Shown: positions 1-55,590 of the stretch, piece after piece
Layout of the letters: each line of letters begins with the position of its first letter
How positions within the stretch are numbered: the first letter of the stretch is position 1
DNA from: Thermoleophilaceae bacterium
GTDB taxonomy: Bacteria > Actinomycetota > Thermoleophilia > Solirubrobacterales > Thermoleophilaceae
DNA length: 55,590 bases
Assembly (NCBI GenBank): GCA_036378175.1
Contig: DASUWY010000081.1
Span: 1 to 55,590, forward strand
Direction: 5' to 3'
Translations under genes and position numbers: made by a program
Notes under the pieces: generated by a model
The model's input: only the letters and a program-made list of their open reading frames with translations
What the model was told of the DNA's origin: nothing
Databases searched by the model: none

Positions 1-435
1 CGGCGTGTCCGGGTCGAAGCGGTGCGAGTAGAAGATGTCCACGTAGTCGAGCCCCATGCGCGTGAGGCTCTGGTCGAGGCTCGCGAGCAGGTACTTGCGC
101 GAGCCCCACTCGCCGTAGGGGCCCTCCCACATGTCGTAGCCCGCCTTGGTGGAGATGATCAGCTCGTCGCGATACGGCGTGAAGTCCTCGCGCATGATGC
201 GGCCGAAGTTGAGCTCGGCGGAGCCCGGTGGCGGCCCGTAGTTGTTCGCGAGGTCGAAGTGGCAGACGCCGCGGTCGAACGCCCGGCGCAGAATCGCGCG
301 CTGCGTCTCTAGCGGCTTGTCGTCGCCGAAGTTGTTCCATAGGCCGAGGGAAACGGCCGGCAACGAGATGCCGCTATTGCCACAGCGGCGGTATTGCATG
401 GACTCGTAGCGGTCATCAGAAGCGTTGTAGGGCAT
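1..435 (-). CDS. Aldo/keto reductase, YghZ-like (3' end cut by window edge)
   Basis: The first 145 codons of an NADPH-dependent aldo/keto reductase; the rest lies left of the window. After a short lead the protein reads YRRCGNSGISLPAVSLGLW, then FDLANNYGPPPGSAE, with the Asp and Tyr of the AKR active site, then LIISTKAGYDMW with the catalytic Lys, and LTRMGLDYVDIFYSHRFDP. This order is typical of the AKR14/YghZ group (L-glyceraldehyde-3-phosphate reductase-like), which acts on small aldehydes in the cytoplasm. The exact substrate cannot be told. The ATG at 435 is chosen because the family's N-terminal YR.LG.SG strand follows soon after. The strand matches the next gene but a heptamer repeat separates them. 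Confidence 0.9.
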   Translation of the reverse strand, partial: MPYNASDDRYESMQYRRCGNSGISLPAVSLGLWNNFGDDKPLETQRAILRRAFDRGVCHFDLANNYGPPPGSAELNFGRIMREDFTPYRDELIISTKAGYDMWEGPYGEWGSRKYLLASLDQSLTRMGLDYVDIFYSHRFDPDTP

Positions 436-456
436 GCCGAGCAGTATGCCCGGCAC

Positions 457-477
457 GCCCTGCGCCCTACGCCCTGC
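457..477. repeat. Heptanucleotide tandem repeat, three units
   Basis: Three adjacent 7-base units, GCCCTGC, GCCCTAC and GCCCTGC, lie between the aldo/keto reductase start and the stop codon of the next minus-strand gene. On the minus strand the unit reads GG-G-C-G-Y-A. Related 7-mers occur at 32946-33011 and 46634-46657, also at the 3' ends of minus-strand genes. Confidence 0.7.
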
Positions 478-480
478 GTA

Positions 481-1035
481 TCAGTTGCGTCGTGCCGTCT
501 CGGGATCGTCCGCGTTGCGGCGCCGGAAGCGACCGAGCAGGCCACCGTTCGAGGCGTCCCGCTCTTCGGCGGCGCGACCTTCCTGGAAGTCCTCGCGCCG
601 CTGCGGCTCGTGGGCGGCGGCCCGGCCCTCGTCGTACGCGCTGGTCCGGCCGCGGTCACCGTCGCGGGACACCTCCTCCTCGGGCACCGCCGACGTTCCG
701 GCGAAGCGTTCGCGCTCGTGGTCCTCGATCAGCTCGTGATCGGCCATGCCGCGCTCGGATGCCGTGGCGCGCTCCTGATGCAGCTGTGCCTCGGCCCGCT
801 CGCGCTGCGCCTCCTGCTCCGCCATCCGTGCACGCTGCTCGGCTTCCTCCGCGCTCTGGGCGCGTGTCTCCGCCTCTTCGCGATGCCTGGTGGCCGCCTG
901 CTCGCGGCGCATCTGCAGCTCGCGCTCCCGCTTCCTGAGTTGTGCCTTCTCGCGCATCCGCGGCAGCAGCAGCGCCAGTGCGAGAAGGATGATCACAGCC
1001 ACTACGACGATCGCGATGATCGCGCCAGTTGACAT
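481..1035 (-). CDS. Single-pass membrane protein with long charged coiled coil
   Basis: A 184-residue protein of unknown function. Residues 5-25 form one hydrophobic membrane segment (AIIAIVVVAVIILLALALLL). It is followed by about 80 residues very rich in Arg, Glu, Gln and Ala in a heptad-like pattern (KRERELQMRREQAATRHREE), so the tail is probably a cytoplasmic coiled coil. The C-terminus is charged and ends with GLLGRFRRRNADD. The start is secured by a strong ribosome binding site, AAGGAGG, just upstream on the minus strand. The general shape resembles small membrane-anchored scaffold proteins common in Thermoleophilia-like genomes, but no known domain was recognised. Confidence 0.75.
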   Translation of the reverse strand: MSTGAIIAIVVVAVIILLALALLLPRMREKAQLRKRERELQMRREQAATRHREEAETRAQSAEEAEQRARMAEQEAQRERAEAQLHQERATASERGMADHELIEDHERERFAGTSAVPEEEVSRDGDRGRTSAYDEGRAAAHEPQRREDFQEGRAAEERDASNGGLLGRFRRRNADDPETARRN

Positions 1036-1088
1036 GGGTCCCTCCTTGATCTCCCTGCCTCAGTGCGTGCCGCGAGAGTTCCCAAGTT

Positions 1089-1129
1089 CCGCTGCGCCAA
1101 ACGGATGCCCGGCCAAACAGGCGCAGCGG
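1089..1129 (+). other. Perfect 10-bp stem-loop in a gene leader
   Basis: CCGCTGCGCC (1089-1098) and GGCGCAGCGG (1120-1129) are exact reverse complements around a 21-base loop. The element lies in the 224-base gap between divergent genes, upstream of the secreted repeat protein at 1260. It may be a structured 5' leader; nothing ties it to a known RNA family. Confidence 0.4.
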
Positions 1130-1195
1130 CACGTGACCGGTCGAACCGCTCAACCTCAGCCGCTCGTGACCGATCAAGGAGGCGAAGCCGGTTGA

Positions 1196-1219
1196 GACGC
1201 GGGCACGGACGCCCGCGTC
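1196..1219 (+). other. Perfect 9-bp stem-loop close to the start of the secreted repeat protein
   Basis: GACGCGGGC (1196-1204) and GCCCGCGTC (1211-1219) pair exactly around a 6-base loop. No T-tract follows, so it is not a standard terminator. A ribosome-binding-like AAGGAGG sits just upstream (1176-1182), which could serve a very short leader peptide (TTG at 1192, stop after 11 codons). The reading is tentative. Confidence 0.4.
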
Positions 1220-1259
1220 CGGCATAACGCCCCGGCGCCCAACGAGGAAGGGCCACCAC

Positions 1260-2213
1260 ATGAAGCGACTTGTTCCGAGCTGCGCCGCGGCGATCGCGCT
1301 GCTGGGCATTCCCGCCGCCGCGTCCGCGCAGACGGGTGTGGTGCTGCGCGTGAACCGCGCACATCACAAGCTCGAGATCGTCGACGCAGGGCACGTGGTG
1401 CGCAGCTACACGGCGCGCCCCGGCCGGCGCGCGGCGCGCAAGGTGCGCGCCGGGGTGAAGGTGAGCTTCCAGGCCACAGGCGGCCGCATCACGTCTCTGC
1501 GCGTGGCCGGGCGCGCCCGCAAGCTCGCCTTCCTCGGCAAGGTGGTGTCGAACGGGAGCAAGGGGGTTGTGCTCCGCCTGGGCGACGGGCAGGACCTGCG
1601 GCTCGGCAAGCGCCGGTTCGGCAAGCACCGCGCTCACCACTCGTCGGTGCAGATCAACCTGCAGGGGCTGAACCCGGGTCAGGTGGTTCTCATCACGGAG
1701 ACGACCGACTCCGCCGGAGATCTGACCATCACGATCAAGCTGGTACCGGGCGCCGACCCGAACGGCGACGACCAGGATGTGACCGGAACCATCACGGCGA
1801 TCGGCGCCGGGAGCGTGACCATCCAGGCCGACGACGGAAGCACGATGACCTTCCAGGCCGACGCCGTGCTGCTCGAGGGCTTCGAGGTGGGCGACCAGGT
1901 GGACGTGACCTACTACGCGGACGCCGGCGGATCGCTCGTGGCGGACGACATCGAGCCGGTGGACGACGGCAGCGGCGCCGAGGACCTCGACGCGCTTGGC
2001 ACCGTGACCGCGCTGGATGCCGGCGCCGGCACGATCACCGTGCAGGTGGACGGCGGCGGACCGATGACGTTCCAGGCGGACGCGGACCTGCTCGACGGTG
2101 TGGCCGTGGGCGATTACGTGGACGTGACCTACTTCCAGGACACCCACGGCTCGCTCGTGGCGGACGACGTGGAGCCGGCGGACACCTCCGGCGCCGACGG
2201 CTCGGGCGACTAG
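1260..2213 (+). CDS. Secreted protein with tandem DUF5666-like beta domains
   Basis: A 317-residue exported protein of unknown role. Residues 1-23 are a signal peptide ending AAASAQ. A basic region (about residues 40-85, with many Arg and Lys) follows. The C-terminal half contains two near-identical modules of about 70 residues. They begin GTITAIGAGSVTIQADDGS and GTVTALDAGAGTITVQVDG, and each ends GSLVADD-EP. The pattern resembles the DUF5666/OB-like beta repeats of cell-surface proteins. The module similarity suggests internal duplication. A GGAAGG ribosome binding site precedes the ATG. Its stop codon TAG directly abuts the stop of the convergent XRE-cupin gene, forming CTAGCTAG. Confidence 0.75.
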   Translation: MKRLVPSCAAAIALLGIPAAASAQTGVVLRVNRAHHKLEIVDAGHVVRSYTARPGRRAARKVRAGVKVSFQATGGRITSLRVAGRARKLAFLGKVVSNGSKGVVLRLGDGQDLRLGKRRFGKHRAHHSSVQINLQGLNPGQVVLITETTDSAGDLTITIKLVPGADPNGDDQDVTGTITAIGAGSVTIQADDGSTMTFQADAVLLEGFEVGDQVDVTYYADAGGSLVADDIEPVDDGSGAEDLDALGTVTALDAGAGTITVQVDGGGPMTFQADADLLDGVAVGDYVDVTYFQDTHGSLVADDVEPADTSGADGSGD

Positions 2214-2891
2214 CTAGGCCACGCCGCCGTCGGGCGGCCAGGTGGCGCGGGCGTCGCTGCCAGCGCGGCCGATCACGAGCCAGATTGCGCGCGCCGGAGC
2301 GTCGCCGATCGACTCGAGCCGGTGCGGGACCGCGGAGTCGAAGCAGATCGAGTCGCCCGGGCCGAGCTCGTACTCCTGGTAGCCGACGGTGACCTTCAGC
2401 GCACCGCTCGTGACCACGCCGTACTCGCGCCCGGCGTGATGGACGAAGGTGCCGCCGCGGCTGGAGGCGCCGCCCACGTCGTACTCGACCTCGAGGAAGT
2501 CCACGTCGCGCTCGCCCGTGGGATTGAGCCGCTCCCAGCGAACGCCTGACTCGAGCTCGATCACGGGCCGGTCATCCGCGCGCTGCACGATCTGCTCCTC
2601 GCCGAAGACGGTGCGCGGGTGCCGGGTGGGCTGCCTTGCCGCGCCATCGGCGGGGCTGCGCGCGAACAGCTCGTCGAATGAGATGCCGAGCTCGCTGACG
2701 ATCGCGTAGAGCGTGCTCACCGACGGGCGGGAGCGCCCGGTCTCAATCTGCGAGAGGGCACTCGGCGAGATGTCGAGCCGGCCGGCCAGCTTCCGCAGGC
2801 TGAGTGCCTGACGCTCGCGTTCCTCACGCAGGCGGCTGCCGATAGCGTCGTCAGGCGATCCCGCCTGCTCTTCCACCCGCGCCGACTCCAT
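2214..2891 (-). CDS. XRE-family regulator with C-terminal cupin sensor
   Basis: A 225-residue transcription factor. Residues about 19-75 are an XRE helix-turn-helix (REERERQALSLRKLAGRLDI, then SPSALSQIETGRSRPSVSTL). About 150-220 form a cupin_2 domain (GTFVHHAGREYGVVTSGALK, then YELGPGDSICFDSAVPHRLE). This layout is that of the PuuR/SutR-type regulators, where the cupin binds a small effector. An earlier in-frame start at 2996 is rejected because it would read through the promoter region and add no conserved sequence. It is divergent from the bicupin operon. A 19-bp motif at 2929-2947 lies in its own upstream region and recurs at 6900-6918, so it probably controls itself and the catabolic genes around it. 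That regulatory link is inference. Confidence 0.88.
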   Translation of the reverse strand: MESARVEEQAGSPDDAIGSRLREERERQALSLRKLAGRLDISPSALSQIETGRSRPSVSTLYAIVSELGISFDELFARSPADGAARQPTRHPRTVFGEEQIVQRADDRPVIELESGVRWERLNPTGERDVDFLEVEYDVGGASSRGGTFVHHAGREYGVVTSGALKVTVGYQEYELGPGDSICFDSAVPHRLESIGDAPARAIWLVIGRAGSDARATWPPDGGVA

Positions 2892-2928
2892 TGGGCGAGT
2901 GTACCTGCTGGGAGGGTCGCTAGCGACT

Positions 2929-2947
2929 TTGTTCAGGATTGCTAAAC
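2929..2947 (-). promoter_or_regulatory. Putative operator of the XRE-cupin regulator, copy 1
   Basis: On the minus strand this reads GTTTAGCAATCCTGAACAA. The outer parts form an imperfect dyad (GTTTAG and CTGAAC). A second copy, GTTTACCGTTGCTGAACAA, lies at 6900-6918 and matches at 14 of 19 positions. Copy 1 is in the divergent region between the regulator gene and the bicupin operon, 38-56 bases before the regulator's start codon. Confidence 0.55.
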
Positions 2948-2998
2948 GAGATAATTTGCCGTCCGAATGGCGTCCGAGCAGCCTGTGTACAGCCACAC

Positions 2999-3027
2999 TT
3001 GACGCTCGCGCCGACCCGGGTTAGGGT
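2999..3027 (+). promoter_or_regulatory. Promoter of the bicupin operon (leaderless)
   Basis: TTGACG (2999-3004), a 17-base spacer, then TAGGGT (3022-3027), which fits the actinobacterial TANNNT -10 box. Transcription would begin at about 3034, two bases before the ATG at 3036, so the mRNA would have essentially no leader. No ribosome binding site is present, which agrees. Confidence 0.6.
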
Positions 3028-3035
3028 GCCAGCGC

Positions 3036-3968
3036 ATGTATCACGTGCAGAGGGCGGAGGCGATCGAGCTCGGGGCGGCGCCGGGACTGGAGGGTCGCGC
3101 GCAGGGACTGCGGCGCGCGACGCTCGTGGGACGCGACGTGGGCGCGGTGCACACCGGCTTCGCACTCGTCACGCTCGACCCCGGCGGCTGGGTCGGCACG
3201 CACGTGCACTCCACCGAGCAGAGCTTCTACATCCTGCGCGGCAACCCGCTGTTCACCCTCGACGGGCGCACATACAGGCTCGCGCCGGACGAATGCGGGC
3301 TGATCCCCGTGGGCGTGCCGCACTCCTGGCGCGCCGCGGAAGGAGAGGAGCCGCCGCTGTTCCTCGAGATGAACGCGCCCGCGCCGCGCCTGCCGGGCGC
3401 GAAGCAGCCGGACACGTTCTGGCTTGGCGAGGCGGCCGCGGATGGCCCCGCCGAGTCGCCCGACATCCGCGACCCGCGAAGTCGCCAGTTCTTCCGCCTT
3501 GGTGAGGGCCAGATGAACGTGGACAACCTCAAGGTGGGGATGCAGGTGAACGCCCCGACCGTTTCGGCGAGCATGGCCACCGCACTCCTCGCGTACAGCG
3601 GCGTGGCCGTGAAGATGCTCGTGGACTCGCGGCTGGGCGCCGTGCTCCACACCATGTTCATGGTCGAGTACCAGCCCGGCGCGGTCATCCACCCGCACGA
3701 CCATCCGCTCGAGGAGACGTACTACATCCTCCACGGCGAGGTGGAGGCGATGGCCAACAACGAGGAGCCCTTCGTACTGAAAGCCGGCGACGTCTTCTGG
3801 ACCGGCGTCGGCTGTACGCACGCCTTCGAGAACACGACAAACACGACCGTCAGGTGGCTGGAAACCCAGTCTCCGCAGCCGCCTGCGAACCACTCCTATC
3901 GGCACGACAGAGACTGGGACTATCTCGCTGAAAAGCTGGAAGAGGGGAGAAACGATGTATCGCGCTGA
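3036..3968 (+). CDS. Bicupin protein, putative metal-dependent enzyme
   Basis: A 310-residue protein made of two cupin domains. Domain 1 (about residues 45-110) has GTHVHSTEQSFYILRGNP with the His-x-His-x3-Glu metal motif, then PVGVPHSW supplying the last His. Domain 2 (about 205-275) has HPHDHPLEETYYILHGEVEA and GVGCTHAFEN. Both metal sites look complete. Family relatives include ureidoglycine aminohydrolase, oxalate decarboxylase and quercetin dioxygenase-like proteins, so the reaction cannot be named. Its 3' end overlaps the MetE-like gene by 14 bases, so the two are co-translated. Expression from a leaderless promoter next to an XRE-cupin regulator suggests induction by a catabolic substrate. 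Confidence 0.85.
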   Translation: MYHVQRAEAIELGAAPGLEGRAQGLRRATLVGRDVGAVHTGFALVTLDPGGWVGTHVHSTEQSFYILRGNPLFTLDGRTYRLAPDECGLIPVGVPHSWRAAEGEEPPLFLEMNAPAPRLPGAKQPDTFWLGEAAADGPAESPDIRDPRSRQFFRLGEGQMNVDNLKVGMQVNAPTVSASMATALLAYSGVAVKMLVDSRLGAVLHTMFMVEYQPGAVIHPHDHPLEETYYILHGEVEAMANNEEPFVLKAGDVFWTGVGCTHAFENTTNTTVRWLETQSPQPPANHSYRHDRDWDYLAEKLEEGRNDVSR

Positions 3969-5043
3969 CGTATTGGGCTCACTGCTGCGGCCCGCCTACC
4001 TGGCCGAGGGACGTGAGAAGCACCAGGCAGGCCAGCTGTCCGACGAAGAGTTCAAGAAGCTCGAGGACCGCGCCGTGGACGAGGCGATCGCGCTGCAGGA
4101 AGGTGCGGGCGTCGACGTGGTGACCGATGGAGAGATGCGGCGCTTCACCTTCTTCGACCAGTTCACGGCGGCGCTCGAAGGCGTGTCGCACGAGGAGGGC
4201 GAGGCGGTGCCGTTCCACAGCCAGCCCGGGAAGGTGGACATCGACTTCCACAGCCCGGTGTCCGTCACGGAGAAGGTCAAGCGCAAGCAGATGATCAGCC
4301 CGGCGGAGTTCGAGTACGCGAAGGCGCGCGCGAGCAAGCCGGTGAAGGTCACGCTGCCGAGTCCCCTCATGTTCTTCACGATGTGGTCGCCGACGCATTC
4401 GCCGGCCGCATATGACGACCCGTTCGAGCTGTTCGCCGACGGTGTGGAGCTCGTGAAGGAGGAGGCGCGGGCGCTCGCTGATCTCGGGTGCGAGTACATC
4501 CAGATCGACGCGCCGGACTTCGGCCAGCTCGTGGAGGACTCGGAACGCGAGCGGTGGGAGCGGCTGGGGATTCCCGTCTCGCGCGTGATGTCGGAGGGCG
4601 TGGAGATGCTCAATGCGGTGGCGGACGTGCCGGGGGTCACCTTCGGCCTTCACCTCTGCAAGGGCAACTACCAGTCGCTCTGGATCAGCGCCGGCGGCTA
4701 CGAGGAGATCTCCTCGCACGTGTTCAAGGGCACCCCCAACTTCGACAGGTACCTGCTCGAGTACGACGACGAGCGCTCCGGCGGCTTCGAGCCGCTGGCC
4801 GACCTGCCGGACGACAAGGTGGTGGTGCTCGGCCTCGTGTCCACGAAGCACGACGACCTCGAGAGCGTCGACTTCTTGAAGAGCCGCGTTGAGGAGGCCG
4901 CCAAGCACCACCCGCGCGAGCAGCTGGCGATCTCCACACAGTGCGGCTTCGCCTCGGTGGCGATGGGCAACGAGATCAGCCGCGAGGCGCAGGAGCAGAA
5001 GCTGCGCCGCGTGGCCGAGGCAGCGCGCGAGATCTGGGGGTAG
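3955..5043 (+). CDS. MetE C-terminal-domain protein (zinc-dependent methyl/thiol transferase)
   Basis: A 362-residue protein matching only the C-terminal catalytic barrel of cobalamin-independent methionine synthase. The zinc ligands can be seen: FGLHLCKGN carries the His and Cys, and STQCGFASVAMGN carries the last Cys. ADLGCEYIQIDAPDFGQLVE matches the conserved substrate-site strand. Full MetE is about 750 residues and has an N-terminal half that is absent here. Stand-alone proteins of this type include archaeal core MetE, epoxyalkane:coenzyme M transferase and demethylases, so it probably moves a methyl or thiol group in the catabolic pathway rather than making methionine. It is the second gene of the bicupin operon. 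A hairpin-rich region with two palindrome copies follows it. Confidence 0.85.
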   Translation: MYRADVLGSLLRPAYLAEGREKHQAGQLSDEEFKKLEDRAVDEAIALQEGAGVDVVTDGEMRRFTFFDQFTAALEGVSHEEGEAVPFHSQPGKVDIDFHSPVSVTEKVKRKQMISPAEFEYAKARASKPVKVTLPSPLMFFTMWSPTHSPAAYDDPFELFADGVELVKEEARALADLGCEYIQIDAPDFGQLVEDSERERWERLGIPVSRVMSEGVEMLNAVADVPGVTFGLHLCKGNYQSLWISAGGYEEISSHVFKGTPNFDRYLLEYDDERSGGFEPLADLPDDKVVVLGLVSTKHDDLESVDFLKSRVEEAAKHHPREQLAISTQCGFASVAMGNEISREAQEQKLRRVAEAAREIWG

Positions 5044-5114
5044 GACGGCCGTTTTGCGCCCGCTTACGCGGCACGAACGGCAGCAATGAGGGGTGGACCC
5101 GCCGGAGCTGAGCT

Positions 5115-5153
5115 ATCCCAACTGGCTGTTGCTGTGGAACAGCTACTTGGGAT
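5115..5153. repeat. Palindromic repeat, copy 1 (16-bp arms)
   Basis: Arms 5115-5130 and 5138-5153 pair at 14 of 16 positions around the 7-base loop GCTGTGG. The sequence recurs at 5188-5226 with about 33 of 39 bases identical. It sits between convergent operons and could terminate transcription of the MetE-like operon. It resembles REP-type elements. Confidence 0.65.
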
Positions 5154-5187
5154 CGCTCGGCCCGCGGGGGCGACATGAGGATCAACC

Positions 5188-5226
5188 ATCCCAGGTGGGT
5201 GTTGCTACGGAACAGCTAGTTGGGAT
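5188..5226. repeat. Palindromic repeat, copy 2, overlapping a gene end
   Basis: The core matches copy 1, with arms that pair at 13 of 17 positions if one base is added at each side (5187-5203 and 5211-5227) around loop GCTACGG. It supplies the stop codon and last residues of the FAD hydroxylase, whose stop lies in the palindrome at 5205-5207. Confidence 0.65.
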
Positions 5227-6791
5227 GGCGCGAGCGACAGCACGGACTGAACTGCCTCCGTTATTGCTTCCGTTGACGCGGCCTCGGGCATCCGCCACGC
5301 CACGTAGCCATCAGGGCGAACCAAGACAGCGCCATCCCGCCCCACGCCATACGCCTCACAGAACTCCGGATGATCGATCCGGTGGACCTCCACGCCCGGA
5401 ACGTCCAAATCCGCCGCCGCCGTGAGCAGCACCATCCGCCGGCGGAACAGGTCGAGCGTCGAGACGCCCTCCGAGAGCCATAGGTGCGGCGCCCGCGTGC
5501 CCGGAAGCGCGCGCGACTCACGCGGATTCACGTACGGCAGCCCGTCGTCCTCGACGGACGCATCCGCCAACACGGCGGAAGAGCGGTACCGGTGGCCGAT
5601 CTCCAGGCTGAGGTCGTCCACGATCGGCTGGATGTGGTCGGTGCCCAGGTAGGGCGCGGTGCGAAGCACATAGCGCGTATACGCCTGCTCGATCGTAAGC
5701 CGGCCGGTGGGCTGGCGTTCCGCGTCGTAGGTGTCCACGAGCTCCGGCCCCGCCTCGCCGCGCAGCACATGCGCGATCTTCCATGCCAGGTTGAACGCGT
5801 CCTGAACGCCGGTGTTCCCGCCGAAGCCGCCGTTGGGCGGCATCGTGTGCGCGGCGTCGCCGGCGAGCAGAACGCGACCGCTCTGGAACGTCGCGGCGTT
5901 GTCCGCGATCGCCTTCCAGGGAGCGATGTCGAGCACCTCCACGTCGATGTCCGGCACGCCGATCGACGCGCGGAGGAGCTCCTCGGCGCGCTCGCGCGTG
6001 ATGCCCTCGGCAACGTTCGTGGCCTCGGGCTTCGACACGTCGCCCGCCGTGTTCACCACGAGGAAGCCGGTCTGGCAGCCACGGTCGAGCCGGAAGAAGC
6101 CGCGCATCACGTCGTTGAAGACGTAGAACACCGCCTCGGTGCGGCCGGCCACGTACTTCTCCACGTCGGCTCGGAAGTAGATCGTGATGCTGTTCGAGAT
6201 CAGCCCGTGCCCCTCCATCGCGATCCCCAGCCGCTCGCGTACCGGGCTGCGCCAGCCGTCGCATGCCACGAGATAGTCCGCCCGAATTCGCCGCTCGGCG
6301 CCGCTCTCGACCTCGCGGGTGGTGACGATCACGCCGTCGCCGTTCTGCTCGAAGTCGCTGACCTCGGTGGAGTAGCGCAGCTCCGCGCCGAGCGCGCGCG
6401 CGTGCTCGCGGAGGATCGGCTCGAGCGCCTCCTGCGTGAGGAAGAGCCGCCGCGTGGGGCTCACCTCCTCCACCCCCGCGTTCAGGCTCGGGATGAACTT
6501 GGCGATCTCCTTGCCGGCCAGCGATTCGATTGAAGAGATCCCGCCGTCCGAGTCGTACTGCTCCTCAGACTTGCGGCGGACGTCGTCCTCCATTCCCATC
6601 GCGCGGAACACCTCGAGGGTGCGCAGGTGGAAATGCGCGGCGCGCGGGTGGATCGCGGTGCCGCCGTGGCGTTCGACGGCGAGCGCGCGCACGCCATGGA
6701 AGGCGAGGAACGCCGCCATGGAGAGCCCAACCATGCTGCCCCCTACGATGAGGACGGGAACGCTCTCGTCCACCTGCTCGTGACCACCCAC
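5205..6791 (-). CDS. FAD-dependent aromatic monooxygenase (PheA/TfdB family)
   Basis: A 528-residue flavoprotein hydroxylase that would add oxygen to an aromatic ring using NAD(P)H. Seen in order: the FAD dinucleotide fold PVLIVGGSMVGLSMAAFLA near the N-terminus, the mid-protein DG motif LVACDGWRSPVRERLG, the GD motif GRVLLAGDAAHTMPPNGGFG with GGNTGVQDAFNLAWK, and a C-terminal thioredoxin-like domain usual for phenol hydroxylase relatives. The start is the GTG at 6791, which has the strong site GGGAGGAGG five to seven bases upstream. An ATG at 6824 is rejected because it overlaps the -10 box of the promoter at 6820-6849. It is divergent from the M24 operon and probably belongs to the same pathway. 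The substrate is unknown. Confidence 0.88.
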   Translation of the reverse strand: MGGHEQVDESVPVLIVGGSMVGLSMAAFLAFHGVRALAVERHGGTAIHPRAAHFHLRTLEVFRAMGMEDDVRRKSEEQYDSDGGISSIESLAGKEIAKFIPSLNAGVEEVSPTRRLFLTQEALEPILREHARALGAELRYSTEVSDFEQNGDGVIVTTREVESGAERRIRADYLVACDGWRSPVRERLGIAMEGHGLISNSITIYFRADVEKYVAGRTEAVFYVFNDVMRGFFRLDRGCQTGFLVVNTAGDVSKPEATNVAEGITRERAEELLRASIGVPDIDVEVLDIAPWKAIADNAATFQSGRVLLAGDAAHTMPPNGGFGGNTGVQDAFNLAWKIAHVLRGEAGPELVDTYDAERQPTGRLTIEQAYTRYVLRTAPYLGTDHIQPIVDDLSLEIGHRYRSSAVLADASVEDDGLPYVNPRESRALPGTRAPHLWLSEGVSTLDLFRRRMVLLTAAADLDVPGVEVHRIDHPEFCEAYGVGRDGAVLVRPDGYVAWRMPEAASTEAITEAVQSVLSLAPSQLAVP

Positions 6792-6819
6792 GCAAACCTC
6801 CTCCCTCGCGACCTCCGCG

Positions 6820-6849
6820 AGCATACGTAGCCGACGCCGAATGTGTCAA
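6820..6849 (-). promoter_or_regulatory. Promoter of the FAD monooxygenase
   Basis: On the minus strand: a perfect TTGACA (6849-6844), an 18-base spacer and TATGCT (6825-6820). It lies a proper distance upstream of the ribosome binding site and GTG at 6791. The -35 CTTGAC forms an exact 8-bp inverted repeat (GTCAAGCG / CGCTTGAC, 6845-6852 and 6877-6884) with the -35 of the divergent promoter. Confidence 0.7.
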
Positions 6850-6879
6850 GCGGCGGCATACACCAACCTGATTCGTCGC

Positions 6880-6908
6880 TTGACGCCTGCCCGAGCGGCG
6901 TTTACCGT
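6880..6908 (+). promoter_or_regulatory. Promoter of the M24-E1 operon (leaderless)
   Basis: TTGACG (6880-6885), a 17-base spacer and TACCGT (6903-6908). The predicted transcription start at about 6915 is three bases before the ATG at 6918. The architecture copies that of the bicupin promoter, including the same -35 context CTTGACGC. Confidence 0.65.
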
Positions 6909-6918
6909 TGCTGAACAA
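6900..6918 (+). promoter_or_regulatory. Putative operator of the XRE-cupin regulator, copy 2
   Basis: GTTTACCGTTGCTGAACAA covers the -10 box and transcription start of the M24 operon and ends on the first base of the start codon. It matches the minus-strand motif at 2929-2947 at 14 of 19 positions, including TGAACAA. Binding here would block RNA polymerase. Confidence 0.55.
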
Positions 6919-8204
6919 TGATTGCCTCGCGTGGTGCAACGATGGCGGTCGACTGGGAGCAGCGCGTGGACTTCCCACGGCTGCGAAAGGAACGGCTGGA
7001 GCGCGCTCGCACGGCGCTGAGCGCTTCTGACCTCGGCGCGGTGCTGCTGTTCGATCAGAACAACATCCGCTACGTCACGAGCACGCACATCGGCGAGTGG
7101 GCTCGCGACAAGAGCGCGCGCTGCGTGCTGCTGCCGCGGGTGGGCGACCCTGTGCTCTGGGACTTCGGCTCCGCCGCTCGCCACCACCAGATGTACGCGC
7201 CGTGGCTGCCGGACTCGAGCTGGCGCCCCGGGGTGTCGAGCATGCGGGGCGCGATGCCGCAGCAGACGGGCGTGCCCGACCTGCTCGCCGGCCACATCCA
7301 CGACGTGCTGCGCGAGCACGGCCTGGAGAAGGAGCCGCTCGGGATCGACCTCACCGACATGGAGACGCTCGCCTCTCTCCACCGCCTGAACATCCCCACG
7401 GCGAACGCGCAGCCCGTGATGCTGAGCGCCCGCAAGCTGAAGACCGAGGACGAGATCGCGCTGCTCGACCACGCGGCCGCGATCGTGGACGCGGTGTACG
7501 AGCGCATCTACGAGATGCTTCGGCCGGGCGTGCGCGAGCACGAGATCGTGGCCGAGGCGCAGCGCTTCCTGTTCGAGCTCGGCTCGGAGCAGGTGGAGGC
7601 GATCAACGCCGTGTCCGGCGATCGCTGCAACCCTCACCCGCACGTGTTCTCAGACCGCCTGCTGCGCCCCGGGGACCAGGCATTCTTCGACATCATCCAC
7701 TCGTTCATGGGCTACCGGACGTGCTACTACCGCACGTTCTGCGTGGGCGGCGCGACGCAATCGCAGCTCGACGCTTACAAGCAGTGCCGCGAGTGGCTCG
7801 ACGCCGCGATCGAGCTCGTGCGCCCGGGCGTGACCACCGATCAGATCGCGGCCGTATGGCCCACCGCCGAGGAACTCGGCTTCGCGAGCGAGGAGGCGTG
7901 CTTCGGCCTCCAGTTCGGTCACGGCCTTGGCGTGGGGCTGTACGAGGCGCCGATGATCTCGCGCCTGCACTCGTTCCACGATCCGGTGGAGATCGAGGAG
8001 GGCATGGTGTTCGCGCTCGAGACCTACTGCCCCGCGAGCGACGGGCGTTCGGCGGCGCGCATCGAGGAGGAGGTGCTCGTGACCGCCGAGGGTCCGGAGA
8101 TCCTCACCCGCTTCCCGGGCGAGGAGCTGCTCGTGGCCGGCCGCCAGTATGTGCGCGGCGCGGACCTCATGAAGGGAGCGGGCGACCCCGTGGCGGCGAA
8201 GTGA
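6918..8204 (+). CDS. M24-fold (creatinase/prolidase-like) enzyme with altered metal site
   Basis: A 428-residue pita-bread-fold protein with an N-terminal creatinase-like domain (about 30-170) and a C-terminal M24 domain (about 190-410). Against prolidase, the metal ligands are Asp in DQAFFDIIHSF (kept), Cys in GYRTCYYRTF where the second Asp belongs, His in FGHGLGVGLYEAP (kept), Glu in FALETYC (kept) and Glu in RIEEEVLV (kept). Replacement of a dinuclear-metal Asp by Cys argues against ordinary Xaa-Pro peptidase action. Creatinase and DMSP lyase DddP show that this fold can do other chemistry. The ATG at 6918 fits the leaderless promoter; a second ATG at 6942 is possible. Its stop overlaps the next gene's GTG. 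Confidence 0.85.
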   Translation: MIASRGATMAVDWEQRVDFPRLRKERLERARTALSASDLGAVLLFDQNNIRYVTSTHIGEWARDKSARCVLLPRVGDPVLWDFGSAARHHQMYAPWLPDSSWRPGVSSMRGAMPQQTGVPDLLAGHIHDVLREHGLEKEPLGIDLTDMETLASLHRLNIPTANAQPVMLSARKLKTEDEIALLDHAAAIVDAVYERIYEMLRPGVREHEIVAEAQRFLFELGSEQVEAINAVSGDRCNPHPHVFSDRLLRPGDQAFFDIIHSFMGYRTCYYRTFCVGGATQSQLDAYKQCREWLDAAIELVRPGVTTDQIAAVWPTAEELGFASEEACFGLQFGHGLGVGLYEAPMISRLHSFHDPVEIEEGMVFALETYCPASDGRSAARIEEEVLVTAEGPEILTRFPGEELLVAGRQYVRGADLMKGAGDPVAAK

Positions 8205-9163
8205 GCCGCACGCAGGCGTCGAAGGCGTCCGAAGCCGCGCCGGATCGCGAGGAGGCGCTCGAGCTGTATCGCCGGATGCTGCTCATCCGGCGCTTCGAGG
8301 ACACGGTGCAGGATCTCTTCCTCAAGGGCGAGGTGCACGGCACCACACACCTCTACTCCGGCCAGGAGGCCGTGGCGGTGGGCGTGTGCTCGGTGCTCGG
8401 CGAGCACGACCGCGTGGCCGGCACATACCGCGGGCACGGGCACGCGCTGGCGCTGGGCGTGGAGGCCCAGGGCCTGCTCGACGAGCTGCTCGGCCGGGCC
8501 ACGGGAGTGTGCGGCGGCCGCGCCGGATCGATGAACGTGATCGACCTCGAGCACCGGCTGATCGGCTGCTTCGGGATCGTGGGCGGGAGCATCGCGGCCG
8601 CAACCGGCGCGGCGCTGGCGTTGAAGCGCGAGGGCGGCGTGGCCGTGGCGTTCTTCGGCGACGGCGCCATCAACCAGGGCTACTTCCACGAGTGCCTCAA
8701 CTTCGCGCGCGTGTTCCGGCTGCCCGCGGTGTACGTCTGCGAGAACAACCTGTACGGCGAGTTCACCCCGTACGAGCAGGTGACCGCCGGCGAGATCCGC
8801 GCGCGGGCCGAGACCCTCGACATTCCGTCTCAAACGATCGACGGCAACGACGTGTGGGGCGTGCAGACCGCCGCGCGCGAGGCCGTGCAGCGGGCGCGCG
8901 CCGGCGAGGGTCCGTGCTTCATCGAGGCGCTCACCTACCGCTTCGTGGGCCACTCGCGAAGCGACCCAGGCCGCTACCGCAAGCCCGGGGAGCTGGACTC
9001 CTGGCGCGAGCGCGACCCGCTCATCCGCGCACGCGACGCGATCGGCGACACCGAGGAGGTCGACCAGGCGGTGGAGGCGCAGATCGCCCAGATGATCGAG
9101 AACGCGCTGGCGGCGCCGTTCCCGTCACCCGATCCGAACGCCCGGGAGTACAAGGATGGCTGA
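8201..9163 (+). CDS. Thiamine-diphosphate 2-oxoacid dehydrogenase E1 alpha subunit
   Basis: A 320-residue E1 alpha subunit of the pyruvate/acetoin dehydrogenase type. RRMLLIRRFEDTVQDLFLKG at the N-terminus, TGVCGGRAGSMNVIDLEHR in the middle and the thiamine-diphosphate motif GDGAINQGYFHE...ENNLYG are all present, as is RFVGHSRSDPGRYR near the end. With E1 beta it decarboxylates a 2-oxoacid or acetoin-like diketone and passes the acyl group to lipoyl-E2. The length suits the AcoA type. Start GTG at 8201 overlaps the upstream stop (GTGA), so translation is coupled; longer in-frame readings upstream merely cross the M24 gene. Neither E2 nor E3 is in the window. Confidence 0.92.
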   Translation: MSRTQASKASEAAPDREEALELYRRMLLIRRFEDTVQDLFLKGEVHGTTHLYSGQEAVAVGVCSVLGEHDRVAGTYRGHGHALALGVEAQGLLDELLGRATGVCGGRAGSMNVIDLEHRLIGCFGIVGGSIAAATGAALALKREGGVAVAFFGDGAINQGYFHECLNFARVFRLPAVYVCENNLYGEFTPYEQVTAGEIRARAETLDIPSQTIDGNDVWGVQTAAREAVQRARAGEGPCFIEALTYRFVGHSRSDPGRYRKPGELDSWRERDPLIRARDAIGDTEEVDQAVEAQIAQMIENALAAPFPSPDPNAREYKDG

Positions 9164-10151
9164 GGTGGAGTTCCGCGTAGCCATCCGCGACGCTCTGGCC
9201 GAGGAGCTCGAGCGCGACGAGCGGGTGGTGGTGTTCGGGGAGGACGTGGCAGCGGCCGGCGGAGTATTCGTCACCACCCCTGGACTGCTCGAGCGCTTCG
9301 GCCCCGACCGCGTGTTCGACACTCCGATCTCCGAGCTCGCCCTGGCGGGCGCCGCCTTCGGCAGCGCGGTGTGCGGGCTGCGGCCGGTGATCGAGATCAT
9401 GTTCGGCGACTTCCTGCCGCTGGTGATGGACAGCCTCGTGAACCAGGCGTCCAAGTACTGGTACATCTCGAACGAGCAGGCGAGCGTGCCGCTAGTGGTG
9501 CGCTCGGCGGTGGGCGCGGGCGGGCGCTTCGGCGCGATTCACTCGCAGAGCCCGGTCACGTGGTTCCACGCGGTGCCGGGGTTGAAGCTCGTGGCGCCGA
9601 GCACGCCGGCGGATGCCAAGGCGTTGCTCAAGGCCGCCGTGAGAGACGACAACCCCGTCCTCTTCCTGGAGCACAAGCGGCTCTACTCCATGAAGGAGGA
9701 CGTCGGAGGGGGGAGGTCGGAGGCCGGAGAACTTGGGTCTGCTGCGGTGCGGCGGGATGGGTCAGATGTCACGCTTGTGTCGGTCATGAAGGGGGTTCAT
9801 GACTGCCTTGCCGCTGCTGAGCTTCTTGCCGAGGATGGGATCGACGCCGAGGTGATTGACCTTCGTACGCTGCGGCCGCTCGATCGCGCGGCCATCGCGG
9901 AGTCGCTCGCCAAAACCAACCGGCTCGCCGCGGTGGAGGAGGGACCGCGGACGGGTGGGTGGGCCGGCGAGGTGCTTGCGGTGGCCGCGGAGGAATCGCT
10001 CGATGATGTGGACGATCTCTGGCGGATCACCACGCCGGAGCACCCCATCCCGTACAGCCCGTCGCTCGAGGACGCGTTCCTTCCCGGTGCCGAGGCGATC
10101 GCCGAGTCGGTGCGCGCGCGCTTGGGCTTTGCCGTAACCGCCCGCGACTAG
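9156..10151 (+). CDS. Thiamine-diphosphate 2-oxoacid dehydrogenase E1 beta subunit
   Basis: A 331-residue E1 beta subunit (AcoB/PdhB type). It begins with the family's FR.AI.DAL.EEL..D..V...GEDVA pattern and includes FDTPISELALAGAAFGSAV, the conserved EIMFGDF, and a C-terminal transketolase domain with VIDLRTLRPLD and EEGPRTGGWAGE. It overlaps E1 alpha by 8 bases (ATGGCTGA), the usual stoichiometric arrangement. At 9703-9730 four 7-base repeats run through the coding sequence, in a loop where relatives vary (KEDVGGGRSEAGELG). From there to about 9870 codons ending in T become common (CTT, GCT, GTT), unlike the rest of the gene. The protein motifs stay intact, so the gene is probably functional. 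Confidence 0.92.
   Translation: MAEVEFRVAIRDALAEELERDERVVVFGEDVAAAGGVFVTTPGLLERFGPDRVFDTPISELALAGAAFGSAVCGLRPVIEIMFGDFLPLVMDSLVNQASKYWYISNEQASVPLVVRSAVGAGGRFGAIHSQSPVTWFHAVPGLKLVAPSTPADAKALLKAAVRDDNPVLFLEHKRLYSMKEDVGGGRSEAGELGSAAVRRDGSDVTLVSVMKGVHDCLAAAELLAEDGIDAEVIDLRTLRPLDRAAIAESLAKTNRLAAVEEGPRTGGWAGEVLAVAAEESLDDVDDLWRITTPEHPIPYSPSLEDAFLPGAEAIAESVRARLGFAVTARD
9703..9730 (+). repeat. Four heptamers inside the E1 beta coding sequence
   Basis: TCGGAGG, GGGGAGG, TCGGAGG and CCGGAGA follow one another without gap. Loss or gain of one unit would shift the reading frame. Confidence 0.65.
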
Positions 10152-10186
10152 TTCACCCGAATGAGGTGAGGCCGCCAGAGGCCGCG
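10149..10186 (+). repeat. 38-bp direct repeat, copy 1
   Basis: Begins with the stop codon of E1 beta (TAG) and matches 10683-10720 at 35 of 38 positions. It contains a small hairpin (TCACC / GGTGA, 7-base loop). The two copies flank the DUF7144 gene exactly. Confidence 0.75.
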
Positions 10187-10208
10187 GGCGCGAGGGTCGC
10201 TGCCTGCC

Positions 10209-10682
10209 GTGAAGTACGAACCTGTCAGATTCCTGCAACCGCCACAGGGCGACGGGATCCTGCTGGTCCCGACGGTCCCGCAGCGGCGCGAGGCGCACAC
10301 AGGCTGGACCGCCTTCGCCGGAATCATGATCCTGCTCGCGGCGTTGGTGAACCTCGTCTGGGGCTTCTTCGAGATCGCCAACGACTACTACTTCAGCGGC
10401 GACACGGTGGCCGCTGGCTCGCACTCCCTCTGGGGGTGGCTGTATGTCCTGGGGGGCGTCTTCCTCCTGCTGATTGCGCCGCTCGTGTTTCTGCGCAACC
10501 CGGTGGGACTCTTCTTCGGGTGCGTCGCGGTGGTACTCAACGCGCTGACGCACGCCCTCGGTTTTGGGCACCGGCCGGTGTGGTCGATCGTGGCGCTCGG
10601 GATCGATGCGCTGGTGCTCTATGCGCTTGTCACGTACGGCGCGCGCATCCACGAGCCGCGGCGCCGCGCCGGAAGCGTCTAG
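10209..10682 (+). CDS. DUF7144-type four-helix membrane protein (copy 1)
   Basis: A 157-residue membrane protein with four predicted spans: about 38-56 (FAGIMILLAALVNLVWGFF), 75-95 (WGWLYVLGGVFLLLIAPLVF), 100-118 and 125-143. The N-terminal stretch of about 30 residues is soluble. The pattern GWTAFAGIMILLAALVN and the WGWLYVLGG segment match the second copy at 12713 (GWVLFAGIMIAMLGVLN, WGWVTLFIG), so they are paralogues. Role unknown. The GTG start is preferred over later codons because the shared hydrophobic core begins only about 30 residues in. It is bounded on both sides by the 38-bp direct repeat. Confidence 0.8.
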   Translation: MKYEPVRFLQPPQGDGILLVPTVPQRREAHTGWTAFAGIMILLAALVNLVWGFFEIANDYYFSGDTVAAGSHSLWGWLYVLGGVFLLLIAPLVFLRNPVGLFFGCVAVVLNALTHALGFGHRPVWSIVALGIDALVLYALVTYGARIHEPRRRAGSV

Positions 10683-10720
10683 TAGTTCACCCGGATGAGG
10701 TGAGGCCGCCGGAGCCCGCG
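10683..10720 (+). repeat. 38-bp direct repeat, copy 2
   Basis: Starts right after the stop of the DUF7144 gene and matches copy 1 at 35 of 38 positions, with the same small hairpin. Confidence 0.75.
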
Positions 10721-10740
10721 CGCCCCAGCATGCGCATGGG

Positions 10741-12669
10741 ATGGCCACCAAGACCAAGCCTCGCCGTGCCGACGTAGTCAAGCCCGCGGCCGCCGCGGCC
10801 CCGCAGAGCGCGGCTGCGCCGTCGCCGTTCACCCCGATCGCCGACTACGCGTTCCTCTCGAACTGTCACACCGGCGCCCTGGTGGCGCCCGATGGCGCGA
10901 TCGACTGGCTGTGCGTTCCGTCGTTCGACTCCCCCAGCGTGTTCGGCAGCCTTCTCGACCGCGGCGCAGGCGCGTTCCGGCTCGGGCCGTTCGGCATGAC
11001 CGTGCCCACCGAACGCATCTACGAGCCTGGCACGAACACCGTGGCCACCACATGGCACACGGGCCGCGGCTGGCTGCTCGTGCGCGACGCGCTCACGATG
11101 GGACCCCGCCACGGCGAGGACGGCGTCACGCCGCACACCCGCCCGCCGGCCGACGAGGACGCCGAGCACGTGCTCGTGCGCACCGCGCTCTGCCTCGACG
11201 GCGAGGTGGAGGTGGAGCTCGTGTGCGAGCCGGTGTTCGACTACGGGCGGGTGCCCGCCAACTGGTCGGTGGTGGGTGAGAGTCGTCATGCGGCGGACGC
11301 TTCCGGCGCGGGCGTGACGATCCGATTGCACACGGACATGGAGCTCGGCATGGAGGGCTCGCGGATGCGCGCCCGGCACGTGCTCAGGAAGGGGGAGCAG
11401 CTCTACTGCGCGCTCTCGTGGGCGGAGGATCTCGCATGCCCGGAGACCGCCGACGAGGCGAACGCCCAGCTCGCCGCCACGACGAGCTTCTGGCGCAACT
11501 GGCTGGCCGCCTCCCGGCGGCCCGATCACCGCTTCCTGCAGGCGATAGAGCGCTCCGCCCTCACGATCAAGGGCCTCACCTACATGCCCACCGGCGCGAC
11601 GGTTGCGGCTCTTACAACCTCGCTGCCGGAGACTCCGGGGGGCGAGCGCAACTGGGATTACCGCTACACGTGGATCCGCGACACCACCTTCACCCTCCAG
11701 GCGCTGCACTGGCTCAACCTCAACTGGGAGGCGGACGAGTTCATGCAGTTCGTCGCGGACCTCGAGCCGAACGAGGACGGAGCGCTGCAGATCATGTACG
11801 GCATCGACGGCCGGCGCGACCTCACCGAATCGGTGCGGGAAGAGCTGTCGGGCTACGCCGGGGCCCATCCCGTCCGGATCGGCAACGGCGCCTTTGACCA
11901 GCGCCAGAACGACGTGTATGGCGCGGTGCTCGACTCGGTGCTTCTGCACACGCGCCGTAGCCAGCGACTTCCCAGGGCGCTCTGGCCGATCGTCGAGGCG
12001 CAGGCGGATGGCGCCACCCGCGTATGGCGAAAGCCGGACCAGGGGATCTGGGAGGCGCGCGGCAAGCCGCAGCACTACGTGTCGTCCAAGCTGATGTGCT
12101 GGGTTGCGCTCGACCGTGCGGCGAAGCTGGCGGACATTCGCGGAGATGGCAAGCGCCGCTCCGAGTGGGCCGCCACCGCGGAGGAGATCCGGGGGGACAT
12201 CCTCGAGCATGGAGTGAGCGAGCGCGGCGTGCTCCGTCAGCACTACGACACGGACGCGCTCGACGCCTCCACCCTCCTCGCTGCGCTCTTCCGCTTCCTA
12301 CCGGGTGACGACGAGCGACTGCGCGCGACCGTGCTCGCCATCGCCAATGAGCTCACCGACGATGGCTTCGTTCTCCGCTACCTCACTTCGGAGACCGACG
12401 ACGGACTGAGCGGCAAGGAGGGAACCTTCCTCATCTGCTCCTTCTGGCTGGTCTCCGCCCTCTCGATCGTCGGCGAGCTGCAGCGCGCCCGTGACCTCAT
12501 GGAACGGCTCCTGCGGGTGGCATCGCCGCTCGGGCTGTACGCGGAGGAGTTCGACTCGGCAACCGGGAGGCACCTCGGCAACTTCCCGCAGGCGTTCTCG
12601 CACCTGGCTCTGATCGAGGCCGCGGGACGAATCATCCTCGCCGAGTTCTCGTCGGAGATCAACACTTGA
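10741..12669 (+). CDS. GH15-family glucoamylase/trehalase-like glycosidase
   Basis: A 642-residue glycoside hydrolase. The N-terminal beta domain begins IADYAFLSNCHTGALVAPDG and IDWLCVPSFDSPSVF, typical of bacterial GH15 proteins. The (alpha/alpha)6 barrel contains NWDYRYTWIRDTTFTLQALH, then GIWEARGKPQHYVSSKLMCW with the probable catalytic acid Glu, and YAEEFDSATGRHLGNFPQAF with the probable catalytic base. It would hydrolyse alpha-glucosides; actinobacterial members of this size include trehalases, so either trehalose or maltodextrin is possible. There is no signal peptide, only an Ala/Pro-rich lead of about 30 residues, so it is likely cytoplasmic. The next gene starts 43 bases after its stop. 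Confidence 0.9.
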   Translation: MATKTKPRRADVVKPAAAAAPQSAAAPSPFTPIADYAFLSNCHTGALVAPDGAIDWLCVPSFDSPSVFGSLLDRGAGAFRLGPFGMTVPTERIYEPGTNTVATTWHTGRGWLLVRDALTMGPRHGEDGVTPHTRPPADEDAEHVLVRTALCLDGEVEVELVCEPVFDYGRVPANWSVVGESRHAADASGAGVTIRLHTDMELGMEGSRMRARHVLRKGEQLYCALSWAEDLACPETADEANAQLAATTSFWRNWLAASRRPDHRFLQAIERSALTIKGLTYMPTGATVAALTTSLPETPGGERNWDYRYTWIRDTTFTLQALHWLNLNWEADEFMQFVADLEPNEDGALQIMYGIDGRRDLTESVREELSGYAGAHPVRIGNGAFDQRQNDVYGAVLDSVLLHTRRSQRLPRALWPIVEAQADGATRVWRKPDQGIWEARGKPQHYVSSKLMCWVALDRAAKLADIRGDGKRRSEWAATAEEIRGDILEHGVSERGVLRQHYDTDALDASTLLAALFRFLPGDDERLRATVLAIANELTDDGFVLRYLTSETDDGLSGKEGTFLICSFWLVSALSIVGELQRARDLMERLLRVASPLGLYAEEFDSATGRHLGNFPQAFSHLALIEAAGRIILAEFSSEINT

Positions 12670-12712
12670 GCCCGGTTGGAGAGGCAGCAAGTCACCATCG
12701 AAAGGAGAGATC

Positions 12713-13144
12713 GTGGCCACTACATCAGTGAGGCCGGCCGACGCCGGCTATCCGCGCGGAGGCGCGGCAAAGGGCGGCGGCTGGGTGCTGTTCGCCGGAA
12801 TCATGATCGCGATGCTGGGCGTCCTGAACGTGATCTACGGCATCGCCGCCATCGGCAACGCGCACTTCTTCGTGCACGGCACGAACTACGTGTTCGGGAG
12901 CCTGAACACGTGGGGTTGGGTGACCCTGTTCATCGGGATCTTCCAGCTGTTCGTGGCGTATTCGATCTGGTCGGGCGGCGCGTTCGGCCGCTGGGCTGGC
13001 ATCGCCATCGCGAGCCTGAACGCGATCACGGCGCTGCTGTCGATCCCGGCATATCCGTTCTGGTCGCTGGCGATCTTCGCCGTCGACGTCCTGATCGTCT
13101 ACGGCCTGGCGGCGTATGGCGGTGACCCTGAGCTAGCGCGCTAG
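12713..13144 (+). CDS. DUF7144-type four-helix membrane protein (copy 2)
   Basis: A 143-residue paralogue of the gene at 10209, with spans at about 24-44, 65-83, 90-107 and 112-132. Conserved stretches are GGWVLFAGIMIAMLGVLN and LNTWGWVTLFIGIFQLF. The GTG start has a good ribosome binding site, AAAGGAGAG, at the normal distance. Role unknown. Just after its stop lies a degraded copy of its own last 63 bases (13162-13224), so a third tandem paralogue was once present. Confidence 0.85.
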   Translation: MATTSVRPADAGYPRGGAAKGGGWVLFAGIMIAMLGVLNVIYGIAAIGNAHFFVHGTNYVFGSLNTWGWVTLFIGIFQLFVAYSIWSGGAFGRWAGIAIASLNAITALLSIPAYPFWSLAIFAVDVLIVYGLAAYGGDPELAR

Positions 13145-13161
13145 GCCACCGTAAAAACCAC

Positions 13162-13224
13162 CGCTGGCGATCTTCGCCGTTGACGTCCTGGTCGTCTATG
13201 GCCTCGCGTCCTACGGTGGCGATC
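13162..13224 (+). pseudogene. Remnant of a third DUF7144 gene (3' end only)
   Basis: This stretch aligns without gaps to the end of the 12713 gene. The translation LAIFAVDVLVVYGLASYGGD matches LAIFAVDVLIVYGLAAYGGD at 18 of 20 residues, while many base differences are synonymous. It therefore diverged as a working gene before losing its 5' part. No start codon or membrane segments 1-3 remain. Confidence 0.75.
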
Positions 13225-13274
13225 GCACAATCGGTGCACGAACAGCCGCGGGCCGCTCCTAGAATCGCCCGATC

Positions 13275-14048
13275 CTGAGGATCGCCACCTGGAACGTGAA
13301 CTCGCTGCTCGCGCGCATGCCGCGCGTGCTCGAATGGTTGCCGCAGGCGGAGCCGGACGTGCTCTGCCTGCAGGAGACGAAGGTGAGCGAGGACACGTTC
13401 CCGCACCTCGAGCTCCAGGCGCTCGGCTACGAGACCGCCGCATATGGCCTGGGCGCCTGGAACGGCGTGGCGATCCTCTCGCGCGTGGGCCTCGAGGACG
13501 TCGCGCGCGGCTTCGCCGAGGAGCCCGGCTTCCCGGACCCTGAGGCGCGCGCCATCGCGGCCACCTGCGGCGGCGTGCGGGTGCATTCCGTCTACGTGCC
13601 CAACGGGCGGACGCCGGACAGCCCGCACTACGAGTACAAGCTCGCGTGGCTCGCGGCGCTCCGCGACGCCGTGGAGGCGGAGCTCGATGGCTCGCCTCCG
13701 CTCGCCCTGCTCGGCGACTTCAACATCGCACCCACCGACGACGACGTGTGGGACCCGGCACTTTTCGTCGAGTCGACACACGTGACGGCGGCGGAGCGCG
13801 ACGCGCTGGGACGGCTGCTGGACCTCGGCTTCACCGACGTCCAGCCGCGCATCGTGAAGGGCCAGCCGTTCACCTACTGGGACTACCGGGCGGGCAACTT
13901 CCACAAGGGCTTCGGCATGCGCATCGACCTCGTGCTGCTGGCGGACGCGCTCGCGCCAAAGCTGAAGGACGCCTACATCGACCGCGACGCGCGTAAGGGC
14001 AAGAAGCCCTCAGATCACGCGCCGGTGGTGGTGGATCTCGACCTGTAG
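13275..14048 (+). CDS. xthA: Exonuclease III (AP endonuclease), apparent CTG start
   Basis: A 257-residue exonuclease III, a metal-dependent enzyme that nicks abasic sites and removes 3' blocks in base-excision repair. Motifs are all present: RIATWNVNSL (metal-site Asn), LCLQETKV (metal Glu), VYVPNG, LLGDFNIAP (Asp/Asn pair) and the final SDHAPVVVDL (catalytic Asp-His). The family begins M-R-I-A-T-W-N-V-N. Here the codon before Arg is CTG, a stop (TAG) lies five codons further up, and no ATG, GTG or TTG lies between. A GTG at 13296 would delete the metal-site Asn region. TAGAAT at 13260-13265 could be a -10 box that starts transcription close to the CTG. The 3' end overlaps the convergent membrane gene by 34 bases. 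Confidence 0.9.
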   Translation: MRIATWNVNSLLARMPRVLEWLPQAEPDVLCLQETKVSEDTFPHLELQALGYETAAYGLGAWNGVAILSRVGLEDVARGFAEEPGFPDPEARAIAATCGGVRVHSVYVPNGRTPDSPHYEYKLAWLAALRDAVEAELDGSPPLALLGDFNIAPTDDDVWDPALFVESTHVTAAERDALGRLLDLGFTDVQPRIVKGQPFTYWDYRAGNFHKGFGMRIDLVLLADALAPKLKDAYIDRDARKGKKPSDHAPVVVDLDL

Positions 14049-15325
14049 CCGGCCGGCAGAAGGGCGCGCGCGGCGAGGCGAAGGACCTGCGCCGCAAGCG
14101 CGGCGGTCACCCCCACGAGCAGGATCCTGAACGGATCCGAGGCCGCGCCGAGGCCGCCGGCGTGCGACAGGGCGTAGCCCGCGACGGCCACGGCCGCCGC
14201 CAGGCTCAGCACGCCGTCGCGGAGCGGCCGGGGCTGTGGCATCGCCACGGTGAAGTGCCGCACCCTCGCCAGCACGGCCAGCAGGTGCAGCAGCGCTCCC
14301 GCCACCGTGAGACCCACCCAGCCGGCGAGCAGGAGCGCCGCGAGCGCGCCGCGCGCCTGCCCGACGAACGCCGCGTACAGGTCCTCGCGCAGAGTGGTGA
14401 CGAGAGCGAGGACGAGGCCCGCCGCGAGAAATGCCTGGGCGAGGGAGATGAGGCGCGCGGACAGCGTGAGCGGCGTGTCCGCCGCTCTCAGCGACGCCAC
14501 GAGGTTCACGCCAAGGCAGGCCGCGCTCGCGAGCAGCAGCGCCCAGCCGCAGGCCACACCGGCGTCGCTCCCAAACGCCGCTCCCGCAGCAAGCGCAGCC
14601 ACGCCGGCGAGCCACAGCCAGAAGGTGGGCTGCTGGAGGCGCTGGTGGCGAAGGCGCGTCTGGGTGATCGAGGGGAAGAACGTGTGGAGCGTGCCCACGA
14701 TCGCCATGCCGAGCCACCCACCGAGGTTGAGCGCCAGGTGCGCGCCGAGCAGGCTGCCGTGGGTCCAGACGGTGCCGCGCGCCATCATCGCGCCCACCAG
14801 CGCGCCGATCGCCAGGCACGTGGCGCAGGCGAGATACCAGCGCGCCGCCCATGGCGCACGCTGCAGCGAGCGGCGCTGCATCCACCGCAGCGCGGTCGCG
14901 AAGAGCGCGAGCCCGATCACCACGAAGGCGGCGCCGGCGTCGGTGAGCGCCGCCATGGACGTGGGCACTCCAACCGCCACGAGCGCTGTGCCGCCGTTCC
15001 AGCTTGCGAGCTGCGCGCGGAGCATGCGCCGCGGCGGGGGATCCGTGGCGAGAGCGGCGCAGACGAAGAACTGCGCCGCCCCGAGGATCAGCTGCGACAC
15101 GCCGCCCAGGAGGGCGAGGTGGAGCGACAGCCAGTGCAGCCACTCCGGCCCGCCCGCGGCTCGCGCGATGCCCGCCGCGGCCGCGGCGGTCAACATGGCC
15201 AGCCCGGGAGCGAACCACGCGGCGAGCAGGCGGCTCGGTCGCGGCGATCCAGGCGCGACGGCCCGCCGCCTGCAGCGCCTGTCGCGCGTGCGCTGGCCCT
15301 CGGTGCTCTGAAGCGAATGGCTCAT
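14015..15325 (-). CDS. Polytopic membrane protein, possibly NnrS/haem-copper-like
   Basis: A 436-residue integral membrane protein with about 11-12 predicted spans and a basic N-terminus (TRDRRCRRRAV). Several spans carry conserved-looking His: LHWLSLHLALLGGVSQLILG, GSLLGAHLALNLGGWLG and VGTLHTFFPSI. This recalls NnrS-like and haem-copper-oxidase-like membrane proteins that bind haem or copper, but it is not a secure match. The ATG at 15325 is chosen; a TTG four codons upstream is possible. It is divergent from the UBP zinc finger, with a perfect dyad (15343-15357) between them, so the two may share control. Its 3' end overlaps exonuclease III. Confidence 0.7.
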   Translation of the reverse strand: MSHSLQSTEGQRTRDRRCRRRAVAPGSPRPSRLLAAWFAPGLAMLTAAAAAGIARAAGGPEWLHWLSLHLALLGGVSQLILGAAQFFVCAALATDPPPRRMLRAQLASWNGGTALVAVGVPTSMAALTDAGAAFVVIGLALFATALRWMQRRSLQRAPWAARWYLACATCLAIGALVGAMMARGTVWTHGSLLGAHLALNLGGWLGMAIVGTLHTFFPSITQTRLRHQRLQQPTFWLWLAGVAALAAGAAFGSDAGVACGWALLLASAACLGVNLVASLRAADTPLTLSARLISLAQAFLAAGLVLALVTTLREDLYAAFVGQARGALAALLLAGWVGLTVAGALLHLLAVLARVRHFTVAMPQPRPLRDGVLSLAAAVAVAGYALSHAGGLGAASDPFRILLVGVTAALAAQVLRLAARALLPAGYRSRSTTTGA

Positions 15326-15342
15326 GAGCTCGGTCAAGTTTT

Positions 15343-15357
15343 ACACACTCCGTGTGT
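15343..15357. promoter_or_regulatory. Perfect dyad between divergent genes (candidate operator)
   Basis: ACACAC-TCC-GTGTGT has exact 6-bp arms around a 3-base centre. It sits 18 bases before the membrane gene's ATG and 29 bases before the UBP gene's ATG. A dimeric repressor site is the simplest reading; no regulator gene is next to it. Confidence 0.5.
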
Positions 15358-15385
15358 GGAAATTCGGTTGCTCTACCTTCTGCTC

Positions 15386-15643
15386 ATGGCAGTGCTTTGC
15401 GAACACCTCGACCAGATCCGCGTGATGGCCACGGACGAGCGCGTGTGCGGCGAATGCGTCGCGATGGGCGACACGTGGGTGCACCTCCGTCTGTGCCTCT
15501 CCTGCGGCAAGGTCGGCTGCTGCGACTCATCGAAGAACAAGCACGCGAGCAGCCACGCGGCCGAGAGCGGACACCCGATCGTGGGATCGCTCGAGCCCGG
15601 CGAGGCCTGGCAGTGGTGCTACGTCGACGAGTGCGTGGTGTAG
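15386..15643 (+). CDS. UBP-type zinc finger protein
   Basis: An 85-residue stand-alone ubiquitin-hydrolase-type zinc finger (ZnF-UBP). Ligand pattern: C at 5, CGEC, then LCLSCGKVGCCDSS, then KHASSHAAESGHPI with its His residues, followed by the aromatic end EAWQWCYVDECVV. In eukaryotes the fold binds the C-terminal Gly-Gly of ubiquitin. Bacterial versions are small cytoplasmic proteins of unknown partner, often next to redox or transport genes. The ATG at 15386 leaves the domain whole; an upstream GTG at 15356 falls inside the dyad and is less likely. Its stop codon lies in the terminator palindrome at 15640-15656. Confidence 0.85.
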   Translation: MAVLCEHLDQIRVMATDERVCGECVAMGDTWVHLRLCLSCGKVGCCDSSKNKHASSHAAESGHPIVGSLEPGEAWQWCYVDECVV

Positions 15644-15656
15644 CGCCCGGCGCTAC
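15640..15656. terminator. Palindrome holding both stop codons of convergent genes
   Basis: GTAGCGCC-C-GGCGCTAC is a perfect palindrome. The TAG in its left arm ends the UBP gene (15641-15643) and the CTA in its right arm ends the nuclease gene on the minus strand (15653-15655). A hairpin here would act in both directions, though no T-tract follows. Confidence 0.55.
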
Positions 15657-16915
15657 GAACAGCTGAAGCCGCCCCAGGCGTCGCACGCGATCGTGATGTT
15701 GTTGAAGGTGGCCACGCGCACCACGTCGCCGTCCCGGTGCAGATGCGGGTACGGCATGCCCCAATGGCGGTCGAACTGGCTGTTCTGCGCGGTCGCGCCA
15801 TCCAGGTCCACGCGCAGGGTCTCACCCGGCTGAAGCACGGTGTTGGGGCCGAAGTCGTAGGGCCAGCCCGGCTTGTCCAGCTGGTATCCGTACAGGTTCA
15901 CGGCGTGGTTCGACACGTTCTGGACTTGCACGTACTGCGTGCCCTTCAGCTGCGTCGAGATCCGCAGCGCGCCCTGGTTCGGATCCGAGCACGCAACCAC
16001 GCACGGATAGACCATGTACGTGCGGATGTCGCCCTGCGGGTCGAAGAGGTAGGCGCCGTCACCGATGTTCTGGAACACCGCGGCGTGGATGTTCCAGAAG
16101 AGGTCGCTGTCGGTGTTCTGGCCGGGACCGTCATGGATCGTGATGGTCGCGCCCGGCCGCAGCACGGTGCCGCGCGGGAAGGTGAAACGGCGAAGGCCGG
16201 AGTCGCGCATCCACCACTGCGTGAGCGGCAGCGACTCGGTGGTGCTCAGGTTCTGGATCTTCACCCACTCGTCGTTGAGGTTCGACACGTCGATGCCGTG
16301 CGGATCCCAGTTCACCCACATGCGCAGCGGCACGTCCTGGTGCGGACCCACCCCGCAGTGCGTGGGGTCCCACAGGCCGATTTGCTTCTGCGCCGCCTGC
16401 TGGCTGAGCTTGTTGTAGACGTTGTTCCAGGCGGTTTCCGTCTCGTCGGGCATCCACAGCACGTGGCCTTCCGCCATCTCGAACGAGTACAGGTCGCGCC
16501 AGCGCCCGTGCACCTTCACGTCGATCCAGCGCCCCAGCCGGACGTCGAATCGCTTGTTCGGATTCTGGGCGGAGAGAAGGATCCGGTTGTGGCTCTTTCG
16601 CAGCAGCTGCTTCACGCGCCGCGCCGCCGCGACCGCGTTGCACTCCCCGGTGAGGTGCTTCCAGTTGTAGGTGTGGAGCTCCATCGCCTGAGCGCCGGTG
16701 AAGCGCACCTGCCACACCTTGTGCGTGCCGTCGACCACCGCGCCGATCGTGTCGCCGTCGTTCACCGACACGGCGCGGGCGGTCCAGAAGTGGCACATCG
16801 GGCCACTCTTCATGGGCCCGACGCAGGGCGCCGTGAAGGTGCGCGCGTGCGCGGGCGCCGCTGCGAGCGTCCAGCCGAGCGCGAGAAGTACGAATGTGAG
16901 AAGCAGACGGCGCAT
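15653..16915 (-). CDS. Secreted SNase-like nuclease with two lamin-tail domains
   Basis: A 420-residue exported protein. Residues 1-24 are a signal peptide (LLLTFVLLALGWTLAAAPAHA). About 45-185 form a thermonuclease-like OB fold: VNDGDTIGAVVDG, then VRFTGAQAMELHTY with the Arg and Glu of the active site, and a later Arg before DLYSFEMAEGHVLWMPD. About 200-290 and 310-410 are two lamin-tail (LTD) beta domains, seen in DEWVKIQNLSTTESLPLTQW and TQYVQVQNVSNHAVNLYGYQ with the later LDKPGWPYDFGPNTVLQPGE. It probably degrades extracellular nucleic acid, with the LTD modules anchoring or binding. Catalysis is inferred from the fold. It shares a bidirectional terminator with the UBP gene. Confidence 0.85.
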   Translation of the reverse strand: MRRLLLTFVLLALGWTLAAAPAHARTFTAPCVGPMKSGPMCHFWTARAVSVNDGDTIGAVVDGTHKVWQVRFTGAQAMELHTYNWKHLTGECNAVAAARRVKQLLRKSHNRILLSAQNPNKRFDVRLGRWIDVKVHGRWRDLYSFEMAEGHVLWMPDETETAWNNVYNKLSQQAAQKQIGLWDPTHCGVGPHQDVPLRMWVNWDPHGIDVSNLNDEWVKIQNLSTTESLPLTQWWMRDSGLRRFTFPRGTVLRPGATITIHDGPGQNTDSDLFWNIHAAVFQNIGDGAYLFDPQGDIRTYMVYPCVVACSDPNQGALRISTQLKGTQYVQVQNVSNHAVNLYGYQLDKPGWPYDFGPNTVLQPGETLRVDLDGATAQNSQFDRHWGMPYPHLHRDGDVVRVATFNNITIACDAWGGFSCS

Positions 16916-16993
16916 GGAGGAATACGTGGGCCGCCAGGCCTACTGAGTAAGCATCGGCACCCCGGTCGGGAACTGTAGACAGCCGTTTGGGGT

Positions 16994-17010
16994 ATCCCGC
17001 CTAACGGGAT
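16994..17010. promoter_or_regulatory. Short perfect dyad in a divergent intergenic region
   Basis: ATCCCG and CGGGAT flank the 5-base centre CCTAA. It lies in the 150-base gap between the nuclease (minus) and the glycosyltransferase (plus). Operator or small hairpin; no further support. Confidence 0.3.
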
Positions 17011-17065
17011 CCTCATCGGAAGTTGAACGTCCATTCAGACGGAGGCCGGACGCTTCCACGCCAGC

Positions 17066-18613
17066 ATGGTTCAGCCTGCAGCGGGCCGACGCGCGCTGGC
17101 TCCGGTCGCCTCCGCCGTGGTGGCGGTCACCGCTGCCGCCGCGCTGCTTCGCTTCTGGGCGATCGGGCGGCAGGGCTTCTGGTACGACGAGGCCACCACC
17201 GCCTGGCTGCTGCGCGGCAGCCTCGGGCAGATGCTCGCCCGGCTGCCGCACACGGAGTCCACCCCGCCGCTCTACTACCTGGTCGCCTGGGGCTGGGTGC
17301 GCTTGTTCGGCGACACGGAAACGGGGTTGCGCTCGCTTTCCGCGCTTGCGGGCATTGCCACCGTGCCGGTGGCGTTCGCCGCCGCGCGGACGCTCGCTGG
17401 GCGGCGGGTGGCGCTGCTCGCGGCGGGGCTCGTGGCGGTGAACCCCTTCCTCGTCTGGTATTCGCAGGAGGCGCGCTCATACGCGCTGCTCGTGTTCACC
17501 TCGGCGCTCGCGCTGTGGCTCTTCGCCCGTGTGCGGGCGCGGCCCACCGCCGGTGGGCTGGCTCTGTGGGCTGCCGCCGCGGTGGCTTCGCTCTGCACCC
17601 ATTACTTCGCGGTGTTCCTCGTGGCGCCGCAGGCCATCCTGCTGCTGGCCGACCGGCGGGTGCCTGTGCGCTGGCGGCTCGGCGCTGTGGCCGGGGTCGG
17701 GGTGCCGGCGCTCGCGCTGTTCGTGCTCGCCAGGGCGCAGAGCGTGAGGACCTACTACTTCATCCACACGCCGCTCGGCGTGAGGGTCGAGCAGATCCCG
17801 CAGTTCTTCATTGCCGGCTTCACGCCGCCCGCCACCCGCGCGGTGCTCCTCGTCGGCGGCGTGGCGGTGCTCGCGGGCTGCGCGCTGCTCGTGCTGCGCG
17901 CGGATCGCGCCGAACTGCGGGCGGCGCTGGTCGCCGGCGGCCTGGGCGGCGCCGCGGTGCTCGTGCCCGTGGTGCTCGCCGTCGGAGGGGCCGACTACCT
18001 GAACGCGCGGAACGTGATCGCCGCTCTAGTGCCTCTGCTGATCGCGCTGGCGTGTGGCTTCGCGGCGAGCAGGGCTCGGCTGGTTGGCGCCGCGGCCGCG
18101 ATGGTGCTGGTGGTGGTTTCGCTCGCGATGGTGATGGCGGTGCCGGGCGACGCGGGCGCACAGCGCGCTCACTGGCAGGAGGTGGCGAAGGAGCTCCGCT
18201 TCACCGGCAGGCCGCGGGCGATCATGCTCCTGGGCGCCCACACCTGGTCGCGGATCCTCGGCTTCTATCTGCGCGACATCTGGTGGGACCCGCCGCACGG
18301 CAGGCGTGTGAGCGAGATCGACGTGCTGCGCCGGTCCGCCTCGTATGGCGCGTGCCCGGTCGTGGTGTGGTGGGGGCCTTCGTGCGACAGTGCCCCGCAT
18401 CCACCACTCGCGCACCCGCCGGCGCCCGGCTTCCGCTTCGCCTCGGAGACGCGTGTCGCGGGGTTCGCGATCGACCGCTATGTGTCGCCGCGGGCCGTTC
18501 GCCTGTATGCGCACGCGCCGTTTGAGCACCGCGTACCGGCCGACAGCGTGGTGAGCTACCGGCAGCGCGGGCGCCTGATGGTCATGCCGCGCAAGGCGCC
18601 TCCTGTGCCCTGA
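17066..18613 (+). CDS. GT-C membrane glycosyltransferase (ArnT/PMT-like, family 39 type)
   Basis: A 515-residue polytopic protein with about 10-11 membrane spans and a C-terminal soluble part of about 130 residues. The first outside loop has GRQGFWYDEATTAWLLRGS; the adjacent acidic pair (Asp-Glu) is the catalytic signature of GT-C transferases. Next come ESTPPLYYLVAWGWVRLFGD and AVNPFLVWYSQEARSYALLV, which are standard for bacterial PMT_2 proteins. It would move a sugar from a polyprenyl-phosphate donor to an acceptor at the outer face of the membrane. The paralogue at 33478 has the same motifs. The 3' end overlaps the convergent gene by 58 bases. Confidence 0.85.
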   Translation: MVQPAAGRRALAPVASAVVAVTAAAALLRFWAIGRQGFWYDEATTAWLLRGSLGQMLARLPHTESTPPLYYLVAWGWVRLFGDTETGLRSLSALAGIATVPVAFAAARTLAGRRVALLAAGLVAVNPFLVWYSQEARSYALLVFTSALALWLFARVRARPTAGGLALWAAAAVASLCTHYFAVFLVAPQAILLLADRRVPVRWRLGAVAGVGVPALALFVLARAQSVRTYYFIHTPLGVRVEQIPQFFIAGFTPPATRAVLLVGGVAVLAGCALLVLRADRAELRAALVAGGLGGAAVLVPVVLAVGGADYLNARNVIAALVPLLIALACGFAASRARLVGAAAAMVLVVVSLAMVMAVPGDAGAQRAHWQEVAKELRFTGRPRAIMLLGAHTWSRILGFYLRDIWWDPPHGRRVSEIDVLRRSASYGACPVVVWWGPSCDSAPHPPLAHPPAPGFRFASETRVAGFAIDRYVSPRAVRLYAHAPFEHRVPADSVVSYRQRGRLMVMPRKAPPVP

Positions 18614-19965
18614 CCGCCGCCGCGGCGCAGCACCACCACGCGGCCTCCCCCGAAGCTCGCGAGCTCGCCGAACCCGGCGCGGCGCAGCCGGCGCCACGAC
18701 AGCCCGAAGCGGCCGGAATAGAAGCAGTCCCACACCACCACGGACCCGGGCGCGAACGCGGCGGGGTGCGGCGGATGCGACCACGGCGAGTGGAGGCCGT
18801 CGCCGCCTGGGATGGAGGATCCGCTCATCTCGAAGTACCAGACGTGCGTGGCGGTCACGTTGCCCGGGTCCGGCTGCGCGGCGCGGAGGAAGCGCACCGC
18901 GCCGTGCATCGGGCGGGCAGCGGCGTCCGCGTGCGCGGGCTTGGTGCGGAGCGCGTAGGCGCCGGCCGCGAGGGCCAACACGGCGGCGATGGCGGTGGAC
19001 GTTCGCAGCGCACGGCCGGGCGCGATCTGCAGCACCCGGTCCGCCCCGAAGGCCGCGGCCACCGCCGCGAGCGGCGCGATCGGCACGAGGTAGTCCGCGT
19101 TGCCGCCGGACCCGAAAAGGCCGTAGCGAAAGATCACGGTCTCCACGAGCACGAGCAGGACGTATGGCGCGGCGAACACGAGGAAGCGCGTGTTGCGGCG
19201 TTGGGCCACAAGGCCCGCCAGCGCGAGCAGCCCGATCACCGGACCGATGCTGCGGGCGAGCGGGAGCGCGTAGTGGAGCCAGCCGCCGTGGCCGTAGGAG
19301 CCGGTCTGCGTCTTGTGGAGGTAGATGTCGAACAGGCGCACGTGGAACACCAGCGAGAAGGCCACCTGGTAGGCGAGCCACGGCACCACGCTCAGAGCCG
19401 CCATGCTCGGGCGCCTTCGATAGACCAGGAAGCCGATCCACAGGGCCAGCACGGCGATCCCCTCGTGGCGGATCAGCGGAAGCAGTCCGAAGAGCAGCGA
19501 CGCCACGGCCTCGCGTTCGGCGAGGGCGGCCCAGCAGGCCGCGATCATCACGAGCGCGAACGGAACCTCGGTGAGCACGGCGTTCCCGTAGAAGTGGAAC
19601 CAGGGCTGGAACCAGAGGAACACCGGCACGAGCACCAGCGTGCGCACGCCGAGCTGCCGGGCCACCAGCGTGGCGATGAGCACCGTGCCGGCGGACATCG
19701 CCAGCGCGGCACCGCGCGCGACCTCGAGGCCGCCCGCCGCCGGAAGCACGAACGCGAGGGTGGTGCCCACCCGTCCCCACGCGTTCAGGAGGAGCTGCGG
19801 ATCGGTCCAGCTGTCGCGCGCGATCAGGAAGTGCCCGATCTCGTCATCGAGCGCGCTCGCGAACGGCGCCGCGCGGACCCACATCACCACCGTCCACGCG
19901 AGTCCGGCAGCGAAGGCGATCCAGTACAGAGGCGAGCGAAACGGGCTCCGCGAGACGGCCGCCAT
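18556..19965 (-). CDS. GT-C family membrane glycosyltransferase
   Basis: About 469 residues with some 10 membrane spans, beginning SPLYWIAFAAGLAWTVVMW. The first outside loop carries SALDDEIGHFLIARDSW with the acidic pair expected of GT-C enzymes, followed later by FLWFQPWFHFYGNAVLTEVP and LLPLIRHEGIAVLALWIGF. This is a glycosyltransferase of the mannosyl/arabinosyl type using a lipid-linked sugar, acceptor unknown. The ATG at 19965 is used; a GTG two codons upstream is equally possible. The end of the gene runs 58 bases into the convergent GT-C gene, encoding an Arg/Gly-rich tail (GGGQGTGGALRGMTIRRPRCR in part), which may be dispensable. Confidence 0.8.
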   Translation of the reverse strand: MAAVSRSPFRSPLYWIAFAAGLAWTVVMWVRAAPFASALDDEIGHFLIARDSWTDPQLLLNAWGRVGTTLAFVLPAAGGLEVARGAALAMSAGTVLIATLVARQLGVRTLVLVPVFLWFQPWFHFYGNAVLTEVPFALVMIAACWAALAEREAVASLLFGLLPLIRHEGIAVLALWIGFLVYRRRPSMAALSVVPWLAYQVAFSLVFHVRLFDIYLHKTQTGSYGHGGWLHYALPLARSIGPVIGLLALAGLVAQRRNTRFLVFAAPYVLLVLVETVIFRYGLFGSGGNADYLVPIAPLAAVAAAFGADRVLQIAPGRALRTSTAIAAVLALAAGAYALRTKPAHADAAARPMHGAVRFLRAAQPDPGNVTATHVWYFEMSGSSIPGGDGLHSPWSHPPHPAAFAPGSVVVWDCFYSGRFGLSWRRLRRAGFGELASFGGGRVVVLRRGGGQGTGGALRGMTIRRPRCR

Positions 19966-20017
19966 CCTCACGCCGATCGTAAGCGGCCGGGATTAGAAGA
20001 GGATTAGAGCTTCAGAG

Positions 20018-20518
20018 CTACCGCCGGACCGCCACGTGCACGCGGCGGCGCAGCACGCCGCCGTTCCACCTGAGCTCGACGGGCTCGCTGAAGCTCCTGC
20101 GCCCGACGTGTGTGGCGAAGGTGATCACCTTCACGCTGCCGCCGCCTGGCACCCTGCCGACCTCGACGCCTTTGCCGAACAGGCCCGGGGCGAGGGGCCC
20201 CTGGTTCGCCACCGACACGCCCATCGACTTCGTGTACTCGCTGGCGAGCACAGGACGGTCGTGGCCGCGCAACCCGGCACGCACGTGCACACCCCTCGCT
20301 CCCACGCTCCCCACGTTGGCGAACTCGATCACGTGCTCGATCGTGCTGCCGGGCTTCACCGAGATCGCCCGACGCCAGATATGGCCGCCGCGCGGCCGGA
20401 CTCCCGCCCGAAGCGTGAGCCGCGGGCCTCCCGGCGGAGTGGCGCCCCGCGACGTGAAACCGCCGCAACCGGCGAAGCTCAGCGCGACGAGCGCGCAAAG
20501 GCCGAGCGCCAAGAGCAT
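20018..20518 (-). CDS. Small secreted lipoprotein
   Basis: About 166 residues. The N-terminus MLLALGLCALVALSFAGCGG is a lipoprotein signal with lipobox LSFAGC, so the protein is exported and lipid-anchored at the Cys. The mature part contains two beta-rich halves (SVKPGSTIEHVIEFANVGSV and GGSVKVITFATHVGRRSFSE) that look like a small immunoglobulin-like or DUF11-type fold. No catalytic motif is seen. Start ATG at 20518, with a GTG directly before it. It lies 76 bases downstream of tRNA-Arg on the same strand. Confidence 0.7.
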   Translation of the reverse strand: MLLALGLCALVALSFAGCGGFTSRGATPPGGPRLTLRAGVRPRGGHIWRRAISVKPGSTIEHVIEFANVGSVGARGVHVRAGLRGHDRPVLASEYTKSMGVSVANQGPLAPGLFGKGVEVGRVPGGGSVKVITFATHVGRRSFSEPVELRWNGGVLRRRVHVAVRR

Positions 20519-20596
20519 CACTCGGCCACTGTTACCCCGGCTGATCCGCGCTTTCCGCTGGGCATGTCCGAGCGCGGACGTGAGCGACCGAAAAAG

Positions 20597-20670
<74 letters not shown>

Positions 20671-20843
20671 CCGGTGGAGAAGGGTAGCGACCGCGCGAAG
20701 GTCCCGAAGAGTCGCTCCATCGCCTGATTCCCTATGGTGCCCCGCTGTTTCCCGATTGCCGCGAATGGGGAACAACTGCGGTGCGGAGCTTGGGGCGATT
20801 AAAGCTCGCGCCGATAAAGAACCTGATGCTTGTCAAGGGGCGA

Positions 20844-23314
<2,471 letters not shown>

Positions 23315-23373
23315 CTAGCCCCTCACTCTCAGGCCGTGTTGACGGCCCCTCCCCTCACCATTTCGTCACTCCT

Positions 23374-24114
23374 TTGACCCAGCTAGTCGAACATCGCGAC
23401 GTCGCGCTGCCCGACCTCGACGGCCGCGTTCGCGGCGGCATCCTCGTCGTCATTCCCGCCTACAACGAGGCCGAGAACGTGGGCGCCGTCATCTCCCGCG
23501 TGCCCGACCGCGTGTGCGGCCTTCCCACCACCGTGCTCGTGGTGGACGACGGGTCCGGCGACGGAACCGTGGACGCCGCGGAGGCGGCCGGCGCCGTGGT
23601 GGCCCGGCATCTGCGCAACCGCGGCGGGGGCGCCGCGCTCCGCACGGGCTACGCGCTCGCGATCGAGGCGGGCGCAGCGGTGGTGGTCACGCTCGACGCC
23701 GACGGCCAGCACCTCCCCGAGGAGATGCCGCGCCTCGTGCGGCCGATCGTCGCCGGCACCGCCGACGCCGTGAACGGGTCGCGCACGCTCGGCAGCGCGG
23801 ACCCCAACACCTTCTCCCGCGAGCTCGGCCTGCGCGTGTTCAACCGCGTGCTCAGCACCGTCACGGGCACGCGCATCACCGACTGCTCGAGCGGCTACCG
23901 GGCAATCAAGGCGGAGTCGGTGGCCAAGCTCGACCTGCGCCAGGAGCAGTTCCACGCATCCGAATGGCTGATCGAGGCGGTGAAGCGGGGACTGCGGCTC
24001 GAGGAGGTTCCGATCACCGTCGCACGGCGCATGCACGGCGAGACGAAGAAGCCGGCCACGCTCGGCTACGGCATGGGCTTCGCCAACGCGATCGTGCGCG
24101 CCTGGCTGCGCTGA
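23374..24114 (+). CDS. GT2 glycosyltransferase, dolichyl/polyprenyl-phosphate type
   Basis: A 246-residue inverting glycosyltransferase without membrane spans. Motifs: LVVIPAYNEAENVGAVISRV, VLVVDDGSGDGTVDAA, VVTLDADGQHLPEEMPRLV with the metal-binding DxD, and DCSSGYRAIKAESVAKLDL followed by HASEWLIEAVKR. This is the DPM1-like group, which loads a sugar from a nucleotide donor onto polyprenyl phosphate on the cytoplasmic side. The lipid-linked sugar would then be used by GT-C enzymes, several of which are encoded here. The start is TTG at 23374; no better codon exists upstream in frame and no ribosome binding site is seen. Its stop abuts the stop of the next gene in the perfect palindrome CGCTGATCAGCG. 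Confidence 0.85.
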   Translation: MTQLVEHRDVALPDLDGRVRGGILVVIPAYNEAENVGAVISRVPDRVCGLPTTVLVVDDGSGDGTVDAAEAAGAVVARHLRNRGGGAALRTGYALAIEAGAAVVVTLDADGQHLPEEMPRLVRPIVAGTADAVNGSRTLGSADPNTFSRELGLRVFNRVLSTVTGTRITDCSSGYRAIKAESVAKLDLRQEQFHASEWLIEAVKRGLRLEEVPITVARRMHGETKKPATLGYGMGFANAIVRAWLR

Positions 24115-26445
24115 TCAGCGGCCGAGGCGATACCAGTCGACGTAACGGCCGCACGCGCGCCCAAGCGGGACGTCGCGGCCTCGCACGTCCACCCGCGTCG
24201 CGGCGATCGCTCCGAGCGGCCGGTTGTCCAGCGAGTCGAGCGCGCGCGTGTGGCCACTCGAGCCGAGCAGCCGTCCGAAGGCGGGCAGCTTGGCGATGCT
24301 CGCGGTGATCGTCACCGCGTTGCGCCCGTCGCTGTGGACGCGGCCCGCCGAGTAGAAGGGGCCCATCCGCGCGAGGTTGCCGGGCAGCGTGGCGCGCAGG
24401 CCGGAGCTCGTAACGGTCACGGGCTGGCGCGACACGTACTGGAGCGAGATGTCCCAGGTGCCGGCCGGGAGCTTGAGCTGCTGGCTCCCGCTGTCGCCCG
24501 CGCCGCGAACGTCTGACGACCAGCCGGTGGGCGGCGCCACCACCGGCTCGGCGATCACGTGCGCGGCTCCGCGGCGCCGCGAGAGAGTTCGCCCGGGGCC
24601 GTTCGCGCAGTCGAGCCTCGCCCCCGGCCGCCCTGCCTCGGGCAGCACGCTGCGCGGCGGCGTGGGTCCCGTGCGCCGCCACAGCTCGTACTGCGGCGTG
24701 GACGCCGCAAGCTTGAAGTTCGGCGGCACCTGGCTCGCGAACGCGGTCCTGCTCGTGACCACATACGCGAAGTCGTCGAGCGTGGCCGAGTTGAACGAAT
24801 CGAAGTCGGTGGCCTGGCCGGGCGCCCAGTGCTTGACGGTTCGCAGCGGCACGAGCAACGGCGTGTAGAGAAAGCGGAAGCGCCCGACGATCCCGTCGCG
24901 GAGCTCCCACAGCGCGAAGTCGTCGTCGAAGTTCGCGAGCGTGCGCTGACCGCTGATCTGAGGCCGGAACGTGCCGAGCTGGGCCCACGGCTCCTGCGGG
25001 CCCACCGGCGCGTCTCGCAGCGCGAGGAAGCTGGAGATGCCCGCGAGGATCACCACGACAAACGCCACGGGCAATCGCAGCCGGCTCGGCCCGGCACGCG
25101 CGAAGCGCAGTTCGCGACGCGGCGCCAGCAGGACGCTCACGATGAGCAGCATCACGAGCGGGGACATGATCGCCAGGCCCTTGGCCGCGTTGTACGGGTT
25201 CTTCGTCTTCGACGCCACGAGCCATACGACCACCGCGGCGACGAAGGCGGCCGGCACGGTCACGTCCTCCTCGCGCCACCACGACATGAGCGCCCACACG
25301 AGCGCGCCGGCCGCGAGCACCAGGCCAATCACCGTGAGCCAGCGCGGGTCGGGATCGAAGCGAAAGTCCGGAGTGAGCCAGACCCCGAGGGTCTGCGCCG
25401 GGGTGATCGCGTGCTCGAGGTTGCCGAGTCCCGCCGGCGGCTCGTTCGCGTAATGCGAGGTGGCGAAATGAACGACGCGCGGGAGCTCCGGCGCAATCGC
25501 CACGAGGAACGCGAGCGCGCCGGCGGCCAGCGGCCACACGGAGTCGCGCACGAGGTACACGCCGCGAGCCACGAAGCCCGCGCCGCCACGCAGGGCCATC
25601 GCCACCCAGATGAGCCCGAGCGCGGCGAGCACCCAGTAGATCCCGGGATAGCTGTAGGTGTAGACCGCCCCCGCCGCGATCACGCCGAGCGGCACCGCCT
25701 GGCGCGCCTGCGGCCAGTGCAGCTCGCCGGCGAACTCGCGCAAGCCGAGCACGAACGCGAGAAGCAGCATTCCCAGGATCGTCTCCTTGAATGCCGCCTG
25801 CGCGTAGTAGGAGGCGGCCATGTACGCGAAGCCCACGAGCAGCGCCGCGATGAAGCGCGGACCGCGCGACAGCCGTTCGAGTCCCGCGTACGCCGCGAGC
25901 CCCGTGAGAGCGGGGACGACCATCATCACCCCCATGAACGCCTGCTCCACCGAGATGCCGAGCCCGGTGCCTACGGCGCCGGCGATCGCGTGCGGCCCGA
26001 GCGGGTAGCCCGGCTTGACGAGCATCACGTCCTGTTGCAGCGCGTGCGTCTGCAGCCAGTACGCGGCGCCCATGTGCACCGACATGTCGTTGTTGTCGCC
26101 CACCCCAAGCACGCCGAAGTGGCCGCTCACCCCAAAAGGCAGGCCCACGAGGAGCAGTGACAGGACGGAGAGAGCGAGCCCGTCCGTGGCCACCGCCGCG
26201 GGCGGATACGGCGCAGCGAGCAGCACGAGCACGGAGAGCGCGACGAGGACGGCGAGCACCACCGCTGCCGTGACGGTGCGCCCCGGCAGCTTGGCCGCCA
26301 CATCGCAGACGATGAGGAGAAGCGCGTACCCGGCCGCGGGCGCGCAGAACGACGCCCGTTCCCAGCCAGCGAGCCGCCACAGCGCGAGTCCGATCACGAC
26401 CGAGGCGGCGAGAATCACCGCCGCGGCGGCGTAGGCCCCGAACAC
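24115..26445 (-). CDS. Large GT-C-like membrane protein with C-terminal carbohydrate-binding-like domain
   Basis: A 776-residue protein. The first about 480 residues hold 12-13 membrane spans. An early outside loop has GVLGVGDNNDMSVHMGAAYW with an acidic pair, as in GT-C transferases. The last about 200 residues are soluble and beta-rich (TWDISLQYVSRQPVTVTSSG) and end with GRACGRYVDWYRLG. The protein at 36731 has the same plan and ends TLCGRYLDWVEALG, so the two are paralogues. The likely role is transfer of a lipid-linked sugar to a surface polymer. Start GTG at 26445; no clear ribosome binding site. It converges with the GT2 gene with no gap. Confidence 0.75.
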   Translation of the reverse strand: MFGAYAAAAVILAASVVIGLALWRLAGWERASFCAPAAGYALLLIVCDVAAKLPGRTVTAAVVLAVLVALSVLVLLAAPYPPAAVATDGLALSVLSLLLVGLPFGVSGHFGVLGVGDNNDMSVHMGAAYWLQTHALQQDVMLVKPGYPLGPHAIAGAVGTGLGISVEQAFMGVMMVVPALTGLAAYAGLERLSRGPRFIAALLVGFAYMAASYYAQAAFKETILGMLLLAFVLGLREFAGELHWPQARQAVPLGVIAAGAVYTYSYPGIYWVLAALGLIWVAMALRGGAGFVARGVYLVRDSVWPLAAGALAFLVAIAPELPRVVHFATSHYANEPPAGLGNLEHAITPAQTLGVWLTPDFRFDPDPRWLTVIGLVLAAGALVWALMSWWREEDVTVPAAFVAAVVVWLVASKTKNPYNAAKGLAIMSPLVMLLIVSVLLAPRRELRFARAGPSRLRLPVAFVVVILAGISSFLALRDAPVGPQEPWAQLGTFRPQISGQRTLANFDDDFALWELRDGIVGRFRFLYTPLLVPLRTVKHWAPGQATDFDSFNSATLDDFAYVVTSRTAFASQVPPNFKLAASTPQYELWRRTGPTPPRSVLPEAGRPGARLDCANGPGRTLSRRRGAAHVIAEPVVAPPTGWSSDVRGAGDSGSQQLKLPAGTWDISLQYVSRQPVTVTSSGLRATLPGNLARMGPFYSAGRVHSDGRNAVTITASIAKLPAFGRLLGSSGHTRALDSLDNRPLGAIAATRVDVRGRDVPLGRACGRYVDWYRLGR

Positions 26446-26519
26446 GGTGCGCAGGATAGTTGGCGGTTACAGGGCTACACCCATTGCCTCCGCGGCGCCC
26501 ACCCGAGAGGATCCGCGCC

Positions 26520-27461
26520 ATGACTTCGCACGACCTTCCGCAGCTCGCCGGCGACCGCATGTTCATCACTGACGGCGGGATGGAGACCTTCCTGATCTTC
26601 CACCACGGAATCGACCTGCCCTGCTTCGCGTCCTTCACGCTGCTCGCGGACGAGGAGGGCACTGAGACGCTCCGCTCCTACTTCGACGACTACTTCGCGA
26701 TCGCACGCGAACGAGAGCTCGGGCTGCTGCTCGACACGGTCACCTGGCGCGCCAGCCGGCAGTGGGGCGAGCAGCTGGGCTATTCGCCGGACGACATCGA
26801 GGGCGTGAACCGCCGCGCGGTGCTGCTCGCGCAGGAGATCCGGGCCGAGCACGAGGAGGACGGCACACCTACGGCGATCGCCGGCTGCGTGGGCCCGCGC
26901 CGCGACGCCTATTCCGCCGACGACGCGATGAGCCCGGCCGAGGCGGAGATGTACCACTCGGCCCAGATCGAGACGCTCGCGGATGCGGGCGCCGAGTTCG
27001 TGTCGGCGCTCACGCTCACGAACACGAGCGAGGCCGTGGGCATCGCTCGCGCCGCGCATGCGGCGGGCATTCCCGCGGTGATCTCGTTCACCGTCGAGAC
27101 CGACGGCCGGCTGCCGAACGGGCAGACGCTGAGGTACGCGATCGAGCAGACCGACGCCGAGACGGACGCGAGCCCCGCCTACTACATGGTCAACTGCGCG
27201 CACCCCACCCACTTCGCACACGTGCTCGACGGAGACGCGTGGGTGGAGCGCATTCGCGGCGTTCGCGCCAACGGGTCGCCGAAGAGCCACCAGGAGCTGG
27301 ACGAGGCCGACGAGCTCGACTCCGATGAGCCGGCCGACCTGGCCGCCTGCCACCGCGCCCTGTTCGACTGCCTACCCGACCTCACGGTGATCGGCGGTTG
27401 CTGCGGCACGGATCACCGCCACGTGGCGGCGCTTTCGAGCGCCCGGCTCGCGCACACATAG
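26520..27461 (+). CDS. Homocysteine S-methyltransferase family protein
   Basis: A 313-residue zinc enzyme of the Pfam S-methyl_trans family (MmuM/BHMT type). It opens MFITDGGMETFLIFHHGIDL and contains TVTWRASRQWGEQLGY and LTLTNTSEAVGIARAA. The zinc Cys ligands are visible in YMVNCAHPTHFAH and VIGGCCGTDHRHVAAL. It would use S-methylmethionine or a similar donor to methylate homocysteine. The ATG at 26520 is preferred because an earlier in-frame codon at 26460 adds only a Pro/Arg-rich stretch. It is convergent with the TetR gene; a small palindrome GGGCGCTAGCCC lies at the junction and contains the TetR stop. Confidence 0.85.
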   Translation: MTSHDLPQLAGDRMFITDGGMETFLIFHHGIDLPCFASFTLLADEEGTETLRSYFDDYFAIARERELGLLLDTVTWRASRQWGEQLGYSPDDIEGVNRRAVLLAQEIRAEHEEDGTPTAIAGCVGPRRDAYSADDAMSPAEAEMYHSAQIETLADAGAEFVSALTLTNTSEAVGIARAAHAAGIPAVISFTVETDGRLPNGQTLRYAIEQTDAETDASPAYYMVNCAHPTHFAHVLDGDAWVERIRGVRANGSPKSHQELDEADELDSDEPADLAACHRALFDCLPDLTVIGGCCGTDHRHVAALSSARLAHT

Positions 27462-27477
27462 CATCCGCGCGCGGGCG

Positions 27478-28071
27478 CTAGCCCAGCGAGTCGATCCAGC
27501 GCTCGAGCCGCTTGCCCTCACGCACCACCAGCTCGGGGTCGCCGAAGCTCTGGGTGATCAGGGCAATGCCCTGGTACGACGCGATCAACGCCACAGCAAG
27601 ATCGCGCGCGTCGCGCCGGCCCATCGCGCGGAACTGCTGCTCGGCCCAGTCGATAGGGGCGCCAAGCAGCTCGCTCCGCTGACGGGCTGATCCCGCGTCG
27701 CGCTTGTCGAGCTCGGAGCACAAGCTCCCCTGCGGGCACCCGTGGGCGGCCATCAGATCGGCCTGCTGAATGAGCAGCCGCACGAAGGCCTTCAGGCGAG
27801 CCTTCGGGGTGCGGTGCACCTCGAGCGCCTTCAGCGCGCCGCGCACCTCATCGAGGTGGGAGGCCACCACCGCCTCCACCAGCTCGTCCTTTGTCTTGAA
27901 GTAGTAGTAGACGTTGCCGACCGGCACGTCGGCAGCTTCCGCGATCTCCGCGAGCGTCGTCCGTTCCACGCCCTGCGCGTAGAGAACCGCGCGAGCCCCC
28001 TCAACCAGGCGCTCCCGCTTGCCGGCCCCGCGGCCGTCGCGCTTTTCTTGCTTCGTCGTTGAGTTAGCCAT
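27478..28071 (-). CDS. TetR-family repressor of the adjacent MFS pump
   Basis: A 197-residue TetR regulator. Residues about 18-65 form the DNA-binding domain (LVEGARAVLYAQGVERTTLA, EIAEAADVPVGNVYYYFKTK). The C-terminal ligand domain has AAHGCPQGSLCSELDKRD, a pattern of the TetR_C group that includes AcrR- and NemR-like sensors with a reactive Cys. It is divergent from an EmrB/QacA pump. Two copies of an AGTTAG...CTCACT motif lie at 28062-28079, over its own start codon, and at 28111-28130, over the pump's -10 box. It is therefore expected to repress both genes. Confidence 0.88.
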   Translation of the reverse strand: MANSTTKQEKRDGRGAGKRERLVEGARAVLYAQGVERTTLAEIAEAADVPVGNVYYYFKTKDELVEAVVASHLDEVRGALKALEVHRTPKARLKAFVRLLIQQADLMAAHGCPQGSLCSELDKRDAGSARQRSELLGAPIDWAEQQFRAMGRRDARDLAVALIASYQGIALITQSFGDPELVVREGKRLERWIDSLG

Positions 28072-28079
28072 CTCACTGA
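28062..28079. promoter_or_regulatory. TetR operator, second site over its own start codon
   Basis: AGTTAGCCATCTCACTGA matches the main operator at 15 of 18 positions, in the same orientation and 49 bases away. It covers the regulator's ATG (28069-28071), consistent with self-repression. Confidence 0.5.
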
Positions 28080-28085
28080 TCGTAG

Positions 28086-28114
28086 TTGACCTGGGCGCCT
28101 CTGCGTTGTAAGTT
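28086..28114 (+). promoter_or_regulatory. Promoter of the MFS pump
   Basis: TTGACC (28086-28091), 17 bases, TAAGTT (28109-28114). The TetR operator overlaps the -10 box. Confidence 0.6.
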
Positions 28115-28130
28115 AGTCAACTCACTAACT
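28111..28130. promoter_or_regulatory. TetR operator, main site
   Basis: AGTTAGT-CAACTC-ACTAACT has perfect 7-bp arms. It lies between the divergent TetR and MFS genes and covers the pump promoter's -10 box and transcription start. Confidence 0.75.
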
Positions 28131-28162
28131 CGCTATCTGGTCCCTTGGACTTCGGAGGCCTC

Positions 28163-29632
28163 ATGTCGCAGCCCACTCCCATCCAGCCCTCCCTCCTCGC
28201 AACGCCCCGCGGGAAGCTCGTACTGCTGTTCCTCTGCGGAGTCGCCTTTCTTGACTTCGTCGACGCATCGATCGTCAACGTCGCGCTCCCCTCAATCCGC
28301 CACGACCTTCATTTCTCCCTGCAGAGCCTCCAGTGGGTGCTGAGCGCCTACCTGCTCACCTACGGCGGCTTCATGCTGCTCGGCGGCCGCGCGGCGGACC
28401 TGCTCGGCCGCCGCCGGGTGCTCGTCGCGGGCACCGCGCTGTTCGCGGCTTCCTCACTCACAGCCGGTGTGGCCACCAGCGAGGGCATGCTGATCGGCGC
28501 GAGGCTCACGCAGGGCGTGGGAGCGGCGCTGATGATCCCGGCGGCGCTGTCGATCCTCACCACCACCTTCACGCAGGGCAAGGAGAGGGCTCAGGCACTC
28601 GGTGCCTGGGGAGCCACCGCCGGACTGGCGTCGGCGCTTGGGGTGTTCCTCGGGGGCGCGCTGTCCGGCGGCCCCGGGTGGCGTTGGGTCTTCTTCGTGA
28701 ACCTGCCGATCTGCGCGATTGACCTGGCGGCGGTCTACCGCCTGATCCCGAGCGATCGGCGCCGCCTCGAGTCGCGCGGATTCGACGTGCTGGGCGCCAT
28801 CCTCGCCACCGCCGGGATGCTCGTCTTGATCCACGCGCTCGTGAAGGCTCCCGACGTGGGCTGGGGCGATACGCGGACGATCGGAGAGCTCGCGGCAGCC
28901 GCCGCACTGCTCGGGGCCTTCGCCGTCAACGAGTCCCGCCATCCCAACCCGCTGTTCCCGTTCTCGATCCTGCGCATCAACGGGCTGGCCGCCGCAGACG
29001 TGACTCAGGTCGTGGCCATCGCGGGGTCCTACGGAATGTTCTTCTTCGTGACCCTGTACATGCAGAACGTGCTCCAGTATTCGCGCATCGGAGCCGGGGC
29101 TGCCTTCGTCCCCGCCGCGCTCGGAGTGGCCGTCGGGGCCGCGATCGCGACGAATCTCCTTCCGCGGGTGGGCACGCGGCGGATCCTCGTGGTTGGCGCG
29201 ATAGCGGAAGCCGCCGGGATCTTCTGGCTCTCGCAGATTCCAGTGCACGGGACCTACCTCTCCGACCTGCTGCCCGGGCTGCTGATCATGTCGCTCGGAC
29301 TCGGCGGCGTCTTCGTGGCCGCCACGACGGCGGCGCAGGCCGGCGTGCCCGCGGACAAGGCCGGGCTCGCTGCGGCGCTGGTGAACGCGTCGACCTGGGT
29401 CGGCGGCGCGCTGGGCCTGGCGATCTTCTCGGCCATCTCCACCTCCCGCGCGCACCACCTGCTCGCGGACCACGCCTCCCCGGACCGCGCGCTGGCCGGC
29501 GGGTTCACACGCGCGCTGCTCGCCTGCAGCATCTTCCTGGTGGCGGCTGCGGCGATCGCCGTCCGTGCGACCAACACGCGCGGTGACGCCCTGCCCGGTG
29601 TGGAAGCCGTGCCCGCCCCGGAAGGTGCATGA
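28163..29632 (+). CDS. MFS multidrug efflux pump, DHA2 (EmrB/QacA) family
   Basis: A 489-residue transporter with 14 predicted spans. Motif D1-like FLDFVDASIVNVALPSI is in span 1, GGRAADLLGRRRVLVAG is the loop 2-3 motif A, and GARLTQGVGAALMIPAAL is motif B. It would export drugs or hydrophobic ions in exchange for protons. The ATG at 28163 has GGAGG a few bases upstream, better than the TTG at 28145. Expression is probably repressed by the divergent TetR and released when the exported compound binds it. Confidence 0.9.
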   Translation: MSQPTPIQPSLLATPRGKLVLLFLCGVAFLDFVDASIVNVALPSIRHDLHFSLQSLQWVLSAYLLTYGGFMLLGGRAADLLGRRRVLVAGTALFAASSLTAGVATSEGMLIGARLTQGVGAALMIPAALSILTTTFTQGKERAQALGAWGATAGLASALGVFLGGALSGGPGWRWVFFVNLPICAIDLAAVYRLIPSDRRRLESRGFDVLGAILATAGMLVLIHALVKAPDVGWGDTRTIGELAAAAALLGAFAVNESRHPNPLFPFSILRINGLAAADVTQVVAIAGSYGMFFFVTLYMQNVLQYSRIGAGAAFVPAALGVAVGAAIATNLLPRVGTRRILVVGAIAEAAGIFWLSQIPVHGTYLSDLLPGLLIMSLGLGGVFVAATTAAQAGVPADKAGLAAALVNASTWVGGALGLAIFSAISTSRAHHLLADHASPDRALAGGFTRALLACSIFLVAAAAIAVRATNTRGDALPGVEAVPAPEGA

Positions 29633-29753
29633 ACGTTCACACGCCAACGTGCCGCTGAGAACGATTCCCCCCGGATTGCCTGGGTACCCCCGCAGCCGCT
29701 AGGTCAGTACCGCGCGGGCTGCCCCCAACAGTCCAAATCAGGAGGAATCAAGG

Positions 29754-30305
29754 ATGAAGCTACGGATGGTGTGGCTCGCCGTCGCGGCCGTGTCTGCGCT
29801 GATGCTGATCGGTCCGGCAGCCGCCGGCGCTCAGACGACGCCCACGGCTACGTCGTTCAAGAACATCCCGGTGACCGGGAAGGTCTCGAACCACAAGAAG
29901 TTCGCGGGCACCTACACGGTGAACTACTTCACCAGCAAAGGCGGGAAGGCCTACGCGGTAGGGAAGCTCACCGGGCACATCGGTAGGCGTCACGTCTCGA
30001 AGAACAACGTGATGCTGCCGGTGTCGATGGGAAGCTCGAGCGCGCAGGCCCCAACCACGTGCTCGATTCTCAATCTCACGCTAGGACCGTTGGACCTGAA
30101 CCTGCTCGGCTTGCGGGTCCAGCTCAACCAGGTGCACCTGCAGATAACCGCGATACAGGGACCCGGCAACCTGCTCGGGAACCTCCTATGCGGTGTGGCG
30201 AATCTGCTCAACACCAACCCGCTGGCCGGCCAGATCAGCCAGCTCACCGGGCTGTTGAACATAGTGCTGCAGCTCGTGAACACACCCGCGCTCGCGAACC
30301 TCTGA
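29754..30305 (+). CDS. Small secreted protein of actinobacterial type
   Basis: A 183-residue exported protein of unknown role. The signal peptide runs to about residue 27 (MVWLAVAAVSALMLIGPAAA). The middle is a short basic beta region (KKFAGTYTVNYFTSKGGKAY). The last 75 residues are very rich in Leu and Asn with one Cys pair: CSILNLTLGPLDLNLLGLRV and GNLLGNLLCGVANLL. This Leu-rich pattern recurs in many actinobacterial exported proteins, as far as I recall. The start has an excellent ribosome binding site, AGGAGGAA. A strong hairpin follows 27 bases after the stop. Confidence 0.75.
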   Translation: MKLRMVWLAVAAVSALMLIGPAAAGAQTTPTATSFKNIPVTGKVSNHKKFAGTYTVNYFTSKGGKAYAVGKLTGHIGRRHVSKNNVMLPVSMGSSSAQAPTTCSILNLTLGPLDLNLLGLRVQLNQVHLQITAIQGPGNLLGNLLCGVANLLNTNPLAGQISQLTGLLNIVLQLVNTPALANL

Positions 30306-30331
30306 CGTCGGTTCGATGAGCGTCCGGCGAT

Positions 30332-30359
30332 GGTGGGCCGTCCCGCGGGGCGGTCCACC
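30332..30359. terminator. Hairpin terminator between a secreted-protein gene and tRNA-Ser
   Basis: GGTGGGCCGTCC (30332-30343) pairs with GGGCGGTCCACC (30348-30359), 12 bp with two G-U pairs and a CGCG loop. It could serve both the plus-strand gene and the minus-strand tRNA. Confidence 0.55.
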
Positions 30360-30390
30360 CGCTCGCCGCGTTCCCCTGCTCGGTAGGTAG

Positions 30391-30479
30391 CGGAGAGGGC
30401 GGGATTCGAACCCGCGAGAGAGCTTGCGCCCCCTACTCGCTTAGCAGGCGAGTGCCTTCAGCCACTCGGCCACCTCTCC
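30391..30479 (-). tRNA. tRNA-Ser (anticodon GCT)
   Basis: Minus-strand class II tRNA: acceptor GGAGAGG/CCTCTCC, D-arm GTGGCCGAGTGGCTGAAGGC, anticodon stem CTCGC/GCGAG with loop CTGCTAA, a long variable arm, and T-arm GCGGGTTCGAATCCCGC. Discriminator G; CCA is not encoded. Reads AGC and AGU. Confidence 0.95.
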
Positions 30480-30497
30480 GGGAGACTTCGGGATTGT

Positions 30498-31127
30498 ATG
30501 CGCCGAAGCGTAGCCCTCCCGATCGGCATCGTCGTGGCTTTTTTGATCATCGTTCTGGCAGTGACGCAGCTCCTGCTGCCGGTGCTCGCGGCCTCCCGGA
30601 TCGAGCACCGGCTCACCAAGGGCGGCGGCACCGCGCACGCGTCCGTACACGCCTTCCCCGCGCTGCGGCTGCTCTTCCACCAGGGGGATTCGATCCGCGT
30701 GACGGGCAGCGGCCTGGACGTCCAGCTGGGCACCGGCAGGCAGCACGTGCTGAAGAACCTGGACGGCTTCCATTCGGCGCACATCGACCTGCGTGACGTC
30801 ACCGCCGGCCCGTTCCACACGCAGCACTTCACGCTCGACAAGGCGGGAGGCTCGAACACCTACTACCTCGGCGTACAGGCCACATTCACGCCCGCCGCCC
30901 TCGCGAGCTACCTCGGCTCGAGCGTCGGCGGGGGCCTGGGCGGCCTGCTCGGAGGGCTCGCCGGCGGTCTCGCCGCGGGGTCGCAACCGGTACCGGTGTC
31001 AGTACGCGCACACTTGGTCAGCGAGAGCGGAAATCCGCGAGTGGTGAGCGGGGCCGGAACAGTGGCTGGAATCCCCATGGGACCGGTGCTCGAGGCGGTG
31101 GCTGCAGCCGTGATCGCGCAGCTTTAG
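30498..31127 (+). CDS. Membrane-anchored lipid-binding-like protein (DUF2993/LmeA-like)
   Basis: A 209-residue protein with an N-terminal hydrophobic segment (residues 7-30, VALPIGIVVAFLIIVLAVTQ) acting as anchor or uncleaved signal. The rest fits the DUF2993 pattern: RIEHRLTKGGGTAHASVHAF, LLFHQGDSIRVTGSGLDV, then HIDLRDVTAGPFHTQHFTLD. DUF2993 proteins such as LmeA are periplasmic lipid-binding proteins that aid mannan synthesis in mycobacteria. A Gly/Leu-rich loop (GGGLGGLLGGLAGGLAAGSQ) is inserted near residue 145. The assignment is moderate. Confidence 0.65.
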   Translation: MRRSVALPIGIVVAFLIIVLAVTQLLLPVLAASRIEHRLTKGGGTAHASVHAFPALRLLFHQGDSIRVTGSGLDVQLGTGRQHVLKNLDGFHSAHIDLRDVTAGPFHTQHFTLDKAGGSNTYYLGVQATFTPAALASYLGSSVGGGLGGLLGGLAGGLAAGSQPVPVSVRAHLVSESGNPRVVSGAGTVAGIPMGPVLEAVAAAVIAQL

Positions 31128-31170
31128 GCTTCGTTTTGCCGCTTTTCGGCGTGGGTACACGCCCAGGCAC

Positions 31171-31407
31171 ATGGAAGTCCCGTCCACACCCCAGGCGCCC
31201 GAGCAGCCGATGCCCGATCCGGGCCAGCCGGCGGTGCCGGATCCCGAGCCAAGCCCCGCTCCCGATCCCGGCACTCCGACCGTGCCGGAGCCGTCCCCGC
31301 CCGAGCAGCCGCCGCCGGACTCGCCGGACGTGCCGGAGCCCGATCCGGAGCCGCCGGACAGTCCACCCGAGCGCCCGGAACCCCAAATCGCACCGGGAGA
31401 GACCTGA
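31171..31407 (+). CDS. Short proline-rich protein coupled to the sigma factor
   Basis: A 78-residue open frame that is about 40% Pro with Asp and Glu, built on P-D-P/P-E-P repeats ([20 protein letters not shown]). No membrane segment or domain. Its stop TGA shares a base with the ATG of the sigma gene (TGATG), suggesting translational coupling. High GC alone can keep such frames open, and no ribosome binding site is seen, so it may not be a real gene. Confidence 0.4.
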
Positions 31408-32453
31408 TGGCCACCGACCAGCTTCAGACCCGCATCGACAGCCTCATCAACGAGGAGGACGACTGCGTGAACCTCTCACAAATCAGCGCACTCGCTCAGG
31501 AGCTCGAGCTCGACGAGGACGAGGCGAACGAGATCCAGGACTCCCTCGAGGCACGTGGCATCCGCGTGACAGACGACTGCGGTCGCGCCTCCGCCGAGCC
31601 CACGCACTACTCGAACCCGGACGTCGCCGGCATCACCACCGACGCTCTCCAGATCTTCCTCAACGAGATCCGCCGCTACCCGCTGCTCACAGCCGCCGAG
31701 GAGGTGGACCTCGCCAAGCGCGTGGAGCGCGGTGACATGGAGGCGAAGGAGCGCATGATCAACTCGAACCTGCGCCTCGTCGTGTCGCTGGCGAAGAAGT
31801 ACCAGGGGCACGACCTGCCGCTGCTCGACCTCATCCAGGAGGGCATCTTCGGCCTCATCCGCGCGGTCGAGAAGTTCGACTGGCGCAAGGGCTACAAGTT
31901 CTCCACCTACGCGACCTTCTGGATCCGCCAGGCGATCCAGCGCGGCGTGGCCAACAAGTCACGCACGATCCGCATCCCGGTGCACATCGGGCAGCGGGAG
32001 CGCAAGATCGCCCGCGTGGAACGCGAGCTTGCCACCAAGCTCGGCCGCCCGCCGAGCGATGAGGAGATCGCCGTCGCGGCGGAGCTGCCGATCGAGCAGG
32101 TGGAGGAGGTGCGCGAAGCCGCGCGCACGATCACGAGCCTCGACCGGCCCATCGGCGAGGAGGGCGAGAGCTCCCTTGGCGACCTCCTGCCGAGCGACGC
32201 TCCCGAGCCCGAGGACGAGGTGAACGTGAGCCTGCGCAAGCAGACACTGCGCCGCGCCCTCGACAGGCTGCCCGAGCGAGAGCGCGACGTGGTGAAGCTG
32301 CGCTACGGCATCAACGGCGACGACCCAACCCCGCTGCGCGAGACCGGCCGCCGCCTCGGGATCTCGCCGGAGCGCGTGCGCCAGATCGAGTCACGCGCGC
32401 TCGAACACCTCGCCCGCACGCGCGAGCTCGAGGGCATGTCGGAGGCAGCCTGA
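31407..32453 (+). CDS. RNA polymerase sigma-70 factor (primary-like, group 1/2)
   Basis: A 348-residue sigma factor. An N-terminal acidic region resembling region 1.1 is followed by region 1.2/2 ([40 protein letters not shown]), the -10 recognition helix [20 protein letters not shown], region 3 ([20 protein letters not shown]) and region 4 ([17 protein letters not shown] with the helix-turn-helix [20 protein letters not shown]). All core-binding and DNA-binding parts are intact. The short region 1 and its size suggest either the housekeeping factor or a close HrdB-like paralogue. Two small charged proteins follow, each overlapping the gene before it. Confidence 0.92.
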
Positions 32454-32659
32454 TGCATGACGAGGATCCGACAACCCAGGAGCTGCGCGTCCGGCAGATG
32501 AAGCGTGAGGAGGATGCGCGCATGGAGTCCGAGCATGCGCCGGCGGAGGAGGACACCGCACAGTTCGATCGCCGGGCGGAGAAGGCCGCCTACCTCAAGA
32601 AGAAGCTCGAGGAGCGCGCCGAGGCCGAGCGGCGCGCAGCGGAGGAAGAGGAGTCATGA
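32453..32659 (+). CDS. Small charged helical protein in the sigma operon (1)
   Basis: 68 residues, overlapping the sigma stop by one base (TGATG). Almost entirely helical and charged (LRVRQMKREEDARMESEHAP, then KKKLEERAEAERRAAEEEES), with no Cys and no hydrophobic core, so probably a coiled coil or a disordered partner. No known domain. Tight coupling with the sigma gene suggests a regulatory or assembly partner, which is inference. Confidence 0.6.
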   Translation: MHDEDPTTQELRVRQMKREEDARMESEHAPAEEDTAQFDRRAEKAAYLKKKLEERAEAERRAAEEEES

Positions 32660-32865
32660 GCGAGCACGAGCGAATCCACGAGCAGGCCGAGCGCGACGCG
32701 GACGACCTCAAGCGCCGCAACGAAGAGCTCGAGGAGCACATCAAGGAAACGCGTCAGGACTGGGAGTCGAAGAAGAGCGACGAGTCCGTGCCAGGCGCCG
32801 TGGCCGGCGACGAAGAGCCATCAGAGGAGCCTCCGCCCGAAGCAGACATCACCCCAGGGGACTAG
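32656..32865 (+). CDS. Small acidic coiled-coil protein in the sigma operon (2)
   Basis: 69 residues, overlapping the previous gene by ATGA. The first 40 residues form a charged coiled coil (IHEQAERDADDLKRRNEELE), followed by an acidic, Pro-rich tail (EEPSEEPPPEADITPGD). Function unknown. Confidence 0.6.
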   Translation: MSEHERIHEQAERDADDLKRRNEELEEHIKETRQDWESKKSDESVPGAVAGDEEPSEEPPPEADITPGD

Positions 32866-32945
32866 CCGGCGGTAACGAGGTTCCTATTTGCAGCAGTCCC
32901 AAGCTGGGACCATCACGCGAGAACGGGGCGCAGAAGGCCCTCCGG

Positions 32946-33011
32946 CCTATGCCCTATGCCCTATGCCCTCCAACCTATGCCCTATGCCCTCCAACCTATG
33001 CCCTATGCCCC
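32946..33011. repeat. Heptamer/21-mer tandem repeat
   Basis: The 7-base unit CCTATGC recurs. Two perfect 21-base units (32953-32973 and 32974-32994) are followed by a partial third (to 33011). The stop codon of the minus-strand gene lies inside the last unit. Just upstream, at 32895-32909, is the small palindrome GTCCCAAGCTGGGAC. Confidence 0.85.
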
Positions 33012-33416
33012 GGGGACCGAAGGTCCCCGAATACTGAACGGCAACGTCTGCTGATGCCGCCCGTCCACATACAGCTCAAACGTGTGCGTCCCCTCTGACG
33101 CCGCCTCGAACTGGACGAACGTCGCCATCAGGTGACTGCCCTCCCAGCCGGGCGCCTTCTCCGGGTTCGGCGGGCCGAGAGTGAGGTTCGTGTGTGTCTC
33201 GCTGATCTCGGCGAGTTGGGGGTCGAGGATCTTCAGCATCACGTCGTGGGCCGATGACGCCTCGTCGTCGCCGAAGACGAGCCGCACGGCCAGCCACGTT
33301 CCCACCCGCGCCGGGAAGTCGGCGACGCGCACGGCATCCACCTGCGCGCCCACGACCGTCGCGAGGCCTCCCTTCACCTCCGCATAGCGGCAGGGGATTG
33401 CCCAGTCGACCCGCAT
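33003..33416 (-). CDS. DUF6941-type protein
   Basis: A 137-residue beta-rich cytoplasmic protein: MRVDWAIPCRYAEVKGGLAT, VGTWLAVRLVFGDDEASSAH, and a C-terminal THTFELYVDGRHQQTLPFSI. This pattern matches small immunoglobulin-like proteins annotated as DUF6941 in actinobacteria; function unknown. The ATG at 33416 is chosen because upstream codons are Arg/Ala-rich and not conserved in style. Its last codon and stop are formed by the heptamer repeat, so the C-terminus may vary between strains. Confidence 0.7.
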   Translation of the reverse strand: MRVDWAIPCRYAEVKGGLATVVGAQVDAVRVADFPARVGTWLAVRLVFGDDEASSAHDVMLKILDPQLAEISETHTNLTLGPPNPEKAPGWEGSHLMATFVQFEAASEGTHTFELYVDGRHQQTLPFSIRGPSVPGA

Positions 33417-33477
33417 CGCGGCACAAGGGTAGGCCGAAGCGCGCCTTGCGAGCCCCCGGGCGACTATCTTCCGCAAA

Positions 33478-35043
33478 ATGGCAACCGCTCCCGCCGCGCG
33501 CCGACGCGCGTTTCCGAGGCCGCCTCTGCGACGCCCCGGCCCGGTCGCCACCACCGTCATCGCGCTCAGCCTGCTCACGCTCGCGTCCGCGTTCGCGCGC
33601 ACGCGCGAGCTGAGTGCCGCGTACTGGATCGACGAAGGGCTCTCGTGGGGAATCGCCTCGCACCACTTCACATCGATCCCGCACGTGCTGCGCCAGGACG
33701 GCTCCCCGCCGCTCTACTACCTGATGCTGCACATCTGGATGAGGCTGTTCGGCACGAGCGAGGAGGCCACGCACGTGCTGTCGCTGATCCCCGCCCTGGC
33801 CACCATTCCGGTCGGCTGGTGGGCGGCCCGCAGCCTGTTCAGCGAGCGCGCCGCCTGGTTCACCGCCGCCCTGTTCGCGTTCAACACGTACCTCACCACG
33901 TACGCGCAGGAGACCCGCATGTACTCGTGGATGGTGCTCTTCTCGCTGATCGCCACCGCCTGCTTCATCCACGCGTTCGTGTTCAGGAGGAGGCGCTACC
34001 TGATCGGGTTCGCGGTGTCGGTCGCGCTCATGCTCTACACGCACAACTGGGCGCTCTTCTTCATTGCGGCGTCGCTCACCGCGCTGGGCGTGCTGGTGTG
34101 GAAGGCCGAGGACAGGCGGCCGCTGATCAAGGACGGGCTGCTCGCGTTTGGCGGCGCGTTCGTGCTCTTCATCCCGTGGCTTCCGAACTTCATCTTCCAG
34201 GCGCGACACACCGGCGCGCCGTGGTCCACGCCGCCGTCACTGCACAGCCTGCGCGTGGCGGTGTCGATGACCGTGGACGGCGACCGCATGGCCATGCCGA
34301 TCCTGCTCGCCGGCGGCGCCGGGATCGCCACGATGTTCGCGCGCCGCCGCGGCCTCGAGCGCGAGGCCGCCACCGCCGGTCTCGTGCTCTTCTTCGGCAC
34401 GCTGCTGTGGGCGTTCATCGGATCGCAGATCTCGCCGGCGTGGGCGTACCGCTACTTCGCCGCCTTCGTCGGCCCGCTGCTCCTGATGGCGGGCGTGGGC
34501 CTCGCCGACGCCGGGCGGCTCGGCGTGGTGGCGGGACTGCTGATCCTCGCGTTCTGGATCCCGTTCGGCTCGATCGCGCACAAGAGCATCGACCGTCACG
34601 TGATGTGGACCGCCGCGCCATATTTGAAGAAGGGCGACCTCGTGATCGTCGGCCATCCGGAGCAGGACGCCGTGGTGAACTACTACGCGCCGAAGGGTCT
34701 GCGCTGGGCGAACGAGATGGGGCCCGTGTCCGATCCTCGGGTGATGAACTGGGTGGACGCGATGTCGCGGATGAAGGCTGCCACCCCGCAGAAGAACCTC
34801 GAGCCGCTGATCAGGAACATGAAGCCCGGGCAGCACGTGCTGCTGCTGCGGCCGATCGTCGGGGGAACGAGCGGCTGGACGGCGCCGTGGACGAGCCTGG
34901 TGCGCCAGCGTTCGGCGGACTGGGCGCGGGCGCTCGCGCACGATCCGCGCTTCAAGCTCACGAAGCGACTTCCCCATCTCCGTGCGGACTACCATCCAAA
35001 GGGCCTGCGTGCGCTGATCTTCACGCGCGTTACTCCGGGTTAG
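33478..35043 (+). CDS. GT-C membrane glycosyltransferase (family 39 type)
   Basis: A 521-residue protein with about 10 membrane spans, paralogous to the gene at 17066. First loop: SAAYWIDEGLSWGIASHHF with the catalytic acidic pair. Then GSPPLYYLMLHIWMRLFGTS and NTYLTTYAQETRMYSWMVLF. The C-terminal third is soluble. It would transfer a sugar from a polyprenyl-phosphate donor. It lies 57 bases before the flavoprotein gene on the same strand and may be co-expressed with it. Confidence 0.85.
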   Translation: MATAPAARRRAFPRPPLRRPGPVATTVIALSLLTLASAFARTRELSAAYWIDEGLSWGIASHHFTSIPHVLRQDGSPPLYYLMLHIWMRLFGTSEEATHVLSLIPALATIPVGWWAARSLFSERAAWFTAALFAFNTYLTTYAQETRMYSWMVLFSLIATACFIHAFVFRRRRYLIGFAVSVALMLYTHNWALFFIAASLTALGVLVWKAEDRRPLIKDGLLAFGGAFVLFIPWLPNFIFQARHTGAPWSTPPSLHSLRVAVSMTVDGDRMAMPILLAGGAGIATMFARRRGLEREAATAGLVLFFGTLLWAFIGSQISPAWAYRYFAAFVGPLLLMAGVGLADAGRLGVVAGLLILAFWIPFGSIAHKSIDRHVMWTAAPYLKKGDLVIVGHPEQDAVVNYYAPKGLRWANEMGPVSDPRVMNWVDAMSRMKAATPQKNLEPLIRNMKPGQHVLLLRPIVGGTSGWTAPWTSLVRQRSADWARALAHDPRFKLTKRLPHLRADYHPKGLRALIFTRVTPG

Positions 35044-35100
35044 TAATCGGGCCGAACTTGGTAGAAATAGGGCCTAGGGCGAACGGGGTTCACCACCGGC

Positions 35101-36675
35101 ATGCAACCCGCGCACACCTCGAATTCGCCGTCCACCCCTCTTTCCATGAACGAAACGTCGCCCCCCACCCGCCGCTTTACCGCGCCCTCCCAACGGCGTA
35201 GCGCGTTGCTCGAGAAGCCCACCGTGGTGCTCGGCGGCGGCCCCGCCGGACTCACCGCCGGCTACCTGCTCGCGAAGCGGGGGCTGCCCGTGATCGTTCT
35301 CGAGGCGAACGAGAAGCTCGGCGGCCTTGCGATGACCGAGGAGCGCGACGGCTACCGCTTCGACCTCGGAGGTCACCGCTTCTTCACCAAGTCGAAGGAG
35401 GTCGACGACCTCTGGCACGAGGTGCTCGACGAGGAGTTTCTGCTGCGCCCGCGGATGTCGCGCATCTACTGGAACAAGCGCTACCTCGACTATCCGCTGC
35501 GCGGCCCGGACGTGATACGCAAGCTCGGGCCGATCGAGCTCACGCGCGCGCTGCTCTCGTACCTGCGCGCCGCCATCAAGCCGAAGGGCAACGAGGACAG
35601 TCTCGAGGAGTGGGTGTCCAACCGCTTCGGCAAGCGCCTCTACCAGCTCTTCTTCAAGTCCTACACCGAGAAGGTGTGGGGCGTGCCGTGCACCGAGCTC
35701 CGAGCCGAGTGGGCGGCGCAGCGGATCAAGGGACTGTCCTTCTTCAGCGCCGCGAAGGCTGCCTTCTTCGGCAACCGTGACAACGTGAAGAGCCTCATCT
35801 CGGAGTTCCACTACCCGCGCTTCGGCCCCGGGCAGATGTGGGATTCGATGGCGGCCGAGATCCGCCGCCTCGGCGGCGACGTCCGCACCGAGACTCCGGT
35901 GGAACGGCTCGTGATCGAGGACGGTCGCGTTGTGGCCGTGGAAGCCGACGGCGAGACGATCGAGGCAGGCGAGGTGATCTCCTCGCTTCCGCTGCGCGCC
36001 ACCGTGGAGATCACGCGCCCGCTCGCACCGCCGGAGGTGCGCGACGCCGCACGCGGCCTGCGCTACCGGGACTTCCTCACAGTCGCGCTCGTGATCGACG
36101 GCGAGGACCTCTTCCCGGACAACTGGATCTACATCCACGAGCCCGGCGTGAGGGTCGGCCGCATCCAGAACTACCGCTCATGGAGCCCGTGGATGGTGCC
36201 CGACCAGTCCAAGGCCTGCGTGGGCCTCGAGTACTTCTGCTTCGAGGGCGACGACCTCTGGACCATGAGCGACGACGAGCTGGTGGCGATCGCCTCCCGC
36301 GAGCTCGAGCAGCTCGGCCTGGCGTCGCAGTCGAAGGTCGAGCGCGGCTACGCCGTGCGGGTGCCGAAGGCCTACCCGATGTACGACCGCGACTACGAGC
36401 AGCGTGTCGCCACGATCCGCTCGTGGCTCGAGACCGTCACGAACCTGCAGCAGGTCGGCCGCAACGGCCTGCACCGCTACAACAACTCGGATCACTCGAT
36501 GCTCACCGCGATGCGTGCGGTGGAGAACCTCGTGCAGGGCACGAGCCATGACCTCTGGGCCGTGAACGCCGAGAGCGTCTACCACGAGGAAGACGTGAAG
36601 GAGGAGCATCCCTACCGGGAGGCTCCGGAGACGCCGGCCATGCAACAGCAGCAGCCGGTGGCCAGCGAGACCTAG
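35101..36675 (+). CDS. FAD/NAD(P)-dependent oxidoreductase, UDP-galactopyranose-mutase-like
   Basis: A 524-residue flavoprotein. After about 40 disordered residues the Rossmann motif TVVLGGGPAGLTAGYLLAKR appears, then EANEKLGGLAMTEERDGYRF and DLGGHRFFTKSKEVDDLWHE. Later stretches include FFKSYTEKVWGVPCTELRAE and RVPKAYPMYDRDYEQRVATI. The pattern is that of the amino-oxidase/protoporphyrinogen-oxidase-like group, which includes UDP-galactopyranose mutase. Such genes are often found with cell-wall glycosyltransferases, as here, so a role in sugar-nucleotide or lipid-linked-sugar chemistry is likely. The substrate is not settled. ATG at 35101 or 35146 could be the start. Confidence 0.8.
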   Translation: MQPAHTSNSPSTPLSMNETSPPTRRFTAPSQRRSALLEKPTVVLGGGPAGLTAGYLLAKRGLPVIVLEANEKLGGLAMTEERDGYRFDLGGHRFFTKSKEVDDLWHEVLDEEFLLRPRMSRIYWNKRYLDYPLRGPDVIRKLGPIELTRALLSYLRAAIKPKGNEDSLEEWVSNRFGKRLYQLFFKSYTEKVWGVPCTELRAEWAAQRIKGLSFFSAAKAAFFGNRDNVKSLISEFHYPRFGPGQMWDSMAAEIRRLGGDVRTETPVERLVIEDGRVVAVEADGETIEAGEVISSLPLRATVEITRPLAPPEVRDAARGLRYRDFLTVALVIDGEDLFPDNWIYIHEPGVRVGRIQNYRSWSPWMVPDQSKACVGLEYFCFEGDDLWTMSDDELVAIASRELEQLGLASQSKVERGYAVRVPKAYPMYDRDYEQRVATIRSWLETVTNLQQVGRNGLHRYNNSDHSMLTAMRAVENLVQGTSHDLWAVNAESVYHEEDVKEEHPYREAPETPAMQQQQPVASET

Positions 36676-36730
36676 CGTCCTTCAGCCCGTCGGCGGCCTG
36701 CCGGTGCGCTAGCGTCCGCGCGGTTTGAAC

Positions 36731-39127
36731 GTGGCGGCATGCTGGCTGCTGTTTCCGCTGGTGATGTGCGTGGTCTGCCTCGGCTGCGGACTGCTGCTCG
36801 ACGCCGTCAGCGGCTCGCGGCTCCCGCGGCCGCTGCTGCTGCCGTCCGGGCTCGCGCTCGTGATCGTGCTCGCGCAGCTCGCGATCTCGAACTCCGTCAC
36901 GGTCTCGCTCGCCCTGCCGGTTGTGCTGGTGGCCACCGTGGCCGGACTGGTGCTGGGACGCGCATGGAGGCTCCGGCCGAGCGGCGCCGGCTGGGCCGCA
37001 GCCGCGACCGTGGGCGTGTTCGCCGTGTACGCAGCGCCGATCGTTCTCTCGGGCCAGGCCACGTTCGCGGGCTACATCAAGCTCGATGACACCGCCACCT
37101 GGCTCGCTCTGACAGATCACGCCTTCGGGCACGGGAGCAGCCTGTCGAACCTGCCCACGTCCACCTACGGCGCCACGCTCCACAGCTACCTGAGCACGGG
37201 CTACCCGCTCGGTTCGTTCCTGCCGCTCGGGATCGGCCACAAGCTCACCGGCCAGGACATCGCGTGGCTGTTCCAGCCATACATGGCGTTCCTTGCGGCA
37301 ATGCTCGCGCTGTCTCTGTACTGGCTCGCGAGCAGGGCGCTGCGCTCGCGGCCACTCGCCGCGCTGTGCGCGTTCGCAGCGGCCCAGGCCGCCACGCTCT
37401 ACGGCTACTCGCTCTGGGGAGGAGTGAAGGAGGTGGCGGCGGCCTGGCTCGTGGCCACCACGGCGGCGCTGGGTATCGACGCTGCCCGCGAGGCGCGGTT
37501 GGGTCGCGCGCTGCTGCCCGTGACGGTCACGTTTGCGGCGGGCCTCTCCGCACTCAGCATCGGCGGTGGTGTGTGGCTCGCCCCGGCGCTCGTGGGCGCG
37601 CTGCTCGTGGCAGTCCGCTTTCAGCGGCGCGACGTGCCGGTGCGCCAGGCGCTCGTGTTCGTGCCCGTGGCGGCGGTGCTGGCGGCGCCCGCGATCGCGA
37701 TGGCGCGCACGTTCCTTCATCCCGCCTCGGGCACGCTCACGAGCGAGACCGAGCTGGGCAACCTGCGCCAGCCGCTGAAGCCCTCGCAGGTGCTCGGCAT
37801 CTGGCCGGCGCCCGACTTCCGCGTCTCCACCGTCCACCCCACGGTGACCACCGTGCTGCTCATCCTCCTCGTGCTGCTGGCGGCTACCGCGGTGTTCGTG
37901 ACGCTCCAGCGCGGCGCATGGGAGCTCCCCCTATTCGTGCTCGCGACGGCGGCGGCGTGCCTCGTGGTGGTGTGGATCGGCTCGCCTTGGGTGGACGGCA
38001 AGGCGTACGCCACCGCGTCACCTGCCTTCGTGCTCGCGGGCATGGCCGGAGCCGGGATCGTGTTCCTGCGCGGTGGCTGGGCGTGGCGCGGGTTGGGAGC
38101 GGTACTCGCGCTGGTCCTCCTCGGCGGCGTGGTTTGGTCGAACGCGCTGGCCTACCGCAACGTCGACCTCGCGCCGCGGCGCCAGCTCGCGGAGCTCGAG
38201 CAGATCGGCAAGCGCTTCGCCGGACAGGGGCCAGCGCTGATGAACGACTACGACCCGTACGGGGCGCGCCACTTCCTGCGGCAGCTCGACGCCGAAAGCG
38301 TGTCGGAGCTGCGCGTGCACGTGATCCCGATGCGCGACGGGAACCAGGTGCCGAAGGGCTCGTCCGCGGACCTCGACCGCTTTGCCCCGAACACGCTCAT
38401 GGGCTACCGGACGATCGTCCTCCACCGCTCGCCGAGCGAGAGCCGGCCGCCCGCTCCCTACAGCCTCGCCTGGCGGGGGCGCTACTGGGACGTGTGGCAG
38501 CGGCCGGTGGCCCCCGCTCGTCCTGTGGTGGCGGACCTCCCGCTGGGCACGGGACTCGAGCCGGGAGACGTGCCGGACTGCGCGGCGGTGCAGAAGCTCG
38601 CGCGGCAGGTGCCGCCCGGCGGGGAGCTTGCCGCCGCGCCGCGCGTGGCACCTGTGGAGGTGGCGCTCACGGACGCCCGGATTCCGCCCGGCTGGTTCTT
38701 CGATCCCGCGCACCCCGGCGCGCTGGAGCCCGGGGGCGCGGGGTCCGTGCACGGGCGGGCGATCGTGCCGCGCGACACCACCTACGGGGTGTGGCTCGGC
38801 GGCTCCTTCAAGTCCCGCGTGCGGGTGTTCGTCGATGGCAGGCTCGCCGCCTCGGGGCGTGGCGTGCTCGAGTGGGAGCCGTTCGTGAAGATCGGCTCTG
38901 TCCGGCTCACCGCCGGCACCGTGCAGCGCGTGCGCATCGTGTACGACCCGCCTAGCCTTCTCCACGTGGGAAGCGGCGGCTTCGAGTCGGGATTCGGGCC
39001 GCTCGTGCTGAGCGACGAGTCGGGTCGTGAGCCGGTGACCTACGTCCAGCCGAGCCGAGCCAGAACGCTCTGCGGGCGCTATCTCGACTGGGTGGAAGCG
39101 CTTGGGCCAAGGGTAAGGAAGGGTTAA
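36731..39127 (+). CDS. Large GT-C-like membrane protein with C-terminal beta domain
   Basis: About 798 residues, 12-13 membrane spans in the first 480, then a soluble part with a beta-sandwich (SFKSRVRVFVDGRLAASGRG, RLTAGTVQRVRIVYD) and the ending TLCGRYLDWVEALG. An early loop has GYIKLDDTATWLALTDHAFG with the acidic pair. VLGIWPAPDFRVS parallels LGVWLTPDFRFDP in the paralogue at 24115. Probably a lipid-linked-sugar-dependent transferase of surface glycan. Start GTG at 36731; a TTG two codons earlier is also possible. Confidence 0.75.
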   Translation: MAACWLLFPLVMCVVCLGCGLLLDAVSGSRLPRPLLLPSGLALVIVLAQLAISNSVTVSLALPVVLVATVAGLVLGRAWRLRPSGAGWAAAATVGVFAVYAAPIVLSGQATFAGYIKLDDTATWLALTDHAFGHGSSLSNLPTSTYGATLHSYLSTGYPLGSFLPLGIGHKLTGQDIAWLFQPYMAFLAAMLALSLYWLASRALRSRPLAALCAFAAAQAATLYGYSLWGGVKEVAAAWLVATTAALGIDAAREARLGRALLPVTVTFAAGLSALSIGGGVWLAPALVGALLVAVRFQRRDVPVRQALVFVPVAAVLAAPAIAMARTFLHPASGTLTSETELGNLRQPLKPSQVLGIWPAPDFRVSTVHPTVTTVLLILLVLLAATAVFVTLQRGAWELPLFVLATAAACLVVVWIGSPWVDGKAYATASPAFVLAGMAGAGIVFLRGGWAWRGLGAVLALVLLGGVVWSNALAYRNVDLAPRRQLAELEQIGKRFAGQGPALMNDYDPYGARHFLRQLDAESVSELRVHVIPMRDGNQVPKGSSADLDRFAPNTLMGYRTIVLHRSPSESRPPAPYSLAWRGRYWDVWQRPVAPARPVVADLPLGTGLEPGDVPDCAAVQKLARQVPPGGELAAAPRVAPVEVALTDARIPPGWFFDPAHPGALEPGGAGSVHGRAIVPRDTTYGVWLGGSFKSRVRVFVDGRLAASGRGVLEWEPFVKIGSVRLTAGTVQRVRIVYDPPSLLHVGSGGFESGFGPLVLSDESGREPVTYVQPSRARTLCGRYLDWVEALGPRVRKG

Positions 39128-39181
39128 GAAGCGCCGGGTGGCACCCGATATTCGCCGCTCGACCTACTACCTTTACGTCGC

Positions 39182-39919
39182 TTGAGCAGTCGCAAGGAAC
39201 AGAAGGAGCGCCTCCGGCAGGAGCGTCTTGAACGGGAGCGCGCGGCCACCGCTTCCGCGGAACGCAGGCGCCGCCTGCAGATCGGCGGCGGCGTTGCCCT
39301 GCTCGCCATCATCGTCGCGGTGGTAGTGGTGGTGCTCGTCTCGAGCGGAGGCGGCGGCAGCAACAGCAGCACCACGGCCACCACCGTGAGCAACACCAAG
39401 GCCGGGGGCGATACCGGAGTGCCGGCCGCCGCGCAGGTGGGCCTGAACGACGGGCCGGCGCCGTGGAAGCCCGAGTACAGCTTCCTTGCGCAGCGGCTCG
39501 CCGCGTTCAACTTCCCGCAGCAGACGGACGTGGGCTACCACGTGCACGCGCAGCTCACCATCTACGTCAACGGGAAGCAGACCCCGGTGCCCGCGGACAT
39601 CGGCATCGATCCGCAGGGCCGCTTCATCTCGCCGATCCACACGCACGACACGAGCGGCGTCATTCACATGGAGTCGGCGAAGTTCTATCCCTTCACGCTG
39701 GCCGAGTTCCTCAACGTGTGGGGCGTCTACTTCACAAACAACCAGCTCGGCTCGTACAAGGCCGGCGATGGCGGCAACGTGCTGCAGCTATGGGTGAACG
39801 GCAAGCAGGTGGCGGACCCGGTGCACTACAAGCTCAAGGCCCACGACGTGCTCGTGCTGGGTTACGGCAAGCCCGGCTCCTTCCCGCACAAGAAGAGCTT
39901 CAGCTTCGGCCAGCTCTAG
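39182..39919 (+). CDS. Membrane-anchored His-rich extracytoplasmic protein
   Basis: A 245-residue protein. It has a charged N-terminal helix (SSRKEQKERLRQERLERERA), one membrane span at about 35-58 (IGGGVALLAIIVAVVVVVLV) and a Ser/Gly linker. An outer domain carries clustered His: YHVHAQLTIYVNGKQTPVP, then FISPIHTHDTSGVIHMESAK. The His pattern suggests metal binding. This outer domain is widespread in actinobacteria with no known role. The start is TTG at 39182; TACCTT at 39168-39173 could be a -10 box placing the transcript start almost on it, and no ribosome binding site is present. Confidence 0.75.
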   Translation: MSSRKEQKERLRQERLERERAATASAERRRRLQIGGGVALLAIIVAVVVVVLVSSGGGGSNSSTTATTVSNTKAGGDTGVPAAAQVGLNDGPAPWKPEYSFLAQRLAAFNFPQQTDVGYHVHAQLTIYVNGKQTPVPADIGIDPQGRFISPIHTHDTSGVIHMESAKFYPFTLAEFLNVWGVYFTNNQLGSYKAGDGGNVLQLWVNGKQVADPVHYKLKAHDVLVLGYGKPGSFPHKKSFSFGQL

Positions 39920-39929
39920 GCTCGGCTCG

Positions 39930-40316
39930 ATGATCGAGCTGAAGCCCGTGGCCGTGGTCGAGTCCACGCTGAAGGACCGATCGGACGCGCCGAAGCAGGG
40001 TCGTGAGGGCGCTCCCGATGCCTGGCTCGTGTTCGAGCCGGCCTTCATCGAGGCGCTTGACGGGATTGCCGCCGGAGATCGCATGATCCTGCTCACCTGG
40101 CTCGACCGCGCGGACCGCGACGTGCTGCGCGTCCACCCGCGCGACGACCTCGCGAACCCGCTCACCGGCGTGTTCGCCACCCGCTCGTCCGACAGGCCGA
40201 ACCCGATCGGACTTCACGAGGTGGAGGTCCTGGCGCTCGAGGGCAACCGGATGCACGTGCGCCCGCTCGAGGCGCTCGACGGCACGCCGGTGGTGGACGT
40301 GAAGCCCGTGATCTAG
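39930..40316 (+). CDS. trmO: TrmO-like tRNA t6A37 N6-methyltransferase
   Basis: A 128-residue protein of the TsaA/TrmO family, which uses S-adenosylmethionine to methylate t6A at position 37 of threonine tRNAs. It is a single beta-barrel domain with the hallmark GVFATRSSDRPNPIGLHEVE and the later EALDGTPVVDVKPV. WLDRADRDVLRVHPRDD fits the family. It lies 10 bases after the preceding gene, so it may be in the same transcript. A tRNA-Ser gene converges from the other strand. The family also has members of other role, so the activity is inferred. Confidence 0.85.
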   Translation: MIELKPVAVVESTLKDRSDAPKQGREGAPDAWLVFEPAFIEALDGIAAGDRMILLTWLDRADRDVLRVHPRDDLANPLTGVFATRSSDRPNPIGLHEVEVLALEGNRMHVRPLEALDGTPVVDVKPVI

Positions 40317-40324
40317 GGCTTGAA

Positions 40325-40414
40325 CGGAGGGGGTGGGATTCGAACCCACGAGACCCGTGGACCGGGCCTAACGGTTTTCAAGACCGTCGCATTCAACCGC
40401 TCTGCCACCCCTCC
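40325..40414 (-). tRNA. tRNA-Ser (anticodon TGA)
   Basis: Minus-strand class II tRNA: acceptor GGAGGGG/CCCCTCC, D-arm TGGCAGAGCGGTTGAATGC, anticodon stem ACGGT/ACCGT with loop CTTGAAA, long variable arm, T-arm GTGGGTTCGAATCCCAC. Discriminator G. Reads UCA, and UCG by wobble. Confidence 0.95.
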
Positions 40415-40467
40415 GGGGCTTTGCTGACCGGGTGATCAGGGTAGCCGGAGGCGAATTGCCGAGGCGT

Positions 40468-40788
40468 TCATTCCAACCATTCCGTGACGAAGGTGGGGTT
40501 GGCGTGGATGCACACGAGACTGGCCGGGCCCGAGCCTGTGTTCGTGAACCCGTGCGGCGTGTTGGGTGGGACGATCACGATGTCCCCCGGTCCGGCGTCG
40601 AACTGCTCGTCGCCCGCCTGGAACCTGATGTTGCCCTCGTTCACCACCCACGTCTCGTCGTAGGGGTGCTTGTGGAGGCGCGGCCCCTGACCCGGGTCCG
40701 AATGGTCGAGGATCACGGAGATCGTCGCTCCGTGCTCGGCACCCTGAAGGTTTCCGTTCGGAAGTGCGCTCGTATTGATCACTGGCAT
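40468..40788 (-). CDS. Single-domain cupin
   Basis: A 106-residue cupin_2 protein with a full metal motif: GPRLHKHPYDETWVVNEGNI (His-x-His-x4-Glu) and GPGDIVIVPPNTPHGFTNTG supplying the second His. A small metal-binding barrel, possibly an isomerase, dioxygenase or sensor; the reaction is unknown. The ATG at 40788 has AAGGAG just upstream. It follows tRNA-Ser in the opposite transcriptional order and has no operon partner. Confidence 0.8.
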   Translation of the reverse strand: MPVINTSALPNGNLQGAEHGATISVILDHSDPGQGPRLHKHPYDETWVVNEGNIRFQAGDEQFDAGPGDIVIVPPNTPHGFTNTGSGPASLVCIHANPTFVTEWLE

Positions 40789-40863
40789 GTCTCGTTCTCC
40801 TTGAGAAGTCTTAGCTCACCTTTAGCGATGAATTTGCGGTGCCAACGGGTCTATGTAAGTGAG

Positions 40864-41100
40864 ATGTTCGACGGCAACCAGACAGACCGCACCGACGAGA
40901 GCGCGGCGGACCTCCAGGATTACCTGGCGCAGCTTCAGGCGGAGCGGGCGCTTGCTTCGCTCGAGGGGCTCGACCGCAACGCGGCATACGTCGCCGACCT
41001 CGACGAGGCGCTCGAGGAAGCGGAGCACGACTACATGGTTGCCGCCGTCACGGAGATCGCGAGCCTCCGGGCGGAGCTCAGCGGTCCGCTAAACGGTTGA
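40864..41100 (+). CDS. Small helical protein, unknown
   Basis: A 78-residue acidic protein, probably a helical hairpin: SAADLQDYLAQLQAERALAS and YVADLDEALEEAEHDYMVAA. No domain recognised. The ATG at 40864 is used; an ATG 12 codons earlier is possible. Its last 23 bases overlap the end of the convergent HAD gene. Codon periodicity supports coding. Confidence 0.55.
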   Translation: MFDGNQTDRTDESAADLQDYLAQLQAERALASLEGLDRNAAYVADLDEALEEAEHDYMVAAVTEIASLRAELSGPLNG

Positions 41101-41764
41101 CGAGGTTCGCGTCCAGCTCGGCGATCGATCCGAGCACCACATCCGCCAGGCCGAGCGCGTCCGGATCCGGCGGAAAATCAGCGTTGGGACTCGCGATCAC
41201 CGCCATGCCCGCCGCCGCGGCCGACCGCAGGCCATTGGTGGAGTCCTCAACCGCAGCGCAGGCCTCGGCCTCGACCGACAGGCGCCGCGCCGCCTCGAGA
41301 TAGACGTCCGGCGCGGGCTTCCCCCGCGGCACCTCCTCTGAGGACACGGTGGCGCGAAAGCAATCGGTCAGATCAGCCTCGCGCAGCACGAGCTCGATGA
41401 TCGACGGGTTGGCCGAGGACGCCAGGCCGAGCGGCCAATGGCCAGCCAGGCGGATCACGGCGTCGCGCGCGCCGGGGATCAGCGGCAGCTCGCGGCGGTA
41501 GTGCTCCTCGAGCCGTGCAACCACGGCGGCCGAGATCTCCTCAGGCGCCATCGGCACCGCCAGCTCGTCGTGCATGTAGCGCGACCATTCGATCGAGCTC
41601 ATTCCCATCATCGCCCGCGTGGCCTCGTCCTTCCAGGCGCCGCCGCTCTGCTGCGTCAGCTCCCGGCGCGCCTCGTTCCACACCTCCTCGGAGTCCACGA
41701 GCACTCCGTCGAGGTCGAAAACGACCGCGTCTACGCGCTTGCGATCGTCGCTGGAGCGCCCCAC
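41078..41764 (-). CDS. HAD-superfamily phosphatase/phosphomutase
   Basis: A 228-residue HAD hydrolase of the beta-phosphoglucomutase-like subfamily. Motif I DAVVFDLDGVLVDSEEVWNE contains the nucleophile Asp; the helical cap follows. Motif II is LGLASSANPS, motif III the Lys in VPRGKPAPDVYLEAARRL, and motif IV CAAVEDSTNGLRSAAAAGM. It would hydrolyse or isomerise a small sugar phosphate. Because motif I needs residues just before GTA, the start must be upstream; the GTG at 41764 has GAGGTG before it and overlaps the end of the seryl-tRNA synthetase gene by 34 bases. The two are co-translated. Confidence 0.85.
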   Translation of the reverse strand: MGRSSDDRKRVDAVVFDLDGVLVDSEEVWNEARRELTQQSGGAWKDEATRAMMGMSSIEWSRYMHDELAVPMAPEEISAAVVARLEEHYRRELPLIPGARDAVIRLAGHWPLGLASSANPSIIELVLREADLTDCFRATVSSEEVPRGKPAPDVYLEAARRLSVEAEACAAVEDSTNGLRSAAAAGMAVIASPNADFPPDPDALGLADVVLGSIAELDANLVNRLADR

Positions 41765-42939
41765 TGGTGGAGCACCTCGGGCACGCGAATCGTGCCGTCG
41801 TCCTGCTGATGGTTCTCGACGATCGCGATGATCGTGCGGCCCACCGCCACGGCGGTGCCGTTCAGCGTGTGGACCTCCTCCGGCCGCCCGCCCTCGGGGC
41901 GGTAGCGGACCCCGAGGCGGCGTGCCTGGAAGTCCGTGGTGTTCGAGCAGGAGGTGAGCTCGCGATAGCGCTCCTGCCCCGGCAGCCACGCCTCGAGGTC
42001 GTACTTCTTGGCCGCGGAGGCGCCGAGATCCCAGGCCGGGATGTTCGCCACCTGGTACGGGATGCCGAGCGCCTGGAGGATCTCCTCCTCGATCGCCAGC
42101 AGCCGTTCGTGCTCCGCCGGCGAGTCCTCGGGTCGCACGAACGTGAACATCTCAACCTTGTCGAACTGGTGCACGCGGAACATCCCGCGCGTGTCCTTGC
42201 CGGCCGCTCCCGCCTCGCGCCGGAAGCAGGTGGAGAAGCCTGCGTAGCGGATCGGCAGTGAGTCCTCCTCGAGGATCTCGTCTGCATGCATCGACGCGAG
42301 GGGAACCTCGGAGGTGCCCACGAGGTACAGCTCGTCCTCCGGGATCTTGTAGAGCTGCTGCTCGGTGTCGGGAAGCATCCCCGTGCCGTAGAGCGCCTCC
42401 TCGCGCACGAGCACGGGTGGGATGACCGGCGTGAAGCCGTGCCCCTGCAGAATCTCCATCGCCCAGCGCACCAGCGCGAACTCGAGCAGCACGAGCGGGC
42501 CCTTCAGGTAGAGGAAGCGCGAGCCCGACACGCGCGCTCCACGCTCCATGTCCGCGAGGCCGCCGAGCAGCTCCAGGTGGTCCCTGCCGGTCTTGCCCGC
42601 CTCGCCCACCTGCCGGATGATCTCCTCGTCCTGCTCGGGCGCCGAGGGATCCGTCACGTTCGGCAGCGTTAGCAGCAGCGTGTCGAGCTCCGCCTTCGCG
42701 CTTCGCGCCTCGTCCTCCGCGGGCCCCACCTGTTCCTTCAGCTCGGTGGAGCGCCGCATCGCGTCCGTGGCGTCCTCGCCCGCGCGCTTGAGCTCCCCGA
42801 TCTGCTTGCCGGCCGCGTTCTGCTCGGCCTTCAGCTCCTCGGCGCGCGTGGTGAGCTGGCGCCAGCGCTCGTCCGCCGCCAGCACGCGATCCACCGTGCC
42901 CGCCGCGTCCGCGCCACGGCGGGCGAGCGCAGCCTTCAC
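41731..42939 (-). CDS. serS: Seryl-tRNA synthetase
   Basis: A class II synthetase that charges serine onto tRNA-Ser. The N-terminal coiled-coil arm (about residues 20-100) is followed by motif 1, motif 2 (YAGFSTCFRREAGAAGKDTR) and motif 3 (LNGTAVAVGRTIIAIVENHQ). TSEVPLASMHADEILEEDSL is the serine-site region. The canonical GTG at 42939 gives a protein that begins MKAALARRG. However, the 13 codons before it encode LDLKLIRREPERV preceded by GTT. That is the normal SerRS N-terminus without a usual start codon, and an in-frame stop lies nine codons further up. Translation may therefore begin at a rare codon near 42978. Two tRNA-Ser genes lie within 13 kb. Confidence 0.93.
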   Translation of the reverse strand: MKAALARRGADAAGTVDRVLAADERWRQLTTRAEELKAEQNAAGKQIGELKRAGEDATDAMRRSTELKEQVGPAEDEARSAKAELDTLLLTLPNVTDPSAPEQDEEIIRQVGEAGKTGRDHLELLGGLADMERGARVSGSRFLYLKGPLVLLEFALVRWAMEILQGHGFTPVIPPVLVREEALYGTGMLPDTEQQLYKIPEDELYLVGTSEVPLASMHADEILEEDSLPIRYAGFSTCFRREAGAAGKDTRGMFRVHQFDKVEMFTFVRPEDSPAEHERLLAIEEEILQALGIPYQVANIPAWDLGASAAKKYDLEAWLPGQERYRELTSCSNTTDFQARRLGVRYRPEGGRPEEVHTLNGTAVAVGRTIIAIVENHQQDDGTIRVPEVLHQWGAPATIASA

Positions 42940-42993
42940 CCGCTCAGGCTCCCGGCGGATGAGCTTGAGATCTAGAACCGCGCCTCCCGCTGA

Positions 42994-43407
42994 CTACGGC
43001 TGGTGCGGCGGCGTGGTGGGAGCCGCCTTCGAGCCGGCGTACTTCGCCACGAACAGCGCCACCTTCTGCGCGTCCTGCCCGACCACGATGTTCGCCGGCA
43101 TGATCGATCCGGAGAAGCCGCCGTTGCGGATCGCGAAGAGCACGTCCTGCACGGTCTCACGGCGGAAGTCGAGAACCGGGCCGTCGGTCCGCTCCTTCTG
43201 GGAGACGTTCGTGGCCGAACCGTGCGTGGCCGCGGCAGCCAGGGTGTGGCAGCCACCGCAGCGCTCGTGGAAGATCACCGCGCCCTGGTGGATCGGGCTG
43301 GACGGGTTGTTGTTCGCCGCGTTGATCTTCTCCTGACCGCAGGCCGAAAGGAGGAGCGCGGTGGCAGCCGCGACGACGGCGGCCGAGAGCAGCTTCGGGC
43401 GGAACAC
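42994..43407 (-). CDS. Membrane-anchored c-type cytochrome
   Basis: A 137-residue lipoprotein cytochrome c. The N-terminus (LLSAAVVAAATALLLSACGQ) carries the lipobox LLSAC. Haem is bound through FHERCGGCHTL (C-x2-C-H), and GFSGSIMPANI supplies the likely axial Met. It would shuttle electrons on the outer face of the membrane, perhaps to a terminal oxidase. The start is the GTG at 43407, which places the signal sequence correctly. The gene ends 16 bases before the likely start region of serS, so the two may be co-transcribed. Confidence 0.85.
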   Translation of the reverse strand: MFRPKLLSAAVVAAATALLLSACGQEKINAANNNPSSPIHQGAVIFHERCGGCHTLAAAATHGSATNVSQKERTDGPVLDFRRETVQDVLFAIRNGGFSGSIMPANIVVGQDAQKVALFVAKYAGSKAAPTTPPHQP

Positions 43408-43603
43408 GGGCGCGCATATTAGTGACCGCTGGGCAGGACCGAGGCGCCGCGCGGCGAAACAGCACTCGCCCCGGCGGTGGCCGGAGACGGCTTTGTCCTG
43501 GCGAACGACTCGCTGACGGTCGTCCACATCGGCGGCGATTGAGGCCGCCGCCGGGGCAGAACCGCAGACCGGCTGGGTTGCAGAATTGCGGAGTTGCAGG
43601 GCC

Positions 43604-44014
43604 CTATGGGTTCAGGCGCTTGCAGAACCTCAGTTCCGTTCCCGTGGCTGATGGCTTGATGTCCACCTCGTCCATCAGCTGGCCCAGGAACGCGAGGCCG
43701 CGCCCTCGTTCGGGGAGGTCGCCGCGCGGGCTGATGCGCGGGATGAACTTGCCGGAATCGCGGATGTAGAAGGCGAGCGCGCCGCCCTCGCTTGCGGCTC
43801 GCAGGTGGATCTCGTCGGCGGGCGACGACGAGCCGTGCTCGACCGCGTTCGCCACGCCCTCGCTCACGGCCATCTTGATCTGGTAGCGCACCAGCTCGTC
43901 GAAGCCGAACGCCTCCGCCGCGGCATCGGCCCAGCTGCGAGCGTCGGGAAGGCGGGACAGCTCCGCGGGGAGCTTGAGCTCCGCGCCACGGAATCGGGTG
44001 GCCGCTGCGCCCAT
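43604..44014 (-). CDS. Anti-sigma factor/serine kinase-like ATPase (RsbW family)
   Basis: A 136-residue GHKL-type ATPase. The N-box is MAVSEGVANAVEHGSSS, the G1 box IRDSGKFIPRISPRGD, and the G2 region GRGLAFLGQLMDEV. These small kinases bind sigma factors or phosphorylate anti-anti-sigma partners. No sigma or antagonist gene is adjacent, so its target is elsewhere; the sigma factor at 31407 lies 11 kb away and is not an obvious target. The end of the gene is followed by three 8-base repeats (TTGCAGAA, TTGCGGAG, TTGCAGGG; 43576-43599). Confidence 0.85.
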   Translation of the reverse strand: MGAAATRFRGAELKLPAELSRLPDARSWADAAAEAFGFDELVRYQIKMAVSEGVANAVEHGSSSPADEIHLRAASEGGALAFYIRDSGKFIPRISPRGDLPERGRGLAFLGQLMDEVDIKPSATGTELRFCKRLNP

Positions 44015-44045
44015 GGGCCCGAAAAGTTACAGCGCCAGAGCGCTC

Positions 44046-45473
44046 TTACCGCCGCCCCAGCTCCGCTTCGGGAAGCCGAAGGAGCACGACCAGGGCCACC
44101 GCAGCGAGCGGAGCGGCCACCAGGAAGACGCTCTGAACGGCGCTTGCCACCGACGCGCCCGCGTCCGCACGTGCCGTGAAGACGGCTCCGAGCGTCGCAG
44201 CGCCCACCGATCCACCGAGTGCCCTGAAGAACGTGGTGGTCGCCGTGGCGATGCCCAGACGCGTTCGCTCCACGCTGTTCTGCACCGCGATCACGAGCAC
44301 CTGGCTCACGAGGCCGAAGCCGAGCCCGAACAGGAGCAGGGCGGCACCCGTGTCCACCGCGGACCGCCGCTGCGCGAACCCCGCGAGCAGCACGAGGGCC
44401 GCCGTCATCAGCGCCAGCCCGATCAGCGGAAAGCGCTTGTAGCGGCCTGTCTTCGCGATGCTCCGCCCCGACAGCGTGGTGGAGATCGTGGTCCCGACCA
44501 TCATCGGCACGAGCAGTAGTCCGGCTTGCGTCGGGCTGAGTCCGACCGCGGCCTGCAGGAAGAGCGGCACGAACACGGTGACCGCGAACAGCGCGGCTGT
44601 GCCGAAGAAGAGCCCTGCGCTCGCCACCGCCACGGCCGGGCTGGTGAGCATGCGCATCGGCACGATTGGATCCTCCACGCGCCGCTCGCGCACCACGAGG
44701 AGCAGCGAGAACGTGACCGTTGCCGCGATCAACACGGCGATCGGCGTCGAGCCCCAGCCGTAGCGACCTCCGCCCCACACGCAGGCGAGCACGAACGCCC
44801 CGGTCGCGCCCGCGAGCAGGATGCCGCCGAGCACATCCAGCGGGGTCTCTGGGCGCTCCACCTTTGCCGCCGGCAGCTTGGAGCGAAGGGCGAGCAGCGC
44901 GGCGAGGCCCACCGGTACGTTCACGTAGAAGATCCATCGCCAATTCGCGTGCTGGACGAGCAGCCCGCCAACGAGCGGTCCGAGCACCGCCGCAGCGGCG
45001 AATGTGGCTGCGATGTAGCCCTGGTAGCGGCCACGTTCCCGCGGCGGAACGAGGTCGCCTACCGCTGCCATGGCCAGGGTCATGAGGCCGCCCGCGGCCA
45101 CACCCTGAACGGCGCGGGCGGTCACGAGCTGGGTGATGTCCTGCGCCGCGCCGCACAGCGCCGAGCTCGAGACGAACAGGACGATCTGCAGCTCGAGCAG
45201 ACGCTTGCGGCTGTGCCGATCTCCGAGCTTGCCCCAGATCGGTGTGGCTGCGGTGGATGCCACCACGTACGAGGCCACCACCCACGAGAGGTCGGTCACG
45301 CGGCCGAGGTCTTTGGCAACCGTGGGCAGCGCGGTGGCCAGGATCGTCTGGTCGAGCACCGCCGGCAGCATCGCGAGCACGATTGCCGCGAAGGCGAACC
45401 GAACATCCGGAGCGGCCGGTGCTTGCGCGAGACTGGGATTTCTACCTGTTCGAGTTGTCGCTGAAGCCGTCAT
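44046..45473 (-). CDS. MFS multidrug efflux pump, DHA2 (EmrB/QacA) family
   Basis: A 475-residue transporter with 14 predicted spans. AMLPAVLDQTILATALPTVA is the span-1 motif, WGKLGDRHSRKRLLELQ motif A, and ARAVQGVAAGGLMTLAMAAV motif B. Like the pump at 28163 but only distantly related. The gene is divergent from a MarR regulator; its promoter (TTGACA-17-TAATCT) is overlapped by a dyad, so MarR probably represses it until a ligand is present. Confidence 0.9.
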   Translation of the reverse strand: MTASATTRTGRNPSLAQAPAAPDVRFAFAAIVLAMLPAVLDQTILATALPTVAKDLGRVTDLSWVVASYVVASTAATPIWGKLGDRHSRKRLLELQIVLFVSSSALCGAAQDITQLVTARAVQGVAAGGLMTLAMAAVGDLVPPRERGRYQGYIAATFAAAAVLGPLVGGLLVQHANWRWIFYVNVPVGLAALLALRSKLPAAKVERPETPLDVLGGILLAGATGAFVLACVWGGGRYGWGSTPIAVLIAATVTFSLLLVVRERRVEDPIVPMRMLTSPAVAVASAGLFFGTAALFAVTVFVPLFLQAAVGLSPTQAGLLLVPMMVGTTISTTLSGRSIAKTGRYKRFPLIGLALMTAALVLLAGFAQRRSAVDTGAALLLFGLGFGLVSQVLVIAVQNSVERTRLGIATATTTFFRALGGSVGAATLGAVFTARADAGASVASAVQSVFLVAAPLAAVALVVLLRLPEAELGRR

Positions 45474-45481
45474 GCGCGGTA

Positions 45482-45510
45482 AGATTAGATATCGAATTGT
45501 TAGATGTCAA
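45482..45510 (-). promoter_or_regulatory. Promoter of the MFS pump
   Basis: On the minus strand: TTGACA (45510-45505), 17 bases, TAATCT (45487-45482). It overlaps the MarR start codon and the dyad at 45484-45497. Confidence 0.7.
45484..45497. promoter_or_regulatory. Candidate MarR operator
   Basis: ATTAGATATCGAAT is a 14-bp palindrome with one mismatched pair. A direct repeat of TTAGATATC/TTAGATGTC (15 bases apart) also runs through the region. It lies on the pump's -10 box. Confidence 0.6.
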
Positions 45511-45941
45511 ACGATAGACCAAGAACCCAGCCGATCGGCCTTCACGTGCAGCGCGTGGCGAAGGTGCTCAACCGCGCCTTCGAGGACGAGCTCGTGGCCG
45601 CGGGCGGCTCCGTTCCCATGTGGCTGATCCTGGTGTCGCTGAAGAGCGGGCGTCCCGAGACGCAGCGCGAGCTGGCGAGCGCGGTGGGCATCAAGGGCGC
45701 GACGATGACCCACCATCTCGACGCCCTCGAGAAGGCTGGCCTCGTAACGCGTGGACGCGACCCGTCAAACCGCCGCGTTCAGCGTGTCCAGCTAACGGCG
45801 GAGGGCGACGCGGCGTTCGATCGGCTGCGCAAGGTGGCGATCAAGTTCGACAAGCGCCTGCGTGAGGGGCTTTCCGAACAAGAGCTGTCGAGCGTGAGCC
45901 AGGTGCTGGACCGCCTGGCCGCGAACGCCTCGCGCCCCTAA
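45504..45941 (+). CDS. MarR-family repressor of the divergent pump
   Basis: A 145-residue winged-helix regulator: N-terminal helices IGLHVQRVAKVLNRAFEDEL, the recognition helix region TQRELASAVGIKGATMTHHL with LEKAGLVTRGRDPSNRRV, and a C-terminal dimer helix. The first seven bases of the gene overlap the pump's -35 box. There is no ribosome binding site and the ATG lies soon after a possible -10 (TAAGAT, 45480-45485), so its mRNA may have a very short leader. Confidence 0.88.
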   Translation: MSNDRPRTQPIGLHVQRVAKVLNRAFEDELVAAGGSVPMWLILVSLKSGRPETQRELASAVGIKGATMTHHLDALEKAGLVTRGRDPSNRRVQRVQLTAEGDAAFDRLRKVAIKFDKRLREGLSEQELSSVSQVLDRLAANASRP

Positions 45942-45970
45942 AGCTCACACGCGCGCGCGCCGATCCCAGG

Positions 45971-46295
45971 GTGGTGCGCTTCGTCGCGGCCACCCTCCTC
46001 GCCACGCTCGCGTTGACCTGCGCGGCCGCCGCGGCCGCGTCGTACCCGCACACGTTCGGCCCGGTGAAGAGAAACCCCGCGGACTCGCTCGTGAAGCTGC
46101 CGATCGACAGCTTCCGTTACGACTACGCCCGCCACTGCACCACGCGCCCCACCCCCGGCGCGCTGGCCATGGTCTCGTGGCTCGAGGACCACTCGAACGG
46201 CGTGTTCTGGGGAATCATGCGCTGCGAGAAGTTCGGCCCGCACAACTACAGCCTCCACTCCGACGGGCGTGCGATCGACTGGCATCTCGACCGTC
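45971..46295 (+). pseudogene. 5' fragment of a secreted peptidase-like gene
   Basis: Starts with a signal peptide (VRFVAATLLATLALTCAAAA) and continues NPADSLVKLPIDSFRYDYAR, then FGPHNYSLHSDGRAIDWHLD. The His/Asp pattern HxSLHxxGRAxDWHLD resembles M15/extensin-type peptidases of actinobacteria. Straight after WHLD the frame turns into Arg-rich nonsense. The true continuation is missing and the sequence joins part of another gene. Confidence 0.7.
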
Positions 46296-46490
46296 GCGTT
46301 CGAGGACTGCGACCTTCGCGGGGCCGACCTCACGGGCGCGCACTTCGAAACCGTCGAACTACGCGGCTGCGAGCTCGACGGCCTCCGTGGCGCAAATTCG
46401 CTCCGCGGCATACGCATGCCCTGGAGCGACATCGTCGAGAACGCCGGCCTCTTCGCAGGCGCCTGCGGGGTGGACGTTCTAGACGACTAG
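46291..46490 (+). pseudogene. 3' fragment of a pentapeptide-repeat gene
   Basis: In another frame than the fragment before it, this reads VAFEDCDLRGADLTGAHFET, then VELRGCELDGLRGANSLRGI, then MPWSDIVENAGLFAGACGV and a stop. The A(D/N)LxG pattern and the C-terminal MPWSDI...AGLFA are typical of pentapeptide-repeat proteins, which usually have about 200 residues. Only the last third remains and it has no start of its own apart from a GTG at 46269 in the neighbouring fragment. Confidence 0.75.
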
Positions 46491-46574
46491 ATCTCACGTA
46501 GCGGCCGCGATCAGTCCGAATCGCGTCCCTTGATGACGCGGCTCCGACTTGGGCAATGAAGGGGTGACTTGGAG

Positions 46575-46623
46575 GACGTGGTTGATCTAGACACTGATAG
46601 TCAGCGTTTGGATCGACCACGTC
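46575..46623. repeat. Long near-perfect hairpin
   Basis: Arms 46575-46592 and 46606-46623 pair at 15 of 18 positions, the three mismatches being transitions that G-U pairs could hold on one strand. The 13-base loop itself contains CTGA-TAG-TCAG. It lies in the 159-base gap after the pseudogene fragments. It may be a decayed mobile-element end or a terminator. Confidence 0.65.
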
Positions 46624-46633
46624 GAGAACTGCC

Positions 46634-46657
46634 GTCTATGACCTATGACCTATGACC
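46634..46657. repeat. Heptanucleotide tandem repeat
   Basis: GTCTATG, ACCTATG, ACCTATG and a partial unit. It contains the stop codon of the minus-strand gene that begins at 47075, as the repeat at 32946-33011 does for its gene. Confidence 0.8.
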
Positions 46658-47075
46658 CGGTGCTGAACGCCCGCAACGCCAGCGTCACAACGGCAATCAC
46701 CGAGATGGTCATGATCCCCATCTCGTTGCGGACCACGGCTCGCGCCAGCAGCACCTGCTCGCGCCGCTCGAGCGCCTCGATGTCCTCGATCCCGCGCTTC
46801 TCGATCTCGCGCTGGGCAACGCCAGCGCGGAACGCCTCGGCCACCAGCGCGATCACCAGCAGCGAGACGCCGTACAGGTAGTGAAGATCGGACGCGGCCC
46901 GCTTGCCCTGACCGATCAAGAGAAACAGCCCCAGCGCCACCTGCAGGATCACCACTCCCTGCGCCACTCGCAGCAGGTACCAGAAGATCACCGACGGGAT
47001 GCGGCGGAGCCAGGCGACGCCACCCCAAACAGCGGCCGCGAGGTTCGTGGCGAGGACCGCGATCCCCACGGCCAT
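46650..47075 (-). CDS. Four-helix membrane protein divergent from nuoA
   Basis: A 141-residue membrane protein with spans at about 3-20 (GIAVLATNLAAAVWGGVAW), 30-55, 65-82 and 115-135 (MGIMTISVIAVVTLALRAFS). Between spans 3 and 4 lies a charged helix (QREIEKRGIEDIEALERREQ). No known family was recognised. It shares a 77-base upstream region with the complex I operon, so it may be related to respiration, but that rests on position alone. The stop codon lies within a heptamer repeat. Confidence 0.7.
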   Translation of the reverse strand: MAVGIAVLATNLAAAVWGGVAWLRRIPSVIFWYLLRVAQGVVILQVALGLFLLIGQGKRAASDLHYLYGVSLLVIALVAEAFRAGVAQREIEKRGIEDIEALERREQVLLARAVVRNEMGIMTISVIAVVTLALRAFSTGS

Positions 47076-47152
47076 GTGTATCTCAGTCAGCTAGCCACCT
47101 TTCGCACTATGTAGCACCATGTCACAAGGGTGGTATAACCGGGCGTCGTCCG

Positions 47153-47509
47153 ATGCTCAAGAGCTACTTCCCTGTTGTCATCTTCATCCTCCTCGGGGCG
47201 GGCGTTGGAACAGCATTCACACTGCTGAACAACGTCCTCGGCCCGCGCCGGCCCAACCCGGTCAAGCGCGAACCCTACGAGTGCGGCCTGCCCTCGGAGG
47301 TCAGGAAGAACTTCCGGTTCGGGATCAGCTTCTACCTGATCGCGATGCTGTTCATCCTCTTCGACATCGAGGTGATCTTCCTCTACCCCGTGGCGATCCA
47401 GCTCCAGGCGCTCGGCACATTCGCACTCGTGGAGACGATCGTCTTCATCGTGCTCCTCCTGGTGGGGTTCGTGTTCGTCTGGCGGAGAGGAGCGCTTGAG
47501 TGGAGGTAA
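47153..47509 (+). CDS. nuoA: NADH-quinone oxidoreductase subunit A
   Basis: 118 residues, three membrane spans; a membrane-arm subunit of complex I next to the quinone channel. [21 protein letters not shown] carries the conserved Cys-loop of NuoA (YECG), and [17 protein letters not shown] is the signature of span 2. First gene of the nuo operon; the ATG follows about 13 bases after a possible -10 (TATAAC, 47134-47139). It overlaps nuoB by 10 bases. Confidence 0.95.
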
Positions 47510-48102
47510 CGCGGCAGAAGGTCGACAACCTGCGCATCCAGCAGATGACGGCGCAGCGGATGCTCAAGGGGGACGTGCCTGACGAGGACCTCGAGCAGTA
47601 CGTGCAGGAGCGGCTGCTCTTCACCACGCTCGAGAAGGCGCAGAACTGGGCGCGCGCGAACGCCGTCTGGCCGGCCACGTTCGGCCTTGCGTGCTGCGCC
47701 ATCGAGATGATCTCCGTGATCGGCTCGCCGCGGAATGACCTCTCACGCTTCGGCGCGGAGGTGTCGCGTGCCTCCCCGCGGCAGGCGGACATGCTGATCC
47801 TGTCGGGTCGCGTGTCGATCAAGATGGCCCCGGTCATCCGCCGCCTCTACGACCAGATGCTGGAGCCCAAGTGGGTGATCTCGATGGGCGCGTGCGCTTC
47901 GAGCGCCGGCATGTTCAACAACTACGCGCTCGTCGCGGGAGCGGACCGCTTCCTCCCGATCGACATCTACATCCCCGGCTGCCCGCCGCGGCCGGAGGCG
48001 CTGATGTACGGGATCATCAAGCTCCAGAAGAAGATCCTCGACCACCCCGACCTCGGCTGGCGGGAGCGCTACAAGGCGCAGGGCACAGAAGAACGTGCCT
48101 GA
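47500..48102 (+). CDS. nuoB: NADH-quinone oxidoreductase subunit B
   Basis: 200 residues; the complex I subunit that holds the N2 iron-sulfur cluster close to quinone. Ligand Cys are seen in [10 protein letters not shown] (the adjacent pair), [15 protein letters not shown] and [16 protein letters not shown]. The N-terminal 45 residues are longer than in E. coli but start cleanly at the GTG at 47500 inside nuoA. It overlaps nuoC by 8 bases. Confidence 0.95.
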
Positions 48103-48616
48103 CGCAACCGGACTTGAGCTGATCGCCCAGCGGGTCCGAGACGAGCTGGGTGACGATGCCGTGGTCGGCACGGCCTACTACCGGGATCAGGCAACGCTCG
48201 AGGTGGCGCCGCCGCGGGTGCACGACGTGCTCGCATCGCTGAAAACGCACCCGGAGGAGCCGTTCGAGTTCCTCTCGAGCCTGCACGGCTGCGACTACCT
48301 GCCGGAGGAGCCGCGGCTCGGCGTGCACTACGAGCTCCTGTCCATGCGCCGCGTCGAGCGCCTCCGCGTGAAGACGCGAGTGGGCGTGGACGACCCGCAC
48401 GTGCCCAGCGTGGTGGACCTCTGGTCCGGCGCGAACTTCCAGGAGCGAGAGGTCTACGACATGTTTGGCGTGGTCTTCGATGGGCACCCGGACATGCGCC
48501 GGATCCTCATGCCCGAGGACTACGAGGGGCACCCCCAGAGGCGTGACTTCCCCATCGGCGGCGAGCCGGTGATCTTCACCTTCAACCAGGACAAGAGGCC
48601 TCGCTGGTATGCCTGA
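48095..48616 (+). CDS. nuoC: NADH-quinone oxidoreductase subunit C
   Basis: 173 residues, peripheral-arm subunit (30 kDa type). [21 protein letters not shown], then [40 protein letters not shown] and [11 protein letters not shown] are the family signature. It is a separate gene, not fused to nuoD as in E. coli. Start GTG at 48095. Confidence 0.95.
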
Positions 48617-49907
48617 CCGAGAGGGAAAGAACCCGCTCGCAGTCCCCTATCGCGAGCGCGAGCGCTCGATCACGATGGAGTCCCTGGACGACGGCCACAC
48701 CCAGGGCCAGGCGCCCGTGTACGGCACCGAGCTCGAGCGCGACTCCGAGCTCTTCACGATCAACATCGGCCCGCACCATCCGGCCACGCACGGCGTGCTG
48801 CGGCTGCTCGTCACGCTCGAGGGCGAGTACGTGCACGAGCTCACGCCGCTCATCGGCTACGTGCACACGGGCATCGAGAAGAGCTGCGAGGACCAGTCCT
48901 ACTGGAAGGTCATCCCGTTCGTCGAGCGGATGGACTACCTCTCCTACTACTTCAACGCGATGGCCTTCTGCATGGCCGTCGAGAGGCTGCTCGACCTCCA
49001 GGTCCCGCTGCGCGCGCAGTACCTGCGCGTGATCCACATGGAGCTCAACCGGATCGCGAGCCACCTGTTCTGGATGGCCACGTCGATCCTCGACTTCGGC
49101 GCGATCTCGTTCCTGTGGTGGGGCATCCGCGACCGCGAGGTGGTCCTCGACCTCTTCGAGATGTCGAGTGGGCAGCGAATGCACACCCGCTACTTCCAGG
49201 TGGGAGGAGTCTTCGAGGACATCCCGCCCGGCTGGGAGGAGCGCGTGCGCAAGTTCATCGCGCGCATGCCGTCGCGCATCGACCAGTACGAGGCGGTGCT
49301 CGACAAGAACGAGATCTTCCTCCACCGCACCCGTGACATCGGCGTGGTGGACGAGGAGACGATGCTCTCGCTAGGCGTCACCGGGCCGCTCCTGCGCGCC
49401 ACCGGCAACCCGTGGGACCTGCGCAAGGCGATGCCGTACTCGTCGTACGAGCACTTCGACTTCAAGATCCCGGTGGGCGCGGTGGGAGACCACTACGACC
49501 GTTACCGCGTGCGCATCGCTGAGATGCGGGAGTCGCTGAAGATCATCGAGCAGGCGCTCGACGGACTCCCCGAGGGGCCGTACATCACGGACAACCGCAA
49601 GATCGCGCTGCCGCCGCGCCACGAGCTCGCCACGAGCATGGAGGCGCTCATCCACCACTTCAAGCTCGTCACCGAGGGCTTCCGCGTACCGCCGGGAGAG
49701 GCTTACGCCGCGATCGAGTCACCACGCGGAGAGCTCGGCTGCTTCGTGGTGGCGGACGGATCGGCGAAGCCGGCGCGCGTGCACATGCGCGACCCGTCGT
49801 TCGTGAACCTGCAGTCGCTCAAGCACATGTCGGAGGGCACGCTGATCGCGGACCTGATCGCCTCGGTGGCGATGCTCGATCCGATCCTTGGGGGGATCGA
49901 TCGATGA
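48609..49907 (+). CDS. nuoD: NADH-quinone oxidoreductase subunit D
   Basis: 432 residues, the 49-kDa subunit lining the quinone site. NIGPHHPATHGVLRLLVTLE and GYVHTGIEKSCEDQSYWKVI are diagnostic, with RASHLF-type quinone-site residues in LNRIASHLFWMATS. The C-terminal GELGCFVVADGSAKPARVHM and the end DPILGGIDR are standard. The first 30 residues are a charged extension. It overlaps nuoC by 8 bases and nuoE by ATGA. Confidence 0.96.
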   Translation: MPDREGKNPLAVPYRERERSITMESLDDGHTQGQAPVYGTELERDSELFTINIGPHHPATHGVLRLLVTLEGEYVHELTPLIGYVHTGIEKSCEDQSYWKVIPFVERMDYLSYYFNAMAFCMAVERLLDLQVPLRAQYLRVIHMELNRIASHLFWMATSILDFGAISFLWWGIRDREVVLDLFEMSSGQRMHTRYFQVGGVFEDIPPGWEERVRKFIARMPSRIDQYEAVLDKNEIFLHRTRDIGVVDEETMLSLGVTGPLLRATGNPWDLRKAMPYSSYEHFDFKIPVGAVGDHYDRYRVRIAEMRESLKIIEQALDGLPEGPYITDNRKIALPPRHELATSMEALIHHFKLVTEGFRVPPGEAYAAIESPRGELGCFVVADGSAKPARVHMRDPSFVNLQSLKHMSEGTLIADLIASVAMLDPILGGIDR

Positions 49908-50563
49908 GGCCGCAGGCCGACAAGTTCGTCCAGCAGCCCGCGCACCAGGACACCGCCATGCCTTCCGTTGCCGGCGAGTGGGATGAGCCCGCCGATCTCA
50001 CCAAGCCGCCGGCGACGATTCCGGACCTGTCCTCGGTGGACGTGCCGCCGGAGCTCGAGCGCGAGATCCGCGAGCACATGGCCAAGTACCCGAACAAGCG
50101 CTCCGCCGCGCTTCCAGCGCTGGAGGCGGCGCAGCGGGTGCACGGCTGGTGCTCGCCCGAGGCGTTCCGGCAAGTTGCCGCGGTTATGCAGGTCACCCCC
50201 GCGTACCTCTCCTCGCTCGCCACCTTCTACGACATGCTCAACACGGAGCCGGTGGGCCGCCACCAGGTGTACGTGTGCACGAGCGTGGCCTGCAACCTGC
50301 GCAACGCGCAGGCTCTGCTCGAGGCGCTGCAGGAGGCGGGTGAGGGGTACGAGGACGCAAACATCCGCGGCTTCGAGTGTCTCGGCGCGTGCGACATGGC
50401 GCCGATGGCGTCGATCGACAACCGCTACGTCGGGCCGATCGATCCGAACGAAGCGCCCGAGGTGATCACCGCGCTCAAGGAGGGCCGTACGCCGCTGCCC
50501 GGCCGGGGCGTGAACGACGAGGGCTTCAAGCTCCCGTGGGACCAGGATGGCGCCGATGGCTGA
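49904..50563 (+). CDS. nuoE: NADH-quinone oxidoreductase subunit E
   Basis: 219 residues, the 24-kDa [2Fe-2S] subunit of the NADH module. The four ligand Cys are at about residues 125, 130, 159 and 163, in VYVCTSVACNL and FECLGACDMAP. The N-terminal 45 residues are an extension relative to E. coli. The gene overlaps nuoF by 8 bases in the pattern ATGGCTGA. Confidence 0.95.
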   Translation: MRPQADKFVQQPAHQDTAMPSVAGEWDEPADLTKPPATIPDLSSVDVPPELEREIREHMAKYPNKRSAALPALEAAQRVHGWCSPEAFRQVAAVMQVTPAYLSSLATFYDMLNTEPVGRHQVYVCTSVACNLRNAQALLEALQEAGEGYEDANIRGFECLGACDMAPMASIDNRYVGPIDPNEAPEVITALKEGRTPLPGRGVNDEGFKLPWDQDGADG

Positions 50564-51872
50564 GACGCGCATCCTGCTCGACGGCATCGACGAGCCGGGC
50601 CTGAACACGATCGACGTCTACGAGCGCACCGGCGGCTATGCGGCGATGCGCAAGGCGCTCACCGAGATGGATCAGGAGACGCTGCTCGAGGAGCTGAAGA
50701 GCTCCGGCCTGCGCGGCCGCGGGGGCGCCGGCTTCTCGATGGGCACGAAGGCGAGCTTCATGCCCAAGGGCACGATGGACAAGTACCTCTGCTGCAACGC
50801 GGACGAGTCCGAGCCCGGCACGTTCAAGGACCGCCTGCTGATGCAGAAGAACCCGCACCGGCTGATCGAGGGCATCATCATCGCGGCCGTCGCCGCCGGC
50901 GCGAACAAGGCGTTCATCTACATCCGCGGCGAGTACGCCTTCATCGCCGACATCCTCGACACCGCCGTACAGGAGGCCTACGGCAAGGGCTACCTCGGCG
51001 AGAACATCCTCGGCACCGGCAACGACGTGGACCTCGTGGTGCACCGCGGTGCGGGGGCCTACATCTGCGGGGAGGAGACGGCGCTGCTCGACTCGCTCGA
51101 GGGCAAGCGCGGCAACCCGCGACTGAAGCCGCCGTTCCCCGCGAACCAGGGCCTCTACCAGGGACCGACGCTGATCAACAACGTCGAGACCCTCAACAAC
51201 GTGCCGCTCGTGATCGCCAAGGGCGCCGACTGGTTCAAGGCTCTCGGCACGGAGCAGTCGGCGGGCACGAAGGTCGTGTCGGTGTCCGGCAACGTGCAGC
51301 GTCCGGGCAACTACGAGATCGAGCTGGGCATCCCGGCGCGCGAGATCATCTACGGCCTCGCCGGCGGCCCACCCCCCGGTCGCAAGGTGAAGTTCTGGTT
51401 CCCGGGCGGCTCGTCCGCCCCGGTGCTCACCGAGGAGGACCTCGACCGGCCGTACTCGTTCGAGTCGATGGCGGAGGCCGGCTCGATGCTCGGCTCCGGC
51501 GCGATCATCGTGGTGGACGACTCGGTGCCCGTGGTGTCCGTCGCGCTGCGGCTCGCGCAGTTCTACCGGCACGAGTCCTGCGGCAAGTGCGTGCCGTGCC
51601 GGGAGGGCACCAACTGGACCGTGAAGATGCTCGAGCGCATCGACGCCGGCGAGGCCACCCCGATGGACCTCGACATCATGGCGAACGTGCAGACCAACAT
51701 CATCGGCAACTGCCTCTGCGTGCTCGGCGACTCGATGGCGATGCCGGTGGGCTCGATGATCAAGAAGTTCCGAGGCGAGTTCGAGCAGCACATCGAGCGC
51801 GCGCGCGAGGCCGCGGACCGGCTGAGCGTCGAACTGGGTGTGGCCGCTCCTCCGGCGGACCAGGCGGCATAG
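50556..51872 (+). CDS. nuoF: NADH-quinone oxidoreductase subunit F
   Basis: 438 residues, the NADH- and FMN-binding subunit. GLRGRGGAGFSMGTKASFMP is the nucleotide-binding loop, CNADESEPGTFKDR the FMN site, GAGAYICGEETALLDSLEGK the NADH region, and HESCGKCVPCREGTNWTVKM provides three Cys of the N3 [4Fe-4S] cluster. The ATG at 50556 is preferred over 50547 because it gives the same 8-base overlap as the other operon junctions. Confidence 0.96.
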   Translation: MAETRILLDGIDEPGLNTIDVYERTGGYAAMRKALTEMDQETLLEELKSSGLRGRGGAGFSMGTKASFMPKGTMDKYLCCNADESEPGTFKDRLLMQKNPHRLIEGIIIAAVAAGANKAFIYIRGEYAFIADILDTAVQEAYGKGYLGENILGTGNDVDLVVHRGAGAYICGEETALLDSLEGKRGNPRLKPPFPANQGLYQGPTLINNVETLNNVPLVIAKGADWFKALGTEQSAGTKVVSVSGNVQRPGNYEIELGIPAREIIYGLAGGPPPGRKVKFWFPGGSSAPVLTEEDLDRPYSFESMAEAGSMLGSGAIIVVDDSVPVVSVALRLAQFYRHESCGKCVPCREGTNWTVKMLERIDAGEATPMDLDIMANVQTNIIGNCLCVLGDSMAMPVGSMIKKFRGEFEQHIERAREAADRLSVELGVAAPPADQAA

Positions 51873-51882
51873 GAAGCGAGCC

Positions 51883-54351
51883 ATGCCGAGACCCGAGCCC
51901 AAGCTGATCACGTTCGAAATCGACGGCCGCGAGGTGCAGGCGCCCGAGGGCATGATGCTCGTGGACGCCGCGAAGCAGGGCGACGTGGAGATTCCCTACT
52001 TCTGCTACGAGCCGAAGCTCGGCCAGCCGGTGGGCGCCTGCCGCATGTGCCTCGTGGAGATCGAGGGCATGCCCAAGCTGCAGACGAGCTGCTCCACGCC
52101 CGTGAAGGAGGGCATGGTGGTGATCACCACCTCCGATCGCGTGAAGACGGCGCAGAACGCGATCGTGGAGTTCCTGCTCGTGAACCACCCGCTCGACTGC
52201 CCCGTCTGCGACAAGGGCGGCGAGTGCCCGCTGCAGGACATCTCCTACGGGTGGGGCGCCGGCATCTCGCGCGTGGTGGAGCCCAAGCGCCACTTCGAGA
52301 AGCCACTCGAGATCTCGCCGCTCGTGGCGATAGACCGCGAGCGCTGCATCCTCTGCTACCGCTGCGTGCGCTTCTCGCAGGAGATCGCCGAGGACTACCA
52401 GCTCGTGTTCCGCGAGCGCGGGGACCACACGTTCGTCGGAACGCATGACGGCCATCCCTACGTCGCGCCGTTCAGCGGCAACATCATCGAGCTCTGCCCG
52501 GTGGGCGCTCTCACCTCCACCGCCTATCGCTTTCGCGCGCGGCCATGGGACATCGAGGACGCGGGCTCGGTCTGTCTGCTCTGCCCGTCGCAGTGCAACG
52601 TCAAGTTCACCACGCGCGACGACACGAAGGTCATGCGCGTGCTCGCGCGCGACCACAAGGAGGTGGACGACGGCTGGCTCTGCGACAAGGGCCGCTTCGG
52701 CTACCAGGCCATCCACTCGCCCGAGCGCATCGTCGAGCCGCACGTGCGCGACGGCGGCGCCCTGCGACCGGTGTCGTGGGAGCGCGCGCTGTCCGACGCC
52801 GCGAGCGCGCTGAGGCGCGCCGGGGCGAACGCGGCCGCGCTCGTGGGCGGCGAGGCGACGAACGAAGAGGGCTTCCTCATCCAGCGGCTGATGCGCGAGG
52901 CGCTCGGCTCGGCCAACGTGGAGTCGCGCTCGAACGGCGTGCTCGATCCTGAGCAGGCGCGCGCGCTGGCGCGTCCCGACTTCGCCGCGCGGGTGTCCGA
53001 CATCGACTACGCCGAGTCGATCCTCGTGCTCGACACGAGCCTCGTGGACGAGGCGCCGATCCTCGACCTGCGCGTGCGCAAGGCGATTCGCCGCAACGGC
53101 GCGAAGCTCGTTGTGGCCACGAGCCGCCCCGGCACGCTCGACCCGAACGCGGCCGCAGTGCTGCGCTTTGCGCCGGGCGCGACCGAGGCAGCGCTGGGGG
53201 GCCTCGCCGCGGCACTTGCGGGGGGCGCGGAGGCCGACCTCGACGACCTCGCCCGCCGCTCCGGCACCACGGCCGACTCGCTGCGCGAGGCGGCGAGCGT
53301 GCTCTCGGGCACTGGCCCGACCGTGATCCTCTGGGGCGAGCGCGTCTCTCACGGCACGCGCGGCCGGCAGACCGTGTCCGCGCTGCTCGCCGTGGCCCGC
53401 CGCTGCGGTGTGGACGGCACTGATGACGCCGGGCTCATCGAGGTGCCCAGCGGCACCAACTCCCGCGGGCTGCGCGAGGTGGGCTGCCTTCCCAACCTGG
53501 GACCCGGCCTCAGCCAGTCCAGCGCCACCGGACTCGGAGCCACCGACATCCCCGGCAGCCAGGTGTCCGCCATTCTTCTCTTCCAGGCCGACCCGGTGCG
53601 CACTCATCCCGATCCCGCGGCATGGGAGAAGGCGCTCGACTCAGCCGCGAGCGTGATCGCGTTCGCCGACTTCCTCACGCCCGAGCTCGAGGAGCACGCC
53701 ACCGTCGTGTTCCCCGCCGAGTCCTACGCCGAGAAGGAGGGCACGGTCACGCACCCGGACGGCCGCCTCCAGCGCGTGCGGCAGGCGATCGGCCACCCGG
53801 GCGAGGTGCGCTCCGGCTGGGCGGTGCTCGCCGAGCTGAGCGCGCGGCTCGACAAGCCCGTGGACGTGGAGTCGATGCCCGGGATCTTCAACCAGATGGT
53901 CCAGTCGATCCCCTTCTACGGTGGCCTCACGCTCGAGGAGATCGGCGGTCGCGGCGTTCGCTGGCAGGAGCGCGAGCAGGCGTCTGCGCTCGAGGCCACG
54001 CCGCTTCCCGAGACCCAGCTCGACACGCCTCCCGAGCTGCCCTCAGAGGGCCTGCGCCTCGGCACGGTGCCGTCGCTGTGGGCCGGCCGCGAGACCCAGC
54101 ACGCCGCGGTGCTCCGCTTCCTGCGGCCGCAGCAGACGCTCGAGATCTCGCTCGAGGACGCACAGCGGCTGGGCGTGGCAACCGGCGACCAGGTGAGCGT
54201 GTCGGTCGACGGCCGCAGCGTGCGCGCGCGGGCGCGGGTTCACGATGTGGTGCCGGCGGGGAGCGTGTTCCTGGTGGAGGGCATCGACACCGACAACGCC
54301 ACCGCGCTCATGAACGGGCTGCCTCGCACCGTGGAGGTGACGAAGGCGTGA
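51883..54351 (+). CDS. nuoG: NADH-quinone oxidoreductase subunit G
   Basis: 822 residues, the large iron-sulfur subunit. The N-terminal ferredoxin domain has the [2Fe-2S] Cys at about 41, 53, 56 and 70 (IPYFCYEPKLGQPVGACRMC). The His-Cys [4Fe-4S] site is HPLDCPVCDKGGECPLQD, the next clusters use CILCYRCVRFSQE and ELCPVGAL, and SVCLLCPSQCNVKF adds the fourth set. The rest is a molybdopterin-oxidoreductase-type domain without metal cofactor. The ATG at 51883 follows AGGAAGCGAG; the earlier in-frame ATG at 51838 lies within nuoF. Stop overlaps the GTG of nuoH. Confidence 0.95.
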   Translation: MPRPEPKLITFEIDGREVQAPEGMMLVDAAKQGDVEIPYFCYEPKLGQPVGACRMCLVEIEGMPKLQTSCSTPVKEGMVVITTSDRVKTAQNAIVEFLLVNHPLDCPVCDKGGECPLQDISYGWGAGISRVVEPKRHFEKPLEISPLVAIDRERCILCYRCVRFSQEIAEDYQLVFRERGDHTFVGTHDGHPYVAPFSGNIIELCPVGALTSTAYRFRARPWDIEDAGSVCLLCPSQCNVKFTTRDDTKVMRVLARDHKEVDDGWLCDKGRFGYQAIHSPERIVEPHVRDGGALRPVSWERALSDAASALRRAGANAAALVGGEATNEEGFLIQRLMREALGSANVESRSNGVLDPEQARALARPDFAARVSDIDYAESILVLDTSLVDEAPILDLRVRKAIRRNGAKLVVATSRPGTLDPNAAAVLRFAPGATEAALGGLAAALAGGAEADLDDLARRSGTTADSLREAASVLSGTGPTVILWGERVSHGTRGRQTVSALLAVARRCGVDGTDDAGLIEVPSGTNSRGLREVGCLPNLGPGLSQSSATGLGATDIPGSQVSAILLFQADPVRTHPDPAAWEKALDSAASVIAFADFLTPELEEHATVVFPAESYAEKEGTVTHPDGRLQRVRQAIGHPGEVRSGWAVLAELSARLDKPVDVESMPGIFNQMVQSIPFYGGLTLEEIGGRGVRWQEREQASALEATPLPETQLDTPPELPSEGLRLGTVPSLWAGRETQHAAVLRFLRPQQTLEISLEDAQRLGVATGDQVSVSVDGRSVRARARVHDVVPAGSVFLVEGIDTDNATALMNGLPRTVEVTKA

Positions 54352-55355
54352 TCGTCCCGTTCGCCGATGTGAACTACGTGGAGGGCACGCTGGTGATGAT
54401 CGCCAAGTCGGTGATCATCTTCCTGTTCGTGCTGCAGGTGGTGCCGCTCATCCTGCTGCTCGAGCGCAAGCTGCTCGGTCGCTTCCAGCAGCGCATCGGC
54501 CCGAACCGCGTGGGCCCCTACGGCCTGATGCAGCCGCTCGCCGACGTGCTCAAGCTGCTGTCGAAGGAGGCGTCCACGCCGAACACGGCGGTGCCGTGGA
54601 TGATGGCCATCGCGCCGGTGATCTCGATCTTCACCGCCGTCGTCACGCTCGCGATCATCCCGTTCGGCGACAACGGCGACTGGGGCGGCAACTTCGGCCT
54701 CTACGGCATCGACGTGCCGATCGGGATCCTCTTCTACTTCGCCTTCGGCGCGCTCGCCTTCTACGCGCTCATGCTCGGCGGCTGGGCCTCCGGGTCGAAG
54801 TACTCGTTCCTCGGCGCGATGCGCTCCGCCGCGCAGCTGATCTCGTACGAGATCGCGCTCGGCCTGTCTCTGCTGGGCGTGGTGATCCAGGCACAGTCGA
54901 TGTCGCTCGTGTCGATCGTGCACGCCCAGCACAACCTCTGGTACGTGGTGCCGCAGTTCGTCGGCTTCTGCATCTTCCTGGTGGCCGGCTTCGCCGAGAC
55001 CAACCGGCCGCCATTCGACCTCGCGGAGGGCGACTCGGAGATCGTCGGCGGCTACAACACCGAGTTCGGCGGCATGCGCTTCGGCTCGTTCTTCATGGCC
55101 GAGTACATGGAGGTGCTGATCATCTCGGGCATCGCCGCCGCCTGCTTCCTCGGCGGCTGGCACGGCCCCGGTCCGGGCTTCCTGGATCCGGTCTGGGTGA
55201 TCGTGAAGATGTTCGTCTTCCTGTTCCTGTTCGTCTGGGTGCGCGCGACACTTCCGCGCCTGCGCTACGACCAGCTGATGTCGTTCGGCTGGAAGATCCT
55301 GCTGCCGCTGGCGACCCTGAACGTGCTCGTGACCGCGATTGTGCTGGTGGTGTGA
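54348..55355 (+). CDS. nuoH: NADH-quinone oxidoreductase subunit H
   Basis: 335 residues, eight to nine membrane spans; forms the quinone chamber with NuoB and NuoD. LLERKLLGRFQQRIGPNRVG and GPYGLMQPLADVLKLLSKE are the hallmark N-terminal sequences, and AGFAETNRPPFDLAEGDSEI with VGGYNTEFGGMRFG the central ones. The GTG at 54348 overlaps the nuoG stop (GTGA). The gene for nuoI follows one base after its stop. Confidence 0.96.
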   Translation: MIVPFADVNYVEGTLVMIAKSVIIFLFVLQVVPLILLLERKLLGRFQQRIGPNRVGPYGLMQPLADVLKLLSKEASTPNTAVPWMMAIAPVISIFTAVVTLAIIPFGDNGDWGGNFGLYGIDVPIGILFYFAFGALAFYALMLGGWASGSKYSFLGAMRSAAQLISYEIALGLSLLGVVIQAQSMSLVSIVHAQHNLWYVVPQFVGFCIFLVAGFAETNRPPFDLAEGDSEIVGGYNTEFGGMRFGSFFMAEYMEVLIISGIAAACFLGGWHGPGPGFLDPVWVIVKMFVFLFLFVWVRATLPRLRYDQLMSFGWKILLPLATLNVLVTAIVLVV

Positions 55356-55356
55356 G

Positions 55357-55590
55357 ATGACGACCGACTGGAGAGAGGCCGCGGCGCCGATTGAGCGCGG
55401 GCCCGAGCCCGGCGGCGTGGGCGCCGTCTACCGCGTCTTCGGCGAGACCCTGCGCGGCCTGCGAACCACCTTCGGCCGCGTCCTCGAGGGCCCGGTGACG
55501 ATCCAATACCCCGAGGAGAAAACGCCGGTCTATCAGCGCTTCCGGGGCCGTCACAAGCTCCACCGTTTCGAGGACACCGGGCTCGAGAAG
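55357..55590 (+). CDS. nuoI: NADH-quinone oxidoreductase subunit I (5' part)
   Basis: The first 78 codons only; the gene continues beyond the window. After an N-terminal helix, the sequence VTIQYPEEKTPVYQRFRGRH and KLHRFEDTGLEK is the standard lead into the two [4Fe-4S] ferredoxin motifs, which would lie just outside. Identity is secure from position and sequence. Confidence 0.9.
   Translation, partial: MTTDWREAAAPIERGPEPGGVGAVYRVFGETLRGLRTTFGRVLEGPVTIQYPEEKTPVYQRFRGRHKLHRFEDTGLEK

What the first reader, a model, noticed from the sequence alone, without database searches (positions are those of the whole stretch)
45971..46490. Chimeric pseudogene: peptidase-like 5' end joined out of frame to a pentapeptide-repeat 3' end
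The first part stops making sense right after DWHLD, and from 46291 another frame carries VAFEDCDLRGADLTGAHFE to a proper end. The junction (46285-46300) records a deletion that fused two genes. A long hairpin and a heptamer repeat lie just downstream, which may have promoted the event.
Basis: seen in the sequence. Interest (0 to 1): 0.55.

Follow-up and report, generated by a model that had tools for sequence, protein, structure and literature searches.

The report
Two adjacent genes fused by deletion
In this bacterium about 690 bases have dropped out between two neighbouring genes, leaving the front half of a cell-wall enzyme gene joined, in the wrong reading frame, to the tail of a repeat-protein gene; it is an ordinary dead gene remnant.

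Summary
Window 45971-46291 reads as about the first 108 residues of an exported zinc-peptidase-like protein. One base later, 46293-46490 reads in another frame as the last 63-65 residues of a pentapeptide-repeat protein. The only other same-genus genome held (G001, contig JAICJR010000208.1, a Thermoleophilaceae MAG) has both genes complete, in this order, 22 nt apart. Against it the window lacks a net 690 nt exactly between the two matches. The missing piece was not found elsewhere in the window's genome. The fusion removes the peptidase's H182, H185 and H187, which correspond to catalytic residues of VldE, and two thirds of the pentapeptide protein, so both genes are very probably dead. Low dN/dS in both remnants says the loss is recent. 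A repeat-driven misassembly is unlikely (no shared word over 7 nt near the breakpoints), but no reads could be checked. Promotion of the deletion by the hairpin or heptamer is not supported: the hairpin begins about 280 nt past the breakpoint, and the heptamer array also occurs in the undeleted relative. The hairpin is itself one of 11 dispersed copies of a palindromic element in this genome, mostly near gene 3' ends; that is the more curious item.

The parts
45971..46291 (+). 5' remnant of an exported M15/LAS-like zinc peptidase gene (GTG start, signal peptide, then residues aligned to about 3-108 of 205 in G001)
46292..46292 (+). junction base; net 690 nt (G001 L011 4176-4865 or 4177-4866) missing here
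46293..46490 (+). 3' remnant of a pentapeptide-repeat protein gene (G001 residues 126-188 of 188, plus two further Asp codons and TAG)
46292..46501 (+). out-of-frame, arginine-rich read-on of the peptidase frame to its first stop
46482..46635 (.). 154-nt stretch absent from the G001 locus (11 nt there); holds the hairpin
46572..46626 (.). palindromic dispersed element (model R1, 55 positions); one of 11 loci in the genome
46636..46656 (+). CTATGAC x3, overlapping the 3' end of the 141-aa minus-strand gene; similar array in G001

Best explanation
A deletion of about 690 nt in the lineage of the window's genome removed the last 97 codons of an exported LAS/M15-like zinc peptidase gene, the short spacer, and the first 125 codons of the pentapeptide-repeat gene next to it. 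It left a one-base junction that puts the second remnant out of frame. Shown: both intact parents in tandem in the same-genus genome, the extent of the missing piece, and no match to it elsewhere in the genome. Inferred: that the tandem pair is the ancestral state, that neither remnant makes a working protein, and that the deletion was an illegitimate (non-homologous) event.
For: G001:C294 has the 205-aa peptidase (3852-4469) and the 188-aa pentapeptide protein (4492-5058) on one strand 22 nt apart. blastn gives collinear blocks 46027-46291 = 3911-4175 and 46293-46481 = 4867-5055, inside shared flanks on both sides (rsbW side 84.6%, 141-aa gene side 86.8%). A one-breakpoint join of G001 fits best with 690 nt out. 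The missing DNA gives no match in the window's genome, and each parent protein matches there only at the remnant. The remnant keeps H97 and D104 and loses H182, H185 and H187; among 30 aligned family members H97, D104 and H182 occur in 30 of 30, H185 and H187 in 29 of 30. In VldE, the closest solved fold (Z 12.1), alanine at H301, D308, H370, D372, H373 or H375 abolished activity (PMC11667670, passages read). dN/dS of the remnants is 0.15 and 0.25, against 0.13 and 0.23 for the two intact neighbours, as for a recent loss.
Against: The tandem pair is known from one genome only (G001). In the other 4 family genomes with an intact peptidase no pentapeptide match lies in the stretch fetched around it, and 28 of 29 peptidase loci from genome contigs show no pentapeptide match in the DNA held. 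The ancestral state therefore rests on the fit of both remnants to G001, not on several outgroups. Codon constraint still visible in both remnants would also fit an assembly error in an intact locus. Only 1 of 9 amino-acid differences in the peptidase part could be polarised.
Confidence: 0.85

Rival explanations
1. Assembly or library artefact: both genes are intact in the organism and the contig skips about 690 nt.
For: No reads are available. Both remnants still show codon constraint like intact genes. One copy of the hairpin element (C67:31902-31954) stops at a contig end, so this assembly does break at repeats.
Against: The longest word shared between the two breakpoint regions in G001 is 5 nt within 20 nt and 7 nt within 100 nt, too short for a repeat-collapse join. 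The missing piece gives no match in any of the 89 contigs at the sensitivity used. The neighbours are collinear with G001 apart from two other length differences.
Confidence: 0.1
2. The fused ORF (176 aa, or a frameshifted reading) is a new expressed protein rather than a pseudogene.
For: The peptidase frame stays open to 46501 and keeps a start codon and signal peptide.
Against: The tail is an out-of-frame reading of a pentapeptide gene. The second half of the peptidase active site is gone. No slippery sequence was evident at the junction by eye. No second instance of the fusion was found.
Confidence: 0.03
3. Two partial genes were brought together by some other rearrangement and were never a tandem pair in this lineage.
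For: The locus has other changes: an MFS-marR pair sits upstream where G001 has a 53-nt gap, and a 154-nt stretch lies downstream that G001 lacks.
Against: Both remnants sit in the order, strand and flanks of the G001 pair, and the join is at one base.
Confidence: 0.02

Closest known systems
Deletion-fusion pseudogenes of adjacent bacterial genes (general class, recalled; not taken from a paper read here)
   Same: Single deletion between two neighbours, both truncated, frame broken
   Different: Nothing distinctive found
VldE (Spr1875) C-terminal MT3 domain, L,D-endopeptidase of Streptococcus pneumoniae
   Same: Fold of the intact G001 relative (Foldseek E 7.2e-5; VIA Z 12.1, rmsd 2.2 over 108 residues) and the H-x6-D ... 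H-x-D/N-H-x-H residues
   Different: 15% identity; the window's copy lacks the H-x-x-H-x-H half, so it is a remnant and not a working member
Pentapeptide-repeat proteins (PF00805, PF13599)
   Same: Right remnant passes PF00805; the intact G001 protein passes PF00805, PF13599 and PF13576
   Different: Only about a third of the protein is left; the intact G001 protein is far below the NCBIfam cut-offs of named subfamilies such as Qnr, MfpA and HetL

Membership tests
Gene-fusion pseudogene by deletion | Both parent genes intact and adjacent in a close relative | tested here: met
   G001:C294; one relative only
Gene-fusion pseudogene by deletion | Missing segment absent from the rest of the genome | tested here: met
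   genome 95% complete, so not absolute
Gene-fusion pseudogene by deletion | Reading frame broken at the junction | tested here: met
Gene-fusion pseudogene by deletion | Junction real in the reads | not testable with these tools
   no reads held
LAS/M15-like (MT3, VldE-type) zinc peptidase | Fold of the intact relative matches | tested here: met
   (model pLDDT 88.9)
LAS/M15-like (MT3, VldE-type) zinc peptidase | H-x6-D first half of the zinc site in the window remnant | tested here: met
   SLHSDGRAIDWH
LAS/M15-like (MT3, VldE-type) zinc peptidase | H-x-H second half of the zinc site in the window remnant | tested here: not met
   deleted. The window copy is therefore not filed as a working peptidase
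LAS/M15-like (MT3, VldE-type) zinc peptidase | Curated family match of the intact relative (Pfam, NCBIfam, E up to 0.1) | tested here: inconclusive
   no match
Pentapeptide-repeat protein PF00805 | Score above gathering cut-off | tested here: met
   27.5 against 20.2 bits for the remnant; 58.3 for the intact G001 protein

The most novel reading that the evidence does not exclude
The hairpin at 46572-46626 belongs to a dispersed palindromic element, found in 4 of 31 genomes of the family and without a match in Rfam, that makes its surroundings unstable. Both the 690-nt deletion here and the 143-nt length difference just downstream (window against G001) would be products of such instability.
Probability: 0.06. 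Interest if true: 0.4.

Novelty: new member of a known kind. Interest (0 to 1): 0.13.

Why it matters
As a finding it is ordinary: one more recent gene-decay event, in a gene pair that most of the family lives without. It is useful as a clean, measured example: parents known, junction located to the base, loss recent. It also warns that automatic annotation could call the 176-aa ORF a hypothetical secreted protein. The dispersed palindrome nearby is the part worth separate attention.

Tried and rejected
Programmed frameshifting: considered and dropped, because the second half of the peptidase active site is deleted and no slippery run was seen at 46285-46300 by eye. Microhomology at the breakpoints: with G001 as stand-in, at most 1 nt at the exact junction (read by eye) and no shared word above 5 nt within 20 nt. 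The true ancestral bases are unknown, so short microhomology is not excluded. Hairpin or heptamer as cause: the heptamer array is in the undeleted G001 too, and the hairpin begins about 280 nt past the junction in a stretch that G001 lacks. Polarising changes with outgroups: only 1 of 9 amino-acid differences could be assigned, to the window, so it says little. Sequence search of solved structures with the peptidase profile: 0 matches at E up to 1; the fold search was needed. Rfam on 45900-46700: 0 matches at E up to 1. A literature search on deletion-fusion pseudogenes was seen as a listing only, and nothing was used.

Mistakes of mine: one search failed (file not yet present). One search used the wrong strand for 3 of 6 sequences and was discarded and redone. 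In one search the one aligned copy lacking H185/H187 is L039, whose C-terminal part looks frame-shifted in the alignment; it was kept in the counts.

Full report
Observation. Translation in the frame of 45971 gives a signal peptide and a sensible protein to DWHLD at 46291, then an arginine-rich reading to a stop ending at 46501. The next frame, from 46293, gives VAFEDCDLRGADLTGAHFETVELRGCELDGLRGANSLRGIRMPWSDIVENAGLFAGACGVDVLDD and a stop. The first part hits no Pfam family at E up to 1. The second hits PF00805 above its cut-off.

Relatives. A DNA search with 45941-46540 over 41 genomes (own and relatives) found matches in 15 at E up to 0.001. In the same-genus genome G001 there are two separate, collinear blocks on contig C294: window 46027-46291 at 88% and window 46293-46481 at 85%, with 691 nt of G001 between them. 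Read out, that contig (L011; the same record, by length and coordinates, appears as JAICJR010000208.1, a Thermoleophilaceae MAG, L029) has a 205-aa gene at 3852-4469 and a 188-aa gene at 4492-5058. The first is the peptidase-like protein and the second a pentapeptide-repeat protein. Flanks agree on both sides: an rsbW-like ATPase gene upstream, a 141-aa minus-strand gene downstream. The best one-breakpoint join of G001 leaves out 690 nt. The window keeps roughly residues 3-108 of 205 and 126-188 of 188, the latter followed by two more Asp codons.

Is the missing part elsewhere? Not found. The G001 stretch 4160-4880 has no DNA match in the window's genome at E up to 0.001, and the two G001 proteins match only the two remnants at E up to 1. 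The genome is rated 95% complete in 89 contigs, so absence is strong but not absolute.

How widespread are the parents? In 31 genomes of the family, own included, the peptidase is found in 6 and the pentapeptide protein in 4. The two lie together only in G001 and, as remnants, in the window. In G006 both exist, on different contigs. Of 29 peptidase loci found in genome contigs, only L029, which is G001 again, holds a pentapeptide match. Both genes are therefore patchy and dispensable in this family.

What was lost. A model of the intact G001 protein (30-row alignment, pLDDT 88.9) matches the C-terminal domain of VldE of Streptococcus pneumoniae: Foldseek E 7.2e-5; VIA Z 12.1, rmsd 2.2, 108 aligned residues, 15% identity. 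Hedgehog, LdcB/DacB and MepA chains follow at Z about 5. Passages of the VldE paper (PMC11667670) give H301, D308 and H375 as zinc ligands and report that alanine at any of H301, D308, H370, D372, H373 or H375 removes activity. By motif spacing these correspond to H97, D104, H182, N184, H185 and H187 here (my inference). H97, D104 and H182 are kept in 30 of 30 aligned relatives, H185 and H187 in 29 of 30. The window keeps the first two and has lost the rest. It also lost the first 125 residues of the pentapeptide protein. Neither remnant is likely to function.

Age. Nei-Gojobori dN/dS between window and G001 is 0.148 for the peptidase remnant and 0.248 for the pentapeptide remnant, against 0.13 for rsbW and 0.232 for the part of the 141-aa gene present in G001. 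Differences by codon position are 5/4/22 and 6/6/17. Read in the other two frames the pentapeptide part gives 2.8 and 2.0. Most of the divergence was thus gathered while the genes were working, and the deletion is recent. The segments are short and only 1 of 9 amino-acid differences could be polarised, so this is a direction and not a date.

Assembly error? The longest word shared by the two breakpoint regions of G001 is 5 nt within 20 nt and 7 nt within 50 and 100 nt, which does not offer an assembler a repeat to join on. Reads would settle it and are not held.

Hairpin and heptamer. The heptamer CTATGAC x3 (46636-46656) has a counterpart in the undeleted G001. The hairpin (46572-46626 as modelled) lies in a 154-nt stretch where G001 has 11 nt. 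It begins about 280 nt past the junction, so neither is tied to the event. The G006 pentapeptide protein ends ...VLDDDE and the window's ...VLDD, whereas G001 ends at ...VL. This hints that G001 is the one that lost the downstream stretch. The hairpin recurs: a search of the window's genome with 46482-46650 gave nine hairpin loci that I took up, this one included (weaker and shorter matches in the same list were left aside, one of which, C24:101767, the model later recovered). A covariance model from these nine found 11 loci in the own genome, 5 in G001, 5 in G022 and 2 in G042, and none in the other 27 of 31 family genomes at E up to 0.001 (both-strand hits at one place counted once; the model was trained on 9 of the 11 own loci). 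In the nine loci inspected, the element lies within 100 nt of the 3' end of a long ORF, or overlaps it, in eight. C18 was unclear; ORFs were picked mechanically by length and third-position G+C. Rfam has no match. A terminator-like or REP-like role is a guess.

Verdict. It is a new instance of a very common kind of event.

Noticed in passing
window 46572-46626; also G000 C7:77592, C10:32801, C14:4957, C18:8850, C24:90304, C24:101763, C24:118708, C40:18896, C41:27999, C67:31902: Dispersed palindromic element of about 50 nt (GACGTGGTTGATCTAAACGCTGATAGTCAGCGTTTnGATCGACCACGTC), 11 loci in this genome, 5 in G001, 5 in G022, 2 in G042; mostly near gene 3' ends; no Rfam match for the window copy.
   Followed up: partly
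window about 44036-45960: A DHA2-like MFS efflux transporter gene and a divergent marR gene stand between rsbW and the peptidase remnant, where G001 has only a 53-nt gap; the closest G001 match is 66% identical on another contig.
   Followed up: partly
window 46482-46635 against L011 5056-5066: Second length difference between the two genomes just downstream; protein ends (VLDD here, VLDDDE in G006, VL in G001) hint that G001 lost it.
   Followed up: partly
G017:C8:667504-667994 (L021, L022): A pentapeptide relative matches in two overlapping pieces, one covering query residues 25-100 and one 98-188, as if that copy carries a frameshift.
   Followed up: no
L037 (CAMCUD010000008.1): A record titled Bifidobacterium breve MAG carries a peptidase 46% identical to the G001 protein, among Solirubrobacteraceae hits; possibly mislabelled or misbinned.
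   Followed up: no
L039 5001-5595 (Svornostia abyssi J379): The C-terminal half of this peptidase homologue loses alignment after LLLAPDSAG, including the HxH motif; it may be frame-shifted.
   Followed up: no
G000 C67:31902-31954: One palindrome copy ends exactly at the contig end (contig length 31954), so the assembly breaks at this element.
   Followed up: no
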